Notes under the pieces: generated by a model | Database searches by the model: none | The model's input: only the letters and a program-made list of their open reading frames with translations | Told to the model about the DNA's origin: nothing | Program-made: the position numbers and the translations under genes | DNA from: Micromonospora sp. WMMD1120 | GTDB lineage: Bacteria; Actinomycetota; Actinomycetes; Mycobacteriales; Micromonosporaceae | Reading direction: 5' to 3' | Assembly: GCF_029626235.1 (NCBI RefSeq) | Contig: NZ_JARUBO010000005.1 | Span: 3,628,501 to 3,692,500 of the forward strand | Length of the DNA stretch: 64,000 nt | In this document: positions 1 to 64,000 of the stretch, one piece after another | How positions within the stretch are numbered: position 1 is the stretch's first letter | Layout of the letters: every line of letters begins with the position of its first letter

Positions 1-936
1 CTCAACCTCGCCCAGCTCGCCCAGCGCCTCGACGACCTGCCCGACGCTGTCCGGCTGACGTTGGAGCTGACGCTGCTACTGGCCTTCGCGATCAAGGCGG
101 CGGTCTTTCCGCTGTCGGCGTGGCTGCCGGACAGCTATCCGACCGCGCCGGCACCGGTCACCGCGGTGTTCGCGGGCCTGCTCACCAAGGTCGGTGTCTA
201 CGCGATCATCCGTACCGAGACGTTGCTGTTCCCCGGCGGGCACGCGAACACGTTGCTCATGGTCGTCGCCGGGCTGACCATGGTGATCGGCATCCTCGGC
301 GCGGTGGCCCAGTCCGACCTGAAACGGCTCTTCTCGTTCACCCTGGTCAGCCACATCGGTTACATGATCTTCGGGGTGGCGTTGAGCACCGCCGCGGGGC
401 TCTCCGGCGCGATCTTCTACGTGGTGCACCACATCACCATCCAGACCACGCTGTTCCTCGTCGCCGGGCTGGTCGAGGAGCGCGCCGGCAGCACCGACCT
501 GCGCCGCATCGGCGGGCTGGCCCGGGTGGCGCCGCTCCTCGGTGTGCTGTTCTTCGTCCCGGCCATGAACCTCGCCGGGGTGCCACCGTTCTCCGGCTTC
601 CTCGGCAAGCTCGGCCTGCTCCAGGCCGGGGTGGCGGCCGGTGGACCGCTACCCGGGGCGCTGGTCGCGGCGGGCACGCTGACCAGCCTGCTCACCCTCT
701 ACGTCGCGTCCCGGGTGTGGAACATCGCGTTCTGGCGCTCACCCCGGCTGGCCACTGACGAGCCGATCGTCCGGCTGCCGAAGCTGATGGTCGGTGCCAC
801 GGTGGCCCTGGTCGCCCTCGGGCTGGCGCTGACAGTGGTGGCCGGGCCGCTCTTCGACGTCACCGCCGACGCCGCCGCCGACCTGCGCCTGCGCACCCCG
901 TACGTCAATGCCGTGCTGCCCGGGGACGTACCGTGA
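1..936 (+). CDS. mnhD: Na+/H+ antiporter subunit D (MnhD/MrpD), 5'-truncated by window edge
   Basis: Membrane subunit of the Mrp-type multi-subunit Na+/H+ antiporter, homologous to the NuoM/NuoN proton-pumping subunits of complex I. The frame is open from base 1, so only the C-terminal part is present. Multiple hydrophobic helices are visible, with the family-typical segments FPLSAWLPDSYPTAPAPV, TKVGVYAIIR, QSDLKRLFSFTLVSHIGYM and AGVPPFSGFLGKLGL. The stop codon overlaps the GTG of the next gene by 4 nt, as in an mnhABCDEFG operon. The identity is clear from these motifs and from the downstream E, F and G genes; the start lies outside the window. Confidence 0.93.
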   Translation, partial: LNLAQLAQRLDDLPDAVRLTLELTLLLAFAIKAAVFPLSAWLPDSYPTAPAPVTAVFAGLLTKVGVYAIIRTETLLFPGGHANTLLMVVAGLTMVIGILGAVAQSDLKRLFSFTLVSHIGYMIFGVALSTAAGLSGAIFYVVHHITIQTTLFLVAGLVEERAGSTDLRRIGGLARVAPLLGVLFFVPAMNLAGVPPFSGFLGKLGLLQAGVAAGGPLPGALVAAGTLTSLLTLYVASRVWNIAFWRSPRLATDEPIVRLPKLMVGATVALVALGLALTVVAGPLFDVTADAAADLRLRTPYVNAVLPGDVP

Positions 937-1532
937 CCGGCTCGTCGCCGGCGGCGGTCGGGCCGCGGAGAGCGCGCGGCCGGCTCGGACGGTGGCGGGA
1001 CCAGGCGGTGGCGCTCGGCTGGCTGGTGCTGGTCTGGAACCTGCTCTGGGGCGACCTCACCTGGGGGAACCTGGTCGGTGGCCTGCTGGTCGGCGGCGCG
1101 GTGCTGGTCTTCTTCCCGCTGCCGGCGGTCAGCTTCGGCGGGCGACTGCGGCCCTGGCCGCTGCTGGTGTTCGCGGCCCGGTTCGTCGTCCAGCTGGTCA
1201 GCGCGAGTCTGCACGTCGCCCGGATCGCGGTGCAGCCCGGATACCGCCCGCGTGGAGCGATCATCGCGGTACGGCTGCGGGTGGCCAGCGACCTGAACCT
1301 GGCGCTCACCGCGGAGGTGATCTCGTTGGTGCCGGGCACGCTGGTCCTCGAGGTGGACCGGGACTCCGGGACGCTCTACCTGCACGTGCTGGACACCCAC
1401 GAGCCGGCCGACCTGGACGTGGCCCGTGACCGAACCCTGACCGTCGAGCGGCGCATCGTCCGGGCGGTGGGGTCCGATGCCGAACTGCGCCGCGCCGAGA
1501 AGGCGTCACCCGAGAGGGGAACCCGACCGTGA
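933..1532 (+). CDS. mnhE: Na+/H+ antiporter subunit E (MnhE/MrpE)
   Basis: Small accessory subunit of the Mrp antiporter, 199 aa. It has an unusually long charged, Arg-rich N-terminus (about 30 residues) before two or three hydrophobic segments (roughly residues 30-75). A soluble C-terminal half follows, with the family-like stretch SLVPGTLVLEVDRD and an HVLDTHEP-like end. The GTG start at 933 overlaps the mnhD stop (GTGA), which indicates translational coupling, and its own stop overlaps mnhF. MrpE is needed for assembly and full activity of the complex in other bacteria (family knowledge). Confidence 0.9.
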   Translation: MTGSSPAAVGPRRARGRLGRWRDQAVALGWLVLVWNLLWGDLTWGNLVGGLLVGGAVLVFFPLPAVSFGGRLRPWPLLVFAARFVVQLVSASLHVARIAVQPGYRPRGAIIAVRLRVASDLNLALTAEVISLVPGTLVLEVDRDSGTLYLHVLDTHEPADLDVARDRTLTVERRIVRAVGSDAELRRAEKASPERGTRP

Positions 1533-1792
1533 TCATGTTTCTGGCCGTCGTCCTCACCGCGCTGTTGTCGGTGACCGCGCTGCTCGCCCTCACCCGCCTC
1601 TACCGTGGGCCGTCGCTGGTGGACCGGGTGATCGCCGCGGACATGCTGCTCGCCACGATGGTCAGCGCGGTGGGCGCCGAGGCGGCGGTGAACCGGCACG
1701 CCACCACGCTGCCCGTGCTCGTGGTGCTCTCCCTGCTCGGCTTCGTGGGCTCGGTGTCGCTGGTCCGTTTCGCCGTCCGGGAGCAGCGGTGA
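1529..1792 (+). CDS. mnhF: Na+/H+ antiporter subunit F (MnhF/MrpF)
   Basis: 87-aa, three-helix membrane protein. The segment LTRLYRGPSLVDRVIAADML, with its Arg-x-x-Gly-Pro and Asp-Arg-Val motif, is the MnhF signature. The GTG at 1529 overlaps the mnhE stop; an ATG lies two codons later and could also serve. The C-terminal stop overlaps the mnhG GTG by 4 nt. Length and order match the family exactly. Confidence 0.92.
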   Translation: MIMFLAVVLTALLSVTALLALTRLYRGPSLVDRVIAADMLLATMVSAVGAEAAVNRHATTLPVLVVLSLLGFVGSVSLVRFAVREQR

Positions 1793-2151
1793 TCAGCACG
1801 GTCGTCGACTGGCTCGGGGCCGGCTGCCTGGTGGCCGGCGCGCTGCTCGGGCTGGCCGCCGCGATCGGGGTGCTGCGGTTCCCGGACGCGCTGTCGCGGA
1901 TGCACGCCGCCACCAAGCCGCAGGTGCTCGGGGTGCTCCTGCTGCTGCTGGGCATCGCGTTGCGGCTGCGCTCCCCGGCGGATCTGGGCATGATCGGCCT
2001 GGTGGCGGTCTTCCAACTGTCGACCGCGCCGGTCGCGGCCCAGATGATCGGGCGGGCCGCGTACCGGGCGGGTCGGCTCGACCGGGACCTTCTCGACACC
2101 GACGAGCTGGCCGAACGCGGATCGAGCGGTGGATCGGCGGGGCCGGGGTGA
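1789..2151 (+). CDS. mnhG: Na+/H+ antiporter subunit G (MnhG/MrpG)
   Basis: 120-aa subunit closing the mnhDEFG run. Three hydrophobic helices are visible. The segment GVLRFPDALSRMHAATKPQ is the family hallmark, and a polar C-terminal tail is rich in Asp, Glu, Ser and Gly. The start chosen is the GTG that overlaps the mnhF stop. The frame stays open upstream, but that stretch is mnhF in another phase. About 220 bp without a gene follow, so this is probably the last gene of the operon. Confidence 0.92.
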   Translation: MISTVVDWLGAGCLVAGALLGLAAAIGVLRFPDALSRMHAATKPQVLGVLLLLLGIALRLRSPADLGMIGLVAVFQLSTAPVAAQMIGRAAYRAGRLDRDLLDTDELAERGSSGGSAGPG

Positions 2152-2369
2152 CGACTCGGCCGACGCCCGCGGCGCGGTTGACGCGCAGCACCGGATAGAT
2201 CCCGGCAAAACAGACGATCCGCTCCTTCGGCCCACCCTCAGCGGAGTCCCAGTCAGCGCCGATAAAATGGCGGCATGATCGACTCCTCTGCCCAGGAGGG
2301 CAGCAGTAGCCAGCCGGGTCGTGCCCGGCATATCCCCGTACCGACGACCCCGGGAGCCCTGAGCGACCC

Positions 2370-3725
2370 GTGTTGATCGTCGTCGGTCTTCTTCTGATCA
2401 TTGTTCTCACTGCCGCCACCGGTTACTTCGTGGCGCAGGAATTCGGCTATGTCGCCGTGGACCGGGGCAAGCTGCGCCAGCTCGCCGATGACGGCGACCA
2501 GGCCGCCGCCCGGGCCCTGACCGTCACCAGCCGGCTCTCCTTCATGCTCTCCGGCGCCCAACTCGGCATCACCGTCACGGCGCTGCTCGTCGGTTACGTC
2601 GCCGAGCCGTACCTGGGCGGTGGCCTCGCCGACGTGCTCGGGCTGGCCGGCGTCAGCGAGGCGGTCAGCCTGCCACTCTCGGTGGTGCTGGCCCTGATCA
2701 TCGCCACCGTGGTCCAGATGGTCCTCGGTGAGCTGGCCCCGAAGAACCTGGCCATCGCCCGGGCCGAGCCGTTGGCGCGGGCGTTGAGCCGGTCCACCCT
2801 CATCTACCTGGCCATCGCCGGGCCGGTGATCCGGCTCTTCGACAGGGCGGCGGTCCGGCTGCTGCGCCGGATCGGCATCGAGCCGATCGAGGAGCTGCCC
2901 AGCGGCGCCACGCCGGCCGACCTCGAGCAGATCATCGCCGAGTCCCGCGAGGAGGGCAGCCTGGACGCCGAGACGTCCACGCTGCTGGACCGGGGTCTCG
3001 ACTTCCGTGAGCTGACCGCCGGGGAGGCGATGGTGCCCCGGGTCGACGTGCACACCGTACGGGCGCAGGAACCGGTCAGCCGGGTTGTCGAGCTGCTGGA
3101 CACCGGCCACTCCCGCTTCCCGGTGCGCGGTGCGGAGGGCGTCGACGACCTGGTCGGCGTCGTCGGCATCGCCGACGTGCTCGGCGTACCGCCGGCGAAG
3201 CGGGCGACCACGCCGGTGAGCGCGGTGGCCGGCCCGCCGCTGCTCGTACCGGAGACGTTGCCCCTGCCCACGGTGCTGGACCGCCTGCGGTCCGGGCACC
3301 GGCAGATGGCGTGCGTGGTCGACGAGTACGGCGGCTTCGCCGGTGTGATCACGCTCGAGGACATCGCCGAGGAGCTGGTCGGTCCGATCCGGGACGAGGA
3401 CGACCCGCCGGAGCGGGCGCCGGCCCGGCAGGACGACGGGTCGTGGGTGGTGCCCGCCCGCTGGCGCATCGACGAGGTCGCCGACAGCACCGGCATCGCC
3501 CTGCCCGAGGCGCCGGAGTACGACACGCTCTCCGGACTGGTGATGCGGGAGCTGGGCCGGGTGCCCGAGGTCGGTGACCGGTTGGAGATCAGCCTGCTGC
3601 CCGAGGGCGCCGAGGCCGAGGACGGCGAGGTGCCGCCCCGCGCGTTGGTCGAGGTGCTGGCGGTGGACCGGCACGTGGCCGACTCGGTGCGGTTGCAGCT
3701 CAGCCGCCCGGAGGTGACCGCGTGA
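2370..3725 (+). CDS. CNNM/CBS-domain membrane protein of the hemolysin C / CorC family
   Basis: 451-aa protein with the three-part layout of the HlyC/CorC family. An N-terminal CNNM (DUF21) membrane domain covers about residues 1-190, with helices such as IATVVQMVLGELAPKNLAIA. A pair of CBS domains follows (about 205-335; GEAMVPRVDVHTV and VDEYGGFAGVITLEDIAEEL). The C-terminus is a CorC/HlyC transporter-associated domain (about 350-435). Members have been linked to Mg2+/Co2+ efflux or homeostasis; the hemolysin name is historical. The GTG start at 2370 gives a hydrophobic first helix. The stop overlaps the next, paralogous gene by 4 nt, so the pair is a translationally coupled duplication. 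Confidence 0.88.
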   Translation: MLIVVGLLLIIVLTAATGYFVAQEFGYVAVDRGKLRQLADDGDQAAARALTVTSRLSFMLSGAQLGITVTALLVGYVAEPYLGGGLADVLGLAGVSEAVSLPLSVVLALIIATVVQMVLGELAPKNLAIARAEPLARALSRSTLIYLAIAGPVIRLFDRAAVRLLRRIGIEPIEELPSGATPADLEQIIAESREEGSLDAETSTLLDRGLDFRELTAGEAMVPRVDVHTVRAQEPVSRVVELLDTGHSRFPVRGAEGVDDLVGVVGIADVLGVPPAKRATTPVSAVAGPPLLVPETLPLPTVLDRLRSGHRQMACVVDEYGGFAGVITLEDIAEELVGPIRDEDDPPERAPARQDDGSWVVPARWRIDEVADSTGIALPEAPEYDTLSGLVMRELGRVPEVGDRLEISLLPEGAEAEDGEVPPRALVEVLAVDRHVADSVRLQLSRPEVTA

Positions 3726-4786
3726 GCCCCGGAATCGCGCTGTTCCTCTCGGTGATCCTGCTGGCGCTGAACGGGTTCTTCGTGGCCGCCGAGTTCGCCC
3801 TGGTGGCCAGCAAGCGGTACCGCCTGGAGCAGGCGGCGGCCTCCGGCGGCCGCGCGGCGCGGGCCGCGCTGGACGGCGTCCGGGAGCTGTCCCTGATGTT
3901 GGCCGGCGCGCAGCTCGGCATCACGCTGTGCACCCTGGGGCTCGGCGCGTTGGCCGAGCCGGCGATCGAGCACCTGATCAGCCCGCTGCTGCACGCGGTG
4001 GGCCTGCCGGACGCGGCCAGTCACCTCGTCGCCCTGATCTTCGCGTTGGCGCTGGTGACCTTCCTGCACCTGGTGGTGGGGGAGATGGCGCCGAAGTCGT
4101 GGGCGATCACCGACGCGGAGCGCTCGGCGACACTGCTGGCGCTGCCGTTCCGTGCCTTCGCCCGGGTCTCCCGGCCGGTGCTCTCCGCGCTCAACGCCCT
4201 GGCCAACGCGGTCCTGCGGCTGTTCGGGGTCGAACAGCAGGATCAGCTCGCCCAGGTGCACGGCCCGGACGAGCTGCGCATCCTGCTGGAGCAGTCCCGG
4301 GAGCACGGGCTGCTCGGCGCCGAGCAGCACCAGTTGCTGACCAGCATGCTGGAGTTGCAGGGCACGTCGGTGGCGCAGGTGATGGAACCGTTCGACACCA
4401 TGGTCACCGTCCGCCGCGACGACCCGGCCGGACGGATCGAGGAGGTCAGCCGGGACAGCGGGCGATCACGCCTCGCCGTCCTGGACGAGGCCGGCGACGT
4501 GTGCGGCCTGGTGCACGTACGGGAGGCGGTGCGGGTGGTCACCACCGGCCGGGTCGCCACCGCCGGTGAGCTGATGTCGCCCGCGTTCACGCTGCCCGCG
4601 ACGTCCACCGTCACCGAGGCGGTGGCGGCCATGCGGGCCCGGCAGTCGCAGCTCGCGTTGGTGCGCAACGGCGGCGGCCCGGCCCGTCCGATCGGCTTCG
4701 TGGCTCTGGAAGATCTCCTGGAGGAGGTCATCGGCGAGTTCGACGACGAGACCGACGCGGTGCCGCGCGGGAGGCGGCTGCGCTGA
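3722..4786 (+). CDS. Second CNNM/CBS-domain membrane protein (HlyC/CorC-like, short form)
   Basis: 354-aa paralogue of the preceding gene, starting at GTG 3722 inside its stop codon. It has a CNNM membrane domain (about residues 1-185; LHLVVGEMAPKSWAI) and two CBS repeats (about 200-335; MEPFDTMVTVRRDD and GFVALEDLLEEVIGEF). It ends directly after the CBS pair, so the C-terminal CorC/HlyC domain of the first copy is missing. The coupled long/short arrangement suggests the two products could work together, possibly as a heteromer (inference). The transported ion is unknown. Confidence 0.87.
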   Translation: MSPGIALFLSVILLALNGFFVAAEFALVASKRYRLEQAAASGGRAARAALDGVRELSLMLAGAQLGITLCTLGLGALAEPAIEHLISPLLHAVGLPDAASHLVALIFALALVTFLHLVVGEMAPKSWAITDAERSATLLALPFRAFARVSRPVLSALNALANAVLRLFGVEQQDQLAQVHGPDELRILLEQSREHGLLGAEQHQLLTSMLELQGTSVAQVMEPFDTMVTVRRDDPAGRIEEVSRDSGRSRLAVLDEAGDVCGLVHVREAVRVVTTGRVATAGELMSPAFTLPATSTVTEAVAAMRARQSQLALVRNGGGPARPIGFVALEDLLEEVIGEFDDETDAVPRGRRLR

Positions 4787-4791
4787 CCGTC

Positions 4792-4918
4792 GACCCGGCC
4801 GCGTTGACCGAGCGCGGCCGGGTCGTGCCGTGACCGTTGGCCCAATCGTGCTGATCGAGCGCGGCCGGGTCGTGCCGTGACTGTTGACCCGGCCGCGTTG
4901 ACCGAGCGCGGCCGGGTC
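4792..4918. repeat. Tandem GC-rich hairpin repeat, likely terminator
   Basis: Three degenerate copies of a unit of about 47 bp follow the HlyC-like pair. The first (4792-4824) and third (4886-4918) copies each form a perfect 12-bp stem, GACCCGGCCGCG with CGCGGCCGGGTC, around a 9-nt loop. The middle copy has lost its left arm. There is no U-tract, as is common for actinomycete terminators. Confidence 0.6.
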
Positions 4919-5017
4919 GTGCCGTTCCGGGGCCGTCCGGCCGGGCGTGAGGTCGCCCCGACCGGGTAGGCGCTGCTGGTGCGGGCCGCCGGGGTTCGTG
5001 GCGGAGGGGGGCGCGCG

Positions 5018-5932
5018 GTGCGGCTGACGGGTGTGTCCCCGGAGTCCGGCGGGACCGGGCTGTCCGTACACACCACGCTCCCCAACCCGAGCACCCGGCC
5101 GGGCCTGCACCTGCCGGGGCGGGTGACGGTCGCGGCCGGGCCGGAGGACGTGCCGGTCCGGCACATCCGGCTCGGGTTGGTCACCACCGTCGAGCCGGAC
5201 GACCCGGCCGCGCCCAAACGCCTGGTGCAGTTCCACCAGGTGCCGATCGCCGGCCGGTTCGTCGTACCGGCCAATCGGCGGCGCGCTGTCGACTTCGCGC
5301 TGCCGTTGCCGTGGGAGACCCCGGTGACGATCTTCGGCGGGGTGCCGCTGCTGAGCCTGCGGATGGGCCTACGGACCGAGGTGTCCCTCGACCCCGACCT
5401 CGACCAGGGGGCGATGGTGCCGGTCTTCGTGCACCCGATCCCCACCCAGCAGCACCTGTTCGCGGCGCTCGACACGCTCGGCTTCACGATCCGTCAGGCC
5501 GGGTTGCAGGAGGGTGGGCTGCCCGGGGTGCAGCACACACTGCCGTTGCACCAGCGCTGGGGATACTGGGTGGGTCCGCTCTACGCCGGGCCGATTACCG
5601 AGATGGAGGTGATCCTGGTGACCAACTCGGCCGGTCTGGAGGCGATCCTCTGGATGGATCGCCGGCTGGCGCTGGCCGGGATCACCCACCAGAGCATCAG
5701 CCGGTTCCGGATCTGGCACGAGGACGCCGACCGGCGCGACTGGGTCGCCACGGTGGACGGCTGGGTCCGCCACGCCATCAACCGGCACGCCGCCGCGGCG
5801 GCACACGCCGACTGGTCGGCGCAGATCACCGGGTCCGCCCACGTCAGCCGCCACCCCGACGAGCCGGTCCGCCCCGGCTACGGCCGCGCCGGCACCGCCG
5901 GAGAAGGCAGCGCCGGCGGCGACGGCACCTAA
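5018..5932 (+). CDS. Spo0M-like sporulation-control family protein
   Basis: 304-aa soluble protein resembling the SpoOM family (arrestin-like beta-sandwich). The N-terminal half has the pattern of that fold (LHLPGRVTVAAGPEDVPVRHIRLGL; FHQVPIAGRFVVPA; RRAVDFALPLPWETP). The central SLDPDLDQGAMVPVFVHP segment and a C-terminal region with many Trp and His residues follow. In Bacillus and Streptomyces, Spo0M affects sporulation or development (family knowledge); the role here is inferred only. GTG 5018 is chosen because a GGAGGGGGG ribosome-binding site lies just upstream; a further upstream start at 4979 would add 13 low-complexity residues. Confidence 0.7.
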   Translation: MRLTGVSPESGGTGLSVHTTLPNPSTRPGLHLPGRVTVAAGPEDVPVRHIRLGLVTTVEPDDPAAPKRLVQFHQVPIAGRFVVPANRRRAVDFALPLPWETPVTIFGGVPLLSLRMGLRTEVSLDPDLDQGAMVPVFVHPIPTQQHLFAALDTLGFTIRQAGLQEGGLPGVQHTLPLHQRWGYWVGPLYAGPITEMEVILVTNSAGLEAILWMDRRLALAGITHQSISRFRIWHEDADRRDWVATVDGWVRHAINRHAAAAAHADWSAQITGSAHVSRHPDEPVRPGYGRAGTAGEGSAGGDGT

Positions 5933-5960
5933 CACCGCATCCCCCACCCCCTGCGCCCGT

Positions 5961-6037
5961 CTCGCCCCGTTGACCATGAAGTTATTGCCACTTTGCCCGG
6001 CGTGTCGTGGCGCCAACTTCATGATCAACGGGGCGAG
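5961..6037. repeat. Long intergenic hairpin repeat, copy a (likely bidirectional terminator)
   Basis: The 23-bp arms at 5961-5983 and 6015-6037 are complementary except for one position. They enclose a 31-nt loop that carries a second small GCCAC/GTGGC pairing. The loop word CGGCGTGTCGTG and the arm word CATGAAGTTAT recur in the hairpin at 46078-46136. It sits exactly between the convergent genes spo0M-like (+) and lysE-like (-). Confidence 0.75.
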
Positions 6038-6062
6038 GGCGGGCGGGGGCAGGGGGTAGGGG

Positions 6063-6734
6063 TTAGGTGGTGGTGGCGGTGGCTAGTTTGAGGCTGAAGG
6101 CCAGGAAGAGGGCGGCCACGGCGGTCGTGCCGCTGGCCGCCAGGCGGCGGCGTTGGCGGAACTGGGTGGCCAGGAAGGTGCCCGCGAAGATCAACGCGGT
6201 CAGGTACAGCGCGCTCGTCAACGTGGCGATCAGCCCGAGCAGCAGGAAGGACAGCGCCGGCCACGCGTACCCGGGGTCGACGAACTGGATGAAGAACGAG
6301 ATGAAGAACAGGATCGCCTTCGGATTGAGCAGGCTGATCACCAGCGCCTTGCGGAACGGGCTGCGCATCGCCGCCGGCTCCGCGGCGTCGATGAGCCGCG
6401 GCGTGCCGGGGTCGTTGCGGTCGCGCCAGCGCCGCACGGCGCCGAGCAGCATGGTCACCCCGACATAACCGAGGTACGCGGCGCCGGCGTACTTGATCAC
6501 CAAGAACAGCGGGGGGTACGCCTTGAGCAGCGACGCCACTCCGGCCGCGGAGAGGATCATCAGCACCCCGTCACCGACGAACACCCCGCCGGCCGCCCGG
6601 TAGCCGGTCGCCACGCCCCGTTTGGCGGCGGTGGAGAGCACGAAGAGCGAGTTCGGCCCGGGCAGCAGGATGATGGCCACGGTGCCCAGCACGTAAGTCC
6701 AGATGTCGGTGATCCCCAGCACGCCCGCCATCAT
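6063..6734 (-). CDS. LysE/RhtB-family (LeuE-like) amino-acid exporter
   Basis: 223-aa inner-membrane exporter with six predicted helices. The family signature LLPGPNSLFVLSTAAKRG is near the N-terminus (residues 23-40). A central motif SPFRKALVISLLNPKAILFF (about 125-144) is typical of the LeuE branch. Substrates of the family are amino acids and related small molecules; the specific one is not readable here. The start ATG at 6734 overlaps the stop of the upstream PNPOx-GNAT gene (ATGA), so the two are one transcription unit. That unit is divergent from a MocR regulator, which hints at a vitamin B6 or amino-acid link (inference). Confidence 0.85.
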   Translation of the reverse strand: MMAGVLGITDIWTYVLGTVAIILLPGPNSLFVLSTAAKRGVATGYRAAGGVFVGDGVLMILSAAGVASLLKAYPPLFLVIKYAGAAYLGYVGVTMLLGAVRRWRDRNDPGTPRLIDAAEPAAMRSPFRKALVISLLNPKAILFFISFFIQFVDPGYAWPALSFLLLGLIATLTSALYLTALIFAGTFLATQFRQRRRLAASGTTAVAALFLAFSLKLATATTT

Positions 6735-7978
6735 CACGCCACCGGTGCCGTACGGCGAAGTCTTTCTCGCAGCCGGAGTTGTGCGCTCGGCCACTCGTCG
6801 ACGGTCATCGAGTAGGTGACGGTGTCCCGCCAGGAACCGTCCGGGCGCTGCCGGTGCATCCGCAGCACCCCCTCCCGGGTGGCGCCGAGCCGTTCGATGG
6901 CCGCCTGCGAGCGGAGGTTGCGGATGTCGGTGTGCAGCGCGACCCGTACCGCGCCCAGGTCGTCGAAGGCCCTGCCGAGCAGGAGCAGCTTCGCCTCGGT
7001 GTTGATCCCGGTACGCCACCAGGGTCGGCCGAGGAAGGTGTGCCCGATCGCCACCGCCCGGCGCTGCGGGTCGATGTCGTAGTAGGACGTGCTGCCGACC
7101 ACCGCCCCGGTCGCCGCGCACCGCTGCACCCAGGCCACCCGCTCACCGCGGTGCTGGGCGGCGAGGGCGGTGCCGATCACCTCGGCGATCCCGGCCGGCG
7201 TGGCCGGCTGTGCCACGTTGAGGTGCCGCCACACCTCGGCGTCCGCTGTGGCGGCGTGCAACTCGTCGGCGTGCGCCAGGGTCAGCGGTTCGAGCCGGAC
7301 GTGCTCGCCGTGCAACGGCACCGGGTCGTGCCAGGGCGTGCGGGCGGCCCGCAGGAACGGCGGCAGCGGCGCGGTGACCCCGCTGTCCGGCTCGGGCGCC
7401 CCGGGGGTCAGCCGCAGCGGCAGCACGCCGGCCCAGTACGGCAGGTCGGCGTCGGCCTCGTCCTCGCGGACCCCACCGGCGCGGACCCGGACGGACACCT
7501 CGCGCAGTGGCAGCGCCAGCACGGCGGTCTCGGCCAGCTCGCGCCGGTTGGGTGGGCGGGAGGCCGTGCTGCGTCCCGCGCCGACCTTCTCGACGAGCGC
7601 GGTGAGCATGGTGAGCTTCTCCCGCTCGTCGGTGACCAGCCGGGCGGTGCCGTGCGCGACCACCGAGCGGTAGTTGGCGCTGTGGTGGAACTGGGAGCGG
7701 GCGTAGACCAGCCCGTCGAGCACCGTCACCGCGACGCAGACCGGCAGCCCGTCGTCGCCCCGGGCGGCGAGCAGCGGCCTGCTGCCGGTGGAGCCGTGCA
7801 GGTAGAGCGTCTCGCCGACGCGTACGTGCAGGGTGGGGAGCACCCGCGGCCGGCCGTCGACGGTGAAGCCGAGCGCGCAGTCGTACGCCTCGTCGAGGAC
7901 GGCGTGAGCGGCGGCCTTGTCGTAGCTCATCCGGTCGCGGGAGCGGTTGGGGGTGGTCCGGGCGGTGGGTGGATACAT
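6734..7978 (-). CDS. Pyridoxamine 5'-phosphate oxidase-like domain fused to GNAT acetyltransferase
   Basis: 414-aa two-domain protein. The N-terminal domain (about residues 15-200) looks like the FMN-binding split-barrel of PNPOx-related proteins (ALGFTVDGRPRVLPTLHVRV; YLHGSTGSRPLLAA; VYARSQFHHSANYRSVV). The C-terminal domain (about 235-400) is a RimJ/RimL-type GNAT acetyltransferase (VRLEPLTLAHADEL; FLGRPWWRTGINTEAKLLLL; NLRSQAAIERLGATREG). The start at 7978 fits the family-like beginning MYPPTARTTP. The gene is divergent from the MocR regulator at 8013 with only 34 bp between them, so it is probably that regulator's target. Stop and start overlap with the exporter downstream. Confidence 0.85.
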   Translation of the reverse strand: MYPPTARTTPNRSRDRMSYDKAAAHAVLDEAYDCALGFTVDGRPRVLPTLHVRVGETLYLHGSTGSRPLLAARGDDGLPVCVAVTVLDGLVYARSQFHHSANYRSVVAHGTARLVTDEREKLTMLTALVEKVGAGRSTASRPPNRRELAETAVLALPLREVSVRVRAGGVREDEADADLPYWAGVLPLRLTPGAPEPDSGVTAPLPPFLRAARTPWHDPVPLHGEHVRLEPLTLAHADELHAATADAEVWRHLNVAQPATPAGIAEVIGTALAAQHRGERVAWVQRCAATGAVVGSTSYYDIDPQRRAVAIGHTFLGRPWWRTGINTEAKLLLLGRAFDDLGAVRVALHTDIRNLRSQAAIERLGATREGVLRMHRQRPDGSWRDTVTYSMTVDEWPSAQLRLRERLRRTAPVA

Positions 7979-7988
7979 GCGCGCCCCT

Positions 7989-8014
7989 TTGTTCTAGTAC
8001 AATCTCTGAATTGT
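7989..8014. promoter_or_regulatory. Palindromic operator between PNPOx-GNAT gene and MocR gene
   Basis: TTGTTCTAGTACAA (7989-8002) is a near-perfect palindrome centred on CTAG. It overlaps a second inverted pair, ACAAT (7999-8003) with ATTGT (8010-8014). The sequence is notably AT-rich for this genome and fills the 34-bp divergent gap. The location suggests MocR autoregulation plus control of the PNPOx-GNAT/exporter unit. Confidence 0.6.
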
Positions 8015-9353
8015 GTCAGCACGCTATCAGTTCACCGGTGGGACGGCCGTCGAGATTTCGGCCAGCGTCGAGTCGGGCATCCGTACCGGAGCGCTGCCGC
8101 CGGGTGCCGCGGTGCCGCCGGTCCGGGCGCTCGCGGCCGAGCTGGGGGTCAGCCCGGCCACCGTCGCCCGCGCCTACCAGGAGCTACGCCAACGCGGGCT
8201 GCTCGCCACCGCCGGTCGGCACGGCACCCGGGTACGCCCCCGCCCGCCGGTGGCCGCCCGTCGCTCCGCGCTGCGCCCGCCACCGCTGGCCGGCACCCGG
8301 GACCTGTCCCGGGGCGAGCCCGACACCCGACTCCTTCCCCCGCTGGGCCCGCACCTGGCGGCGCTCGCCGCCGACGGTGGCCCGTCGGTCGGCTACTCCG
8401 ACGCCGGGGTGTTGCCCGAACTGGCCGAGGTGGCCCGTGCCCGGCTGAGCGCCGACGGGGTGCCGGCCGGAGAGTTGACGCTCACCGGTGGCGCGCTGGA
8501 CGGCATCGAACGGCTGCTCGGCGCCCACCTGCGTCCCGGCGACGCGGTGGCGGTCGAGGACCCGGGCTGGGCCAACCTGCTCGACCTGGTCGCCGCGCTG
8601 GGCCTGCGGCCGATCGGCGTACCACTTGACGACGAGGGGCCGCTGGTCGCCGGGGTCGCCGCCGCGCTCGCCGCCGGGGCGCGGGCGCTGGTGGTCACCA
8701 GCCGGGCGCAGAACCCGACCGGCGCCGCCGTCTCCGCCTCCCGCGCCGAGGCGCTCCGGGCGCTGCTCGCGGGTCGGCGGGACCTGCTGTTGATCGAGGA
8801 TGACCACGCTGCCGAGCTGGCCCGCGTACCCCTGAACGTTCTTGCCGGCGCGACCGCGAGTTGGGCCTTCCTCCGTTCGGTGAGCAAGCCCTTCGGGCCG
8901 GACCTGCGGCTGGCGGTGCTGGTCGGCGACGAGACGACGGTGGCCCGGGTGAGCGGCCGGGCGCGGGTCGGCGCCGGCTGGGTCTCCACGGTGCTGCAAC
9001 GCCTGGTGCTCGCCCTCTGGCGGGACCCGGCGGTCACCGAGCTGGTGGAGCGGGCGGCGCACAGCTACGAGGAGCGGCGCGCCGGGCTGCTGGCCGCGCT
9101 GGCCGGGCACGGCCTGAGCGCGCACGGCCGCAGCGGCATCAACGTGTGGCTGCCGGTGGCGGACGAGACCAGCGCGGTGACCGCGCTGCGCGACGCCGGC
9201 TGGGCGGTGGCGCCCGGCGCCCTCTACCGGATCGCCGCCCCGCCCGCCGTGCGCATCACCGTCAGCTCCCTGGATCAGTCCGACCTGGCCCCTTTGGCCG
9301 CCGCCCTGGCCCGGGCCGAGAGCCCCACTCCACCCCACGGCTTCCTCATCTGA
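8013..9353 (+). CDS. MocR-type GntR regulator with aminotransferase domain
   Basis: 446-aa regulator with an N-terminal winged-helix GntR domain (about residues 10-75; VRALAAELGVSPATVARAYQ). A fold-type I PLP aminotransferase-like domain follows, including EDPGWANLLDLVAALG, SRAQNPTGAAVS and the PLP-lysine region SVSKPFGPDLRLAVLVG. MocR proteins sense PLP or aminated ligands and usually regulate an adjacent divergent gene (family knowledge). Here the neighbour is a PNPOx-like fusion, matching the known PdxR/MocR logic. GTG 8013 lies inside the operator region, so the transcript is probably leaderless or nearly so. Confidence 0.88.
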   Translation: MSARYQFTGGTAVEISASVESGIRTGALPPGAAVPPVRALAAELGVSPATVARAYQELRQRGLLATAGRHGTRVRPRPPVAARRSALRPPPLAGTRDLSRGEPDTRLLPPLGPHLAALAADGGPSVGYSDAGVLPELAEVARARLSADGVPAGELTLTGGALDGIERLLGAHLRPGDAVAVEDPGWANLLDLVAALGLRPIGVPLDDEGPLVAGVAAALAAGARALVVTSRAQNPTGAAVSASRAEALRALLAGRRDLLLIEDDHAAELARVPLNVLAGATASWAFLRSVSKPFGPDLRLAVLVGDETTVARVSGRARVGAGWVSTVLQRLVLALWRDPAVTELVERAAHSYEERRAGLLAALAGHGLSAHGRSGINVWLPVADETSAVTALRDAGWAVAPGALYRIAAPPAVRITVSSLDQSDLAPLAAALARAESPTPPHGFLI

Positions 9354-9368
9354 CCCGCACCACCCACC

Positions 9369-9449
9369 GCCGCGATCTTGCGGGTTGTGTAGCTGAAACA
9401 TCCCGGTATGAGAATCTTTGTCCCGACAGAAAGCACAAGATCGCGCGGA
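9369..9449. repeat. Intergenic inverted-repeat element with long loop
   Basis: Arms CGCGATCTTG (9371-9380) and CAAGATCGCG (9436-9445) are exact complements around about 55 nt that include GTTGTGTAGCTGAAACATCC. The AT-rich interior differs in composition from its surroundings. It resembles dispersed intergenic repeats of Micromonospora, but copy number cannot be checked here. It also follows the MocR gene closely and could act as a terminator. Confidence 0.5.
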
Positions 9450-9497
9450 TTCGGGGTGGTGCTGGCGGGTATGCGGGCCGCCGGAGGTGTGACGGTT

Positions 9498-9617
9498 ATG
9501 GCTTCAGGTGGGTCTCGGCGGGGTGTCTGGATCGCGGTCGCGGTCGCGGTGATCATCATCGTCATCGTGCTGATCGCGATCGCGTCCGGTGGCGACGGCG
9601 GTGGCAACGGTTACTGA
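9498..9617 (+). CDS. 39-aa single-helix membrane microprotein
   Basis: A short frame starting at ATG 9498 with a good ribosome-binding site (GGAGGTG, about 10 nt upstream). A short basic N-terminus is followed by a single strongly hydrophobic helix (GVWIAVAVAVIIIVIVLIAIA) and a Gly/Asp-rich tail ending GGDGGGNGY. The positive-inside topology is plausible. No family is recognised. It ends 65 bp before the UdgX gene and may be expressed independently. The frame extends upstream to 9408, but that part overlaps the inverted-repeat element. Confidence 0.55.
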   Translation: MASGGSRRGVWIAVAVAVIIIVIVLIAIASGGDGGGNGY

Positions 9618-9669
9618 CCGGTGCGGTCGATGCGCTGGAGCGTATCCGGCAGCGCGCATCGAAGGGGTA

Positions 9670-9682
9670 TATAACAGTCGGC
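9670..9682 (+). promoter_or_regulatory. Probable leaderless promoter of the UdgX gene
   Basis: TATAAC (9670-9675), inside TATATAAC, lies 7 nt before the ATG of the uracil-DNA glycosylase gene. Transcription would therefore begin at or next to the start codon. No ribosome-binding site lies between. No clear -35 is seen. Confidence 0.5.
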
Positions 9683-10387
9683 ATGGCCGAGCAGACCGGG
9701 AACGCGCCGGGCGCCCAGCGGTTCATCCCGCCCGACGCCGACACCATTGACGACCTGCGCGCCGCCGCCGGCGGCTGTCGCGGCTGCGAGCTGTACCGGG
9801 ACGCCTCCCAGACGGTCTTCGGCCGCGGTGACGAGAGCGCCCGCGTGGTGCTCGTCGGCGAGCAGCCCGGCGACATGGAGGACCAGAAAGGGCTGCCCTT
9901 CGTCGGCCCGGCCGGGCGCCTGCTGCGCCGGGCGGTCGACGACGCGGGCCTGGACCCGCGTCACCTCTACCTGACCAACACCGTCAAGCACTTCCGCTTC
10001 GAGCTGCGCGGCAAGCGGCGGATCCACCAGACTCCGGACCAGGTGCACATCACCGCCTGCCGGCCCTGGCTGGTCGCCGAGTTCGCCCGACTGCGCCCGG
10101 AGATCGTGGTGGTGCTCGGCGCGACAGCCGCCAAGGCGCTGCTCGGCCCGTCCTTCCGGGTCACCCGGCAGCGGGGCGAGCTGCTGCCGTGGCCGCAGTC
10201 GGCCCAGCGCCCGGAGGACTTCGCCCGGGTGCCGATCGACAGCGCCGGCGCGGTGGCCGACGCGCCGGAGGCCCGGCTGCTGGCGACCATCCACCCGTCC
10301 GCCGTGCTGCGCGCCGACGACCAGGACAGGGCGTACGAGGGGCTGGTCACCGACCTCACCGTCGTCGCGCGCGCCCTGCCCGGCTAG
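9683..10387 (+). CDS. udgX: UdgX-family uracil-DNA glycosylase
   Basis: 234-aa protein of the UDG superfamily (family-4-like). Motif A reads GEQPGDMEDQKGLPFVGPAG, which is the Gly-Glu-Gln-Pro-Gly form. A KRRIH loop at about residues 111-115 marks the UdgX branch, and the late HPSA motif is present (TIHPSAVLRA). UdgX excises uracil and, in the mycobacterial enzyme, becomes covalently attached to the abasic site through the histidine of this loop; His115 is the equivalent here. An N-terminal CxxC (GCRGCELY) suggests part of the 4Fe-4S ligand set, as in family 4. The ATG at 9683 has no ribosome-binding site but a close -10 box. Confidence 0.88.
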   Translation: MAEQTGNAPGAQRFIPPDADTIDDLRAAAGGCRGCELYRDASQTVFGRGDESARVVLVGEQPGDMEDQKGLPFVGPAGRLLRRAVDDAGLDPRHLYLTNTVKHFRFELRGKRRIHQTPDQVHITACRPWLVAEFARLRPEIVVVLGATAAKALLGPSFRVTRQRGELLPWPQSAQRPEDFARVPIDSAGAVADAPEARLLATIHPSAVLRADDQDRAYEGLVTDLTVVARALPG

Positions 10388-10562
10388 CGACGGCGCCAGC
10401 CGTCCCCGTCCCCAGGTCGTGCGGACCGCACTGTGGACGCTGCCTGCGGACAGCGACGCCCCGGTCGGGCGGCGAGGCGATACGGGTCCGAAACGTCGAT
10501 GCGTGACGCGCGTAACAGGTCCTCTGCAGACTCAGGCGAGTCGATCTTGCAGGGAGGCCGTT

Positions 10563-12167
10563 ATGAGCGATCAGACGCAGTCGATGGTCAGCCGACGCGG
10601 GTTTCTCCGTACGGTGGGTATCAGTGGCGGCGCCGGCGCGATGCTCGCCACGATGGGCGCCATCGGGCTCGCCCCCAACCCGGCCGGGGCGGTGTCGCCG
10701 GCCTTCCGCGCGCCGGAGCGCTCCGACTTCACGCTGACCGGACGACCGGGCGCGAGCGTGGTCGTCCTCGGTGGTGGCATCGCGGGGCTCACCACCGCGT
10801 ACGAGCTGGGCAAGGCGGGTTACCACTGCACCGTCCTCGAGGCGCGGCACCGCGTCGGTGGGCGCAACCTGACCATCCGGGGCGGCGACGTCGAGACGGA
10901 CCTGGACGGCCGCACCCAGCGGGCGGGCTTCTCCGACGGGATCTACTTCAACGCCGGGCCGGGTCGGATCGCGCAGTGGATGGTCACGATGGACTACTGC
11001 CGGGAACTCGGCGTACCCGTCGAGGTGTTCACCAACCAGAACGCCGACGCGTGGATCTACAACGAGTCCGCCGGGATGACCGAGCCGGTCCGGTACCGCA
11101 CCGCCAAGGCGGACGTCTACGGCTACGTCTCGGAACTGCTGGCGAAGGCCACCGACCAGGGTGCGCTGGACGCGCGGCTGACCGCCGAGGACCGCGAGCG
11201 GCTGCTGTCGTTCCTGCAGAGCTTCGGCGCGATCGGCGGACGTGCCAGCGACTGGGCGTACACCGGAGGCAGCCGTCGTGGCTTCTCCGCGTACCCGGGC
11301 GCGGGCAACGACGTGGGCAGTCCGCTCGGCGCCCCGCCCGCGCTCTCCGACGTCTTCGCCAGCAACGTGGGTCGGTACTTCTCCTTCGAGTTCGGCTACG
11401 ACCAGGCCATGCTGATGTTCCAGCCGGTCGGCGGCATGGACCAGATCCCCCGAGCCCTGGCCAGGGCGGTGGGCCCGCACCGCATCCGACTCAACGCCGA
11501 GGTGACCGAGGTGACCGACCGGGGCAGCCGGGTCGAGGTGACCTACCGGCAGGGCGGCCGGCAGTCGCAGATCACCGCCGACTACTGCGTGGCCACGATG
11601 CCGCCGCACCTGATGGCCCGCGTACCGCACAACCTCGGCGCGGCGGTGACCGCGGCCCTTGCCGACTTCCCGGTCACCGCTTCCGGAAAGATCGGCCTGG
11701 AATACCGCAGCCGTTGGTGGGAGACCGACCAGCGGATCTACGGCGGCATCACCGAGACCGACCTGGACCTCTCGCACATCTGGTACCCGTCGTACGGGTT
11801 CCACGGCAAGCGCGGCCTGGTCGTCGGCTACTACAACACCGGGGCGAACGCCCGTGCGTACAGCGGGCTGACGCCGGAGCAGCGTAGCGAGCGCGCGATC
11901 AGCCAGGGTGTGAAGATCCATGGTGACAAGTACCGCAGTGAGCTGGTCACCTCGTACTCCCACGCCTGGGACCGGACCCGCTACATCGAGGGCGCCTGGA
12001 CCTCACCCCGGTACGGCACGCCGGGCTACAACCTGCTGCTCCAGCCGGCCGGTCGGGTCTACTTCGCCGGTGACTGGCTCAGCCACGAGGTGGCCTGGCA
12101 ACACGGCGCTTTCGTGGCGGCCCGTTCGGCGGTCTCCGCGCTGCACCAGCGGGTGATGGCCGGCTGA
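10563..12167 (+). CDS. Tat-exported flavin-dependent amine oxidase
   Basis: 534-aa flavoprotein. The N-terminus has a twin-arginine signal (SRRGFLRTVGISGGAGAML, residues about 10-28) with a hydrophobic stretch and a likely cut near Ala-Gly-Ala. The FAD-binding motif VVVLGGGIAGLTTAYELGKAG follows at about 62. The GGRN motif after the ADP-binding fold and the C-terminal VYFAGDWLSHEVAWQHGAF are typical of monoamine/L-amino-acid oxidases. It likely oxidises an amine or amino acid outside the membrane, with H2O2 as product. ATG 10563 has AGGGAGG upstream. The substrate is unknown; no obvious partner gene adjoins. Confidence 0.85.
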   Translation: MSDQTQSMVSRRGFLRTVGISGGAGAMLATMGAIGLAPNPAGAVSPAFRAPERSDFTLTGRPGASVVVLGGGIAGLTTAYELGKAGYHCTVLEARHRVGGRNLTIRGGDVETDLDGRTQRAGFSDGIYFNAGPGRIAQWMVTMDYCRELGVPVEVFTNQNADAWIYNESAGMTEPVRYRTAKADVYGYVSELLAKATDQGALDARLTAEDRERLLSFLQSFGAIGGRASDWAYTGGSRRGFSAYPGAGNDVGSPLGAPPALSDVFASNVGRYFSFEFGYDQAMLMFQPVGGMDQIPRALARAVGPHRIRLNAEVTEVTDRGSRVEVTYRQGGRQSQITADYCVATMPPHLMARVPHNLGAAVTAALADFPVTASGKIGLEYRSRWWETDQRIYGGITETDLDLSHIWYPSYGFHGKRGLVVGYYNTGANARAYSGLTPEQRSERAISQGVKIHGDKYRSELVTSYSHAWDRTRYIEGAWTSPRYGTPGYNLLLQPAGRVYFAGDWLSHEVAWQHGAFVAARSAVSALHQRVMAG

Positions 12168-12178
12168 GGCCCCAGATC

Positions 12179-12218
12179 GTGGACGGTCTCCGCCCAGCCG
12201 CCGGCTGGGACCGTCCAC
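12179..12218. terminator. Hairpin terminator after amine oxidase gene
   Basis: The outer stem GTGGACGGTC/GACCGTCCAC and the inner stem CCCAGCC/GGCTGGG form a nested hairpin 12 bp after the stop codon. Confidence 0.6.
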
Positions 12219-12257
12219 CATCGACCGTGCTTCACGATCCCTGCGGCTGGGTACCGG

Positions 12258-12860
12258 GTGTCGATGGATGCGGACAGCAACGAGCGTCGTACCGGTGCGC
12301 CCACCGCGGCCATCGGCCGCTCCAGGTGGCGACGATTCGTCGAGCGGGCGACCGTGTTGCAGTTGGTGGCCGTCTACTGGGTGCCGGCGACACTGCTCAT
12401 CGGGGTGCCGGTGCGGTGGCTCTTCGACCGGCACGAGCCACTGGTCGAGCTCGTGCTGAACGCCGCGCTGAACGCGGTCGTGATCGGCCCCGCGCTCTAT
12501 CTGGGCAGGCGGGTGGCGGGTGAGCAGGGCGCCCGGCGGGACCCCGAGGGGTACCCGCTGCGCGAGGCGCTGCGTACCGGCACCGCGCCCGGGGACGGCG
12601 CGGCGCGGGTCGAGTTGCCCGGTTACCTGGCCGGGCAGCGGCGGGCCACCTGGCGGGCGCTGGCGTCCATCCTGGGCATCTCCCTCGGGCTGGTCCTGCT
12701 CGCTCTGTTCGCCGCCGACAACGAGGGCTTCGCTGTGGTCTTCGGCGTGGTCGTCGCCGTCAGCGTGGCCGTCGCCGCGCTCACTCTGACCCGAATCCAC
12801 CGGCTGGCATCCTCGCTGGCCGTGCCCAACCGACCGGAGACCCGCCGACAGCTCGGGTAG
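12258..12860 (+). CDS. Hypothetical membrane protein
   Basis: 200-aa protein with no recognised family. The N-terminus is charged. Two hydrophobic segments (about residues 36-56 and 68-84) are followed by a polar loop containing GYPLREALRTG, then two more segments (about 136-152 and 156-178), ending in a charged tail. Four-helix topology is predicted. The start is uncertain: GTG 12258 or ATG 12264, with only a weak ribosome-binding site. A terminator hairpin begins inside its last codons. Confidence 0.6.
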   Translation: MSMDADSNERRTGAPTAAIGRSRWRRFVERATVLQLVAVYWVPATLLIGVPVRWLFDRHEPLVELVLNAALNAVVIGPALYLGRRVAGEQGARRDPEGYPLREALRTGTAPGDGAARVELPGYLAGQRRATWRALASILGISLGLVLLALFAADNEGFAVVFGVVVAVSVAVAALTLTRIHRLASSLAVPNRPETRRQLG

Positions 12861-12882
12861 GGCGGCCGGTCGCCCTACCCGA
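12853..12882. terminator. Terminator hairpin overlapping a stop codon
   Basis: Perfect 12-bp stem TCGGGTAGGGCG / CGCCCTACCCGA with loop GCCGGT. The stop codon of the preceding gene (TAG, 12858-12860) lies in the left arm. Confidence 0.65.
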
Positions 12883-12987
12883 TCGTGCCGGACACGTCCC
12901 GGCCGGCGTCCCCCCGCAAAACCCACTGCCGCCGCTCGGTGCGGGTGCGCGAGGATGAGGTCACCCCCATCCGACAGGAGCGCGCCG

Positions 12988-14325
12988 ATGGCGACCGAGC
13001 TGACCGCGCCGCGTGCCGGCGTCCGACCCGACGTCGCGGCGATCCAGCGGCGTACCCTGCGGCTGCTCTTCACCACCCAGATCATCGGCGGCATCGGCGT
13101 GACCATCGGCATCGCCGTCGGTGCGCTGCTCGCCGCCCGGATCGCCGGCACCGCGCTGGCCGGCGTCGCGCAGAGCGCCGGTGTGGTCGGCGCGGCGCTG
13201 CTCGCCGTCCCGGTCACCCGGGTCATGGCCCGGCACGGTCGACGGCCGGGCCTGGTGCTGGCGTACGCGGTCGGCACCGTCGGTGGCCTGCTGGTGGTGC
13301 TGGCCGCCGTGCTCCGCTCGGTGCCGCTGCTCCTGCTCGGCATGCTCCTCTTCGGCGGGGGCACCGCCGCGAACCTCCAGGCGCGCTACACGGCCGTGGA
13401 CCTCGCCGAGCCGGCCCGACGGGGCCGACAGCTCTCCGTGATCGTCTGGGCCACCACCATCGGCGCGGTGGCCGCGCCGAACTTCGCCGCGCTGGCCGAC
13501 CGGATCACCACCGGCTGGGGGCTGCCGCCGCTGGCCGGTCCGTTCGCGTTCAGCGCGGCGGCGTTCGTGCTGGCTGCCGTCGTACTCCTCGGGTTGCTCC
13601 GGCCCGACCCGCTGCTCACCGCGCGGCAAGTCGCGGCGGCCGGGGAGCCCACCGCCGACGCGACGGCGACCGGGGCGCCGGCGTCCGCGCCGGTCGAGGC
13701 GAGCGGGCGGCGCCGGGCCGGGATGCGTGCGGCCTGGTCGGTGGTACGCGCACAGCCCGCCGCCCGGCTCGGCATCGCCGCCGTGGCGGTGGGCCACCTG
13801 GTGATGGTGGCGGTGATGGCGATGACCCCGGTGCGCCTCGGTGAGTCGCACGCCGACGCCGACGTGTTGCGGCTGGTCGGGATCGTGCTGAGTCTGCACA
13901 TCGCCGGTATGTACGCGTTCTCCCCGGTGGTCGGGTGGCTCACCGACCGGCTCGGTCGGCGGGCGGTGATCCTCGGTGGGGTCGGGCTGCTGCTGGCCGC
14001 CTGCGCGGTCGCCGGCACGGCCGGGCACCACACGCCCCGGCTCTCGGTGGGTCTGGTCCTGCTCGGGCTGGGCTGGTCGGGGACGATGGTGGCCGGCTCG
14101 ACGCTGCTGTCCGAGTCGGTGCCGGCCGAGGTGCGGCCGAACGTCCAGGGGCTCTGTGACCTGATCATGGGGCTGGCCGGCGCCGGCGCCGCTGTGGTCA
14201 GCGGGTTTGTCATGCAGTTGGCCGGTTATCCCGTGCTGACCCTGCTCGCGGCGGTCGCGGCGGCACCCCTGGTGGCGCTAGCGTTGCGCCCGGCGCCGAC
14301 CGGGGCGTCGGACAAGGAGGGCTGA
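12988..14325 (+). CDS. MFS transporter
   Basis: 445-aa major facilitator superfamily transporter with about twelve hydrophobic segments. The loop after helix 2 carries RVMARHGRRPGLVLAY, and the equivalent loop in the second half carries GWLTDRLGRRAVILGGVG; both are the MFS motif A pattern. A polar central loop (about residues 210-245, rich in Ala, Thr and Pro) separates the halves. The substrate is not predictable. The start ATG 12988 has GACAGGAG upstream. DUF3046 starts 4 bp after its stop, so the transporter may share a transcript with DUF3046-recA. Confidence 0.85.
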   Translation: MATELTAPRAGVRPDVAAIQRRTLRLLFTTQIIGGIGVTIGIAVGALLAARIAGTALAGVAQSAGVVGAALLAVPVTRVMARHGRRPGLVLAYAVGTVGGLLVVLAAVLRSVPLLLLGMLLFGGGTAANLQARYTAVDLAEPARRGRQLSVIVWATTIGAVAAPNFAALADRITTGWGLPPLAGPFAFSAAAFVLAAVVLLGLLRPDPLLTARQVAAAGEPTADATATGAPASAPVEASGRRRAGMRAAWSVVRAQPAARLGIAAVAVGHLVMVAVMAMTPVRLGESHADADVLRLVGIVLSLHIAGMYAFSPVVGWLTDRLGRRAVILGGVGLLLAACAVAGTAGHHTPRLSVGLVLLGLGWSGTMVAGSTLLSESVPAEVRPNVQGLCDLIMGLAGAGAAVVSGFVMQLAGYPVLTLLAAVAAAPLVALALRPAPTGASDKEG

Positions 14326-14329
14326 TCTC

Positions 14330-14530
14330 GTGCGGCTGACCGACTTCTGGGCGCGGCTGGAGGAGGCGTTCGGGCCGGGCTACGCGGCCAGCATCGCCCG
14401 CGACCAGGTGCTGTCCCAGCTCGGCGGACGGACCATCGAGCAGGCGCTGGCGTCGGGTGAGCAGACGCACGTGGTGTGGCGGGCGGTCTGCGCCGCGTAT
14501 CCCGACCGGGTGCCCGCTCGACTACGCTGA
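14330..14530 (+). CDS. DUF3046 family protein
   Basis: 66-aa protein beginning MRLTDFWARLEEAFGPGYA and containing SQLGGRTIEQALASGEQT. Members of this family are small actinobacterial proteins typically encoded directly upstream of recA, as here. GTG 14330 is preceded by AAGGAGGG. The function is unknown. Conserved Trp and acidic residues suggest a small helical protein. The recA promoter and SOS box start 30-40 bp after its stop. Confidence 0.88.
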   Translation: MRLTDFWARLEEAFGPGYAASIARDQVLSQLGGRTIEQALASGEQTHVVWRAVCAAYPDRVPARLR

Positions 14531-14559
14531 GCAGCCTTTTTGCCGCCTCCGCGTGTCGC

Positions 14560-14590
14560 TTGTCGAGTCGTACACCTGTTCGGCTATTGT
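14560..14590 (+). promoter_or_regulatory. recA promoter with LexA (SOS) box
   Basis: TCGTACACCTGTTCGG (14568-14583) matches the actinobacterial SOS box TCGAAC-N4-GTTCGA in 10 of 12 fixed positions. It is flanked by a possible -35 TTGTCG (14560-14565) and -10 TATTGT (14585-14590), so LexA would block RNA polymerase binding. The recA start codon follows 124 bp later. Confidence 0.75.
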
Positions 14591-14714
14591 CCACAGCGGG
14601 GTGCTCGTCCACAGCTCGCGGCCCGTCGGCTGGTTTTCTGTCGGACCCAGCGCCTAGCGTGTCCGCGTGACGCGAAGCTCAGCAAAGACGCCGGCGAAGG
14701 CAGGGGTGGCAACC

Positions 14715-15761
14715 ATGGCAGCAGGACCTGACCGGGAGAAGGCACTCGACCTTGCTCTCGCTCAGATCGACAAGCAGTTCGGCAAGGGCTCGGTGATGCG
14801 GCTGGGGGAGCGGCCCGTCGTCCAGACCGCCGTGATCCCGACCGGCTCCATCGCGCTCGACGTGGCGCTCGGTGTGGGCGGTCTGCCGCGCGGCCGGGTG
14901 ATCGAGGTCTACGGTCCCGAGTCCAGCGGTAAGACCACGGTGGCCTTGCACGCGGTGGCCAATGCCCAGCGCAACGGCGGCATCGCCGCCTTCATCGACG
15001 CCGAGCACGCGCTCGACCCGGAATACGCGAAGGCCCTCGGCGTCGACACCGACGCGATGCTGGTCTCCCAGCCGGACACCGGCGAGCAGGCGCTGGAGAT
15101 CGCCGACATGCTGATCCGTTCCGGCGCTCTGGACATCATCGTGATCGACTCGGTGGCGGCCCTGGTGCCGCGCGCCGAGATCGAGGGCGAGATGGGCGAC
15201 AGCCACGTGGGCCTCCAGGCCCGGCTGATGAGCCAGGCCCTCCGGAAGATCACCGGTGTGCTCAGCAACACCGGCACCACGGCGATCTTCATCAACCAGC
15301 TCCGGGAGAAGATCGGCGTCATGTTCGGCAGCCCGGAGACCACCACCGGTGGTCGGGCGCTGAAGTTCTACGCCTCGGTCCGCCTCGACGTGCGCCGCAT
15401 CGAGAGCCTCAAGGACGGCACCGACGTGGTCGGCAACCGCACCCGGGTCAAGGTCGTCAAGAACAAGGTCGCCGCACCGTTCAAGCAGGCCGAGTTCGAC
15501 ATCATGTATGGCAAGGGCATCTCGCGCGAGGGCTCGCTGATCGACGTCGGCGTGGAGCAGGCGATCATCCGCAAGTCCGGCGCGTGGTACACGTACGACG
15601 GCGACCAGCTCGGCCAGGGCAAGGAGAAGGCCCGGGAGTTCCTGAAGGAGAACCCGGACGTGGCCGCCGAGATCGAGAAGAAGATCCTGGAGAAGCTCGG
15701 CGTCGGTGTCGGCGCCGGTGACGCCGCCGGTGGCCCGGAGCTGCCGCCGGTCGACTTCTGA
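14715..15761 (+). CDS. recA: Recombinase RecA
   Basis: 348-aa RecA, the ATP-dependent strand-exchange protein that also triggers LexA self-cleavage. Walker [10 protein letters not shown] is at about residues 67-75. Other hallmarks are [34 protein letters not shown], the [10 protein letters not shown] region and the [16 protein letters not shown] loop. The acidic C-terminus typical of RecA is short. ATG 14715 gives the canonical N-terminus [18 protein letters not shown]; an in-frame extension to 14667 is unlikely. No intein is present. recX follows 14 bp later and lexA is in the same window. Confidence 0.98.
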
Positions 15762-15775
15762 CCGGTCGCTGACCA

Positions 15776-16459
15776 ATGGCAGGACGACGCGCCCGTACGG
15801 GGCGGGGCTGGGATGCCAGTCCGCCTCGTACGGGTGACGCCGCGCCGCGCCCCCGCCGGGGGCGTCGGGCCGAGTCGCCGGCCGACGAGCCGACGTCCAC
15901 TCCGCGCGACGAGTCCGAGCTGGCCCGCGAGATCTGCCTGCGGCAGCTCGCCGTCCGGCCACGCACCCGGGCCGAGCTGGCCGGGGCGCTGGCCAAACGC
16001 GGCATCTCCGACGAGGTGTCGGCCGAGGTGCTCGACCGCTACGACGAGGTCGGCATCATCGACGACGCCGCCTTCGCCCGAGCCTGGGTGTCGAGTCGAC
16101 ACTCCGGACGCGGTCTCGCCCGCCGGGCGCTCGCCAACGAGCTGCGTCGCAAGGGCGTGGACGGCGAGGTGGCCACCGAGGCGCTGGGCGAGCTGGACGA
16201 GGAGACCGAGGCGGAGACCGCCCGTGCCCTCGTGGAGCGCAAGCTGCGTACCGCCCGGGGTGAGCCGGACGCGGTCTTCCGCCGGCTGGTGGGCATGCTG
16301 GCCCGCAAGGGCTATCCGCCCGGTGTGGCGATCCGGGCGGTGAAGGACGCGCTCGCCGCGCAGAGCGCCGAGGCGGCCGAGTTCGCCGAGCAGATCGACG
16401 CCGACGCGCTCGCCGACGCCGAGGGCGAGCTGGAGCGCGACGACCGCGCGGCCGAGTGA
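15776..16459 (+). CDS. recX: RecA regulator RecX
   Basis: 227-aa RecX, which binds RecA filaments and dampens their activity. A long Arg/Pro-rich N-terminal extension (about 60 residues) precedes the three-helix repeats. LRQLAVRPRTRAELAGALAKRGI and the downstream DDAAFARAWVSSR are the family signatures; ALANELRRKGVD and RRLVGMLARKGYPPGVAI mark the later repeats. It begins 14 bp after recA with no clear ribosome-binding site, so translation probably depends on coupling to recA. Confidence 0.93.
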   Translation: MAGRRARTGRGWDASPPRTGDAAPRPRRGRRAESPADEPTSTPRDESELAREICLRQLAVRPRTRAELAGALAKRGISDEVSAEVLDRYDEVGIIDDAAFARAWVSSRHSGRGLARRALANELRRKGVDGEVATEALGELDEETEAETARALVERKLRTARGEPDAVFRRLVGMLARKGYPPGVAIRAVKDALAAQSAEAAEFAEQIDADALADAEGELERDDRAAE

Positions 16460-17074
16460 GACCACGGGCGGCGACCGCGTCGCCGTGACGACACCGTCAA
16501 TTCCACGACTCGGCACGATCGTGGCGAGTGGGCCGGGCGCGGGGTTGCTGGTGTCACACAGTGGGCTTGCCGACGTGCTCTCTGCGTAGCTGAACAGGCA
16601 CGATATTCCCATAGAAGGCGGTCGTCCCGCCGTGTTTGTCCGTCAGTGTCCGCAACGCCATCAGCGCACCGTGACGAATCAACTTCTCTCCGTTCGGGGG
16701 GTTTGATCATGACTCCTTGACCTGAGCACCCCCGGACACCTAGCCTCGCCATACAGGCTCACATTGCCCGACCAGCGCAGGCTAAGCGCACAACATAGAA
16801 CGCGTAACAGAACAGCATCACTTTGGCCGGCTCCACGGCCTTTGGCGGCAGCTCCGGACAGGCCGGTCCGGGGCGCTGCGACAACTGCACCCGGCCGCCG
16901 ACGGTGCCCAGGGCACCGCCGGTGGAGAAAGCTATCCACGGCCAGCCGCTCCGGTCGGGCGTCCACAGCCGCAGGAGTGTGCCCCGGCACGGTCGCTGCG
17001 GTCTCGACGTTAGGGGAGGCGGCCATGGCGGGGCGGCGGCACAGGTTCACCGGTGGACCCGACGGGGTCCCGGT
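16460..17074. other. 615-bp gene-free interval before rny
   Basis: No frame here has convincing coding character on either strand; the longest ones are Arg-rich compositional shadows. A candidate promoter TTGACC-N18-TAGCCT is at 16717-16746, which would give rny a leader of about 320 nt. Short AT-richer stretches (16590-16620, 16670-16720) stand out. The end near 17000-17070 is GC-rich and could fold. Confidence 0.6.
16717..16746 (+). promoter_or_regulatory. Candidate promoter of rny
   Basis: -35 TTGACC (16717-16722), 18-bp spacer, -10 TAGCCT (16741-16746). It is the only clear sigma-70-like pair in the recX-rny interval. Confidence 0.4.
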
Positions 17075-18841
17075 ATGAACGCCTTCGACGTCGTGCTCCT
17101 CGCGGCCGTCCTCGTCCTCGCCGTTGTGGTGATCGGGGCCGTGCTCGTCGGCGTCCGGACCCTGCGCCGGATGGGCGCCGCGCCGGCGCCGGAGGACCCC
17201 GCCTTCATCGCCGAGAAGGATCGCCAGGAGCAGTCCCTCGCCGCCCTGCGGAGCGCGGCCGACGAGGCGAACAGCACCATCGACGTGGCGAAGTCCGCGG
17301 CCGCTGCGGCGCGCACCGAGGCGGCGGCGGCCAAGGCCGAGGCGAAGGCGGCCCGCGCCGAGGCGCGCCGGGTGCTCGACGACGCCCGCGCCGAGGCGGA
17401 CACCGTTCTGGAGCGCGCCCACAAGCAGGCCGAGGCGGACGCCGAGCAACTGCGGACGGCGGCCCGGCGCAGCGGCGAGCGGGAGGTAGCGGTGCTCGCG
17501 GCCACCACCCGCGAGCAGGCCGCCGAGGTGGAACGCCGAGCGGCGCGGATGGACGAGCGGGAACGGATGCACACCGAGGAGGTGGAGCGGTTCGCCGAGC
17601 GGGAACGGCAGCTCACCGCCGCCAGCGCCGCCCTCGCCGCCCGCGAGGCGGCGCTCGCCCAGCGGGAGGCCGAGCTGGCCGAGTCGGAGGAGCTGCGCCG
17701 CCGGGAGTTGGAACGCGTCGCCGGGCTCACCGCCGAGTCCGCGCGCCTGGAGCTGATCGAGGCGATCGAGACGCAGGCCAAGCGGGAGGCGGCGCTGCTC
17801 GTGCGGGACATCGAGTCCGACGCGCGCAACACCGCCGAGCAGCGGGCCCGACACATCGTCGTGGACGCGATCCAGCGGGTCGCCAGCGAGCAGACCGCGG
17901 AGAGCGTGGTCAGCGTCCTGCACCTGCCCGGCGACGAGATGAAGGGGCGGATCATCGGCCGGGAGGGGCGCAACATCCGCGCCTTCGAGTCGGTCACCGG
18001 GGTCAACCTGATCATCGACGACACCCCCGAGGCGGTGCTGCTCTCCTGCTTCGACCCGGTCCGGCGGGAGGTCGGCCGGCTCACCCTGGAGAAGCTGGTG
18101 CTGGACGGGCGCATCCACCCGCACCGCATCGAGGAGGTCTTCGACCTGGCCCGGCAGGAGGTGGAGCAGCTCTGCCTGCGGGCCGCCGAGGACGCCCTGG
18201 TCGAGGTCGGCATCACCGAGATCCACCCGGAGCTGGTCACCCTGCTCGGCCGGCTGCGCTACCGCACCTCGTACGGGCAGAACGTGCTCAAGCACCTGGT
18301 CGAGACGGCGCACATCGCCGGCGTCATGGCCGCCGAGCTGCGCCTGGACGTGCCCACCATCAAGCGGTCGGCCTTCCTGCACGACATCGGCAAGGCGCTC
18401 ACCCACGAGGTGGAGGGCAGCCACGCCATCATCGGCGCGGACCTGGCCCGCAAGTACGGCGAGCACGAGGACGTGGTGCACGCCATCGAGGCGCACCACA
18501 ACGAGGTGCCACCGCAGACCATCGAGGCCGTCCTCACCCAGGCCTCCGACGCCTGTTCCGGTGGTCGGCCGGGCGCGCGCCGGGAGAGCCTCGAGGCGTA
18601 CGTCAAGCGGCTGGAGCGGATCGAGGAGATCGCGGCCGGCAAGCTCGGCGTGGACAAGGTCTTCGCCATGCAGGCGGGGCGGGAGATCCGGGTGATGGTC
18701 AAGCCGGACGACGTGGACGACATCGGGGCGGCGGTGCTGGCCCGCGACGTGGCCAAGCAGATCGAGGAGGAGCTGACCTACCCGGGTCAGATCCGGGTGA
18801 CGGTGGTCCGCGAGTCCCGGGTCACCGAGATCGCCCGCTGA
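17075..18841 (+). CDS. rny: Ribonuclease Y
   Basis: 588-aa membrane-anchored endoribonuclease that initiates mRNA decay. The N-terminal helix (residues 5-27) is followed by a very long charged Ala/Glu/Arg coiled coil (about 35-270). A KH RNA-binding domain follows (about 280-345; GDEMKGRIIGREGRNIRAFE). The HD phosphohydrolase domain holds the metal-binding HDIGKA motif at about 436. The C-terminal domain ends RVTVVRESRVTEIAR. Start ATG 17075 places the membrane helix at the extreme N-terminus as in all RNase Y proteins. It follows recA-recX but is separated by a long leader, so it is probably transcribed on its own. Confidence 0.95.
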   Translation: MNAFDVVLLAAVLVLAVVVIGAVLVGVRTLRRMGAAPAPEDPAFIAEKDRQEQSLAALRSAADEANSTIDVAKSAAAAARTEAAAAKAEAKAARAEARRVLDDARAEADTVLERAHKQAEADAEQLRTAARRSGEREVAVLAATTREQAAEVERRAARMDERERMHTEEVERFAERERQLTAASAALAAREAALAQREAELAESEELRRRELERVAGLTAESARLELIEAIETQAKREAALLVRDIESDARNTAEQRARHIVVDAIQRVASEQTAESVVSVLHLPGDEMKGRIIGREGRNIRAFESVTGVNLIIDDTPEAVLLSCFDPVRREVGRLTLEKLVLDGRIHPHRIEEVFDLARQEVEQLCLRAAEDALVEVGITEIHPELVTLLGRLRYRTSYGQNVLKHLVETAHIAGVMAAELRLDVPTIKRSAFLHDIGKALTHEVEGSHAIIGADLARKYGEHEDVVHAIEAHHNEVPPQTIEAVLTQASDACSGGRPGARRESLEAYVKRLERIEEIAAGKLGVDKVFAMQAGREIRVMVKPDDVDDIGAAVLARDVAKQIEEELTYPGQIRVTVVRESRVTEIAR

Positions 18842-18853
18842 CCCACGAACGGA

Positions 18854-18886
18854 CGACGGGCGGGTGGCCTGGCCACCCGCCCGTCG
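18854..18886. terminator. Bidirectional terminator between rny and gluD
   Basis: A 16-bp perfect inverted repeat, CGACGGGCGGGTGGCC / GGCCACCCGCCCGTCG, separated by one base, lies between two convergent genes. Confidence 0.75.
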
Positions 18887-18903
18887 CTCACTCCCGCTTT
18901 CGG

Positions 18904-19785
18904 TCAGACCATCCGCGCGGCGTCCTCGCCGGCGTCCTGTGCGGGCAGCACCGGCGCCGCCGACCGCCGGCTGCGGCCCATCCGCTTCTGCAGCCACCAG
19001 GCGAGGATCGACAGCGCGCCGCAGATGGCGATGTAGATCGCCGCCACGATCAGGTACGTCGGCACGTACGGCAGCCCGAACGGCAACCGGCCGCCGATCT
19101 GCTTACCCACGAAGAGCAACTCGGGGTACGTGATGATGAAGCCCAGCGCGGTGTCCTTGAGCAGCACGACGAGCTGGCTGACGATCGCCGGGAGCATCGA
19201 CCGCACCGCCTGCGGCAGCAGGATCAGCCGCAGCACCTGGTTCTTGCGCATGCCGATCGCGTACGCGCCCTCGCTCTGCCCGTACGGCACCGCGTTGATG
19301 CCGGCCCGGAAGATCTCCGCGAGCACCGAGCCGTTGTACAGCGTCAGCCCGATGACCAGCGCCCACAGCTTGTCGATCGACCAGCCGTACTGCAACGGCA
19401 CGTAGTAGCCGAAGAAGATCAGGATGAGCAGCGGGATCGCCCGGAACAGCTCGACCACGAAGGTGGCCGGGCTGCGCAGGATCCACTTGTCGCTCAGCCG
19501 GGCGCTGGCGAACACCGCGCCGAAGAGCAGCGCCAGCACCGCGGCGATGCCGGCGGCCTTCAGCGTCGCCCACAGGCCGGTGAGCAGTTCGCGCTGCACC
19601 GAGGCGTACTGGAACTGCTCCCACTTGCGGGCCTCGAACTGGCCGGTGTCGGCGAATTTGTAGCCGATGTAGGCGATCAGCGCGATGATGCCGGCGGTGG
19701 AGACCACGCCCAGGATCGCGTTGCGCCGCTTCGCGCGGGGCCCGGGCAGGTCGTAGAGGACCGATGCCTGGCTCACCTCAGCCAC
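18904..19785 (-). CDS. gluD: Glutamate ABC transporter permease GluD
   Basis: 293-aa membrane permease of the polar amino-acid (HAAT) ABC family. After a cytoplasmic N-terminus come about five or six helices. The EAA loop, which contacts the ATPase, reads GQSEGAYAIGMRKNQVLRLILLPQAVR; PATFVVELFRAIPLLILIFFGYY is also typical. It pairs with GluC as a heterodimeric channel. The C-terminal tail is Arg-rich and Ala-rich. It lies 20 bp downstream of gluC as the last gene of gluABCD. Confidence 0.9.
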   Translation of the reverse strand: MAEVSQASVLYDLPGPRAKRRNAILGVVSTAGIIALIAYIGYKFADTGQFEARKWEQFQYASVQRELLTGLWATLKAAGIAAVLALLFGAVFASARLSDKWILRSPATFVVELFRAIPLLILIFFGYYVPLQYGWSIDKLWALVIGLTLYNGSVLAEIFRAGINAVPYGQSEGAYAIGMRKNQVLRLILLPQAVRSMLPAIVSQLVVLLKDTALGFIITYPELLFVGKQIGGRLPFGLPYVPTYLIVAAIYIAICGALSILAWWLQKRMGRSRRSAAPVLPAQDAGEDAARMV

Positions 19786-19804
19786 CTTCCGTTCGCCAAC
19801 TCGT

Positions 19805-20461
19805 TCATCGGGCCACCCTCCACTTGCGCTCCAGGAAGCGCTGCAACGCCACCAACGGCAGGATCAGGATCAGGAAGCCGATGGTGATCCAGAGCAGGAC
19901 GGCGAACTGCGGCTCGCCCCGCTCGGCCATGTACGCGGGGATCGCGCCGGCCTCCAGCACCGAGAAACCGGCGGCGATCGTGGTGTTCTTCAACATGGCG
20001 ATGAACACGCTCACCATCGGCGGGACCATCGCCCGCAGTGCCTGCGGCAGCACGATCAGGGTCAGCACCTGACCGAAGGTCATGCCCAGCGCGCGGGCCG
20101 CCTCGGCCTGCCCCGCGGCGACCGTGTTGACGCCGGAGCGGATCACCTCGCACACGAACGCCGACGTGTAGACGGTCAGCGCGATCGTGGCGCTGGCGAA
20201 GTAGTCGATGTTGACGTCCAGCTTCGGCACCGCGAACACGAGGAACGCGAAGACCAGCGTCAGCGGGGTGTTGCGCACCAGGTTGACGTAGGTGGCGCCG
20301 AACGCGCGCAGCGCCGGTACGGGGGAGACCCGCATCGCGCCGAGCAGCGTGCCGAGGACGAGGCTGCCGACCGCGGCGATCAGGAAAAGTTTGACGGTGT
20401 TGGTGAACCCCTCAACGAACAGCGATCCGTTGTCCGTCAGTACCCGGAAGAACTCGCCCAT
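19805..20461 (-). CDS. gluC: Glutamate ABC transporter permease GluC
   Basis: 218-aa permease, partner of GluD. Typical HAAT features are FTNTVKLFLIAAVGSLVLGT at the start, TYVNLVRNTPLTLVFAFLVF, and the EAA loop AAGQAEAARALGMTFGQVL. About five transmembrane helices are predicted. Together with GluD, GluB and GluA it should import glutamate (or a related acidic/polar amino acid). The gap of 80 bp after gluB could hold a processing or attenuation site that lets the binding protein be made in excess, as is common in such operons. Confidence 0.9.
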   Translation of the reverse strand: MGEFFRVLTDNGSLFVEGFTNTVKLFLIAAVGSLVLGTLLGAMRVSPVPALRAFGATYVNLVRNTPLTLVFAFLVFAVPKLDVNIDYFASATIALTVYTSAFVCEVIRSGVNTVAAGQAEAARALGMTFGQVLTLIVLPQALRAMVPPMVSVFIAMLKNTTIAAGFSVLEAGAIPAYMAERGEPQFAVLLWITIGFLILILPLVALQRFLERKWRVAR

Positions 20462-20541
20462 GCCTCGCTCTCAGTCCTCGGACGGGCGCCGGACAGGGAC
20501 CATGCCCCGCCCGGCGCCACAACTCGTGTCGAGCCTGTCGA

Positions 20542-21477
20542 TCAGTACCGCTCGAGGGTGGGCGGGGTGCCCGCCGAGCCGGACAGGCCGAGCGTGCCGT
20601 CGTAGATCTTCTGCCAGGTGCCGTTGCCGAACGCCGCCTCGATCTGGTTGTTGACGTAGTCGCGCAGCGCCTTGTCGTCCTTCGGCAGGCCGATGCCGTA
20701 CTTCTCGGTGCTGAACGGCTGGCCGACGACCTTCAGCTCGGTCGGGCTCTGCGCCGCGTAGCCCTTGAGGATGGCGTCGTCGGTGGTGACGGCGTCGACC
20801 TTCTTGTCGAGCAGCTGCGAGACGCACTCCGAGTAGGTCTTGAACTCGACGATGTTGTCCGGCTCGGTCAGACCCTCGTCCCGGACCTTCTGGATCGGCG
20901 TCGAGCCGGTGGCCGAGCAGACCTTCTTGCCCTTGAGGGTGTCCTTGCCGGTGATCGACGTCTCGTCCTTGCGGACCAGCAGGTCCTGCCCGGCCACGAA
21001 GTACGGGCCGGCGAAGGAGATGTCGTTCTTGCGCTTGTCGGTGATCGAGTAGGTGCCGACGTAGTAGTCGACCTCACCACCCTTGATCGCGGTCTCCCGG
21101 TTGGCGGAGGCGATCTCCTTGTACTCGATCTTCGCCGGGTCGATGCCCAGCGTGCTCGCCACGTACTGGGCGATCTCGATGTCGAAGCCGCACCGCTTGC
21201 CCTGGGCGTCCTTGTAGCCGAGGTTCGGCTGGTCGAACTTGACCCCGATGGAGACCTTGCCCGCCGCCTTGATCTTGTCGAAGGTCGGGCTGCCGGCGAT
21301 GGCCGCATCCGTCTTGGGGGTGAAGGTCGCGCCGGAGCTCTTGCAGGTGTCGGACTGGGCGGCCCCGGAGGCGTTTCCGCCCGCGCTCGGGGTCGGCTCA
21401 CCCTCCTTGCCACAGGCCGCGGCCGACAGGGCGAGGGACGCCATCATGGCGACCGCCGCCACGCGCTTCATACGCAT
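20542..21477 (-). CDS. gluB: Glutamate-binding lipoprotein GluB
   Basis: 311-aa extracytoplasmic solute-binding protein (SBP family 3). The N-terminus MRMKRVAAVAMMASLALSAA ends in a lipobox-like AAAC, so Cys22 is probably lipidated. Ligand-binding domain features include VSIGVKFDQPNLGYKDAQG, the CGFDIEIAQYVA signature and the GGEVDYYVGTYSITDKR segment. ATG 21477 has AAGGAGAAGAG upstream. It is the second gene of gluABCD and delivers the amino acid to GluCD. The acidic amino-acid specificity is inferred from similarity to corynebacterial GluB. Confidence 0.92.
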   Translation of the reverse strand: MRMKRVAAVAMMASLALSAAACGKEGEPTPSAGGNASGAAQSDTCKSSGATFTPKTDAAIAGSPTFDKIKAAGKVSIGVKFDQPNLGYKDAQGKRCGFDIEIAQYVASTLGIDPAKIEYKEIASANRETAIKGGEVDYYVGTYSITDKRKNDISFAGPYFVAGQDLLVRKDETSITGKDTLKGKKVCSATGSTPIQKVRDEGLTEPDNIVEFKTYSECVSQLLDKKVDAVTTDDAILKGYAAQSPTELKVVGQPFSTEKYGIGLPKDDKALRDYVNNQIEAAFGNGTWQKIYDGTLGLSGSAGTPPTLERY

Positions 21478-21534
21478 ACTCTTCTCCTTCTTCGACGGAG
21501 CCCGCCGGTGGTCGGCGCGCTCCACTACAGACGC

Positions 21535-22290
<756 letters not shown>

Positions 22291-22339
22291 CGTCCCCTGT
22301 CGTCTCCCGGATCGGGGTCGGATGACCCCCGGTGCGGCC

Positions 22340-22370
22340 ACTGTAGGCGGCCTGATGTGGCAGAACGCAA
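22340..22370 (-). promoter_or_regulatory. Candidate promoter of gluABCD
   Basis: Reading the minus strand, -35 TTGCGT (22370-22365), a 19-bp spacer and -10 TACAGT (22345-22340) lie about 50 bp before the gluA start. Confidence 0.35.
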
Positions 22371-22486
22371 CCCAGCGGGTCACGGAGCGGTAACACCGGT
22401 CACGATCGTCGTCGGGGGTCCGATTTCGGTCACCGGGCGGGCGGCCGGCGGTGGCGATCGTGGCCTGTTGTCGAGATCATGAGGGA

Positions 22487-23476
22487 ATGACCGAACCGGT
22501 ACGGCTGACGAAGTACGCCCGAGGCGGTGGCTGCGCCTGCAAGATCCCCCCGGGTGAGTTGGAGATCATGGTGGCCGGCCTCGGCCCGGCGACCGGCACC
22601 GCGGAACTGCTGGTCGGGTTGGACCACGGTGACGACGCGGCGGTGGTGCGTCTGGACGAGCGGACCGGCGTGGTCAGCACCGCCGACTTCTTCACCCCGG
22701 TGGTCGACGACGCGTACGACTGGGGGCGGATCGCGGCGGCCAACGCGCTCTCCGACGTCTACGCCATGGGCGGCACCCCGCTGGTGGCGCTCAACCTGCT
22801 GTGCTGGCCACGGGACGTGCTGCCGCTGGAGCTGGCCCGGGAGGTGCTGCGCGGCGGTCAGGACGTGGCCCGGCAGGCCGGTTGTCACCTGGCCGGCGGG
22901 CACAGCGTGGACGACGACGGCCCGAAGTACGGCCTGGCGGTCACCGGCACGGTCCGGCCGGAGGAGCTGATCACCCTCGACGCGGGCCGCGCTGGACTGC
23001 CGTTGTCGCTGACGAAACCGCTCGGGGTGGGCGTGCTGAACACCCGGCACAAGGCCACCGGCGAGAGCTTCCCGGAGGCGGTCGCGTCGATGAGCGCGCT
23101 CAACCGGGACGCCGCTCGGGCGGCGGTCGCGGCCGGCATCCGTTGCGGAACCGACGTGACCGGTTTCGGGCTGCTCGGGCACGCCTCGAAGCTGGCCCGT
23201 GCCAGCCAGCTCACGGTGGCCATCGACGTCGCCCGGGTGCCTCTGCTGGCGGGTGCGCGCGAGGCGGTGCGCGACGGCTTCGTCAGCGGCGGAAGCCGGC
23301 GCAACCTGGACTGGGTGACCCCGTGGACCGACTTCGGCGCGGCCGGCGAGGCGGAGCGGCTGTTGCTCGCCGACGCGCAGACCTCGGGCGGCCTGCTGGT
23401 CGCCGGCGAGGTGCCCGGCGCGCCGGTGGTGGGCGAGCTGCTGCCCCGGGGTGAGCATCGGGTCGTCCTGCGCTGA
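22487..23476 (+). CDS. selD: Selenophosphate synthase (selenide, water dikinase)
   Basis: 329-aa enzyme making selenophosphate from selenide and ATP, the selenium donor for selenocysteine and selenouridine. The glycine-rich N-terminal motif GGGCACKI supplies catalytic Cys16 and Lys19 (spacing C-x-x-K as in E. coli Cys17/Lys20). The variant uses Cys, not Sec. ATP-binding motifs include GDDAAVVRL, the ANALSDVYAMGGTP segment and GGHSVDD. The C-terminal DVTGFGLLGHASKLAR is diagnostic. ATG 22487 follows GAGGGA. No selA, selB or tRNA-Sec is in the window, so the selenium sink must be elsewhere. Confidence 0.94.
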   Translation: MTEPVRLTKYARGGGCACKIPPGELEIMVAGLGPATGTAELLVGLDHGDDAAVVRLDERTGVVSTADFFTPVVDDAYDWGRIAAANALSDVYAMGGTPLVALNLLCWPRDVLPLELAREVLRGGQDVARQAGCHLAGGHSVDDDGPKYGLAVTGTVRPEELITLDAGRAGLPLSLTKPLGVGVLNTRHKATGESFPEAVASMSALNRDAARAAVAAGIRCGTDVTGFGLLGHASKLARASQLTVAIDVARVPLLAGAREAVRDGFVSGGSRRNLDWVTPWTDFGAAGEAERLLLADAQTSGGLLVAGEVPGAPVVGELLPRGEHRVVLR

Positions 23477-23750
23477 GGCGGCCCGAACGGAAGGCCATCA
23501 GACCGGCCCGGACGCCACCGGCAGGCGGCGGGCGGGAAGCCGGGACACGCCGCGGGGCTGGTGCGGAGCGGCGCACCATACCCGATAAACTGTCACCTTC
23601 CCGCTACTCCGAGCAATGCGGCTCAGGGAAATTTTGCCCGGAATGGTCACAGACCGGTAACTTGCCCCCGGCTGGGGTCAAATGCCCCCCACCATCGTTC
23701 ATAAGGCCCGATCCGGAGGCCGGTGGGGACGAACGCAGCGAGGAGGCGGA

Positions 23751-24230
23751 ATGACCGAGCTGTGGAACTGGAGAATCGACGGCGCTCGACCCGTGGAGGT
23801 CTACCCGGCGTTGGCCGAGGCGCTCGGTCGGGTGGTGATGCCGTTGGCCGCGGCCGACCCGGCGCGGCTGCCGACGTACGCGGTGGTGTGCGACGTCTGG
23901 GAGGCGCCGGGCGAGTTCGCCACGGTGGTGGACTGCTACGGGGTGCCCGAGCGGCTGCCCGAGCACGCGAGCATCGCCGCGCTCGCCCGACTGCTCGGCC
24001 GCAACTGCCTGCTGCGGGACGACACGCTCGACGCGGGTCGGCACCTGCTGGTCGCCCCGGACGGCACGGTGCGTCCGGTGCACTTCGACGTGCGGGACAC
24101 CGACGACGGCGAGGTGCTCAGCAAACTGCGGCTGTGCTCGCTCGGCGACCCGGGCTGCCGGGGCTGGTCGCAGTGCCACCGCTCGCGGTGGGCGCCCGAC
24201 ACCGTCGCGCCGGCGCTCGCCGCGGCCTGA
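23751..24230 (+). CDS. Hypothetical protein
   Basis: 159-aa soluble protein with no recognised family. The start ATG 23751 has a strong GGAGGCGG site. It has Trp/Asp-rich patches (MTELWNWRIDGARPVEVYP; AVVCDVWEAPGEFATVVDCYG) and a Cys-containing C-terminus (LGDPGCRGWSQCHRSRW). The mixed alpha/beta composition gives no hint of export. It converges with the DUF2277 gene 10 bp downstream and lies close to the Fxs operon, but no functional link can be claimed. Confidence 0.65.
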   Translation: MTELWNWRIDGARPVEVYPALAEALGRVVMPLAAADPARLPTYAVVCDVWEAPGEFATVVDCYGVPERLPEHASIAALARLLGRNCLLRDDTLDAGRHLLVAPDGTVRPVHFDVRDTDDGEVLSKLRLCSLGDPGCRGWSQCHRSRWAPDTVAPALAAA

Positions 24231-24240
24231 CCCCCGGGCC

Positions 24241-24471
24241 TCAGGCCCGGGTGGTCGGGGCGCCCGCGCCTCGCACCACCAACTGGTCGAGGAGGGTGCG
24301 GGTCGCCTCGGCCACGGCGGCGACAGCGGTGTCGAACGCGGCGGCGTTGTGCGCGGCGGGCGCCCGGAAGCCAGAGATCTTCCGGACGTACTGCAACGCC
24401 GCCGCCTCGACGTCGGCGTCGGTCACCTGCGGCGTGAACGGCTCACGCAGCGTCTTGATGCTCCGGCACAT
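24241..24471 (-). CDS. DUF2277 family protein
   Basis: 76-aa protein starting MCRSIKTLRE and containing AALQYVRKISGFRAP, the DUF2277 signature. Such proteins are small and of unknown function. The ATG at 24471 has GGAGGAGC upstream on the minus strand; the frame continues to 24816 but the extension is not family-like. It is divergent from fxsA with 160 bp between, so the two may share a regulatory region. Confidence 0.85.
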   Translation of the reverse strand: MCRSIKTLREPFTPQVTDADVEAAALQYVRKISGFRAPAAHNAAAFDTAVAAVAEATRTLLDQLVVRGAGAPTTRA

Positions 24472-24528
24472 GTGCGCTCCTCCTCCGTCGACCCGCTGCC
24501 ACCCTTGGTGCCGACGGTGGTACCGACG

Positions 24529-24557
24529 GTGACACTGGGTCGATATTTGTCTATCCT
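24529..24557 (+). promoter_or_regulatory. Candidate promoter of the Fxs operon
   Basis: -35 GTGACA (24529-24534), 17-bp spacer, -10 TATCCT (24552-24557). It lies about 75 bp upstream of the fxsA start in an AT-richer patch. Just before it the word CCGACGGTG occurs twice in tandem-like order (about 24511-24531). Confidence 0.45.
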
Positions 24558-24631
24558 GGTCTCGGACCAGAGCCTTTCGAGCCATCGTCGCCACTCGCGC
24601 TCCCAGCGCCCCGGGCCCCCGGAGACTCATT

Positions 24632-24820
24632 GTGGACCATGTCCCCAGTCGCTCATCCCGTCCAGTCCTCGACGACCTGACACGTAGCCTGCACACCCCG
24701 CTGGAACGGATCGTCGTCGAGCACGCCGATCTCGTCGAGGCGGTGCGCCGACGCGTCGTCACCGACGATTCCGTGCCCTCCGGCAGCGTGGCCGTGGCCC
24801 TCTTCAACTCGTGCATCTGA
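24632..24820 (+). CDS. fxsA: FxsA-type RiPP precursor peptide (FxSxx-COOH)
   Basis: 62-aa peptide ending Phe58-Asn-Ser60-Cys-Ile, which fits the FxSxx-COOH rule exactly. The first 45 or so residues form a charged, probably helical leader (SRPVLDDLTRSLHTPLERIV; EHADLVEAVRRRVV). FxsB-type radical SAM enzymes are reported to crosslink the Phe ring to the Ser beta-carbon two residues on, forming a three-residue cyclophane (established for the family). GTG 24632 is preceded by GGAGA. The stop TGA directly abuts the fxsB GTG. A Cys in the penultimate position is a distinctive detail. Identity as precursor rests on the terminus plus the adjacent maturase. Confidence 0.87.
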   Translation: MDHVPSRSSRPVLDDLTRSLHTPLERIVVEHADLVEAVRRRVVTDDSVPSGSVAVALFNSCI

Positions 24821-27163
24821 GTGATGGCCTGCCGGTGCGATCCGTCCGCCGTGGGCGGGTCGTGCCGGCGGATCAGCCAGTTCGTGCTGAAGGTCCACAG
24901 CCGCTGTGACCTGAGCTGCGACCACTGCTACGTCTACCAGCACGCCGACCAGACCTGGCGTGGTCGTCCGGTGCGGATGGCGCCGGCCACGGTGCGGGCC
25001 GCCGCGCGACGCGTCGCCGAGCACGCCCGCGCGCACGGGCTTCCGGTCGTGCACGTGGTGCTGCACGGCGGTGAGCCGCTGCTGCTCGGCGCCGCCGGCC
25101 TGCGCGAGGTGCTGACCGAGCTGCGCACGACCATCACCCCGTGGACCCGACTCGACCTGCGCATGCAGACCAACGGCGTGCTGCTGGACGAGGAGCTGTG
25201 CCGGCTGTTCGTCGAGTTCGACGTGCGGGTCGGGGTGTCGTTCGACGGCGACCGGGCCGCCAACGACCGGCACCGGGTCTTCGCCCACGGCGGCAGCAGC
25301 TACGACCAGGTTCGGCGCGCCCTGGCGCTGCTCCGCCGGCCGGAGCACCGCGCCAGCTACGCCGGCATCCTCTGCACCGTCGACGTGCGTAACGACCCCG
25401 ACCGGGTCTACGAGGCGCTGCGGGCCGAGAGCCCGCCCCGGGTCGATCTGCTCCTGCCCCACGCCACCTGGGACAACCCGCCGCACCGCCCCGGCCCCGG
25501 GCCCACGCCGTACGCGGACTGGCTGAGCCGACTGCACCGCCGGTGGACGGACGACGGGTGCCCGATCTCGATCCGGATGTTCGAGGCGCTGCGGCCGGGT
25601 GGCGGTGGCAGCGAGGCGTTCGGGCTCGCGCCGGCCGACCTGCTGGTCATCGAGGCGGACGGCAGTTGGGAGCAGGCCGACTCACTGAAGACCGCCTACC
25701 ACGGCGCGGCCGACACCGGGCTCGACGTGTTCGGCCATTCGGTGGACGAGGTTGCCCGGCACCCCGGCGTCGCGGTCCGGCAGGACGGTGCGGCGGGGCT
25801 CTGCGCGACCTGCCGGGCCTGCCCGGTGGTCGACAGGTGCGGCGGCGGTCTGTACGCGCACCGCTGGCGCGCCGGCACCGGCTTCGACAATCCCTCGGTG
25901 TACTGCCCCGACCTGCTCCGTCTGATCGACATCGTGGACTCCCGCCCGCCACCGGCCCGCGTCAGCGCCGCGCCGGTCGACGCCGGGTCCGCGCCCGTCG
26001 AGGCGTTGCTCGACGACCTCGCCACCGGGCCCGGCTCGCCGTCCACGCTCGCCCTGCTCGCCGCCACCCAGCTCTCCATCACCCGGGCGCTGCTGGGCGC
26101 CTGCCGGGACCGGTCCGGCCCCAGCGCCGCCTGGGAGCTGCTCGTCGCTGTCGAGCAGGCGGCGCCCGAGATCGTCCGGGCGGTGCTGGAGCATCCCTTC
26201 GTCCGGCCGGCGCTGGTGTGGCACCTCGACCGGTCGACCTCGTCCGGCGCCGACGCGACCGTCGATCCGCTGCCGGCCCTCGCCGTCGCCGCGGCCGCGC
26301 GGGCCGGCGTCCCGGCGACGGTGCGGGTCCCGACGCGGGCCGGGGTGGTCGCGTTGCCCACGCTGGGCACCGTCGCGTTGCCCGCCCCGCTGCCGACCGT
26401 CGAGGTGACAGTGCGGCCGGACGAGATCCGGCTGGGCAGCGGGTCCGCCGAGCGGACGATCCCACTCGACCCGCTGGCGTCGCCGTCGGCCGGCTGGTCA
26501 CCGACGCGGGACGTGCCGGTGCCCGGTGGGCGGCTGCTCATCGAGGACGGCGATCCGTACCGGGACTGCTACGGCGAGACGGTGTCGTCGCGCCTCACGC
26601 CTGCCGCGGCGCTGGCGTTCGGCCGTACCCTGGCCGAGGCCCTGCGTGTCGTGCGGCGTGACGTGCCGGCGCACGCGGCGACGCTCGACGGCGGTCTGCG
26701 GGCGGCCGTGCCGTTGGCTCACGACCCGGCGCGGCCGCTGCGCAGCGCGACGGCGCGGCACGCGTTCGGCGCGGTCTCCATCACTCCGGCCCTCGACCCG
26801 GCGACGATGGCGGTGCTGCTCGTGCACGAGTGGCAGCACGCGAAGCTGGGCGCCGTGCTGGACCTGTTCGACCTCGTCGAGCCGGGGCGGGACGCCCTGA
26901 TCCGGGTGCCCTGGCGCCCCGACCCCCGACCTCCGGAGGGGGTGCTCCAGGGCGTCTACGCCCACCTGGCGGTCACCCAGGTCTGGCAGTCCCGGGCGAT
27001 GGTCGACGACACCGAGGCCCCGGCGCACGCCGCCCGTTTCCTGGCCTGGACCCGGGACGGCGCCGACGCGTTACTCGCCAGCCGCTCGCTAACCGAGCCC
27101 GGCGAGCGATTCGTCGGCCAGCTGCGTCGGGCCCTGGAGGAGACCTGTGTCGGGTCCGGATGA
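24821..27163 (+). CDS. fxsB: FxsB radical SAM/SPASM maturase with C-terminal HEXXH domain
   Basis: 780-aa fusion. The radical SAM domain (about residues 20-235) has CDLSCDHCYVY with Cys29, Cys33 and Cys36 binding the 4Fe-4S/SAM cluster, followed by VVLHGGEPLLLG and MQTNGVLLD. The SPASM region (about 325-370) has GLCATC, RACPVVDRCGGG and a later YCPDL, enough Cys for auxiliary clusters. From about 400 on comes a second module with HEWQH near residue 669 (HEXXH domain seen in this family; zinc-metalloprotease-like, activity unproven). It should install the Phe-Ser crosslink on FxsA. The start GTG 24821 follows the fxsA stop without a gap (ATG 24824 possible). Its last 17 nt overlap the AAC(3)-like gene. 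Confidence 0.92.
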   Translation: MMACRCDPSAVGGSCRRISQFVLKVHSRCDLSCDHCYVYQHADQTWRGRPVRMAPATVRAAARRVAEHARAHGLPVVHVVLHGGEPLLLGAAGLREVLTELRTTITPWTRLDLRMQTNGVLLDEELCRLFVEFDVRVGVSFDGDRAANDRHRVFAHGGSSYDQVRRALALLRRPEHRASYAGILCTVDVRNDPDRVYEALRAESPPRVDLLLPHATWDNPPHRPGPGPTPYADWLSRLHRRWTDDGCPISIRMFEALRPGGGGSEAFGLAPADLLVIEADGSWEQADSLKTAYHGAADTGLDVFGHSVDEVARHPGVAVRQDGAAGLCATCRACPVVDRCGGGLYAHRWRAGTGFDNPSVYCPDLLRLIDIVDSRPPPARVSAAPVDAGSAPVEALLDDLATGPGSPSTLALLAATQLSITRALLGACRDRSGPSAAWELLVAVEQAAPEIVRAVLEHPFVRPALVWHLDRSTSSGADATVDPLPALAVAAAARAGVPATVRVPTRAGVVALPTLGTVALPAPLPTVEVTVRPDEIRLGSGSAERTIPLDPLASPSAGWSPTRDVPVPGGRLLIEDGDPYRDCYGETVSSRLTPAAALAFGRTLAEALRVVRRDVPAHAATLDGGLRAAVPLAHDPARPLRSATARHAFGAVSITPALDPATMAVLLVHEWQHAKLGAVLDLFDLVEPGRDALIRVPWRPDPRPPEGVLQGVYAHLAVTQVWQSRAMVDDTEAPAHAARFLAWTRDGADALLASRSLTEPGERFVGQLRRALEETCVGSG

Positions 27164-27971
27164 GTCGTCCCCGCCCAGGCTGGGCCGATCCCGCCTCGCC
27201 GACGACCTGCGGGCCCTGGGCGTACGCCCGGGCGCGTGCCTCGTGGTGCACTGCGGCCTGCGTCGGGTCGGTCCGCTGGACCACGGCCCCGCGACCCTCG
27301 CCGGCGCCCTGCGCGACGTCCTCGGTCCGGCCGGCACGCTGCTGGTGCCCACCCACACCGACGGCAACTCGACGACCTCCCGGGCGCACCTGGCCGCCAC
27401 CGCCGGGATGGACCGGGCGCAACGGGAGCGGTACGAGGCGACGCTGCCCGGCTGGGACCGCCGGACCACCCCGTCGCAGCGGATGGGTGCGCTCGCCGAG
27501 TACGTCCGGTCCGCCCCCGGCGCGGTGCGCAGCGACCATCCCCAGACCTCGTTCGCCGCGCTCGGCCCCCGGGCCCGGCAGCTCACCGACGACCATGACC
27601 TCCACTGTCACCTCGGCGAACGCTCACCGATGGGCGCCCTCTACGCGGCCGACGGGCAGGTCCTGCTGCTCGGCCTCGGCTATGAGGCGTGCAGCGCCCT
27701 GCACCTGGCGGAATACCGGCTGCCGGTGCCTCCGCCCGAGCGGGACTACCGCTGCTTCCGGCTGGTCGCCGGGCGCCGGGTGGCGCTGGACTTCCGCGCC
27801 CTCGACCTGGACGACAGCGACTTTCCGATGGTGGGGGCCGCGCTCGACGACACGCCGATCGTGCGCCGGGGTCGGGTCGGGCGCGCCGACGCCCGGCTGC
27901 TGCCGGCGCGGGCCGCTGTGGACTTCGCCGTTGACTGGTTCACGACAAACCGGTTGGCGGCGCGACGTTGA
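27147..27971 (+). CDS. AAC(3)-like aminoglycoside N-acetyltransferase family protein
   Basis: 274-aa member of the Antibiotic_NAT fold. Recognisable segments are ADDLRALGVRPGACLVVHCG, PAGTLLVPTHTDGN, SDHPQTSFAALGPRA and the catalytic region LLLGLGYEACSALHLAEYR, with a His-x-x-Glu pattern. Classical members acetylate the 3-amino group of 2-deoxystreptamine antibiotics using acetyl-CoA. Inside this operon an endogenous amine, such as a residue or end group of the peptide, is an alternative substrate (inference). GTG 27147 overlaps fxsB and has GGAGGAG upstream, so it is co-translated. Resistance should not be assumed. Confidence 0.85.
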   Translation: MSGPDESSPPRLGRSRLADDLRALGVRPGACLVVHCGLRRVGPLDHGPATLAGALRDVLGPAGTLLVPTHTDGNSTTSRAHLAATAGMDRAQRERYEATLPGWDRRTTPSQRMGALAEYVRSAPGAVRSDHPQTSFAALGPRARQLTDDHDLHCHLGERSPMGALYAADGQVLLLGLGYEACSALHLAEYRLPVPPPERDYRCFRLVAGRRVALDFRALDLDDSDFPMVGAALDDTPIVRRGRVGRADARLLPARAAVDFAVDWFTTNRLAARR

Positions 27972-28023
27972 CGCACGGACTACGCTGATGTTCCGGCCGC
28001 GTGGGGAGGGCGGAGGGGCAGTC

Positions 28024-28683
28024 GTGACCACAGTGGACGCACCCTCCGCGACGCGTGCCCCGCTCTTCTTCGTCAGCTATTCCCGGGCCCCGGTCGGCCG
28101 CGCCACCGGCAAGCCCGCCGAGTACGTCTCCCGATTCTTCGAGGACCTCTCCGTTCACGTGAGCGAGTTGGTCGGCCCGGTGACCGGAGTGGACGCCGGC
28201 TTCCTGGACACCTCGATCGCGGGCGGCGAGCGCTGGAGCCCGGAGCTGCTCCAGGCCGCCGGCACCTGTCAGGTCTTCGTGCCGCTGGTGTCCAGCGCGC
28301 TGATCGGCAGCGACTGGTGTGGTCGGGAGTGGGACGCGTTCTCCCGCCGGCGCATCGTCCCCCGGCACAGCTCCGCCTCGGTGCACGAGACGGCGATCGT
28401 GCCGGTCACCTGGTCGCCGACGAACGGCACCGTGCTGCCCCGGGTGCTCCGCGACATCCAGCGATTCTCCCCGACCGCGATGCCGGATCCGGACATCGCG
28501 GTGCACTACCAGCGGGACGGGGTCTACGGCTTGTTGACCATGCAGTGGGAGAACGCGTACCGGGCGGTGGTCTGGCGACTCGCCCAGCGGATCGTGGCCA
28601 TCCACCGGTCGTACCTGGTCGAGCCCTGGGTGCCGGCGAACATGGAGGAGCTGCGCAACCGGTTCACCGAGGAGCCGGCGTGA
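28024..28683 (+). CDS. fxsC: TIR-like protein FxsC (short form)
   Basis: 219-aa TIR-like protein. The beginning APLFFVSYSRAP is the betaA strand of a TIR domain. A central FLDTSIAGGERWSPELLQAAG and VFVPLVSSALIGSDW follow, then the W98-C-G-R-E102 motif. Glu102 aligns with the catalytic Glu of NAD-cleaving TIR domains, so enzyme activity is possible but unproven. The C-terminal part (about 150-219) lies beyond a usual TIR. GTG 28024 has GGAGGGCGGAGGGG upstream. Its stop overlaps the next TIR-like gene by 4 nt. Family assignment follows from context and sequence; which of the two TIR proteins is FxsC proper cannot be settled here. Confidence 0.8.
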   Translation: MTTVDAPSATRAPLFFVSYSRAPVGRATGKPAEYVSRFFEDLSVHVSELVGPVTGVDAGFLDTSIAGGERWSPELLQAAGTCQVFVPLVSSALIGSDWCGREWDAFSRRRIVPRHSSASVHETAIVPVTWSPTNGTVLPRVLRDIQRFSPTAMPDPDIAVHYQRDGVYGLLTMQWENAYRAVVWRLAQRIVAIHRSYLVEPWVPANMEELRNRFTEEPA

Positions 28684-29942
28684 GCCCGCCGGGGGGTCGT
28701 GGCCGGCCGGCGACGCGCGGGACGTACTTCTTCCTGAGCTACGCCCACTCGGCGCCGCCGCCGGGCGCTCGGGCCGACGCCGACGTGTGGGTCGGTCAGT
28801 TCTTCGCCGACCTGACCGACGAGGTGCGACGTCAGGCGCGACCGGTGGCGGGGATGCGGATCGGCTTCTTCGACCAGCACATCCCGCTGGGCGCCGACTG
28901 GAAGGCCGCCCTCGCCGAGGCGCTCGGTGACGCCGAGGTGTTCGTCCCGCTCTACTCGCCCGGCTACTTCAGCCGTCCGTGGGCGCTCGGCGAGCAGGAG
29001 TCGTTCCGGGCCCGGCTGGCCGCCGCGGGGCCGGCCCGGGTCACCGCGGGTCACCTCACCCCGGTGCTGTGGATCCCGTTCCCTCCGTGGGAGACCCACC
29101 CGGAGCTGGACGGCGCCCTGGACCTGGGCCGGGACGTCCCGGAGTACGCCGCCGACGGCCTGCGCGCGTTCTGCATGCTGGCCTCCTACCGGGACCGCTA
29201 CGAGCTGTTGCTGCGCCGCCTGGCGAGCCGGATCGTGCACACCGCCGAGCGCCGGCCGATGGGCCCGTCCCGGGCGCCGGGCCTCGACGAGGTCGTCCGC
29301 CCGGCGTCCACCGACCCGGACTTCGTCGTCGCCGTCCTGGCCCCGACCCGCGACCACCTGCCGACCAGCCGCGACCCCGCCGCCTATGCGACCAGCGGCC
29401 GGCGCTGGCGGCCGTACGGGCGACGCCAGGAGCTGCCCGCTGCCGAGTACGCGGCCAGCACCGCCGAGCGGCTCGGGCTGGTGGCCCGCACGGAGGACTT
29501 CGCGCACGCCGCCGATCTGCTCGCACGCCGGCCGGCGGTGCTGCTCGTCGACCCGTGGATCGCGGCGACACCGGACGGGACCGCGACCCTCGCCCGGATG
29601 CTGGCCGGCCTGCGGGAGTGGGTCGTGCCGCTGGTGGTCACCGACGACGACGACAGCCAGGACGCGACCGAATGGGCCACCGAGGTCACCCAGCTGCTGC
29701 ACGATGTCGGTCTGCCCCAGGTCAAGCGCGCCTGCAACGTGCCGGAGTTCGTTGACCTGATGCCGGCGCTGGTCACCGAGGCCCGCCGCCAGTTCCTCAA
29801 GTACGGCCCGGTCGTCCCCTTCGAACCACCGCCGGAGCCGGTGCCGAGCCTGCGGGACGGCCTGGGCGCCACCGGCTCCCTCGACACCGCGTCCCCGCCT
29901 GATGATCCGGGCTCACCGCGTCCACACGGAGAAAACCGATGA
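28680..29942 (+). CDS. TIR-like protein, long FxsC-type form
   Basis: 420-aa protein from GTG 28680, overlapping the first TIR gene by 4 nt. The N-terminal TIR-like domain (about residues 14-195) starts TYFFLSYAHSAPP and has FFDQHIPLGADWKAALAEAL, then VFVPLYSPGYFSRPWALGE; W101 and E105 repeat the W-x3-E spacing of its neighbour. A second half (about 215-385) starts DFVVAVLAPTRDHLP and has alternating strands and helices (VVPLVVTDDDDS; GLPQVKRACNVPEFVDLMPAL). The Pro/Ser-rich tail is probably flexible. The stop overlaps fxsT. The C-terminal half looks like the conserved FxsC-specific region, but no function is known. Confidence 0.8.
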   Translation: MSPPGGRGRPATRGTYFFLSYAHSAPPPGARADADVWVGQFFADLTDEVRRQARPVAGMRIGFFDQHIPLGADWKAALAEALGDAEVFVPLYSPGYFSRPWALGEQESFRARLAAAGPARVTAGHLTPVLWIPFPPWETHPELDGALDLGRDVPEYAADGLRAFCMLASYRDRYELLLRRLASRIVHTAERRPMGPSRAPGLDEVVRPASTDPDFVVAVLAPTRDHLPTSRDPAAYATSGRRWRPYGRRQELPAAEYAASTAERLGLVARTEDFAHAADLLARRPAVLLVDPWIAATPDGTATLARMLAGLREWVVPLVVTDDDDSQDATEWATEVTQLLHDVGLPQVKRACNVPEFVDLMPALVTEARRQFLKYGPVVPFEPPPEPVPSLRDGLGATGSLDTASPPDDPGSPRPHGENR

Positions 29943-32900
29943 ACAACGATCGTGAAGGTCAGGTCGTCACCTTCTACTCGTTCAAGGGTGGGACGGGCCG
30001 GACGATGGCGCTGGCCAACGTGGCCTGGATCCTGGCGGCCAGCGGCCGGCGGGTGCTGGTCGCGGACTGGGACCTGGAGTCCCCCGGCCTGCACCGCTTC
30101 TTCCACCCGTTCCTCGACGCCGAGGCCATCCAAGGCACCAGCGGCGTGATCGACATGATCCGTGACTACGAGTGGGAGACGACCCGGGTCGACGAGCGAC
30201 CGGACCGCTGGATGGAGCAGTACGCCCGGGTCGGGCGGCACGCGTTCTCCCTGCGCTGGAACTTTCCGGAGGGCGGCGGCCTCGACTTCCTCTCCGCCGG
30301 CCGGCAGAACAGCGACTACGCGGTCTCGGTGAGCGGGCTGGACTGGGACAACTTCTACAACCGGCTGGGCGGGGCGCAGTTCTTCGAGGCGCTGCGGGCG
30401 GACATGAAGCGGCAGTACGACTTCACCCTGATCGACAGCCGGACGGGGTTGAGCGACGTCGCCGACATCTGCACCCTGCACCTACCGGACACGCTCGTCG
30501 ACTGCTTCACGCTCAGCGACCAGGGCATCGACGGCGCGGCCCGGGTGGCGCACTCGGTCCGGGACCGCTACCGGCGGCGCGACATCCGGGTGCTGCCGGT
30601 GCCGATGCGCGTGGACCAGGCCGAGAAGGAGCGGGCCGAGGCGGGCCGGCTGCTGGCCATGCGCCGGTTCGCCGGGTTGCCGGCCGGCATGACCGAGGCG
30701 GAGCGACGGCGGTACTGGGCGGCTGTCGAGGTCCCGTACCGCCCGTTCTACGCGTACGAGGAGACCCTGGCGACGTTCGGTGACCCGCCCGGTTCGCCGA
30801 CGTCGCTGCTGGCCGCGTTCGAGACCCTGACCGGGATCCTCACCGACGGGGCGGTGACAGCGCTGCCGGTGATGGACGAGTCGGTGCGGGAGCGGGGCAA
30901 GGCGCGGTTCCGGCGGCGCACCGAGGCCGTCGACGACCAGATCGTCCTCCGGTACGCCCCGGAGGACGCCATCTGGGCCGAGTGGCTGGAGCGGGTGCTC
31001 AGCTCTGCCGGGCTGCGGGTGGTGGAGCCCACCGCCGCCGTCGGGTCCGCCGGCACACCGGCCCCGCGCACGCTGACGGTGGTCTCGCCGGCCTACGTGG
31101 CGACGCCGTCCGGCGGCCTGCCGGCCCGCGACACCAGCACCGGGTCCACCGCCCTCGCGGTGTACGTAGCCGACCTGCGACCGCTCGCGGAGTTCCCGTC
31201 GCAGAGTTCCACCAACCTGGTCAACGTGAGCGCCGCGACCGCTGTGGAGCGGGTGTTGCGACTGGTGGGCCGGCCGGTGCCCTCGTCGGCGGACGGTCCG
31301 GTGGCCGGCTCCACCCGCTATCCCGGCACCGAGCCGCTGATCTTCAACGCCCCGAACCGGAACGCGCGCTTCACCGGCCGCGAGGACGACCTGGCCCGGC
31401 TGCGCACGCAGTTGCAGAGCGGTGGCAGCGCGGTGGTGCTGCCGGTCGCCCTGCAGGGCATGGGCGGCGTGGGTAAGACGCAGGTGGCGCTGGAGTACGT
31501 GCACCGGTTCAAGGCCGCGTACGACGTGGTCTGGTGGATCGTGGCCGACCCGCCGCAGTTCGTCGACACCGCCCTGGCCGACCTCGCGAGTCGCCTCGGG
31601 GTCCTGGCCGGGCCCACCCTGCCGGACACCGTCCGGTCGGTGCTCCAGGTGCTCAGTCGGGGCGAGCCGTACGAGCGGTGGCTCGTCGTGCTGGACAACG
31701 CCGAGGAGCTGGACCAGATCGAGCCGTTCCTGCCCCAGGGGCCGGGCCACGTGCTGCTGACGTCCCGCAACCGGGCCTGGGGTGACCGGGCGAACCCGAT
31801 CCAGGTGGATGTCTTCGCCCGGACGGAGAGCGTCGCGCACCTCGCCCAGCGGGTGCCGACGATCAGCGCCGAGGAGGCCGACCAGGTGGCCGAGGCGCTC
31901 GGCGACCTGCCGATCGCGGTGGCCGCGGCGGGCGCGTGGCTCGCCGACACCGGCACGCCGGTGGGCGACTACCTTCGGCAGATCGACAGGCACGGCCCCA
32001 GCGCCCTCTCCGTGGAGGCCACCTGGGACCTGTCGCTAAACCGGTTGCTGGAGCAGGCGCCCGCCGCGTACCGGCTGTTGCAGCTCTGCTCGGTGCTGGC
32101 CCCCGAGATCGCCCTCGATCTGGTCTACAGCGACGAGATGGCGGCGGCCCTCACGCCGTTCGACCCGTCGGTGTCGGAGCGGCTCGTGCGCGGCGCCCTG
32201 GTCCAGCAGATCAACCGGCTGGCGCTGCTCAAACTCGACGTGCAGGGCGGTCGGATCCAGGTGCACCGGCTGTTGCAGGCGGTGGTCCGGGACCGGATGA
32301 CCGACGACGAGATCAGCGCCGCCCGGCACCAGGTGCACCTGGTGCTGGCCGCCTCCCGGCCCCGTGGCGAGGTGGACGACCCGAACACCTGGGACCGGTT
32401 GCGGATGCTCTGGCCGCACCTGGAGGTCTCCGAGGCGGTCAGCTGTCCGGACGAGGCGGTGTGCCAGCTGCTGATCGACCGGGTCCGCTACCTCTGGCAG
32501 CGGGGCGGCCTGGACCAGGCCGACGAGTTCAGCCACGAGGTGGACGAGACCTGGTCCGCCCGGCTCGGCGACGTCCGGGAGCAGACCGAGGCGACGCCGT
32601 TGAGCCGGCAGTTGCTGCACCTGCGGTTCAACCGGGCCAACATCCTGCGCAGCCTGGGTCGGTTCGACGAGGCGCGGGACCTGGACGAGGCGGTGTTGGC
32701 CGAGCAACGGCGGCTGCTGGGTCCGCTGCACCCGCACAGCCTGATGACCGCCGGTAGCCTCGGTGGTGACCTGCGGGCGCTCGGTCGCTACGCCGAGGCC
32801 CTGGAGCGGGACCGGTCCACCTACGCCTCCTGGCTGCAGGTGTTCGGCGAGGACCACCCCCGTACGTTGAGCGCGGCCAACAACCTCGCGGTCTCGTACC

Positions 32901-33808
32901 GGTTGGTCGGCGACTACCGGTCGGCCCGCCGGTGGGACGACGAGGTGCACCAGCGGCGACGGGTGGTCCTCGGGCCCACCGACCCGTACACCCTGGTCTC
33001 GGCGCTCCGCCTGGGCAGCGACCTGCGGGAGGCCGGCGAGTACGAGAGGTCGGCGACCCTGCTGCGCACCGTCTACGAGTCGTACTGCGAGGTGCTCGGT
33101 CCGGACGACGCCAGAAGCCTCAGCGCCCAGGTCAACCTGGCGGTGTCCCTGCGCAGCGCCGGCCGGGGGACCGAGGCGGCGCCGCTGTTCGACGCGGCCT
33201 ACCGCAAGTTCGACGAGCTCTTCGGCCCGGACAACCCGGACACCGTCGCGTGCCGGTCGAGCCGTGCGGCGAACCTGCTGGCCGTCGGTGACGCGGGTCG
33301 GGCGCTGACCGAGATGACCGCCGTCGGCCAGGCGTACGAGACGGAGTTGCGACTCGGACCGGAGCATCCGCTCACCCTGGCGACGATCAGCAACATCTCC
33401 GCAGCGCAGCGTGCCCTCGGGCGCGGTTCGGACGCCCGCCAGTCCGCCGCCAGGGCGGTCGGTGACCTGCGCAAGGTGCTGGGTCCCGACCATCCGCACA
33501 CCCTCGCCGCCGAGGTGAACCACGCGGTGTGCACCGCCGAGGAGGGCGACTGGGAGACGGCGCGGGACCGGCTGCGGGAGACCGCCGGCCGGCTGGCCAC
33601 GGTGATCGGCGCCGACCACCCGGACACGCTGCGCTGCCTCGGCGACCTCGCCCTGGTGTTGCGCCGGGCCGCCGACGGCGCCCCGGCCGACGACGTCAGC
33701 ACGGTGGCGGACCGCCTGGCCGACGTGATCGGCCAGGACCACCCGACGGTGCAGACGCTGCGGGAACGCCGCTTCATCGTCCGCGTGATCGACCCGCACA
33801 CGATCTGA
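29939..33808 (+). CDS. fxsT: FxsT: ParA-like / TIR-like / NB-ARC / TPR multidomain protein
   Basis: 1289-aa last gene of the operon. Residues about 8-290 form a MinD/ParA-like ATPase ([50 protein letters not shown]). About 330-445 is a degenerate TIR-like segment ([20 protein letters not shown]). About 460-760 is a STAND/NB-ARC NTPase with Walker [10 protein letters not shown] near 508, Walker B-like [11 protein letters not shown] near 583 and the sensor LLTSRNR. From about 860 to 1270 come about ten TPR-12-like repeats (for example [20 protein letters not shown]). The N-terminal P-loop has Arg where Lys is expected (GTGRT). Such proteins typically sense a partner through repeats and oligomerise. 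ATG 29939 overlaps the preceding stop. Confidence 0.85.
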
Positions 33809-33817
33809 CGGTTGGTC

Positions 33818-33847
33818 GCCGGTGGGCCGCGCGTCCGGCCCACCGGC
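33818..33847. terminator. Bidirectional terminator after fxsT
   Basis: Perfect 12-bp stem GCCGGTGGGCCG / CGGCCCACCGGC, loop CGCGTC, between fxsT (+) and the convergent hydrolase gene. Confidence 0.75.
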
Positions 33848-33860
33848 CCCCGACCTGACG

Positions 33861-34793
33861 TCAGAGTCGCGGGCTGGTCGCGAGGTCCGGCGTGGCCAGC
33901 CAGGTCAGGGTCTGCGGCAGGATCTCCACGGCCCCGAAGTGCGCGGCGCCGGGCTGCACCTGGACCTCCGCCCGGCTGATCTTCGACGCGAGCCAGTGCG
34001 AGTGTTCGACGGGCGAGAATCGGTCCTGCTCGCCGTGCCAGAGCCGGACCTCCGCGCGGATGGCGCCGAGGTCGAACCCCCAGCCGCGGCGGATCGCCAG
34101 CACGTCGTCGATCCAGCCCTCCGGGCCGTGCCGCAGCGCCTCGGAGTACATGTCGGTCAGCAGCCGGCGGATCGCGACGTCGTCGACGACCCGGATGTCC
34201 TCGTCGGGCAACTGGGGGCGCAGGAACTCCAGCAGCGTCATCGGGTCCCGGCGGGCCTCCTCGGCCCGGACCTTCAGGTTGAGCGTGAGCTCGGCCAGGT
34301 CGTCGTCGGCCTGCCCGAAGTCCTCCACGTTCGACTCGGCCATGCCGGCGTACCAGTCCAGGTCGGGCGCCCCGGCCGGGGCGAGACCCACCAGCACGGC
34401 GGCCCGGGTGACCCGCTCCGGCAGCAGGGCGGCGCAGGCCAGGGCGTGCGGCCCACCGCCGGAGCGCCCCACCACCGCGAACCGTTCGATGCCGAGGTCG
34501 TCGGCGATCGCCGCCACGTCGGCCGCGGCGTCGGCCACCCGCCGGCCCTCGTGCCGGTCGGAGTCGCCGTAACCGGGCCTGTCGTAGCAGACCAGGTGCA
34601 CGCCGAGGCGATAGACGACGATGCCCCGGGGGCGGGGGCCGCTGCGACTGCCCGGGGTGCCGTGCAGGAGAAACACCGCCGGGCCGTCCGGCGCGCCCGA
34701 TGTCTCCACCGCGAGGTGCCGCCCGTCCGCCGTCGTGACGGTGCGCTGTGTCGCGTCTTGTCGCGTCACGGTTGGCCTCCCGCGGGTCGTCAT
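33861..34793 (-). CDS. Alpha/beta hydrolase
   Basis: 310-aa alpha/beta-hydrolase. The oxyanion region is [13 protein letters not shown], the nucleophile elbow is [12 protein letters not shown] (Ser in GRSGG), and the C-terminal part has [20 protein letters not shown] (acid Asp) and AAHFGAVE (catalytic His). ATG 34793 has GGGGGAGCAC upstream on the minus strand; a longer frame to 34865 is unlikely. The substrate is unknown. It converges with fxsT over a terminator, so it is not part of the Fxs operon. Confidence 0.85.
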
Positions 34794-34988
34794 GTGCTCC
34801 CCCGTGAACGGAGCCGCGCATCGTCGGCGCCGAGTGCAAAGCCCCCGAAATCGCCCAGAACACATTCTTGTGTGCAGCGTACTGCCCGTCGTGGATGCCC
34901 GCCATTGGCCACCGGGTCAATGCCGGTGGGCCGGGGCCCCGGCAGGGGCCGCTACCCTGGTAGCCCGAGGGGAAGGGGCACCAATCCG

Positions 34989-36482
34989 GTGGCGAGGACC
35001 TACAACGTCGTGACGTACGGCTGCCAGATGAACGTGCACGACTCCGAGCGGATATCCGGCCTGCTCGAACAGGCCGGCTACGTGCGCGCGACGCCGACCG
35101 ACGACACCCCGGACATCGTCGTCTTCAACACTTGCGCGGTACGGGAGAACGCGGACAACCGGCTCTACGGCAACCTCGGTCGCCTGCGCCCGGTGAAGGA
35201 CAAGCATCCCGGCATGCAGATCGCGGTCGGCGGCTGCCTGGCCCAGAAGGACCGGGGCGACATCGTCCGCAAGGCGCCCTGGGTGGACGTCGTCTTCGGC
35301 ACCCACAACATCGGGTCCCTCCCGGTGCTGCTGGAGCGCGCCCGGCACAACGCCGCCGCCGAGGTGGAGATCCTGGAATCCCTCGACGTGTTCCCCTCCA
35401 CGCTGCCGACCCGCCGCGAGTCGACGTACGCCGGCTGGGTGTCGATCTCGGTGGGCTGCAACAACACCTGCACCTTCTGCATCGTGCCGGCGCTGCGTGG
35501 CAAGGAGAAGGACCGGCGTCCCGGCGACATCCTCTCCGAGGTGCGCGCCCTGGTCGACGAGGGCGTGCTGGAGGTGACCCTGCTCGGGCAGAACGTCAAC
35601 TCCTACGGCGTCGAGTTCGGCGACCGGTACGCGTTCGGCAAGCTGCTGCGCGCCTGCGGCGACATCGACGGCCTGGAGCGGGTCCGCTTCACCAGCCCGC
35701 ACCCGAAGGACTTCACCGACGACGTGATCGCCGCGATGGCCGAGACGCCGAACGTCTGCCACTCGCTGCACATGCCGTTGCAGTCCGGCTCCGACGACGT
35801 GCTGAGGGCGATGCGCCGGTCCTACCGCTCCGAGCGCTACCTGGGCATCATCGAGAAGGTCCGGGCGGCGATGCCGGACGCGGCGATCACCACCGACATC
35901 ATCGTCGGCTTCCCCGGTGAGACCGAGGCCGACTTCCAGCGCACCCTGGACGTGGTCCGCGAGGCGCGGTTCTCCTCGGCCTTCACGTTCCAGTACTCCA
36001 AGCGACCCGGCACCCCGGCGGCGACCATGGACGACCAGCTGCCCAAGCAGGTCGTGCAGGAGCGCTACGAGCGGCTGGTGGCGACCGTCGAGGAGATCAC
36101 CTGGGCGGAGAACAAGCGCCTCGTCGGGGAGACCGTCGAGGTGCTGGTGGCTGTCGGCGAGGGCCGCAAGGACGAGCGCACCGGCCGGATGTCCGGCCGG
36201 GCCCGGGACGGCCGCCTGGTGCACTTCGCCACCGACGGGCCGGGCGGGGAGTCCCTCGCCGGCCAGATCCGGCCGGGCGACATCGTGCACACCACCATCA
36301 CGTACGCCGCGCCGCACCACCTGAACGCCGACGGGGCGCTGGTGGCGCACCGCCGCACCCGGGCCGGTGACGCGGCCGAGGCGGGACGCTCCCCGCGTAC
36401 CCCCGGGGTGTTGCTCGGTCTGCCGACGATCGGCGCGCCGCCGGTCGTGGCCGCGCCCACCGCGGGCTGCGCCGCGCACTGA
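34989..36482 (+). CDS. miaB: tRNA-2-methylthio-N6-dimethylallyladenosine synthase MiaB
   Basis: 497-aa radical SAM methylthiotransferase that converts i6A37 to ms2i6A37 in tRNAs. The N-terminal UPF0004 domain has Cys residues in [18 protein letters not shown] and AVGGCLAQ (auxiliary 4Fe-4S cluster). The radical SAM motif is CNNTCTFC near residue 158. A TRAM domain is near 390-455. GTG 34989 places the family-typical [18 protein letters not shown] at the N-terminus, with GAGGGGAAGGGG 10 nt upstream. It acts after MiaA, encoded about 9 kb downstream. In related genomes DUF349 follows soon after; here that order is interrupted. Confidence 0.97.
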
Positions 36483-36491
36483 CCGCGCGAG

Positions 36492-36515
36492 GGGGCCCCT
36501 CGCCGAGGGGGCCCC
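36492..36515. terminator. Terminator between miaB and pectate lyase gene
   Basis: The hairpin GGGGCCCCTC / GAGGGGGCCCC has a 10-bp stem with one bulge and a 3-nt loop, and lies between convergent genes. Confidence 0.6.
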
Positions 36516-36522
36516 GCCGCGG

Positions 36523-37881
36523 TCAGATGGTGATCTTGCCGGCGCCGGCGCCCGCCAGCACGATGGACTTGACGTTGCTGGCCGGGTCCAGCTGGTACGG
36601 GTACGGGATGCTGGCCACGCTGCCACCGGCCTGGCCGGTGGGCGAGTTGACGAAGTGGTTGTTGCGGGCGACCAGGCTGCCGGGCCCCGAGTCGCCCTCA
36701 CCCAGGTGGTACGGGTCGTCGACGTTCTCGAAGTAGTTGCCCTCGACGAGCACGCCGGCCCGCTCGGTGGACGCGATGCCGTAGCCGCCGTTGGCCCGGT
36801 AGTAGTTGTTGTAGACGTGCACCGGGTTGCCGAACCGCACCCGGGGGTTGCGCTGGTTGCTGCCGTCGAAGTAGTTGTGGTGGTAGCTCACCCGCAGGTG
36901 GCCGACGTCCTGGCTCGCGTTGTCGTCGCTGTGCCCGAGCAGCATCGTCTTGTCGTGGCTGAACACCCGGTTCCAGGACACCGTGACGAAGTCCGAGCCG
37001 CGCTTGATGTCGACGGCGCCGTCGTACCCGTTGCTGAAGGTGTTGTGGTCGATCCAGATGTTGCTGGCCGACTCCTGCACGTTGATCGCGTCGTCGTTCC
37101 AGCTGCGGAAGGTCAGGTTGCGGATGATCACGTTGCGGTCACCGTTGATGTTGAACCCGCAGCCGACGATCGTCGCCCCGTAGTTGCCGATGATGGTCTT
37201 GTTGGAGCGGACCCGCAGCATCCCCGAGCAGGTGATCGTCCCGGTCACTCGGATCACCGCGGCGCCTGTCGCGTTCAGCGCGCTGGTCAGGCCCGAGGCG
37301 TTGCTGACGGTGGTCGTGGCGGCGTTGCCGCCACCCGTGGTGCCGCCGTTCTGGGTGGCCCAGCCGACGAGGTTCGACGGCTGCTGGTTGGTCGGCGGGG
37401 GAGTGCTCGACGGCGGCGGGGTGGTCGGCGGTGGCGTGGTCGGGGTGGTCGGCGTGGTGCTGCCGGTGCAGGCGACGTTGTTCAGGGAGAAGCTGGTCGG
37501 GGCGGGATTGCTGGAGTTGTTCCAGCTCGCGTTGAAGCCGAACGACGCGCTGCCGTTCGTCGCCAGGTTGCCGTTGTAGTCGACGTTCGTCGCGGAGACC
37601 TGGCTGCCGCTCTGCGTGACGGTGGCGCCCCACGCCTGGCTGGTCTGCTGACCGGCCCCGTACGTCCAGCGCAACGTCCACCCGGAGAGCGGGTCGCCCA
37701 GGTTGGTGACTGTGACGTTGCCGGTGAAGCCGCCGGGCCACTGGCTGGCGACCGAGTAGGTCACCTGGCACCCGGCGGCGGCCTGGGCGGACACCGAGGT
37801 CAGCAGACCGGCGGCGACGAGGGTGGCGGTGGCTGCGGCGGTGGTGGCGATCAGCGTCGATCGACGCCGTCCTGTGCGCAT
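36523..37881 (-). CDS. Secreted pectate lyase (PL1-type) with N-terminal CBM2
   Basis: 452-aa secreted enzyme. A Sec signal (residues 1 to about 35; Arg-rich start, hydrophobic core, SAQA end) precedes a CBM2 cellulose-binding module (about 38-137; VTYSVASQWPGGFTGNVTVTN). A Pro/Thr-rich linker (about 140-170) leads to the parallel beta-helix pectate lyase domain (about 175-452). Diagnostic segments are SNIWIDHNTF, VDIKRGSDFVTVSWN, VSYHHNYFDGSNQRNPRVRFG (catalytic RxPxxR-like region) and VHVYNNYY. It cleaves polygalacturonate by beta-elimination. ATG 37881 has AAGGAAG upstream. It is one of two plant-polymer enzymes inserted between miaB and DUF349. Confidence 0.93.
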   Translation of the reverse strand: MRTGRRRSTLIATTAAATATLVAAGLLTSVSAQAAAGCQVTYSVASQWPGGFTGNVTVTNLGDPLSGWTLRWTYGAGQQTSQAWGATVTQSGSQVSATNVDYNGNLATNGSASFGFNASWNNSSNPAPTSFSLNNVACTGSTTPTTPTTPPPTTPPPSSTPPPTNQQPSNLVGWATQNGGTTGGGNAATTTVSNASGLTSALNATGAAVIRVTGTITCSGMLRVRSNKTIIGNYGATIVGCGFNINGDRNVIIRNLTFRSWNDDAINVQESASNIWIDHNTFSNGYDGAVDIKRGSDFVTVSWNRVFSHDKTMLLGHSDDNASQDVGHLRVSYHHNYFDGSNQRNPRVRFGNPVHVYNNYYRANGGYGIASTERAGVLVEGNYFENVDDPYHLGEGDSGPGSLVARNNHFVNSPTGQAGGSVASIPYPYQLDPASNVKSIVLAGAGAGKITI

Positions 37882-38024
37882 GCTGCTTCCTTTCGATGAG
37901 GCGGACGACCCGTCGCTGCGCCCATGCCCGTGGGCCGCGACTCCCGGCCGGACCTGTGGTCCGCGGGCCCGCCAGTGCTGGTACGTGAAGAAAGCGGCTC
38001 CTGCGCGTGCGCCGGCCGTGGACA

Positions 38025-38038
38025 GGCAAGCGCTTTCC
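38025..38038. promoter_or_regulatory. LacI-type operator upstream of pectate lyase gene
   Basis: GGCAAGCGCTTTCC contains the perfect palindrome AAGCGCTT, the CG-centred form bound by LacI-family repressors. It lies about 145 bp upstream of the pectate lyase ATG. Confidence 0.4.
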
Positions 38039-38073
38039 CGATGAAAGCATAGAAGCATCTGGATGTAAATGGC

Positions 38074-38114
38074 CGGGACGGCCGATGCGGTACCCGCCCG
38101 CACCGGCCGTCCCG
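38074..38114. terminator. Terminator of the cellulase gene
   Basis: A 17-bp stem, CGGGACGGCCGATGCGG with CCGCACCGGCCGTCCCG (one mismatch), loop of 7 nt, just downstream of the minus-strand cellulase stop. Confidence 0.7.
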
Positions 38115-38119
38115 ACAGG

Positions 38120-39910
<1,791 letters not shown>

Positions 39911-40044
39911 CTACCAGACTCCGTCGCTCATTCTGATCAGCCCGGGTCGATGCGTCAATCAGCCCTCCGGCTGCCCCAATCCGCCCCTCCGCCAACGTTC
40001 ACGTGGCCTGGCCGAGCATCCGCGCGGCCCTCGGCCCTCCATGC

Positions 40045-40162
40045 CGCGCCCTGTCCGGTCTGACCGCGCCCTGTCCGGTCTGACCGCGCCCTGTACGGTC
40101 TGACCGCGCGCTGTCCGGTCTGCCCGCGCTGTCCGGTCTGACCGCGCGCTGCCCCGTCGCGC
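40045..40162. repeat. Tandem repeat, 20-bp unit, about six copies
   Basis: Unit CGCGCCCTGTCCGGTCTGAC: copies at 40045, 40065, 40085 (one change), 40105 (diverged), 40125 (18 bp) and 40143 (degenerate). Confidence 0.88.
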
Positions 40163-40221
40163 GTATCGCCCTCTTCGCACGTTTCGCCGCCGGACGGAGC
40201 CAGGCCGGCCGGCGCAGCCGC

Positions 40222-40290
40222 CATGATCCACGCAACTTCGGGGAAGTTGTCGCCTACGCCACCCCTGAGGCAGCAACTTCAGGGATATTG
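40222..40290. repeat. CAACTT-containing intergenic repeat-like element
   Basis: CAACTT (40233) and AAGTTG (40244) form a short hairpin. A second GCAACTTC occurs about 40 bp on. Composition is AT-richer than the flanks. It resembles dispersed Micromonospora intergenic elements (not checkable here). Confidence 0.4.
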
Positions 40291-40402
40291 CGAGGCGGGG
40301 CACGAGGTGCGGTGCGGGATCGTGGGACGCGGGGCGTGGAATGCGGCGAATGGTGCCCAAGACCAGGCTTCGTGTCCGACTCGTACGCATGATCGCGCTC
40401 AA

Positions 40403-40412
40403 TCCTGGTTGT
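40403..40412. repeat. Left target-site duplication of the IS4-family element
   Basis: TCCTGGTTGT here and TCCTGGATGT at 41945-41954 flank the element, identical at 9 of 10 positions. Confidence 0.75.
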
Positions 40413-41944
40413 CAACGCCGTTGCGTTTAGCGCTGTGAGCGGGAGGCAAGTCCTTTCTCGAAGACTGTGATGTCGGCGTGGAAGCTGTAGGTCTGTGCGG
40501 TTGGGGGGTGTTGTCGCGTGTTCGGGCCGTACTTGCTGGTCGGGTTCTTGCGGGTGCGGGCTTTGACGCGGGGGCGGCGCTGTGTGGGTAGGAGGTTGGC
40601 CAGCGCGGCCTGGCCTATCGCGCCGAGGAGATCGGCGGGGCCGTCGGGGTGGATCGCGCTGGCGGTGGTGATCGTGTTGACGGCGGTGTCGATGAGGATG
40701 GTGAAGCTGAGCCGGTCCATGTCCAGGCCCGGTTGGGTTGACGCGGCGTCTGCGGCGGCGCGGATGAGGGCTTGGTAGGTGGTGAGGAGGGCATATACCT
40801 CTTGCTCGATGCCGGGGATGCTGTGAGAGCGCAGGACGCGGCCGTTGAGCATGGTGGCTTTGATCGAGTAGTAGGTGGTCTCGGCCTGCCAGCGTTCGTG
40901 GTAGAGGTTGATGAGTTCTCGGGCGGGGTAGCGGGCGTGATCGGTCAGGCTGGTGATCAGGCGCCACTGCTCGCGGCGCACCGTGCCGTCGGCCAGGGTG
41001 ATGGTGACCTGCGCTTCGATGACTCGTATCAGGATGAGGGCGGGTAGGGTGCCGTAGCCGATGCGGGTCAGGTAGGAGCCATCGGGCAGGCGTTGCGCGA
41101 TGGTCGGGCGGCGGCAGGCGGTGGAGCGGACGAGGAACTGCGCGCCGGTGGCGGCCACGTCGTGCAGGAATCGCGCGGCGTCGAAGCCGGCGTCGGCCAG
41201 CAGCAGCATCGCGCGGTCCAGTGCGCCTACCAGGCGGTGGGCATAGGGCAGTTCGCCTCCTGCATCGGGGCCGAAGTCCGCGGCGAGCAGGGCGCGGGTC
41301 CCGCACTCGATCACCACGAGCAGTCGCAGCAGCGGGTAGCCGAACTCCCGCCGGTCTCCTACCCGTTTGCGGTAGCGCCAGGTGACCTGTTCCCGGTCGG
41401 GCACGTGCAGGTGAGTGCCGTCGATGGCTACGGTGCGCAGGCCCCGGTAGAACACGCCGGGCTGGCTGGGCAGGCCGACGACACCAGCCAACGTCTCGAA
41501 CAGCCGCCGTAGCGGCGCCGCTCCGATCCGGCGGCGGGCGCGGGCAAGTGAGGAGACGCTCGGGCGCGTCAGGCGCAGGTCCGTCAGGGCGGCGGTCAGC
41601 TTCCCCCAGGTCGCCAGATAGGAACAGCGCTCGAACAGAGCGAGCGCGAGGACGAAATACACCACGACCCGAGACGGCAGCAGCCGCAGCCGCTTCTCCC
41701 GTGTCCCGGTCTCCTCCAACACCGCGTCTACCAGGTCAAAATCGATGATCTGCGTCAACTCACCCAGATGACCGGGCGCGTACACACCCCCGGCCACCCC
41801 GAACGACCGGCTGATGACAGACTTCTCCTGCAACGGGACTCCTGACAACGATCACCTTGCTCGACACAAGCTGATCTATCAGAAGTCCCGTTCGCGTCTT
41901 CAAAGCCTTGACTCAAGCCCCGATCGCCAAACGCAACGGCGTTG
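40413..41944 (-). mobile_element. Complete IS4-family insertion sequence, 1532 bp
   Basis: Terminal inverted repeats are CAACGCCGTTGCGTTTAGCG (40413-40432) and, on the opposite strand, CAACGCCGTTGCGTTTGGCG (41944-41925), with 19 of 20 matches. A near-perfect 10-bp target duplication flanks it. One long transposase gene fills the interior. Duplication length and transposase signature fit IS4. The single mismatch between duplications suggests moderate age. It appears intact. Confidence 0.88.
40427..41848 (-). CDS. IS4-family transposase
   Basis: 473-aa DDE transposase. The IS4 N-terminal domain is recognisable (LPSRVVVYFVLALALFERCS). The first catalytic Asp is in VAIDGTHLHVPD and the second in LLLADAGFDAARFL. 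The IS4 hallmark Y-(2)-R-(3)-E-(6)-K is present exactly as YHERWQAETTYYSIK. The stop codon TAA lies inside the left inverted repeat. No frameshift or internal stop is seen, so it may be functional. The start ATG 41848 is 77 bp inside the right repeat, leaving room for its promoter. Confidence 0.93.
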   Translation of the reverse strand: MSGVPLQEKSVISRSFGVAGGVYAPGHLGELTQIIDFDLVDAVLEETGTREKRLRLLPSRVVVYFVLALALFERCSYLATWGKLTAALTDLRLTRPSVSSLARARRRIGAAPLRRLFETLAGVVGLPSQPGVFYRGLRTVAIDGTHLHVPDREQVTWRYRKRVGDRREFGYPLLRLLVVIECGTRALLAADFGPDAGGELPYAHRLVGALDRAMLLLADAGFDAARFLHDVAATGAQFLVRSTACRRPTIAQRLPDGSYLTRIGYGTLPALILIRVIEAQVTITLADGTVRREQWRLITSLTDHARYPARELINLYHERWQAETTYYSIKATMLNGRVLRSHSIPGIEQEVYALLTTYQALIRAAADAASTQPGLDMDRLSFTILIDTAVNTITTASAIHPDGPADLLGAIGQAALANLLPTQRRPRVKARTRKNPTSKYGPNTRQHPPTAQTYSFHADITVFEKGLASRSQR

Positions 41945-41993
41945 TCCTGGATGTAGTGGCCTGGGAGCGAGCAGGATGCCACTACATCCAGGA
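41945..41993. repeat. Long hairpin, copy d, interrupted by the IS element
   Basis: A 16-bp perfect stem, TCCTGGATGTAGTGGC (41945-41960) with GCCACTACATCCAGGA (41978-41993), and a 17-nt loop. The first 10 nt are the right target duplication. The left flank of the IS (GCTCAATCCTGGTTGT, 40397-40412) complements the sequence continuing to 41999, so the original stem was about 22 bp. Confidence 0.75.
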
Positions 41994-42024
41994 TCGAGCA
42001 GGTTCTTGGCGCGGGGCGCGGGGC

Positions 42025-43233
42025 TCAGCCGGCCTGCTCGGCGAGTTGGAGGAACTGCCGCTTGGCGTTGAGCGCCTGCTCGGCCTCCTTGATGCGGCGC
42101 GCGTCGCCGGCGCTCTGGGCCCGGGCCAGCCGGTCCTCGGCTTCCGCCACCTGCGCCCGCATCTGGGCGAGCAGCGGGTTGTCCTCCTTGGTGGTACGCC
42201 GCCACGCCGAGTCCATCACCTCGCGGACCTTGTCGTCGACGGCACGCAGCCGGCGCTCCAGCCCGGCTGCCGCCTCGCGGGGGACCCGGCCCGCCTCGTG
42301 CCACTGCGCCTGGATCTCCCGCAGCTTGGCCTGTGCGCCCTTCGGGTCGGCGTCGACGTCCAACGCCTCGGCCTCGGCGAGCAGGGCCTGCTTGCGCTCC
42401 AGGTTGCCGCGCTGCTCGTTGTCCCGTGCGGAGAAGACCTCACTGCGCCGGCTGAAGAAGGCGTCCTGCGCACCCCGGAACCGTTCCCAGAGCTTCTGCT
42501 CGGCCTCCTTGGAGGCGCGGGGAGCGGCCTTCCACTGGGTCATCAGGTCCTTGAGCTGGTTGGCGGTGGCGGCCCAGTCGGTGGAGTCCCGGAGCTTCTC
42601 CGCCTCGGCGACGAGTTCCTCCTTGACCGTCTGCGCCTGCTTACGCTGCGAGTCCAAAGAGGCGAAGTGGGCGCCCCGGCGGCGGGTGAAACCGTCCCGG
42701 GCCGCGGCGAACCGCTTCCACAGCTCTCCGTCGGCCTTCTTGTCGACCCCGCGAATGGTCTTCCACTCGTCGAGGATCTCCTTGAGCCGGTCCCCGGCGG
42801 TCTTCCATCCGGTGGACTCGGCGGCCAGCTTCTCGGCCTCCTCGACCAGAGCGGTCTTGCGGGCCAGGGCCTCGACGCGAGCGGCGTCCCGGGCGGCGCG
42901 CGCCTCACCGGCCTTCTCCTCGGCGAGGGTGGCCAGCTTGTCCAGGCGGGCGGTCAGGGCGTCGATGTCGCCGACCACGTTGGCTTCGGGCAGCGTGGCG
43001 CGGATCCGCCGGATCGTGCTCAACGAGTGCCCGGCGTCCGCCGCACCCGACTTGAGTCGCGCCTCAGTCAGGTCCACCTCGGTGACCAGGTCGGCGAAGC
43101 GCCGTGCGAAGTGCGCCAGGCCCTCCTCAGGTGCTCCCGCCTGCCAGGATCCGACCACCCGCTCGCCCTCGGCGGTCTTGACGTACACGGTGCCGTCCGC
43201 GTCCACCCGTCCAAAGGCAGTCCAGTCGCTCAT
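42025..43233 (-). CDS. DUF349 domain-containing protein
   Basis: 402-aa, highly charged, almost entirely helical protein made of repeated DUF349 units of about 75 residues. Each has a W-x-A/T-A-x-x-LK pattern (for example STGWKTAGDRLKEILDEWK; STDWAATANQLKDLMTQWK) and a W/F-x-R-F segment (KLWERFRGAQDAFF). A beta-rich N-terminus starts MSDWTAFGRVDADGTVYV. Coiled-coil packing is likely; function is unknown. ATG 43233 is chosen over a longer frame. Proteins of this family commonly lie between miaB and miaA in actinobacteria, which marks the split of that block here. Confidence 0.9.
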   Translation of the reverse strand: MSDWTAFGRVDADGTVYVKTAEGERVVGSWQAGAPEEGLAHFARRFADLVTEVDLTEARLKSGAADAGHSLSTIRRIRATLPEANVVGDIDALTARLDKLATLAEEKAGEARAARDAARVEALARKTALVEEAEKLAAESTGWKTAGDRLKEILDEWKTIRGVDKKADGELWKRFAAARDGFTRRRGAHFASLDSQRKQAQTVKEELVAEAEKLRDSTDWAATANQLKDLMTQWKAAPRASKEAEQKLWERFRGAQDAFFSRRSEVFSARDNEQRGNLERKQALLAEAEALDVDADPKGAQAKLREIQAQWHEAGRVPREAAAGLERRLRAVDDKVREVMDSAWRRTTKEDNPLLAQMRAQVAEAEDRLARAQSAGDARRIKEAEQALNAKRQFLQLAEQAG

Positions 43234-43434
43234 GTGCCCATCCTCGTTCTCCCGGCGTCGAGGGATCGATCCCCCGCCGCCGCCACGGCGCAGCCAAGTT
43301 GCTTCCGGCATTGTCACAGGTCCGACCCGGTCCGCGTCGAGCGCCTATCGCCGACCGTGACCATACGGTGTCCTAGGGCCTCAATGACCGGATCGGCTCG
43401 GAGACGCACCGGCGATTCCCGCTACGGTGAATGG

Positions 43435-44265
43435 GTGCCACTGGTCGCCGCAGCTGTCTGCCCGCATCCGCCCCTGCTCGTGCCGGAGGTGGCCGGCTCC
43501 GCGGCCCCGGAGATGGACGACGTGCGGGCGGCCTGCGACACCGCCGTACGCCGACTGCTGACCGCCCAACCGGACATCGTGGTGCTGCTGGGCACCGGCC
43601 CGGCGACCGGCGCGATCCCCTCCCCGGCCACCGGCTCCCTTCAGCCCTGGGGTGTCGACCTGGACGTGCCGCTGGCTCCCGGTCAGCCCGACCGGGGCGC
43701 GGTCCTGCCGCTGAGCCTGACCATCGGCGCGTGGCTGCTCGCCCGGCACGAAGCGCCGCCTGCCGCCGCGCCGCCTGCCGCCGCGCCGCCTGCCGCCGCG
43801 CCGCCTGCCGCCGCGCCGCCCAGCGCCGCCCCGCCCGCCGCCGCGCCGTCCAGCGCCGGCGCGCCCACGGCGGCGCGGACCACCGCCGTCCAGGTGGCCG
43901 CGGACGCCGGGCCAGCCGAGCTGGCCGCGCTCGCCGACGGGATCGACGCCGCCGGTGACCGGGTGGCGTTGCTGGTGCTCGGGGACGGGTCGGCCTGCCG
44001 AGGGGACAAGTCGCCCGGGTACGACGACGCGCGCGCCCTCCCGTACGACAGGCGGGTTGCCGCAGCCCTGGCCGAGGCGGACCTGGACGTCCTGCGCGAC
44101 CTCGACCCGGTCGTGTCGGCGGAGCTGAAGGCCGCCGGTCGCGCTCCCTGGCAGGTGCTCGCCGGCGCGGCCCGCGCGGCGGGCGGTGCCTGGCGTGGCG
44201 AGCTGCTGCACGAGTCGGCGCCCTACGGCGTCGCCTACTTCGTGGCGTTCTGGGAGCCGGCGTGA
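43435..44265 (+). CDS. Class III extradiol dioxygenase-like protein (LigB/MEMO type)
   Basis: 276-aa protein beginning VPLVAAAVCPHPPLLVPEVAG, the metal-site beginning of the LigB/MEMO-like family, with DIVVLLGTGPATG and VALLVLGDGSACRGDKSPGY later. The function in this genomic position is unknown. The middle (about residues 107-142) is expanded by seven Ala-Pro repeats encoded by a 15-bp DNA repeat. GTG 43435 is chosen: TACGGT (43425-43430) lies just before it, compatible with a leaderless transcript; ATG 43384 is an alternative. The stop overlaps miaA by 4 nt. Confidence 0.75.
   Translation: MPLVAAAVCPHPPLLVPEVAGSAAPEMDDVRAACDTAVRRLLTAQPDIVVLLGTGPATGAIPSPATGSLQPWGVDLDVPLAPGQPDRGAVLPLSLTIGAWLLARHEAPPAAAPPAAAPPAAAPPAAAPPSAAPPAAAPSSAGAPTAARTTAVQVAADAGPAELAALADGIDAAGDRVALLVLGDGSACRGDKSPGYDDARALPYDRRVAAALAEADLDVLRDLDPVVSAELKAAGRAPWQVLAGAARAAGGAWRGELLHESAPYGVAYFVAFWEPA
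43753..43857 (+). repeat. 15-bp coding tandem repeat (Ala-Pro-Pro-Ala-Ala)
   Basis: Seven units of GCGCCGCCTGCCGCC: four perfect copies (43753-43812) and three degenerate ones. It adds about 35 residues in frame to the LigB-like protein. Confidence 0.9.
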
Positions 44266-45173
44266 GCGGCGGCGTCGTCGCGGTGGTCGGTCCGACGGCC
44301 GCCGGTAAGTCGGCGCTGAGCATCGCTTTGGCGCACGGCCTCGACGGGGAGGTGGTGAACGCCGACTCGATGCAGCTCTACCGGGGCATGGACATCGGCA
44401 CCGCCAAGCTGACAGTCGCCGAGCGCGGCGGGGTGCCGCACCACCTACTGGACATCTGGGACGTCACCGAGCCGGCGAGCGTCGCGGAGTACCAGCGGCG
44501 GGCCCGCGCGGCGGTGGACGACATCCTGTCCCGAGGGCGGGTGCCGTTGCTCGTCGGCGGGTCCGGGCTGTACGTGCGGGCGGTGCTGGAGCACTTCGAG
44601 TTCCCCGGCACCGACGCGGCGCTGCGCGAACGGCTGGAACGCGAGTTGGCCGAGGCCGGCCCCGCCCCGCTCTACGCGCGGCTGCGGGCCGCCGACCCGG
44701 TCGCCGCCGAGAGCATCCTGCCCGGCAACGGTCGCCGGATCGTCCGAGCCCTGGAGGTGATCGAGCTGACCGGCGCGCCGTTCACCGCCTCGCTGCCGCA
44801 GCCCACGCCGTACTACCCGGCGGTGCAGCTCGGCGTGGACCTGGACACCGCCCTGCTCGACGAGCGGATCGCGCTGCGGGTCGACCGGATGTTCGCCGAT
44901 GGTCTGGTGGCGGAGACCCGCGAGCTGGTCGGGCGTGGGTTGCCCGAGGGGCGGACGGCGAGTCGGGCGCTCGGCTACCAGCAGGTGCTGCGCCTGCTCG
45001 CGGGTGAGCTGACCGAGGAGCAGGCGCGCGAGGAGACGGTCCGGGCCACGCGGCGCTTCGTCCGGCGGCAGCGGTCCTGGTTCCGGCGTGACCCGCGGAT
45101 CCACTGGCTGGACTCGGCCGGGCCGGACCTGATCGGGGCCGCCCTGCGCCTGCTGCCCGCCGCTGCGCGATGA
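44262..45173 (+). CDS. miaA: tRNA dimethylallyltransferase MiaA
   Basis: 303-aa enzyme transferring dimethylallyl to A37 of tRNAs reading UNN codons, the step before MiaB. Walker A is VVGPTAAGKSALS; VVNADSMQLYRGMDIGTAK, RGGVPHHLLDIWDV and LLVGGSGLYVRAVLE are family signatures. The C-terminal SRALGYQQVLRLLAGEL and RRFVRRQRSWFRRD segments bind the anticodon stem. GTG 44262 overlaps the LigB-like stop (GTGA), so the two are coupled. dapF follows 7 bp later. Confidence 0.96.
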   Translation: MSGGVVAVVGPTAAGKSALSIALAHGLDGEVVNADSMQLYRGMDIGTAKLTVAERGGVPHHLLDIWDVTEPASVAEYQRRARAAVDDILSRGRVPLLVGGSGLYVRAVLEHFEFPGTDAALRERLERELAEAGPAPLYARLRAADPVAAESILPGNGRRIVRALEVIELTGAPFTASLPQPTPYYPAVQLGVDLDTALLDERIALRVDRMFADGLVAETRELVGRGLPEGRTASRALGYQQVLRLLAGELTEEQAREETVRATRRFVRRQRSWFRRDPRIHWLDSAGPDLIGAALRLLPAAAR

Positions 45174-45180
45174 TGGGGGC

Positions 45181-46017
45181 GTGGAGTTCACCAAGGGCCA
45201 CGGCACCGGCAACGACTTCGTCCTCCTTCCCGACCCGGACGGTCAGCTCGACCTGACCCCGGAGCTGGTCGCGGCGCTCTGTGACCGGCGGCGGGGCATC
45301 GGCGCGGACGGCGTCCTGCGGGTGGTCCGCGCGGCCAAGCATCCCGACGGCGCCGGGCAGGCCGGCGAGGCCGAGTGGTTCATGGACTACTGGAACGCCG
45401 ACGGTTCCTTCGCCGAGATGTGCGGCAACGGCGCCCGGGTCTTCGTGCGCTACCTGCTCGACACCGGGCTGGCCACGCCCGCCGGCGCGGCCCTGCCGGT
45501 GGCCACCCGGGCCGGCGTCGTGCGCGCGCTGGTCGAGGGCGACGCCGTGTCCGTCGAGATGCGCCGACCCCGGCTGTACGACAGTTCGAGCGCCACCCTC
45601 GGCGGTCTGACCCTGTCCGGCACCGTCGTGGACGTCGGCAACCCGCACCTGGTCTGTGTCCTGCCGACCGGTGTCGAGCTGTCCGCGCTGGACCTGACCG
45701 TCGCGCCCGGATTCGACCCGGTGGTGTTCCCGTCCGGGGTGAACGTGGAGTTCATTGTGGCGGGGGACCCGGTCGACGGCACCGACGGGCACACCCTGAT
45801 GCGGGTGTACGAGCGCGGCAGCGCCGAGACGCTGTCCTGCGGCACCGGTGCCTGCGCGGTGGGCGCGGTGGCCCTGCGCGACGCCGGCCGGGACACCGGC
45901 GTGGTAGCCGTCGACGTCCCCGGCGGACGCGTCACGGTCACGGTCACCGCGGATTCCTGCTGGCTGTCCGGCCCAGCAGTCCTGGTAGCAACCGGCGAGG
46001 TAACCCTCCCGGCCTAA
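45181..46017 (+). CDS. dapF: Diaminopimelate epimerase
   Basis: 278-aa enzyme converting LL- to meso-diaminopimelate for peptidoglycan and lysine. Typical beginning FTKGHGTGNDFVLLPD. The two catalytic cysteines are visible: Cys81 in EMCGNGARVFVRYL and Cys220 in ETLSCGTGACAVG. GTG 45181 has GGGGGC just upstream, 7 bp after miaA. It is probably the last gene of the LigB-miaA-dapF unit, ended by the hairpin at 46078. Confidence 0.96.
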   Translation: MEFTKGHGTGNDFVLLPDPDGQLDLTPELVAALCDRRRGIGADGVLRVVRAAKHPDGAGQAGEAEWFMDYWNADGSFAEMCGNGARVFVRYLLDTGLATPAGAALPVATRAGVVRALVEGDAVSVEMRRPRLYDSSSATLGGLTLSGTVVDVGNPHLVCVLPTGVELSALDLTVAPGFDPVVFPSGVNVEFIVAGDPVDGTDGHTLMRVYERGSAETLSCGTGACAVGAVALRDAGRDTGVVAVDVPGGRVTVTVTADSCWLSGPAVLVATGEVTLPA

Positions 46018-46077
46018 CCCCCGGCCGGCCTTCCCGGCTGCCCCTTCCCGGCTGTCCCTTACCGGTGAGCTTCCCGG

Positions 46078-46136
46078 TTGATCATGAAGTTATGGTCACC
46101 GTGCTCGGCGTGTCGTGACCATAACTTCATGATCAA
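46078..46136. repeat. Long intergenic hairpin repeat, copy b (likely bidirectional terminator)
   Basis: Perfect 22-bp arms at 46078-46099 and 46115-46136 with a 15-nt loop CGTGCTCGGCGTGTC. Arm and loop words match copy a at 5961-6037. It lies between dapF (+) and the malic enzyme gene (-). Confidence 0.82.
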
Positions 46137-46140
46137 ACCG

Positions 46141-46221
46141 GAGGCCCCGGAGGCCCCGGAGGCCCCGGAGGCCCCGGAGGCCCCGGAGGCCCCGGAGGCC
46201 CCGGAGGCCCCGGAGGCCCCG
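46141..46221. repeat. 9-bp tandem repeat, nine copies
   Basis: GAGGCCCCG repeated nine times without change, directly after hairpin b and 20 bp before the malic enzyme stop. One frame would read (Glu-Ala-Pro)9 but has no credible gene around it. Confidence 0.9.
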
Positions 46222-46240
46222 CAGGCCCGGGGTGCGGGGT

Positions 46241-47707
46241 TTACGGGGTGGCGCTGGCGTTGGCGGCGATCTCGGGAAGGTCGGCCGGGCCGGGGTCGGC
46301 GGCCGGGAGCGGGCTGGGGTTGTGCGCGGCGGCGCGGACGGCGGCGGCGACCGCCGGGGCCACCCGAGAGTCGAAGACGCTCGGCACGATCACCGTTGGG
46401 TTGATCTTGTCTTCGCCCACCACGTCGGCGATGGCCTGCGCGGCGGCGATCGCCATCTCCTCGGTGAACTCCTCGGCGTGCGCGTCGAGCATGCCGCGGA
46501 ACACGCCGGGGAACGCGAGCACGTTGTTGATCTGGTTCGGCTGGTCGGAGCGGCCGGTGGCCACCACCGCGGCGTGCTTACGCGCCTCCCGCGGGTCGAC
46601 CTCCGGGTCCGGGTTGGCCAGGGCGAAGACGATCGCGTCCTTCGCCATCTGGGCGATGTCGTCGCCGGTGAGCAGGTTCGGGGCGCTGACCCCGATGAAG
46701 ACGTCGGCACCCTGGATCGCCCCCGGCAGGTCGCCCGAGTAGTTCTCCCTGTTGGTGTTCTCCGCCAGCCACTGCCACGCCGGGTTGAGCCCGGTCAGCC
46801 CGCGGTGCAGGGCGCCCTCCCGGTCGTACGCGATGATGTCGCCGACGCCCTGGCGCAGCAGCAGCTTCATGATCGCGGTGCCGGCCGCGCCGGCGCCGGA
46901 GACGACCACCCGGACGTCCTTGAGTTCCTTGCCGACCACCCGCAGCGCGTTGGTCAGCGCGGCCAGCACGCAGATCGCGGTGCCGTGCTGGTCGTCGTGG
47001 AAGACCGGGATGTCCAGCGCCTCGCGCAGCCGGGCCTCGATCTCGAAGCAGCGCGGCGCGGCGATGTCCTCCAGGTTGATACCGCCGTAGGCCGGTGCGA
47101 TCGCCTTGACGATCTGCACGATCTCGTCGGTGTCCTGCGTGTCCAGCACCACCGGCCAGGCGTCCACCCCGCCGAAGCGCTTGAACAGCGCCGCCTTGCC
47201 CTCCATCACCGGCAGCGACGCGGCCGGGCCCAGGTTACCCAGGCCGAGCACAGCGGAGCCGTCGCTGACCACCGCGACGGTGTTGCGCTTGATGGTCAGC
47301 CGCCGGGCGTCCGCCGGGTTCTCGGCGATCGCCATGCAAACCCGGGCAACCCCCGGGGTGTACGCGCGGGACAGCTCGTCACGGTTGCGCAGCGCGACCT
47401 TCGAGGTCACCTCGATCTTGCCGCCGAGATGCAGGAGGAACGTCCGGTCGGACACCTTGCGCACGTCCACCCCGTCGAGCGCCCGGAGCGCGTCGACCAC
47501 CTGGTCGGCGTGCTTGGCATCGGCCGTGTCGCAGGTCAGGTCGACGATCACGTTGGTCGGGTCGGAGTCCACCACGTCCAGCGCCGTGACGATCGCCCCG
47601 GCCTCGCCGACGGAGGTGGTGAGCCGGCCGATCGAGGAGGCGTCCGCGGTTACGGCGATCCGGATGGTGATCGAAAATCCGGCGCTCGGCAGTCGGGTGA
47701 TGGCCAC
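46241..47707 (-). CDS. NAD-dependent malic enzyme with N-terminal ACT domain
   Basis: 488-aa oxidative decarboxylase (malate to pyruvate and CO2). An ACT regulatory domain (about residues 10-85; [19 protein letters not shown]) precedes the malic N-terminal domain ([57 protein letters not shown]) and the NAD-binding domain ([17 protein letters not shown]). The ACT domain implies allosteric control by a small metabolite. ATG 47707 follows GGAGGGATCCC on the minus strand. It converges with dapF over a long hairpin and a 9-bp repeat array. Confidence 0.94.
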
Positions 47708-47838
47708 GGGATCCCTCCGTCACGGCTGTGCGGCCGGTCGGCCGCCGTCCGCATTTCTACCGGGTTGTCGCGGCCGACCAGCATGCGGCCCCACTTTTGG
47801 CGAGGTTCACCATGGGCATATAGCAGGTGCGTTCGGCG

Positions 47839-47867
47839 TTGAGTCATGTCAGGATTACGTTCTACTT
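47839..47867 (+). promoter_or_regulatory. Candidate promoter of hflX
   Basis: -35 TTGAGT (47839-47844), 17-bp spacer, -10 CTACTT (47862-47867). It overlaps the ATG at 47846, which argues for the downstream TTG as the hflX start. Confidence 0.4.
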
Positions 47868-47890
47868 ATCAAAACGGACAGGAGAACCGC

Positions 47891-49345
47891 TTGCGAGACC
47901 AGGAGAGCTTCGTCCCTGTCGAGGACGAGTTCGACGACGTCACCACCGGCGAGCTGGACCTGTCGGAGCGGCAGTCTCTCCGGCGCGTTCCCGGCCTCTC
48001 CACCGAGCTCAGTGACGTCACCGAGGTGGAATACCGCCAGCTGCGGCTGGAGCGGGTGGTCCTGGTGGGCGTCTGGACCGACGGCACGGTGACCGACGCC
48101 GAGAATTCCCTGACCGAGCTCGCCGCGCTCGCCGAGACCGCCGGCTCCCAGGTGCTCGAAGGGCTCATCCAACGCCGCACCCGTCCCGACCCGGCCACGT
48201 ACATCGGCCGTGGCAAGGTCGACGACCTCGGCGCGGTGGTGCGTTCCACCGGTGCCGACACCGTCATCTGCGACGGTGAGCTGTCACCGTCGCAGCTGCG
48301 CAACCTGGAGCAGCGCACCAAGGTCAAGGTCGTCGACCGGACCGCGCTGATCCTTGACATCTTCGCCCAGCACGCCAAGAGCAAGGAGGGTAAGGCGCAG
48401 GTCGAGCTGGCCCAGCTCGAATACCTGCTGCCCCGGCTGCGCGGTTGGGGTGAGACGCTCTCCCGGCAGACCGGTGGCTCCGGTCGGGGTGGCGGCGCCG
48501 GCGGCGGTGTGGGTGTCCGTGGTCCGGGTGAGACCAAGCTGGAGACCGACCGGCGCCGCATCCGCCACCGGATCTCCCGGCTGCGCCGCGAGATCAAGGG
48601 CATGCGGACGGTACGCGTGACCAAGCGCTCCCGTCGCTCCCGCAACGCCGTTCCCGCGGTGGCCATCGCCGGCTACACGAACGCCGGCAAGTCCAGCCTG
48701 CTCAACCGCCTGACCGGGGCTGGCGTGCTGGTGGAGAACGCGCTGTTCGCCACACTGGACCCCACCACCCGCAAGGCCACGACCTCGGACGGGCGCCTCT
48801 ACACCCTCTCCGACACCGTCGGCTTCGTCCGGCACCTGCCGCACCAGATCGTCGAGGCGTTCCGCTCGACGCTGGAGGAGGTCGCCGAGGCGGACCTGGT
48901 GGTGCACGTGGTGGACGGCACCCACCCCGATCCGGAGGAGCAGGTCCGGGCCGTGCACGCGGTGCTCGCCGAGGTGAGCGCGGACCGGCTGCCGGAGTTG
49001 CTGGTGGTCAACAAGACCGACGCCACCGACGAGGACACTCTGCTGCGCCTCAAGCGACTCTGGCCGGACGCGATCTTCGTGTCCGCACACTCCGGGCGGG
49101 GTGTCGACGAGCTGCGCGCGGCGATCGAGGAGCGGCTGCCGAGCCCGGCCGTCGAGGTCCGGGCCGTGCTCCCGTACGACAGGGGGGACCTGGTCGCCCG
49201 GGCCCACCGCACGGGCGATGTGCTCAGCACGTCGCACCTGCCCGAGGGCACACTGTTGCACGTCCGCGTCAACGCGGAGCTGGCCGCGGAGCTGGCTCCG
49301 TACGACGTCCAGCGGCAGGAGCAGGCGGCCGGCAGCCGGTCCTGA
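47891..49345 (+). CDS. hflX: GTPase HflX
   Basis: 484-aa GTPase that binds the 50S subunit and rescues or splits stalled ribosomes. N-terminal HflX domain (ADTVICDGELSPSQLRNLEQ; VDRTALILDIFAQHAKSKEG), a Gly-rich linker (SGRGGGAGGGVGVRGPGETK) and the G domain: G1 GYTNAGKSS, G3 DTVGFVRHLP, G4 NKTD, and an HSGRGVDEL segment. TTG 47891 is chosen because CAGGAGAAC lies 5-10 nt before it; ATG 47846 lacks a ribosome-binding site and overlaps the probable promoter. It is monocistronic or followed by the secreted protein gene. Confidence 0.94.
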   Translation: MRDQESFVPVEDEFDDVTTGELDLSERQSLRRVPGLSTELSDVTEVEYRQLRLERVVLVGVWTDGTVTDAENSLTELAALAETAGSQVLEGLIQRRTRPDPATYIGRGKVDDLGAVVRSTGADTVICDGELSPSQLRNLEQRTKVKVVDRTALILDIFAQHAKSKEGKAQVELAQLEYLLPRLRGWGETLSRQTGGSGRGGGAGGGVGVRGPGETKLETDRRRIRHRISRLRREIKGMRTVRVTKRSRRSRNAVPAVAIAGYTNAGKSSLLNRLTGAGVLVENALFATLDPTTRKATTSDGRLYTLSDTVGFVRHLPHQIVEAFRSTLEEVAEADLVVHVVDGTHPDPEEQVRAVHAVLAEVSADRLPELLVVNKTDATDEDTLLRLKRLWPDAIFVSAHSGRGVDELRAAIEERLPSPAVEVRAVLPYDRGDLVARAHRTGDVLSTSHLPEGTLLHVRVNAELAAELAPYDVQRQEQAAGSRS

Positions 49346-49395
49346 GCGGCCACGGCGTCATCCATCGGAAACGCGCGGCATGCGACACTGGCCGA

Positions 49396-51141
49396 ATGCG
49401 CCGCGTTGTTTCCTCGGTCACGGTTGCCCTCGGCCTGTTTGGGGCAACCGTGGCGTTCGCCGGAGCAGCCGCCGCGGCACCCGTCGCCGGGTCCGCCGGG
49501 CTGCTCGCCGCCGCCCCCGGCCAGAAGCGGTGCACGATCACCGACGAGCGTCTGCGGGAGCTGTCCGGGCTGGTCGCGACCAAGAGCGGCTACATCGCGG
49601 TCAACGACGGCACCGATGTCGCGGCGCGCGAGCGGGTCTTCTTCCTCGACACCAAGTGTGAGATCTCGAAGGAGCCGGTCCGCTACTCGGGTCAGGGCCC
49701 GTCCGACACCGAGGATCTGGCGCTGTCCAAGGACGGCAGGACCCTCTGGATCGCCGACACCGGTGACAACGCCGACTCCAAGCAGCGCCGCACCCGCGTC
49801 GCCCTCTGGTCGATGCCGGTCAGTGGCTCCAAACAGCCAGTCCTGCACCGGCTGTCGTACCCGGAGGCCAAACCGCACGACGCCGAGGCGCTGCTCATCG
49901 GCGACGACGGCAAGCCGCTGATCATCACCAAGGTGACCAAAGGCAAGGCCGAGATCTACACCCCGACGGGGGCGTTGAAGAGCGGCGAGACCGACCCGGT
50001 GCCGATGCGCAAGGCCGGCGAGATCCTGCTGCCCAAGACGCAGACCGAAAATCCGCTGAACACGTTCGGCCGGATCGCCATCACCGGTGCCGCCCGCTCG
50101 CCGGACGGCTCCCGGGTCGTCCTGCGCACCTACGCGGACGCCTTCGAGTTCGACGTCACCAATGGCGACATCGTCGGCGCCCTCACCACCGGCAAGCCGC
50201 GAGTGACGCCGTTGACCGACCCGTTCGGTGAGGCGATCACCTACAGCCCGGACGGGAAATCGTTCCTCACGGTCTCCGACGCGGCCCGGTTCACCGAGGA
50301 CGACCCGCTCGACATCCTCAGCTACTCGCCGTCGACCTCCACGGCGGTGCCGCTGGCCGCGGAGGATGCTCCCAAGCCGGCGGCCTCGAAGTCCTGGACG
50401 GCCGGGTTGAGCCTCGACGACATCACGTACCTGGTCGGCGCGGTCGGGTTGCTCGGGCTGCTGCTGGTCGGCGCCGGGATCGTCGGCATCGTCCGAGCCC
50501 GCCGCCGCCCGCCGACCGACGACGCTGCCGATCCGTCGGATCTCGACGACGAGCCGTTCGGCTCCCGGTCCGGCCGCGCCGACGGTTCCTTCGGTAGCGA
50601 CGACCGCAGGAACGGCGTCTACGGGAGTGGTGCGGCGGCCGGCGGTGCGGTCTACGGCGGTGGCGCGGGTCGCGGCGGCCCGGCTCCGGCGGGTGGTGCC
50701 GTGTACGGCGGCGGTGGTGCCCGCCCCGCCGTCGCCGACGGTGGCTACGGTGCCCCGCGGCCGGGCGGTGGCGTGTATGGCGGTGGCGGAGCCCGCCCCG
50801 CTGGCGGCGGTGGTCGCCCGCAGGGCGGTGGCGGCCGTCCCCAGGGCGGTGGTGGTCGCCCGCAGGGCGGTGGCGGCGGTCGGCCGCAGGGCGGTGGCGG
50901 TCGCCCGCAGGGCGGTGGCGGTCGTGCCCAGGGTGGTGGTGGTCGCCCGCAGGGCGGCGGTGTCTACGGCGGCGGTGGTGGTCAGCCCGGGGCCGGCCGT
51001 GCCGAACCGCCCCGGCGCGGGGGACAGGAGCCGGACTACCGGGGCCAGCGACCAGCACGCCGACGCGACGAGGAACCACCCGTGGACCCGTACGGGCAGT
51101 ATCCCGGCGGTGGTCGCGGGCATCGGGGCGACCGCTACTGA
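49396..51141 (+). CDS. Secreted, membrane-anchored beta-propeller-like protein with Gly-rich tail
   Basis: 581 aa. A Sec signal peptide (about 1-28) is followed by an extracytoplasmic domain (about 40-335) with repeated blade-like segments (KDGRTLWIADTGDN; SPDGSRVVLRTYADAFEF; YSPDGKSFLTVSD). One transmembrane helix (about 341-369) then leads to a cytoplasmic tail. The tail (about 405-575) is extremely Gly-rich, with seven or so R-P-Q-G-G-G-G units and VYGGGGA repeats, ending in a charged GRGHRGDRY-type end. The tail is likely disordered. No enzyme motif is seen; a sensing or scaffold role is only a guess. The gene does not match a named family I can recall. Confidence 0.75.
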   Translation: MRRVVSSVTVALGLFGATVAFAGAAAAAPVAGSAGLLAAAPGQKRCTITDERLRELSGLVATKSGYIAVNDGTDVAARERVFFLDTKCEISKEPVRYSGQGPSDTEDLALSKDGRTLWIADTGDNADSKQRRTRVALWSMPVSGSKQPVLHRLSYPEAKPHDAEALLIGDDGKPLIITKVTKGKAEIYTPTGALKSGETDPVPMRKAGEILLPKTQTENPLNTFGRIAITGAARSPDGSRVVLRTYADAFEFDVTNGDIVGALTTGKPRVTPLTDPFGEAITYSPDGKSFLTVSDAARFTEDDPLDILSYSPSTSTAVPLAAEDAPKPAASKSWTAGLSLDDITYLVGAVGLLGLLLVGAGIVGIVRARRRPPTDDAADPSDLDDEPFGSRSGRADGSFGSDDRRNGVYGSGAAAGGAVYGGGAGRGGPAPAGGAVYGGGGARPAVADGGYGAPRPGGGVYGGGGARPAGGGGRPQGGGGRPQGGGGRPQGGGGGRPQGGGGRPQGGGGRAQGGGGRPQGGGVYGGGGGQPGAGRAEPPRRGGQEPDYRGQRPARRRDEEPPVDPYGQYPGGGRGHRGDRY

Positions 51142-51214
51142 TCTGAGCCGCTGCGCTCACTAGCCTCGACCAGCGGTACGGGTGGACGCGCGTGGCGTCC
51201 ACCCGTCGAACCGG

Positions 51215-52000
51215 TCAGATCCGGCGGAGCACCGCCACGACCCGACCCATGATGGTGGCGTCGTCACCGGGGATCGGGTCGAAGGCCGGGTTCTGCGGCA
51301 TCAGCCAGACGTGCCCGTCGCGCCTCCGGTAGGTCTTGACAGTCGCCTCACCGTCGAGCATGGCCGCCACGATCTCGCCCGAGTCGGCGGTCGGCTGCTG
51401 CCGGACGACCACCCAGTCGCCGTCGCAGATGGCCGCGTCGAGCATCGAGTCGCCCTTGACCTGGAGCATGAAGACCTCGCCCTCGCCGACCAACTCGCGA
51501 GGGAGGGGGAAGATGTCCTCCACCGCCTGCTCGGCGAGGATCGGCCCACCGGCGGCGATCCGGCCGAGCATCGGCACGTACGCCGGTGCGGGCCGCTGTG
51601 CCCGGGACAACTCGTCGTCGATGGCCTCGCTGGGGGCCCGGACGTCGACCGCGCGCGGCCGGTTCGGGTCGCGGCGGAGGAAGCCCTTCTTTTCCAGCTC
51701 CTTGAGCTGGTAGGCGACGCTGGACGGCGACACCAGGCCGACCGCCTCGCCGATCTCGCGGACGCTCGGTGGGTAGCCGTGCCGCTCGACCCAGGTGCGG
51801 ATGAATTCCAGGATGCGGCGTTGGCGGGCGGTCAGGTCGACCGCAGCCGGGTCGGGGAAGGCGCTGACCACCGGAGTGACCTGACGCACGGCGGGTTGGC
51901 CCGTCCGGCTGCGGGCGGCGCTGCGGCGTCGGGTGGCCGGCGGGCCCGCCTCGGTGATCTGCTGCGGGCTCTTCGGCCGGCTGGCCCGGTCCTCGGTCAC
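51215..52000 (-). CDS. lexA: SOS repressor LexA
   Basis: 261-aa LexA. The winged HTH (about residues 50-115; [40 protein letters not shown]) binds SOS boxes. The C-terminal latent protease has the Ala-Gly cleavage site in [13 protein letters not shown], Ser in [11 protein letters not shown] and Lys in [12 protein letters not shown] 52000 has GGAGGACGG directly upstream; the frame extends to 52105 but that stretch contains the operator. An unusual N-terminal extension of about 45 residues precedes the HTH. It should repress recA and itself in this window. Confidence 0.96.
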
Positions 52001-52074
52001 GTCCGTCCTCCCTGGTCGGCGCTGGGTGCCTCGTCGGCTCGTGGTGCGTGCGGTGGTGCCACGATGTTCATGAC

Positions 52075-52199
52075 CGTATAGGTGAGATCGGTCATTTTCA
52101 AACATCTGTACGACCTCTCACCGGCGTGTCGGGGTGAAAAACCACGCTGCTCGTACTGATGTTCTGATAAATGGTACGTCAGATAGCACTGGTGTTCGA
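52075..52199 (-). promoter_or_regulatory. lexA promoter with three SOS-box-like sites
   Basis: Sites fitting TCGAAC-N4-GTTCGA: TCAAAC-ATCT-GTACGA (52098-52113; 10/12), TCGTAC-TGAT-GTTCTG (52151-52166; 9/12) and TAGCAC-TGGT-GTTCGA (52184-52199; 10/12). On the minus strand a promoter TTTGAA (52102-52097), 16-bp spacer, TATACG (52080-52075) has its -35 inside the first site, which fits autorepression. Confidence 0.65.
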
Positions 52200-52333
52200 T
52201 TGTCGGTCGGTTTCCGGTCCGCTGCCGACACGTCGACCGGTAACCCGGGCGGGGTCGTGGCGTTGAGGCTTCGGGTGGCGCGATGGTGGGGGATGACCGG
52301 ATGGTCCGTGACGCGCCGGACACGCCGGCCAAC

Positions 52334-52413
52334 TTGACCGGGCTTCCCCGGCGACATACGGTCGACCCCTAGATGTAGTAGTGACACGGGCGTAAGTTGC
52401 CTACAGGTTGGGT
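52334..52413 (+). promoter_or_regulatory. nrdR-nrdJ promoter with two NrdR-box-like sites
   Basis: Promoter TTGACC (52334-52339), 17-bp spacer, TACGGT (52357-52362). CTAGATGTAG (core 52369-52378) and CTACAGGTTG (core 52401-52410) resemble the NrdR box core CWATATATWG at 8 and 7 of 10 positions. Their centres are 32 bp apart (three helical turns), and the first covers the expected transcription start, matching NrdR autoregulation. Confidence 0.6.
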
Positions 52414-52539
52414 CCGACTACCGACCGCACTCCCGTAAGGTTGATCACGGCGGGCGCCACGAGCGCGGGGCACCGTCGTGGTGAGTCGTGCCCGGGTGCG
52501 TCCGGTTCGGCGTGGTTGATCATGATTAGGGGGTCCGCG

Positions 52540-53040
52540 ATGCGGTGTCCGTACTGCCGGCACGCCGACTCCCGGGTGGTCGACTCGCGCGAGGCCGACG
52601 ACGGCCAACTCATCCGGCGGCGGCGGTCCTGTCCGGAGTGCGGCAAGCGGTTCACCACGGTCGAGGAGGCGGTCCTCGCGGTCGTCAAGCGCAGCGGGGT
52701 GACCGAGCCGTTCAGCCGCACGAAGATCATCGGCGGGGTGCGCAAGGCGTGCCAGGGCCGGCCGGTCGACGACGACTCGCTCGCGCTGCTCGCGCAACGG
52801 GTCGAGGAGACCGTCCGGGCCAAGGGGGCCGCCGAGATCCCCAGTCACGAGGTGGGCCTGGCGATCCTGGGTCCGTTGCGCGACCTGGACGAGATCGCCT
52901 ACCTGCGGTTCGCCAGTGTCTACCGTTCCTTCGACTCGCTTGCCGACTTCGAGCGCGAGATCGAGACGTTGCGGGCCGCTGCGCGCGCCCGGGAGCAGGA
53001 CCGGGCCGACGCGGTTGACGCCGCCGGCCGCACCAGCTGA
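52540..53040 (+). CDS. nrdR: Transcriptional repressor NrdR
   Basis: 166-aa repressor of ribonucleotide reductase genes. The N-terminal zinc ribbon [20 protein letters not shown] ... [10 protein letters not shown] is complete (four Cys). The ATP-cone domain (about 47-140) binds ATP/dATP ([37 protein letters not shown]). ATG 52540 has TAGGGGGGTCC upstream. nrdJ begins 65 bp downstream, so the two are co-transcribed, as in Streptomyces nrdRJ. Confidence 0.96.
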
Positions 53041-53105
53041 ATCTGCACGGATTTTCGAGAGATCAAGACGCGGTGGCTGACCGCGTAGACGAGGGGGGCA
53101 ACGGC

Positions 53106-55967
53106 GTGACAACGAGCCGTTCACGGGGCAAGGCAGGCGTGGGGCTGAAGATCGACCGGGTGTGGACGACCGAGGGGGTCCACCCGTACGACGAGGTCAG
53201 CTGGGAGCGCCGGGACGTCGTGATGACGAACTGGCGGGACGGCTCGATCAACTTCGAGCAGCGGGGGGTCGAGTTCCCCGAGTCGTGGAGCGTCAACGCG
53301 GCCAACATCGTCACCACGAAGTACTTCCGGGGCGCGGTGGGGACCCCGGAGCGGGAGTGGTCGCTCAAGCAGCTCATCGACCGGGTGGTCACCACCTACC
53401 GCACCGCCGGTGAGGAGTACGGCTACTTCGCCAGCCCGGCCGACGCCGAGGTCTTCGCGCACGAGCTGACCTGGATGCTGCTGCACCAGGTGTTCAGCTT
53501 CAACTCGCCGGTCTGGTTCAACGTCGGAACCCCGTCGCCGCAGCAGGTCAGCGCCTGCTTCATCCTGGCCGTCGACGACTCGATGGACTCCATCCTGGAC
53601 TGGTACAAGGAGGAGGGGCTGATCTTCAAGGGCGGCTCCGGCTCCGGCGTCAACCTGTCGCGCATCCGTTCGTCCCGTGAGCTGCTGTCCTCCGGCGGCA
53701 CCGCCTCCGGCCCGGTCAGCTTCATGCGCGGCGCGGACGCCTCCGCCGGCACCATCAAGTCCGGCGGCGCGACCCGTCGGGCGGCCAAGATGGTCATCCT
53801 CGACGTGGACCACCCGGACATCGAGGAGTTCGTGGTCACCAAGGCGCGCGAGGAGGACAAGATCCGCGCGCTGCGCGACGCCGGGTTCGACATGGACCTC
53901 GGCGGTTCCGACATCGTCAGCGTGCAGTACCAGAACGCCAACAACTCGGTCCGGGTCTCCGACGAGTTCATGTCGGCGGTGGAGAACGGCAAGGGCTTCG
54001 ACCTGCGCGGCCGGCTGGACGGCTCGGTGATCGACACCGTCGACGCCAAGAAGCTGTTCCGGACCATCTCCCAGGCCGCCTGGGAGTGCGCCGACCCGGG
54101 CCTGCAGTACGACGACACCATCAACGACTGGCACACCTGCCCGGAGACCGGGCGGATCACCGCGTCGAACCCGTGCTCGGAGTACCTGCACCTGGACAAC
54201 TCCTCGTGCAACCTGGCCTCGCTCAACCTGATGAAGTTCCTCCGTGCCGACGGTGGCTTCGAGGTGGAGAAGTTCGTCAAGTCCGTCGAGTTCGTCATCA
54301 CCGCGATGGACATCTCGATCTGCTTCGCCGACTTCCCGACCGACAAGATCGGTGAGACGTCCCGCGCCTACCGTCAGCTCGGCATCGGCTACGCCAACCT
54401 GGGCGCCCTGCTGATGGCCTCCGGCCTGCCGTACGACTCGGACCAGGGGCGCTCGGTCGCCGCCGCGATCACGTCCCTGATGACCGGCACCGCGTACCGT
54501 CGCTCGGCCGAGCTGGCCGGCGTCGTCGGCCCGTACGACGGTTACGCCCGCAACGCCGAGCCGCACAAGCGGGTCATGCGCAAGCACGCCGCCGCCAACG
54601 ACGAGATAAAGCCGACCAGCCCGGTGGCCACCGCGATCGTTCGCGAGGCGACCAAGCAGTGGACCCAGGGCAACAAGATCGGTGACAAGAACGGTTGGCG
54701 CAACGCGCAGGCCAGCGTCCTCGCCCCGACCGGCACCATCGGCTTCATGATGGACTGCGACACCACCGGCGTGGAGCCGGACCTGGCGCTGGTCAAGTTC
54801 AAGAAGCTGGTCGGCGGCGGCTCGATGCAGATCGTCAACCAGACGGTGCCGCGCGCCCTGCGCAGCCTCGGCTACCCCGAGGAGCAGGTCGAGGCCATCG
54901 TCGAGCACATCGCCGACCACGGCCACGTGGTGGACGCCCCGGGCCTCAAGCCGGAGCACTACGCGGTCTTCGACTGCGCGATGGGCGAGCGGACGATCGC
55001 GCCGATGGGTCACGTGCGGATGATGGCGGCCATCCAGCCGTTCGTCTCCGGCGCCATCTCCAAGACGGTCAACATGCCGGAGGCGGCCACCGTCGAGGAC
55101 GTCGAGAAGATCTACTTCGAGGGTTGGAAGCTCGGCCTCAAGGCGCTGGCGATCTACCGGGACAACTGCAAGGTCGGCCAGCCGCTCTCCGTGGCCAAGA
55201 ACAACAAGGCCACCGAGCCGGCTGCGGTCGAGGCCGCGCCGGCCGCGGTCGAGAAGGTCATCGAGTACCGGCCGGTGCGCAAGCGCCTGCCGAAGAAGCG
55301 CCCGTCCGAGACGGTCAGCTTCTCCGTCGGCGGCGCCGAGGGCTACCTGACCGCGTCGTCCTACCCGGACGACGGCCTCGGTGAGGTCTTCCTGAAGATG
55401 TCCAAGCAGGGCTCGACCCTGGCCGGGGTGATGGACGCCTTCTCGGTGGCCATCAGCATCGGCCTCCAGTACGGCGTGCCGCTGGAGACGTTCGTCAGCA
55501 AGTTCACCAACATGCGCTTCGAGCCGGCCGGCATGACCGACGACCCGGACGTGCGGATGGCGGCCTCGGTGATGGACTACATCTTCCGTCGCCTCGCGCT
55601 GGACTTCCTGCCCTACGAGCGCCGCGCCGAGTTGGGCATCTTCACCGCCTCGGAGCGGGCCGCCCAGCTCCGCGCCGAGGCCGACGCGGAGGCCGCCGTG
55701 AGCGGTGCGGACCTCACCGCGATGGCGTCCTCCGCGCCGGTGGAGACCCCGGCCAAGCCCGAGGCCGTCGCCCAGCCGGCACAGGAGGTGGCCGACGTGG
55801 CCGCCGCCAAGCCGGCCCCGGGCGTGGGTTCCAGCACCGAGTTGCTGGAGGCCGTCATCGGCAAGGCCGCCGACGCACCGCTCTGCTTCACCTGCGGTAC
55901 GAAGATGCGCCCCGCCGGAAGCTGCTACGTCTGCGAGGGCTGCGGCTCCACCAGCGGCTGCAGCTGA
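53106..55967 (+). CDS. nrdJ: Adenosylcobalamin-dependent (class II) ribonucleotide reductase
   Basis: 953-aa class II RNR that reduces ribonucleotides using B12 without a separate radical-generating subunit. Family landmarks are GVHPYDEVSWERRDVVMTNW, FKGGSGSGVNLSRIRSS, NPCSEYLHLDNSSCNLASLN and APTGTIGFMMDCDTTGVEPD. The C-terminal region (GEVFLKMSKQGSTLAGVMD) is followed by an Ala/Pro linker. A terminal Cys cluster (CFTCGTKMRPAGSCYVCEGC) probably shuttles electrons or binds zinc. GTG 53106 has GAGGGGGG 7 nt upstream; GTG 53073 is the alternative. It is the likely target of NrdR; no B12 riboswitch is recognised between nrdR and nrdJ. Confidence 0.96.
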   Translation: MTTSRSRGKAGVGLKIDRVWTTEGVHPYDEVSWERRDVVMTNWRDGSINFEQRGVEFPESWSVNAANIVTTKYFRGAVGTPEREWSLKQLIDRVVTTYRTAGEEYGYFASPADAEVFAHELTWMLLHQVFSFNSPVWFNVGTPSPQQVSACFILAVDDSMDSILDWYKEEGLIFKGGSGSGVNLSRIRSSRELLSSGGTASGPVSFMRGADASAGTIKSGGATRRAAKMVILDVDHPDIEEFVVTKAREEDKIRALRDAGFDMDLGGSDIVSVQYQNANNSVRVSDEFMSAVENGKGFDLRGRLDGSVIDTVDAKKLFRTISQAAWECADPGLQYDDTINDWHTCPETGRITASNPCSEYLHLDNSSCNLASLNLMKFLRADGGFEVEKFVKSVEFVITAMDISICFADFPTDKIGETSRAYRQLGIGYANLGALLMASGLPYDSDQGRSVAAAITSLMTGTAYRRSAELAGVVGPYDGYARNAEPHKRVMRKHAAANDEIKPTSPVATAIVREATKQWTQGNKIGDKNGWRNAQASVLAPTGTIGFMMDCDTTGVEPDLALVKFKKLVGGGSMQIVNQTVPRALRSLGYPEEQVEAIVEHIADHGHVVDAPGLKPEHYAVFDCAMGERTIAPMGHVRMMAAIQPFVSGAISKTVNMPEAATVEDVEKIYFEGWKLGLKALAIYRDNCKVGQPLSVAKNNKATEPAAVEAAPAAVEKVIEYRPVRKRLPKKRPSETVSFSVGGAEGYLTASSYPDDGLGEVFLKMSKQGSTLAGVMDAFSVAISIGLQYGVPLETFVSKFTNMRFEPAGMTDDPDVRMAASVMDYIFRRLALDFLPYERRAELGIFTASERAAQLRAEADAEAAVSGADLTAMASSAPVETPAKPEAVAQPAQEVADVAAAKPAPGVGSSTELLEAVIGKAADAPLCFTCGTKMRPAGSCYVCEGCGSTSGCS

Positions 55968-55982
55968 CGTACGCGACGAAGG

Positions 55983-56026
55983 GCGCTGCCCCGGCCTCCC
56001 TCGTGGAGGTCGGGGCAGCGCTCTTT
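55983..56026 (+). terminator. Strong intrinsic terminator of nrdRJ
   Basis: A 17-bp stem, GCGCTGCCCCGGCCTCC / GGAGGTCGGGGCAGCGC (one mismatch), loop CTCGT, followed by TCTTT. Confidence 0.85.
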
Positions 56027-56080
56027 GTGGCCTCAATGCAGAGGTTGGTTGACGGCCGGGAAGGGTGCGAGGCTCGTCGC

Positions 56081-56605
56081 GTGACTTCTCCCCTTGCGCG
56101 TCGCGTCTACGAAACGTGTCACCTGACCGGATCGTTCCGCTTGCGCTCAGGTCAGACGAGCGACGAGTACTTCGACAAGTACCTATTCGAGGCACAACCT
56201 GGCCTGTTGTGTGCGGTGGCCGAGGTGATGGTCACCCTGCTGCCAGAGTGTGACGTGCTGGCGGGGATGGAGATGGGCGGCATCCCGATCGCCACCGTGA
56301 TGTCGCAGCTGACCGGGCTGCCGACCGCGTTCGTCCGGAAGCAGGCGAAGGAGTACGGCACCGGCAAGGCCGCCGAGGGCGCCCCCGTGGTCGGCCGGCG
56401 GGTGGTGGTGATCGAGGACGTGGTCACCACAGGCGGCGCGTTGCTGGCATCATGCCGCCAGCTGCGGGCCGGCGGCGCGATGGTCGAAACGGTGGTCTGC
56501 GCTATCGATCGCGAGCAGGGCGGGCGTGAGAATCTGGCGGCCGAAGGGCTGCGCTTGCACGCCGCCCTCACCCGTCGCGACCTGGAATCGTCCCCGCCGG
56601 GCTGA
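56081..56605 (+). CDS. Orotate phosphoribosyltransferase-like protein (PyrE family)
   Basis: 174-aa PRTase. The PRPP-binding motif VVVIEDVVTTGGA (about residues 109-121) is complete, with the preceding hood segment FVRKQAKEYGTGK and substrate-binding GMEMGGIPIA. The start of the protein (LARRVYETCHLTGSFRLRSGQ) matches PyrE. It may be a second orotate PRTase or an accessory paralogue; the housekeeping pyr genes are not nearby. GTG 56081 is preferred; an in-frame ATG at 56036 would start close after the nrdJ terminator but lacks a ribosome-binding site. Confidence 0.85.
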   Translation: MTSPLARRVYETCHLTGSFRLRSGQTSDEYFDKYLFEAQPGLLCAVAEVMVTLLPECDVLAGMEMGGIPIATVMSQLTGLPTAFVRKQAKEYGTGKAAEGAPVVGRRVVVIEDVVTTGGALLASCRQLRAGGAMVETVVCAIDREQGGRENLAAEGLRLHAALTRRDLESSPPG

Positions 56606-56720
56606 TCGTCTGACAAGCCAGCTGCTTCACCGCCGTGCCATGCGCCCCGGGAGTGCCGCCCCGGCCGAGGCGCTTCGGGTGCGGACCGAGGGGTTCGTCG
56701 TGGCGTGGCGAGCTACCGGA

Positions 56721-56930
56721 TCAGCGGTCTTCGTCGCCTTCGGTGGGGCGTGGCGGGCGGTTGTGCTTGGCCCACTCGTCGACCTCGTCCGCGTCCCAGA
56801 TCGTCGTTCCGATCAACCGGGCGATCGGCTCGGGGAAGCCCGGTCGGCGGGTGATCTGGAGGACCCGCTGCCGCGACACGTTGAACAGGGCGGCTAACTC
56901 ACCAGGCCCGTACAAGCGCGGTCGCTTCAC
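56721..56930 (-). CDS. Small helix-turn-helix protein (AlpA/excisionase-like)
   Basis: 69-aa DNA-binding protein. LYGPGELAALFNVSRQRVLQ is a MerR/AlpA-type helix-turn-helix, followed by RRPGFPEPIARLIGTTIWDA and VDEWAKHNRPP, the usual wing and C-terminal helix of excisionase-like proteins. It is related to regulators found in prophage and integrative elements, but no integrase is in the window. GTG 56930 has a weak ribosome-binding site. It is divergent from the three-gene mini-operon at 57051; an inverted repeat CACTT-N10-AAGTG (56968-56987) lies between them. Confidence 0.75.
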   Translation of the reverse strand: MKRPRLYGPGELAALFNVSRQRVLQITRRPGFPEPIARLIGTTIWDADEVDEWAKHNRPPRPTEGDEDR

Positions 56931-57050
56931 GGCCTGAAAGTAGGCGTATCTAAAGCTTGACTATTGCCACTTACAGATTGACAAGTGAGGGAGAGGTGGT
57001 GTGTGGTGGAGTAGTCCATACCAGGCGACAGCAGATCGTCAGGAGGCCAG

Positions 57051-57239
57051 GTGCCGAAGCACGTGCCGTACGACGACTACCTGCTGGCCGTGGCGCTGAC
57101 TCTGGCGCGCCGGCACCGTCCGGTCTGGTCGTGGAGGCATTGGCGGCGGATCTGCCGCTGTGGGGCGGATCTGCCGTGCCGTGCCCGCCACCGCATCCCG
57201 ATCCGCCGAGGCTTCTGGCCGGGGGAGGAGCAGGAGTGA
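57051..57239 (+). CDS. Small basic protein, first gene of mini-operon
   Basis: 62-aa protein from GTG 57051 with AGGAGG 4 nt upstream. Begins MPKHVPYDDYLLAVALTLAR and is rich in Trp, Arg and Cys (WSWRHWRRICRCGADLPC), which suggests a small metal- or nucleic-acid-binding fold. No family is recognised. The stop overlaps the next gene by 4 nt. Its presence in a tightly overlapped set with a ribosome-binding site supports it being real. Confidence 0.6.
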   Translation: MPKHVPYDDYLLAVALTLARRHRPVWSWRHWRRICRCGADLPCRARHRIPIRRGFWPGEEQE

Positions 57240-57454
57240 CCACGCACGCCCCGGTCCTTCCGCTGTGGATCTGCGGTGGCTGCGACTCACTTTGGCCCTG
57301 CCGGACCCGGCGCACCGAGCTGGTTGCCGAGTTCGACGGCGCACCTGTGTCGTTGGCCCTCTACATGGGGTCCTACCTGATCTGGGCGGCCGAGGACCTG
57401 ACCTGGGTGCCCGCCGGGCTGCTGCATCGGCGCTTCCTGGGCTGGATCCGGTGA
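57236..57454 (+). CDS. Small Cys-containing actinobacterial protein, second gene of mini-operon
   Basis: 72-aa protein starting at GTG 57236 within the previous stop. It opens MTTHAPVLPLWICGGCDSLW with a CxxC-x5-C start (CGGCDSLWPC), then LALYMGSYLIWAAEDLTWV and a conserved-looking end HRRFLGWIR. Similar short proteins occur widely in actinomycetes near HTH regulators and have been mis-named flavin reductase (recollection, not verified). The function is unknown. Confidence 0.65.
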   Translation: MTTHAPVLPLWICGGCDSLWPCRTRRTELVAEFDGAPVSLALYMGSYLIWAAEDLTWVPAGLLHRRFLGWIR

Positions 57455-57633
57455 GCCTGATCCGGCGGGGTGACGAACGGTTCCACCACAGCGACAACTC
57501 GCACAAGTGGATCCCGCCCGAACCGGACCACGACCAGGAGGTCTGGACCGAGATGGTCCGGCAGCACCAACTCCAGCACCTGGAGGAGGTCTCCAGCCGC
57601 AGGAAGCCCTCTCGATCATTTGATGCTGAGTAG
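57451..57633 (+). CDS. Small acidic/His-rich protein, third gene of mini-operon
   Basis: 60-aa protein from GTG 57451, overlapping the previous stop by 4 nt. Very hydrophilic (RRGDERFHHSDNSHKWIPPE; QEVWTEMVRQHQLQHLEEV). The stop codon TAG lies inside the left arm of hairpin c, so the hairpin starts within the coding region. No family is recognised. Confidence 0.6.
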   Translation: MSLIRRGDERFHHSDNSHKWIPPEPDHDQEVWTEMVRQHQLQHLEEVSSRRKPSRSFDAE

Positions 57634-57673
57634 TTGCAGGCGAACCGGGCTGACTACTCAGCATCAAATGATC
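57614..57673. repeat. Long intergenic hairpin, copy c (likely bidirectional terminator)
   Basis: Perfect 21-bp arms at 57614-57634 and 57653-57673 around an 18-nt loop. Both ends carry GATC, as in copies a and b, but the arm sequence differs. It lies between the mini-operon (+) and the NIPSNAP gene (-). Confidence 0.8.
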
Positions 57674-57749
57674 TTGAATTTGGCGGCGGAACGCCCTACT
57701 GGCTCGCGTTCGACGATGCCGGATCACCAGGGCGGTTTGCCCAACGGAG

Positions 57750-58061
57750 TCAGTCGGTCGGCAGCAGCGGTCGCATGAACGTTCGCTCGTACCGCACGAC
57801 ACAACCCGACTCGTCGCGGATGCGGTCGGCGGCGACGAACTCCGGGTCGTCGCCGAACCGGGCGCGGTAACGCTCGTAGGCCGCCAGGCTCTCGAAGCTG
57901 AACAGCGCCTCGGCCTTGTCACTGGCGCCCTCGGCGGGCAGGAAATAGCCATGGTGCACACCACCGTGCTCGGCCACCAACCGCATCCATGTTCGGGCGA
58001 AGTCCTCGAACGCGTCGATCTGCGCGGGGTCGATCGTGTAGTGCACGACGCAGGTGATCAT
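57750..58061 (-). CDS. NIPSNAP / antibiotic-biosynthesis-monooxygenase-like small protein
   Basis: 103-aa dimeric alpha/beta-barrel (ferredoxin-like) type protein. MITCVVHYTIDPAQIDAFED and FARTWMRLVAEHGGVHHGYF are the NIPSNAP pattern, with a final YERTFMRPLLP. Such proteins are soluble and of unclear function. The ATG at 58061 lies 85 bp from the divergent ECF sigma gene. The family name is confident; the substrate is not known. Confidence 0.8.
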   Translation of the reverse strand: MITCVVHYTIDPAQIDAFEDFARTWMRLVAEHGGVHHGYFLPAEGASDKAEALFSFESLAAYERYRARFGDDPEFVAADRIRDESGCVVRYERTFMRPLLPTD

Positions 58062-58146
58062 TCGATCACCATAGGGGAGTGCCTCGGTAACACCTGTGCT
58101 CCGCCGTACGAAGAAGGGGTGTGAGGGTTACGAGGGAGGGCTGCCG

Positions 58147-58716
58147 GTGAGTGAGCCGAGCCAAGTCGACGACGACATCTCCGGCATCGGTGCCGATCCG
58201 GTCGCCTTCGAGGTCTTCTACCGCCGGCACCTGGAGGCGGTGGGCCGGTTCGTGGCGCGGCGGGTCGACGATCCACACCTCGCCGCGGACCTGACCGCCG
58301 ACGTGTTCCTGGCGGTGATCGAGTCGGCGGCCGGCTACCGGCCGGATCGGGGGAGCCAGATCGGCTGGCTGTACGGGGTGGCCCGCAACGTCATCGGCGA
58401 CGAGCGACGTCGGGCGGCCCAACGGTTGCGGGTGCACGGCCGCCTGGCCGGACGACGCGACCTCGGGCCCGATGACATCGCCCGCATCGAGGAGCGGATC
58501 GACGCCGAGTCGGCCGCCCGGCGTACCTGTCGGGCGTTGGGCGAGCTACCCGAGGGCACCCGGACGCTTGTCGAACTCGTCGCGGTGGACGGCCTCACCG
58601 TCGCGGAGGCGGCGACGGTGCTCGGGATGTCGCCGGTCGCCGCCCGGGTGCGCCTGCACCGGGCCCGCCGTGTCGTCCGCGCCGTGCTCGCCCGACCGGC
58701 CGCCACCCTCGCTTGA
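58147..58716 (+). CDS. ECF-family RNA polymerase sigma factor
   Basis: 189-aa sigma factor. Region 2 (about residues 18-85) is DPVAFEVFYRRHLEAVGRFV, DLTADVFLAVIE and GWLYGVARNVIGDERRR; region 4 (about 125-180) is LGELPEGTRTLVELVAVDGL and TVAEAATVLGMSPVAARVRLHRAR. GTG 58147 has GAGGGAGGG upstream. The partner gene 17 bp downstream encodes a membrane protein that probably acts as its anti-sigma or signal-relay partner. The regulon cannot be inferred from this window. Confidence 0.9.
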   Translation: MSEPSQVDDDISGIGADPVAFEVFYRRHLEAVGRFVARRVDDPHLAADLTADVFLAVIESAAGYRPDRGSQIGWLYGVARNVIGDERRRAAQRLRVHGRLAGRRDLGPDDIARIEERIDAESAARRTCRALGELPEGTRTLVELVAVDGLTVAEAATVLGMSPVAARVRLHRARRVVRAVLARPAATLA

Positions 58717-58732
58717 TGAGACGGAGCTGACG

Positions 58733-59698
58733 ATGAACGAGACCGAACTGTCGCCGCGGGGTTTCGAGGAGCAACTTCTCCGGGACCTGACGGCACACGT
58801 CGCCCAACGGGCCGAGGTGGTGTCGGTGGCCCGTCCGGCCCGACGCCGTACCCGGCTCCTGGGCGGTTGGCGTCTCGCCGGAGCGTTCGGGCTGGCGGTG
58901 ACGCTGACCGTCGGCGCGCTGGCGGTGCAGACGATGAGGGTGGGCGAACAGCCGCCGCCCACGGCGAGCGCGTCGGAGATCTTCCGGCTGGCCGCCGACG
59001 CCGCCCGGCAGCAGCCGGAGCTCACCGCACGGCCCGACCAGTACGTCTTCACGGAGTCCCTGGCGACGTTCCGCGAGCTGCCGGCCAGCGGCCCGTACCG
59101 AACCATCCGGAACCAACTGTGGCAGTCGGCCGGCGGAATCGCGTACACGCAGGGACGTTATCGACCGGAGACCGATCCGAACGGGTGGAGCGAACTGAGG
59201 GTGCTGCGCATCGACGATCCCGACGATCCCGAGAAGGAACTCGACGCGTTCCAGCCGCCCGCGTACCACGGTGACCTGCCCACCGATCCGGACGAGCTGT
59301 TTCGATACCTTCGGGAACACCCGGTCGACCTGCATCTCTCCGAAGGCGCCGACGAGGAGGCCGTCTACGGGGACGAGAGCATGGCGTACACGACCGCGCG
59401 GTCGATGCTCCGCGGTTACGTGCCGCCCCGGACGCTCGCGGCGCTGTTCGAGGTGCTGGCACGGCAGCCCGGAGCGGTCGTCATCTCGGGCGACGTGGTG
59501 GACGCGGCCGGCCGTCATGGGGTGGCGATCCGGATGCCCGGTGTCATCGGGGGCAACATGGACCTCATCTTCGACCGGGACTCCCACGTCTACCTCGGCA
59601 CCCGAGGGTCGGTGATACGCGACGGCAAGGAGTCCCTGTACGACGCCGTCGCGGTGCTGCGTATCGCCATCGTCGACCGGCCGGGCCAGGTGCCCTGA
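58733..59698 (+). CDS. CU044_5270-type membrane protein, sigma-factor partner
   Basis: 321-aa protein. A cytoplasmic segment (about 1-42) with ELSPRGFEEQLLRDLTAHV is followed by one transmembrane helix (about 45-66), then a large extracytoplasmic domain (about 80-321). The domain has ASEIFRLAADAARQQPE, QYVFTESLATFRE and late FDRDSHVYLGTRG segments seen in this family. Position right after an ECF sigma and the one-helix topology suggest a signal-transducing partner; no classic anti-sigma zinc finger is present. ATG 58733 has ACGGAG upstream. Confidence 0.8.
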   Translation: MNETELSPRGFEEQLLRDLTAHVAQRAEVVSVARPARRRTRLLGGWRLAGAFGLAVTLTVGALAVQTMRVGEQPPPTASASEIFRLAADAARQQPELTARPDQYVFTESLATFRELPASGPYRTIRNQLWQSAGGIAYTQGRYRPETDPNGWSELRVLRIDDPDDPEKELDAFQPPAYHGDLPTDPDELFRYLREHPVDLHLSEGADEEAVYGDESMAYTTARSMLRGYVPPRTLAALFEVLARQPGAVVISGDVVDAAGRHGVAIRMPGVIGGNMDLIFDRDSHVYLGTRGSVIRDGKESLYDAVAVLRIAIVDRPGQVP

Positions 59699-59727
59699 GC
59701 GACGACGGGCCCGCAGGGCCGGACCGG

Positions 59728-60840
59728 TCAGGGCTGGGTGAACAGGGGACCGTAGTTCGAGCGGAACATCTGCTCGCCGAGCCGCCGCATGACCAGGTCA
59801 CGCAACGCGGGTGGGAGCCCGGTGGCCCGGTCCCGCCGGTGGGTCTGGCTGAGCACCCAGTCGGTACGCGGGCGACGCCGCGCCTCGTACCCCCGCAACG
59901 CCTCGGCGACGGAGTCGGCGGCGGCCAACGACGATGCCAGCACGACGGCGTCCTCCAGGGCCATCGCCGCTCCCTGGGCCATGTTCGGCGAGGTGGCGTG
60001 GGCGGCGTCGCCGATCAGCAGCACCGGACCCCGGGTCCAGGAGTCGAGCACGACCTCCTGGTTCGGGCCGGCGTGCACTGTGCTGTCGTCGTGGTCGAGG
60101 GCCTTGAGCATGATGGCGGCCGGCTCGGTGAACGTCGCGGCGACGTCGTCGCGCCAGCCTGGCCGATCGACCGCCGGGCCGTCGTTGTAGTAGCAGTACG
60201 TCTGCTCGGCGCTGATCGGAATGGTCAGGAACTGCCTGCCGCGCCCCAACTGCACCGACCAGAACGGTTCGTCGTCGATCCGGGGCGCCACCCACCGGTA
60301 CGCGTACTGGCCGAGGTCACGGGCCGGGTGGCCGTCGAAGGCCAGCCGGCGGACCGCCGAGTGCACCCCGTCCGCGCCGATCACCAGGTCGTACCGTCCG
60401 GCACTGCCGTCGTCGAACTCGACGGCGATCAGATCGCCCTCCCGCGCGAGCGCCACCGGTTGGCGGCCCCAGCGGATCGGGGCGTCGGCGACGCCGGCGA
60501 GCAGCGCCCGGTGCAGCAGTGCCCGGGGCAGTGACACGCACGGCCCGACGCCCTGCCACAGCGCGGCCACGTCGATGTCGAAGAGGCGCCGGCCCCGCTG
60601 GTTGGCGCTGCGCTGACGCCTGATCTCCACGGCGACGTCGGCGACCGGTTCCCGGAAATTGAGCACGTCGAGCACCCGTGTCGCGTTGCCGGTCAGGTAG
60701 ATGCCGGCGCCGGAGTCGGTCGGCCCGGAGGCCCGTTCGACCACGTCGACGGTCGCGCCCCAGTCCCGCAACGCGGCAACCGTCGCCAGCCCGGCGACGC
60801 CCCCGCCGACGATCAGTACCCGGACACCAGTTCCCCGCAC
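59728..60840 (-). CDS. FAD-dependent monooxygenase
   Basis: 370-aa class A flavoprotein monooxygenase (PheA/TfdB/UbiH-like). The N-terminal ADP-binding motif is VLIVGGGVAGLATVAALRDWG. The DG motif region is YDLVIGADGVHSAVRR and the GD motif is VLLIGDAAHATSPNMAQGAA. Such enzymes hydroxylate aromatic or polyketide substrates with NAD(P)H and O2. GTG 60840 has GAGGACC upstream. The substrate is unknown; no pathway genes adjoin. Confidence 0.87.
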   Translation of the reverse strand: MRGTGVRVLIVGGGVAGLATVAALRDWGATVDVVERASGPTDSGAGIYLTGNATRVLDVLNFREPVADVAVEIRRQRSANQRGRRLFDIDVAALWQGVGPCVSLPRALLHRALLAGVADAPIRWGRQPVALAREGDLIAVEFDDGSAGRYDLVIGADGVHSAVRRLAFDGHPARDLGQYAYRWVAPRIDDEPFWSVQLGRGRQFLTIPISAEQTYCYYNDGPAVDRPGWRDDVAATFTEPAAIMLKALDHDDSTVHAGPNQEVVLDSWTRGPVLLIGDAAHATSPNMAQGAAMALEDAVVLASSLAAADSVAEALRGYEARRRPRTDWVLSQTHRRDRATGLPPALRDLVMRRLGEQMFRSNYGPLFTQP

Positions 60841-60966
60841 GACCCGGTCCTCCCGTCAACATCACCCCGCTGAGCTGCTGCTCAGAGCGCCGACCGAGGC
60901 AGCACTCTACGAGGCGCGCCGGAACGGGGGCTGAACCGGCGGAAAAAGGCTGCGAAGATCACGCTC

Positions 60967-61902
60967 ATGACAACCGCCGAGGCGTACGTCGAATTCGCCA
61001 GCCGCGAGGCGCACGGTGTCTCGCCCGCGTACGAGCGTCTGTCGCTGGCGGTGTCCCGTGACGACGAGCTGCTCGCCCTGCTCGACCGGCTCCCGCCGGG
61101 CAAACGGCAGCCGAACCTGCTGTTCGGCGTCGTCCGCTGGCTCGGTGGCCCGGTCGACGACCCGGCCGCGTTCCACGACTACGCCGTGTCGCACTGGCCC
61201 GCCGTCGAGGCGGAGCTGCTCACCCGGGCCACCCAGACCAACGAGGCCGGCCGGTGCGCGCTGCTGCTGCCGGTGCTCGCCGCGCTGCCGCAGCCTCTCG
61301 CCCTACTGGAGGTCGGTGCGTCGGCCGGCCTCTGCCTCTACCCGGACCGGTACGCGTACCGCTACGGCGAGCACGGTGTGGGTTCGGGCGAGCCGGTGCT
61401 GGAGTGCGCCGCCGACGGGCTGACGCCGCCGACCCGCGTACCCGATGTGGTGTGGCGGGCCGGCCTGGACCTCAACCCGCTCGACGTGACCGACGGCGGC
61501 GACGTGTCCTGGTTGGACGCGTTGATCTGGCCGGAGCAGGAGCACCGGCGGGACCGGTTGCGGGCCGCGGTGGCGGTCGCGGCGGCCGACCCGCCGCTGC
61601 TGGTCCGCGGCGATCTGGTGGACGACCTGCCGGCGCTCGCCGCACGGGCGCCGGCCGGCGCGACGCTCGTGGTGTTCCACACCTCGGTCCTCTACCAGGT
61701 GCCGCCGCCACGCCGGGAGGCGTTCGCCCGGCTGGTCCGCGAGCTACCCGGGCACTGGGTCGCGATCGAGGGCCCGGACGTGCTCCGGTACGACGGGCTG
61801 CCGACCCCGCCGAGCGACGCGCTGCACAACGTCCTCGCCCTGGACGGCCGGCCGCTGGCCTGGACCAGGGGGCACGGCCAGGCGATGACCTGGTTCGGCT
61901 GA
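60967..61902 (+). CDS. DUF2332 domain-containing protein
   Basis: 311-aa soluble protein. Typical family pieces are YVEFASREAHGVSPAYERLS, ALLEVGASAGLCLYPDRYAY, RAGLDLNPLDVTD and TLVVFHTSVLYQVP. The Gly-rich LEVGASAGL patch and fold-like order suggest a Rossmann-like, perhaps methyltransferase-related, core (inference). The function is unknown. It is divergent from the monooxygenase gene with 126 bp between. Confidence 0.85.
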   Translation: MTTAEAYVEFASREAHGVSPAYERLSLAVSRDDELLALLDRLPPGKRQPNLLFGVVRWLGGPVDDPAAFHDYAVSHWPAVEAELLTRATQTNEAGRCALLLPVLAALPQPLALLEVGASAGLCLYPDRYAYRYGEHGVGSGEPVLECAADGLTPPTRVPDVVWRAGLDLNPLDVTDGGDVSWLDALIWPEQEHRRDRLRAAVAVAAADPPLLVRGDLVDDLPALAARAPAGATLVVFHTSVLYQVPPPRREAFARLVRELPGHWVAIEGPDVLRYDGLPTPPSDALHNVLALDGRPLAWTRGHGQAMTWFG

Positions 61903-61990
61903 GCGCGCCGACGTGTCACGCCGCACCGTGACGCGCGCCGACGTGTCACGCCGCACCGTGACGCGCCCGACGTGTCACGCCGCACCGCTC
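61903..61990. repeat. 30-bp tandem repeat, three copies
   Basis: Two identical copies (61903-61932 and 61933-61962) and a third with one deletion (61963-61990), containing the inverted pair GTGACG/CGTGTCAC. It lies between the convergent DUF2332 and MerR genes and touches the MerR stop codon. Confidence 0.85.
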
Positions 61991-62930
61991 AGCCCGTCGG
62001 TTCGGGCAGCCGGGCACGCAGGGCCTGGAGGAACCAGTCCACCGCCGGTGTCACCGGAACGCCTGTCGACCAGCCGTTGACGACCGACAGCAGGTCGAGG
62101 TACCGGTCCCGACGGGGATCGTTCGCGACGGTCAGCCGGTCCCACAGCCACCGGCGCAACGCGGCGTCGTCGGCTCGTCGGTGCAGCCGCGCGTACCGGT
62201 CGGTGGCCGCCGCGACCACACCGTCGGCCTCCGGACCGAACGGATCGAGACCGGCCGCGAGGGCGGGGGCCACCACGTCCCGGACCACAGCGACGGCGTC
62301 CGGGCGGGGCAGCCCCGGGACGTCGTGGTCGGCGGCGTGCTGCCGGGTCAACCGTCGCATGCTCGCCCGGAAGGTGGGGTCCCGGCACAGCTCGGCCAGC
62401 TCCAACCATGCCTCGATCTGCGCGGTGGTGGGGTCCTCGGGCAGCTCCGGCGTCATCGACACCAGCACACCCGAACACGCGGGCCGGTCACCCAGGTCGG
62501 CGAAGAGCGTGCCGAGGAAGTCCTCGACAAGCTGCCTCCGTTCCTGGGCGGTGAGCCGGGCCAACCGGTGCAGCTCCTCCATCTCCGCCGGCCCCGCCCC
62601 GCGTCGCGCCGCCAACGTGAGCACCGCCTGGCGCAGCCGGAGCACCCGGATCTGCACCGCCACCGCCTCGGCGTGCGTGGCGGCCACCTCGCGCAGCGGC
62701 ACCTCATGGTTCACCACCCGCCGGATGGCGGCGAGATCCACGCCGAGGTCGCGCAGCGTACGGACCAGCTCCAGCCGGGCCACGGCGTCCGGACCGAACC
62801 GCCGGTAGCCGGCCGGGCTCCGGTCGGTCGGTGGCACGATCCCGCTGTCGGCGTAGTACCGGATTGTCCTGACGCTCAACCCGGTCCGCCGGGCCAGGTC
62901 ACCGATCGTCTGTCGCGTCTCCCCGCTCAT
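61989..62930 (-). CDS. MerR-family transcriptional regulator
   Basis: 313-aa regulator with an N-terminal MerR winged HTH (TIGDLARRTGLSVRTIRYYA, residues about 8-27; SPAGYRRFGPDAVARLELV), a dimerisation helix and a long C-terminal domain (about 110-313) with no effector motif recognised. Helical segments and several Trp residues are seen (IEAWLELAELCRDP; AVDWFLQALRARLP). ATG 62930 follows GGGGGCATG-type sequence on the minus strand. It lies 33 bp downstream of the hydrolase gene on the same strand, so the two may be co-transcribed. Confidence 0.88.
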   Translation of the reverse strand: MSGETRQTIGDLARRTGLSVRTIRYYADSGIVPPTDRSPAGYRRFGPDAVARLELVRTLRDLGVDLAAIRRVVNHEVPLREVAATHAEAVAVQIRVLRLRQAVLTLAARRGAGPAEMEELHRLARLTAQERRQLVEDFLGTLFADLGDRPACSGVLVSMTPELPEDPTTAQIEAWLELAELCRDPTFRASMRRLTRQHAADHDVPGLPRPDAVAVVRDVVAPALAAGLDPFGPEADGVVAAATDRYARLHRRADDAALRRWLWDRLTVANDPRRDRYLDLLSVVNGWSTGVPVTPAVDWFLQALRARLPEPTG

Positions 62931-62963
62931 GCCCCCACCCTCGTGTCTCCCTCCGGTGGAGAC

Positions 62964-63818
62964 TCAAGCCGCCGCCGGGCCGGCGAGGAAGGTCGTGATC
63001 GTCGCGGTGAACGCCTCGGGGTCGTCCAGCCACGGGTAGTGCCCCGCGCCCGGTTGAACGACCATCTCGGCGTGCGGAATCAGCTCCTCGAGCTGCGCCA
63101 CCAGGCCCGGCGGCGCGCCCAGGTCAACCTCACCGGCGAGCAACAGCACCGGCTCTCGGCGCACGGCAAGCGCGGCACGGGTGGCCGGCGGGTCGAAGGC
63201 GCCGTCGGCGCCGAAGATCCGCGCCGCCTCCTCGTTGCGCTGACCGGGCTCGGCCGCCTGGTGGGCCCTCGCCGCCTCGTCCCACCGGCCGTAGAAGAAC
63301 GGCGCGATCTCCTGCCAGGCGTCGGCGCTGGCGCGGCCCGCCACCATGGCGTCCAGCGCCGCTGCCGCCGCCGGGAACCACGGCTCGCCCACCCGGGCCC
63401 GGGTGACCTCCTGACGCAGGGCGGCGGTCGCCGTCAGACCGACCGCCCGGGTGCTCGGGGTGACCAGCGCGAGCCGGCCCACCCGCTCGGGGTGGCGGGT
63501 CGCGTACTGGAGTGCCACGTTCGCCCCGGCGGAGTGCCCGAGCACGTCCAGCCGATCCAGACCCAGATGCCGGCGCAGTGCCTCCACGTCGTCGACCAGC
63601 CGGTCGCAGCGGTAGGTGGAGACGTCCGCCGGGACGGCCGAGTGGCCGGTGCCGCGACTGTCAGGAATGACGAGCGTCCGGTGTACGCCCAGACCACCGA
63701 GGTCACCGAGGTACGCCGAGTCGCGCATCGGACCGCCCGGCAGGCAGACCAGCGGATCGCCGCCGCCGACGGTCCGGTAGGTGAGGCTGGTTCCGTCGGC
63801 CGCGGTGAACGAGGTCAT
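62964..63818 (-). CDS. Alpha/beta hydrolase (proline iminopeptidase-like)
   Basis: 284-aa alpha/beta hydrolase. The oxyanion-hole region is VCLPGGPMRDSAYLGDLGG, similar to iminopeptidase HGGPG motifs; the nucleophile elbow is LGHSAGANVALQYA; the acid is in LLAGEVDLGAPPG and the His in GAGHYPWLDDP. The substrate is unknown. ATG 63818 is preferred to a GTG two codons earlier. It precedes the MerR gene on the minus strand. Confidence 0.87.
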   Translation of the reverse strand: MTSFTAADGTSLTYRTVGGGDPLVCLPGGPMRDSAYLGDLGGLGVHRTLVIPDSRGTGHSAVPADVSTYRCDRLVDDVEALRRHLGLDRLDVLGHSAGANVALQYATRHPERVGRLALVTPSTRAVGLTATAALRQEVTRARVGEPWFPAAAAALDAMVAGRASADAWQEIAPFFYGRWDEAARAHQAAEPGQRNEEAARIFGADGAFDPPATRAALAVRREPVLLLAGEVDLGAPPGLVAQLEELIPHAEMVVQPGAGHYPWLDDPEAFTATITTFLAGPAAA

Positions 63819-63873
63819 GAGCACACCGTGTCAGGGCCGGCCGTCCAGCGGAACCCGTTCCCGGTGGCGTCCC

Positions 63874-63879
63874 TAGACT
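63874..63879 (+). promoter_or_regulatory. -10 box suggesting a leaderless transcript for the edge gene
   Basis: TAGACT lies 6 nt before the GTG at 63886, with no ribosome-binding site between. Confidence 0.4.
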
Positions 63880-63885
63880 GCTGCG

Positions 63886-64000
63886 GTGAGCGGAGAGCGG
63901 AAACCCCTGGCCGACCGGCCGCTCACCGAGCCGCACCCGTCCCGGCTGCCGCCCGAGCACCCCGACCGGGCCGGAATCCTCGCCGCGCACGCCGCCGCGC
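63886..64000 (+). CDS. DUF5522-like protein, 3'-truncated by window edge
   Basis: Only the first 38 codons are present, from GTG 63886. The pattern PLTEPHPSRLPPEHPDRAGI followed by LAAHAAA matches the beginning of short Cys-rich actinobacterial proteins of the DUF5522 type as I remember them; the Cys-rich end lies outside the window, so this cannot be confirmed. A TAGACT -10 box lies 6 nt before the start. Confidence 0.5.
   Translation, partial: MSGERKPLADRPLTEPHPSRLPPEHPDRAGILAAHAAA

Follow-up and report, generated by a model that had tools for sequence, protein, structure and literature searches.

Gene content of the locus

Sequence reading together with Pfam and NCBIfam searches located six genes on one strand of the window (the whole 64,000-nt stretch of Micromonospora sp. 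WMMD1120 DNA analyzed here). As listed in Table 1, their coordinates and contents agree with the preliminary description. The genes overlap or nearly abut, and the widest gap, 52 nt, separates the AAC(3)-like gene from fxsC1. FxsB with its HExxH half, both FxsC copies and FxsT all pass the cut-offs of the NCBIfam set for this system (TIGR04269, TIGR04267, NF040588, TIGR04276 and NF040586). This confirmed that the operon is a genuine FxSxx-COOH system. A seventh gene, absent from the preliminary description, is convergent with the operon and lies 52 nt beyond fxsT.

Table 1. Features of the Fxs locus, numbered from the first nucleotide of the window
Feature	Position	Strand	Basis
Promoter-like site, GTGACA-17 nt-TATCCT	24529..24557	+	Consensus scan, weak; 75 nt upstream of fxsA
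fxsA, 62-aa precursor, GTG start, C-terminus VALFNSCI	24632..24820	+	Read from sequence; directly before fxsB
fxsB, radical SAM/SPASM fused to alphaKG-type HExxH domain	24821..27163 (ATG at 24824)	+	TIGR04269 543.6 bits (cut-off 370); TIGR04267 142.7 bits (cut-off 40)
Antibiotic_NAT (AAC(3)-like) acyltransferase, His186-Glu189 dyad	27147..27971	+	PF02522 250 bits
fxsC1, short FxsC, TIR domain only	28024..28683	+	NF040588 158 bits (cut-off 130)
fxsC2, TIR domain with Glu105 and FxsC C-terminal domain	28680..29942	+	NF040588 150 bits (cut-off 130); TIGR04276 70 bits (cut-off 55)
fxsT, KGGTGR ParA/MinD-like domain, degenerate TIR-like domain, NB-ARC STAND ATPase, TPRs	29939..33808	+	NF040586 (FxSxx_TPR) 976.7 bits (cut-off 300); NF047398 (KGGVGR-type AAA) 138 bits (cut-off 90); NB-ARC and TPRs by Pfam
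GC hairpin, 12 bp, between fxsT and the convergent hydrolase gene	33818..33847		RNA fold
alpha/beta-hydrolase, triad S135, D281, H309	33861..34865	-	PF00561 69.6 bits

The promoter-like site is a weak candidate (one match in the consensus scan against 0.2 expected in shuffled sequences). Folding of the region 33800-33870 gave -48.7 kcal/mol (z -6.9), and none of 200 shuffled sequences was equally stable; the hairpin within it is a possible two-way terminator for both convergent genes. No Rfam RNA families were found between positions 23000 and 36000.

Pfam analysis of 16 chosen neighboring ORFs, ten of which had no family assignment, detected none of the vWA or MoxR genes of the VMAP/MoxR-vWA ternary system. 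The locus is best explained as a stand-alone FxSxx-COOH system of actinobacteria, one without a vWA/MoxR partner. Passages in PMC7159879 describe stand-alone FxSxx systems of actinobacteria with the same components: a small FxSxx-COOH protein, a zincin-like HExxH domain, a radical SAM-SPASM enzyme and an AP-ATPase with an inactive MinD/ParA-like domain and TPRs.

The precursor, its modifying enzyme and the TIR/STAND pair

An FxSxx-COOH ORF is present upstream of fxsB in all 88 loci with a fused FxsB (87 without one duplicate contig), the pattern F.S.. being required by the search itself, and because of this constancy the operon is not a chance arrangement. In 86 of 87 loci no more than about 90 nt separate the ORF from the estimated start of fxsB; in the other one (L145) the distance is 199 nt. 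FxsA gave no match to Pfam, NCBIfam or PADLOC models at E 0.01. Its C-terminus is FNSSI in 30 of 87 loci, and conservation of its last eight residues is similar to that of FxsB; over 72 loci, mean identity was 0.60 in the core and 0.22 in the leader. Near-invariant residues are confined to the extreme C-terminus of the 62-aa protein. A role in self/non-self recognition had been suggested for the peptide. Conservation of the end of FxsA while the leader drifts is evidence against this, and a polymorphic self/non-self signal was rejected.

FxsB is a radical SAM/SPASM-HEXXH fusion, as had been read from its sequence. In the window the motif is an intact HEWQH, and a further histidine (339) follows the HExxH motif in 81 of 89 rows of the alignment. 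The radical SAM and SPASM cysteines are kept in eight FxsBH proteins, and a profile of eight FxsBH matched, among the solved structures of the ChlB/ChlBH group, PDB 9gm3 (ChlB, 346 bits) and, for the HExxH half, PDB 22nu (308 bits), so that both halves have solved relatives. The InterPro number of the triceptide enzyme MscB is presumably that of the FxsB family. MscB, a SPASM radical SAM enzyme, joins C4 of Phe to Cbeta of Ser two positions on (i and i+2; passages in PMC11002830), which fits F-x-S; Phe and Ser stand at this spacing in the FxsA core sequence. The comparison of FxsB with MscB is one of chemistry.

The HExxH half of the window FxsB has the features of an alphaKG-HExxH peptide beta-hydroxylase and is predicted to be one. 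This part is called a precursor-cleaving peptidase in passages of PMC7159879, whereas current NCBIfam models treat it as a peptide beta-hydroxylase. A required precursor protease was rejected, since the motif is lost in five of 85 other assessable loci, all of which keep fxsC, fxsT and the hydrolase gene. In the fused radical SAM-HExxH enzyme ChlBH, cyclophane formation precedes beta-hydroxylation (passages in PMC12636437); ChlBH hydroxylates Asp and His, whereas the window core, FNSCI, contains neither.

Both TIR-like proteins proved to be FxsC, and only fxsC2 encodes the C-terminal domain of that family. TIR_2 was matched in 39 of 48 FxsC proteins, a fold assignment made from sequence. The TIR glutamate column holds Glu in 102 of 108 FxsC matches and aligns with the glutamate of the L6 TIR, although in a weak match (E 0.0054). 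FxsC is the fastest-changing protein of the system (mean identity 0.34). It is a candidate NAD-consuming or signal-making effector.

For the giant encoded by fxsT the ParA-like, NB-ARC and TPR assignments stood, whereas with TIR_2 it scored 18.4 bits (cut-off 28), a weak match. TIR_2 was matched in the middle of the protein, with E values up to 0.1, in 24 of 28 FxsT members scanned. The TIR-like domain has no conserved catalytic glutamate, and a search of the PDB with it found no match. TIR-NLR receptors such as plant L6, and bacterial TIR systems, resemble Fxs in combining a TIR with a conserved glutamate, an NB-ARC switch and a repeat domain. Unlike in L6, TIR and NB-ARC/TPR are placed on separate proteins, and FxsT carries the degenerate TIR and the KGGTGR domain.

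Constant and optional partners

Comparison of fused-FxsB loci long enough to show each gene only partly agreed with the view of the operon as a six-gene unit. Besides the invariably present fxsA, fxsC was found in 79 of 81 such loci; for fxsT the count was 69 of 71, and one of its two misses (L082) continues on another contig. The second fxsC is present in 27 of 81 operons, and 44 of the 81 contain the AAC(3)-like gene. Its distribution on an FxsB tree (FastTree) calls for no fewer than 14 changes, so that one obligate unit of all six genes was rejected. FxsC exceeded its cut-off in 14 of 178 class genomes, 13 times inside an FxsB locus. The TIR and STAND parts, which had been tied to the peptide, are not always linked to it: two genomes (L155, L156) have FxsC and a ParA-TIR protein without FxsB, and the peptide is therefore not always needed. 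In addition, of 148 class genomes in which FxsB does not exceed its cut-off, 14 have FxsT-type proteins that exceed theirs. The co-occurrence tests here and below are uncorrected for phylogeny.

Of 74 fused-FxsB loci that could be tested, 70 have the convergent hydrolase gene no more than 1.3 kb from fxsT and 72 have it anywhere in the stretch; it was found in none of 30 unfused-FxsB loci. The triad residues of the hydrolase are at least 97% conserved (71 relatives), and the protein as a whole is conserved nearly as well as FxsB. In 101 genomes of the same genus, kinship being ignored, hydrolase and fused FxsB were both present in 50, each occurred alone in one, and 49 had neither; the genome with the hydrolase only is represented by a contig starting inside fxsB. 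Matches above 400 bits were obtained in nine of 178 class genomes, namely all eight with fused FxsB and G141, in which the hydrolase faces an FxsT-like gene and fxsAB are gone. Over 72 loci the distance of the hydrolase correlates with that of FxsT (r 0.92; 0 of 500 permutations; kinship ignored), and the link persists despite an inversion upstream of fxsB (L038) and, in L107 and L134, some 1 to 3 kb of inserted sequence. In three genomes with tandem fxsT (L073, L080, L210) the hydrolase is absent genome-wide or has a distant match only, and is therefore dispensable there; L145 has none beside the locus.

These data are best explained by the hydrolase being a dedicated seventh part and near-constant partner of Fxs. 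That it is a mere old neighbor, held by shared ancestry of place and with no functional part, is very improbable: its opposite strand and the inheritance of gene order within the genus would fit, but other flanking families occur in at most 20 of 88 loci, the link outlasts the inversion and the inserts, it stays with an FxsT-like gene where fxsAB are gone, and of the 50 genomes in the genus that lack fused FxsB, 49 lack the hydrolase too, the remaining one being the contig break. No further ORF family of at least 110 aa was found in more than 20 of the 88 loci, apart from the core, the hydrolase and presumed antisense-shadow rows.

The AAC(3)-like protein belongs to the fold family assigned to it, but is below all five listed NCBIfam AAC cut-offs for resistance enzymes (best 175 bits, cut-off 270). 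In NCBIfam release 20.0 no Fxs-specific model covered this protein or the hydrolase, whose best score was 66 bits against a cut-off of 390. The His-Glu dyad is present, with Ser replacing Thr in the TxHxAE-type motif. Its nearest solved relatives, FrbF (231 bits) and YokD (216 bits), share the Antibiotic_NAT fold and lack aminoglycoside activity according to passages in PMC8956665. FrbF acts on a phosphonate intermediate, as stated by a title cited there. Among 178 genomes of the class, six gave matches above 300 bits, each of them a genome with fused FxsB. A plain resistance gene was rejected on the grounds of the cut-offs, the kinship to FrbF and YokD and the linkage to Fxs; the gene is an optional Fxs partner and the resistance label is probably a mislabel.

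Copies outside the operon (above 300 bits) were found in 14 of 32 genomes searched. Among the eleven inspected, four lie just past fxsT on the opposite strand, one in a sister locus (L095), two (L199, L202) in an additional, complete Fxs locus, and four are apparently solitary (L200, L201, L203, L204). Reading such copies as a distant partner acting in trans was rejected.

Possible role of the modified peptide

The coupling of an FxSxx peptide and a radical SAM enzyme to TIR/AP-ATPase-TPR proteins, read as a conflict system, was published in 2020 (Kaur et al., passages in PMC7159879), with the peptide proposed to be a toxin or an amplifying signal. The headline of the preliminary description is therefore not new; its regulated-conflict reading is reasonable and already in print. 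Section 24 of that paper names neither Antibiotic_NAT nor an alpha/beta-hydrolase in its text on stand-alone systems, although the figures may show more, and alpha/beta-hydrolases are linked in its passages to caspase-like effectors. Beyond that account, the new elements are the convergent hydrolase, the optional AAC(3)-like gene, the conserved FxsA end and the kept TIR glutamate of FxsC.

A role in phage defense, also suggested earlier, is not supported. The PADLOC library of 2023 lists no Fxs system and gave only weak shared-domain hits (pVip, 27.6 bits on FxsB; PDC-M28B, 80 and 48 bits on the FxsT N-terminus). Fused FxsB is chromosomal where observed; none was found on phages, nor on plasmids at more than 80% cover. 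One 11.85-Mb record filed as a plasmid contains two FxsB pieces at 40% identity. The gene set is of a known kind and FxsB-type chemistry is known; our literature search found no experimental data on Fxs function or on the purpose of the peptide.

In what follows, gene content, conserved active-site residues and co-occurrence come from sequence, while crosslink and hydroxylation come from the work of others on relatives. We tentatively favor, at somewhat short of an even chance, an intracellular modified peptide that tunes the TIR/STAND pair; the signaling, NAD and death parts of this reading we infer. FxsB would staple the two outer residues of F-x-S, Phe and Ser, at the very C-terminal end of FxsA, and the HExxH half, where its motif is intact, would hydroxylate the peptide. 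Modified FxsA would remain inside the cell, because the surroundings of the locus contain no conserved gene for an exporter or protease (ORFs of at least 110 aa), and would be a fixed ligand or co-factor setting the state of the pair, with FxsT (NB-ARC/TPR) as the switch and FxsC as the effector acting via its TIR glutamate. The outcome may be stress- or infection-triggered dormancy or death. The hydrolase is probably an off-switch or receptor turning over the modified peptide or the TIR product, and the Antibiotic_NAT enzyme could be an optional modifier of peptide or signal that is not primarily for resistance.

A developmental or regulated-death module with no phage role is rather unlikely. 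Here the peptide would report a physiological state, such as redox or S-adenosylmethionine supply, to FxsT/FxsC and cause lysis or dormancy of old hyphae. Many of these actinobacteria are mycelial, and of the 80 genome-contig loci only L135, a record from an Acidobacteriaceae MAG, is not actinobacterial. The chromosomal position, carriage of fused FxsB by 51 of 101 same-genus genomes and the nearly fixed core peptide also fit. Yet for a developmental gene, occurrence in roughly half of the genus is a patchy distribution, and FxsC changes fastest, as in conflict systems.

An exported RiPP, acting as antibiotic or extracellular signal, is unlikely. FxsB would give rise to a small peptide from the C-terminal end, a general protease would release it, FxsC/FxsT would regulate its production, the Antibiotic_NAT enzyme would self-protect by acetylation and the hydrolase would degrade the product. 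The nearest chemistry is that of triceptide RiPPs, and acetyltransferases and hydrolases are common immunity or tailoring types. Against this, no exporter, protease or signal peptide gene is conserved in the neighborhood of the 88 loci (ORFs of at least 110 aa), a scan blind to exporters encoded elsewhere, genes below 110 aa and non-orthologous proteases. The confinement of near-invariant residues to the very end of FxsA, the oddity of a STAND/TIR pair as regulator for an antibiotic and the lack of the acetyltransferase in 37 of 81 operons also argue against export.

The correct unit for any test of the system is seven genes, with a conserved hydrolase and an optional acyltransferase. The fused type with hydrolase and the unfused type without it offer a natural matched contrast, and the near-constant hydrolase may help to work out the function of the system. 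If the peptide gates the TIR/STAND pair, RiPP chemistry would be linked to NLR-like immunity. A bolder form of this reading, which we regard as rather unlikely, is a RiPP that is never exported: a C-terminally stapled protein would be the built-in ligand (a guard or safety pin) of a two-protein TIR/STAND death switch, and the dedicated hydrolase would act like a receptor, reading or removing the peptide mark or the TIR product. If true, the stapled protein would join nucleotides and pathogen proteins as a third means of setting an NLR-like switch.

The Fxs operon and the fused FxsB family

The preliminary description had listed six genes in one direction, and all six are present in the window in that layout (see table). 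Curated NCBIfam models assigned four of them to one system: FxsB (543.6 bits against a cut-off of 370, with its HExxH domain at 142.7 against 40), FxsC twice (158 and 150 against 130; C-terminal domain 70 against 55) and FxsT (977 against 300). fxsB overlaps the AAC(3)-like gene, the fxsC1-fxsC2 and fxsC2-fxsT overlaps are 4 nt each, and the reading frames of the operon are coupled. The host genome is 7.15 Mb and the closest FxsB relatives are from Micromonospora. Ten of 16 neighbouring ORFs scanned had no family match; flanking ORFs resembled an amino-acid ABC transporter, an AIR-synthase-type protein, DUF2277 and a pectate lyase. This genome (G000) encodes three further FxsT-like NB-ARC/TPR proteins; no second FxsB over the cut-off was found in it.

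Coordinates of the window genes and of related features elsewhere
Feature	Sequence	Position	Strand	Remark
fxsA	window	24632-24820	+	
fxsB	window	ends 27163	+	
AAC(3)-like gene	window	27147-27971	+	
fxsC1	window	28024-28683	+	
fxsC2	window	28680-29942	+	
fxsT	window	29939-33808	+	
alpha/beta-hydrolase	window	33861-34865	-	convergent with fxsT
pectate lyase	window	36526-38103	-	cellulose-binding domain; downstream of hydrolase
FxsT-like	G000, C5	6535705-6537675		596 bits; above cut-off
FxsT-like	G000, C5	4408648-4410624		537 bits; above cut-off
FxsT-like	G000, C5	1324893-1326950		213 bits
FxsC and ParA-TIR frame	locus L155	8924-11832		
FxsC and ParA-TIR frame	locus L156	7365-10393		

FxsB exceeded the cut-off in 30 of 178 genomes of the class. 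All 38 FxsB places listed (37 above the cut-off) were examined with their flanks: eight, the window included, carry FxsB fused to the HExxH domain and 30 are unfused. We added 80 named loci, the best 80 of 369 relatives of the eight fused proteins; removal of one duplicate contig (L140, identical to L037) left a fused set of 87 loci. Among the matches listed, 80 of the 85 assessable loci besides the window have an intact HExxH, as does the window itself. The five losses represent two changes on the tree, and fxsC, fxsT and the hydrolase are kept in all five. One fused locus (L135) lies on a 5.9-kb contig labelled as an Acidobacteriaceae MAG, which may reflect transfer or mis-binning.

An FxSxx-COOH ORF was found upstream of fxsB in 88/88 fused loci (87/87 minus the duplicate) among the matches listed; by comparison, 7 of the 30 unfused loci have one on the same strand within 250 nt. 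The invariant F and S of FxsA arise by construction, since the search required a terminal F.S..; at the free positions, 70 of the 87 loci among the matches listed have Val at -8, 68 have Ala at -7 and 62 have Ala at -6, and 30 of the 87 end in FNSSI. Over one common set of 72 loci mean identity was 0.64 for FxsB, 0.60 for the FxsA core, 0.57 for the hydrolase, 0.47 for the NB-ARC/TPR part of FxsT, 0.34 for FxsC and 0.22 for the FxsA leader.

Co-occurrence of fxsC, fxsT and the acyltransferase gene

Co-conservation of all six genes, which the preliminary description had proposed to check, held for fxsC and fxsT and failed for the AAC(3)-like gene (ACETYLTRANSFERASE). Among the matches listed, fxsC is present in 79 of the 81 fused loci that extend 3 kb past fxsB, with a second copy in 27; 69 of the 71 that extend 8 kb have fxsT, and 44 of 81 operons have the AAC(3)-like gene. 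The two misses are L082, whose operon resumes where another contig (L207) begins, and L110.

In the class census all eight fused loci also contain fxsC and an FxsT that has the ParA-TIR part; five unfused loci (L058-L062) additionally have FxsC and a second FxsT. FxsC exceeded the cut-off in 14/178 genomes, 13 times within an FxsB locus and once (G017) without FxsB above cut-off. FxsT-type proteins did so in 43/178; these include 29 of the 30 genomes with FxsB and 14 of the 148 without. In L155 and L156, from two genomes, FxsC adjoins an open frame of 526 or 591 aa that carries the FxsT-type ParA-TIR part; these stretches lack fxsAB, and the pair is possibly a separate effector module. As FxsT is broader than FxsB and FxsC with ParA-TIR occurs without it, the presence of fxsAB implies that of fxsC and fxsT, but the converse does not hold.

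The TIR Glu is kept in 102 of 108 FxsC hits (two Asp, four gaps) and aligns at E 0.0054 with the Glu of the flax L6 TIR, the catalytic one in that protein. In the TIR-like domain of 83 FxsT proteins no conserved Glu was found at matching spacing; three columns further along, an acidic residue is frequent (39 Asp, 19 Glu). The ParA-like motif KGGTGR is invariant in at least 97% of the 83, and the NB-ARC P-loop of FxsT is GMGGVGKT.

Pfam assigns the AAC(3)-like protein to Antibiotic_NAT (250 bits), but it scored under each of the five NCBIfam AAC cut-offs listed; its closest solved relatives are FrbF and YokD. The family motif has a catalytic His and Glu, according to the part of PMC8956665 consulted; His186 is conserved in at least 97% and Glu189 in 90-97% of 47 relatives, and the window motif has Ser in place of Thr. 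The gene is absent from all 30 unfused loci, and its distribution requires 14 or more changes on a FastTree phylogeny of FxsB. Four Streptomyces loci have it immediately past fxsT, on the opposite strand. Above 300 bits, a threshold chosen in this analysis, the subfamily occurs in 6/178 class genomes, all with fused FxsB (within the operon in four, elsewhere in two); the best FxsB-unlinked score is 288. The 37 operons without the gene left 32 genomes to search (four were already in the class census and one was shared), and 14 of the 32 have a match above 300 bits. Solitary Fxs-type Antibiotic_NAT genes away from any Fxs operon were seen at L200, L201 and L203-L206. A role as an acyltransferase on peptide or signal would be a better fit than drug resistance.

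A convergent alpha/beta-hydrolase as a seventh gene

An unbiased survey of shared ORFs (at least 110 aa) around the fused loci revealed one opposite-strand family adjoining fxsT in 73 of 88 loci among the matches listed; the next genuine family reaches 20. Groups found in a similar number of loci, at the same places but on the opposite strand, were read as antisense shadows. The product of the family beside fxsT is an alpha/beta-hydrolase (PF00561) for which no Fxs-specific NCBIfam model was found; its residues Ser135, Asp281 and His309 are each conserved in at least 97% of 71 relatives. In the window a 12-bp hairpin (z -6.9) separates it from fxsT.

Among the matches listed, 74 loci include fxsT and a further 700 nt; in 70 of these the hydrolase gene converges on fxsT from within 1.3 kb. 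L134 has it at 3.2 kb and L038 upstream of the operon, and it was not found in the stretches examined of L117 and L145. Genome searches placed a copy just past the stretch in L117, by coordinates, and at two other complete Fxs loci in the L145 genome; L110 probably also has one just past its stretch. Three fused-type loci (L199, L208, L145), one without adjoining hydrolase, occur in a single Streptomyces genome (G204). The hydrolase is truly missing or at most 214 bits in L073, L080 and L210 (genome G250); these are all three loci seen with tandem fxsT, and each has lost the convergent gene.

Above 400 bits the hydrolase occurs in 9/178 class genomes: all eight that have fused FxsB, plus G141, in which fxsAB are absent and the hydrolase gene faces an FxsT-like one. 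The next score is 352 (G073), and none of the 30 unfused loci has it. In the genus census (FxsB at least 540 bits, hydrolase at least 374) fused FxsB was found in 51 genomes (52 places) and the hydrolase in 51: both in 50, FxsB only in G250, hydrolase only in G239, neither in 49 (Fisher's p = 1e-26, which ignores kinship). At 49 of the 52 places the hydrolase is encoded on the opposite strand at a distance of 8.1-9.2 kb; contig ends interrupt two more places, and the G239 contig begins inside fxsB. Distances among the hydrolases track those among FxsT (r 0.92) and FxsB (r 0.84).

Proposed function and relation to published systems

The headline of the preliminary description, an FxSxx operon joined to TIR and NB-ARC genes, stands but was already known. 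As far as the consulted parts of PMC7159879 go, Kaur et al. (2020) described stand-alone FxSxx peptide systems with a radical SAM enzyme, a zincin-like part and an AP-ATPase whose MinD/ParA-like domain is inactive, and proposed a peptide toxin or signal. The compared text on these systems does not mention Antibiotic_NAT, an optional gene here, and places alpha/beta-hydrolases in caspase-linked systems. To the extent of our searches, the hydrolase and the acyltransferase, the latter optional, add to the published unit. Literature searches brought up no paper addressing what FxSxx systems do biologically.

Regarding chemistry, the portions seen of two papers report that an MscB-type relative of FxsB joins Phe C4 to Ser Cbeta (PMC11002830) and that a fused radical SAM-HExxH relative makes the cyclophane, followed by hydroxylation (PMC12636437). 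Of the roles first suggested for the peptide, self/non-self recognition is spoken against by an FxsA core nearly fixed over several families. The gene anatomy favours a signal that stays inside the cell over an antibiotic that is secreted: the C-terminal end predicted to be modified is tiny and nearly fixed, no conserved exporter or protease was found near the fused loci (shared ORFs no shorter than 110 aa, among the matches listed), and a putative, fast-changing TIR effector and a STAND switch are present. FxsC would be the TIR effector and FxsT the STAND switch. The hydrolase, which is transcribed on its own and matches the core genes in constancy, is best read as either a turnover enzyme or a receptor. 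We offer this reading as a whole, an internal peptide signal with effector, switch and a hydrolase for turnover or reception, tentatively and at somewhat less than an even chance. The analysis completes the known Fxs unit and makes its function testable.
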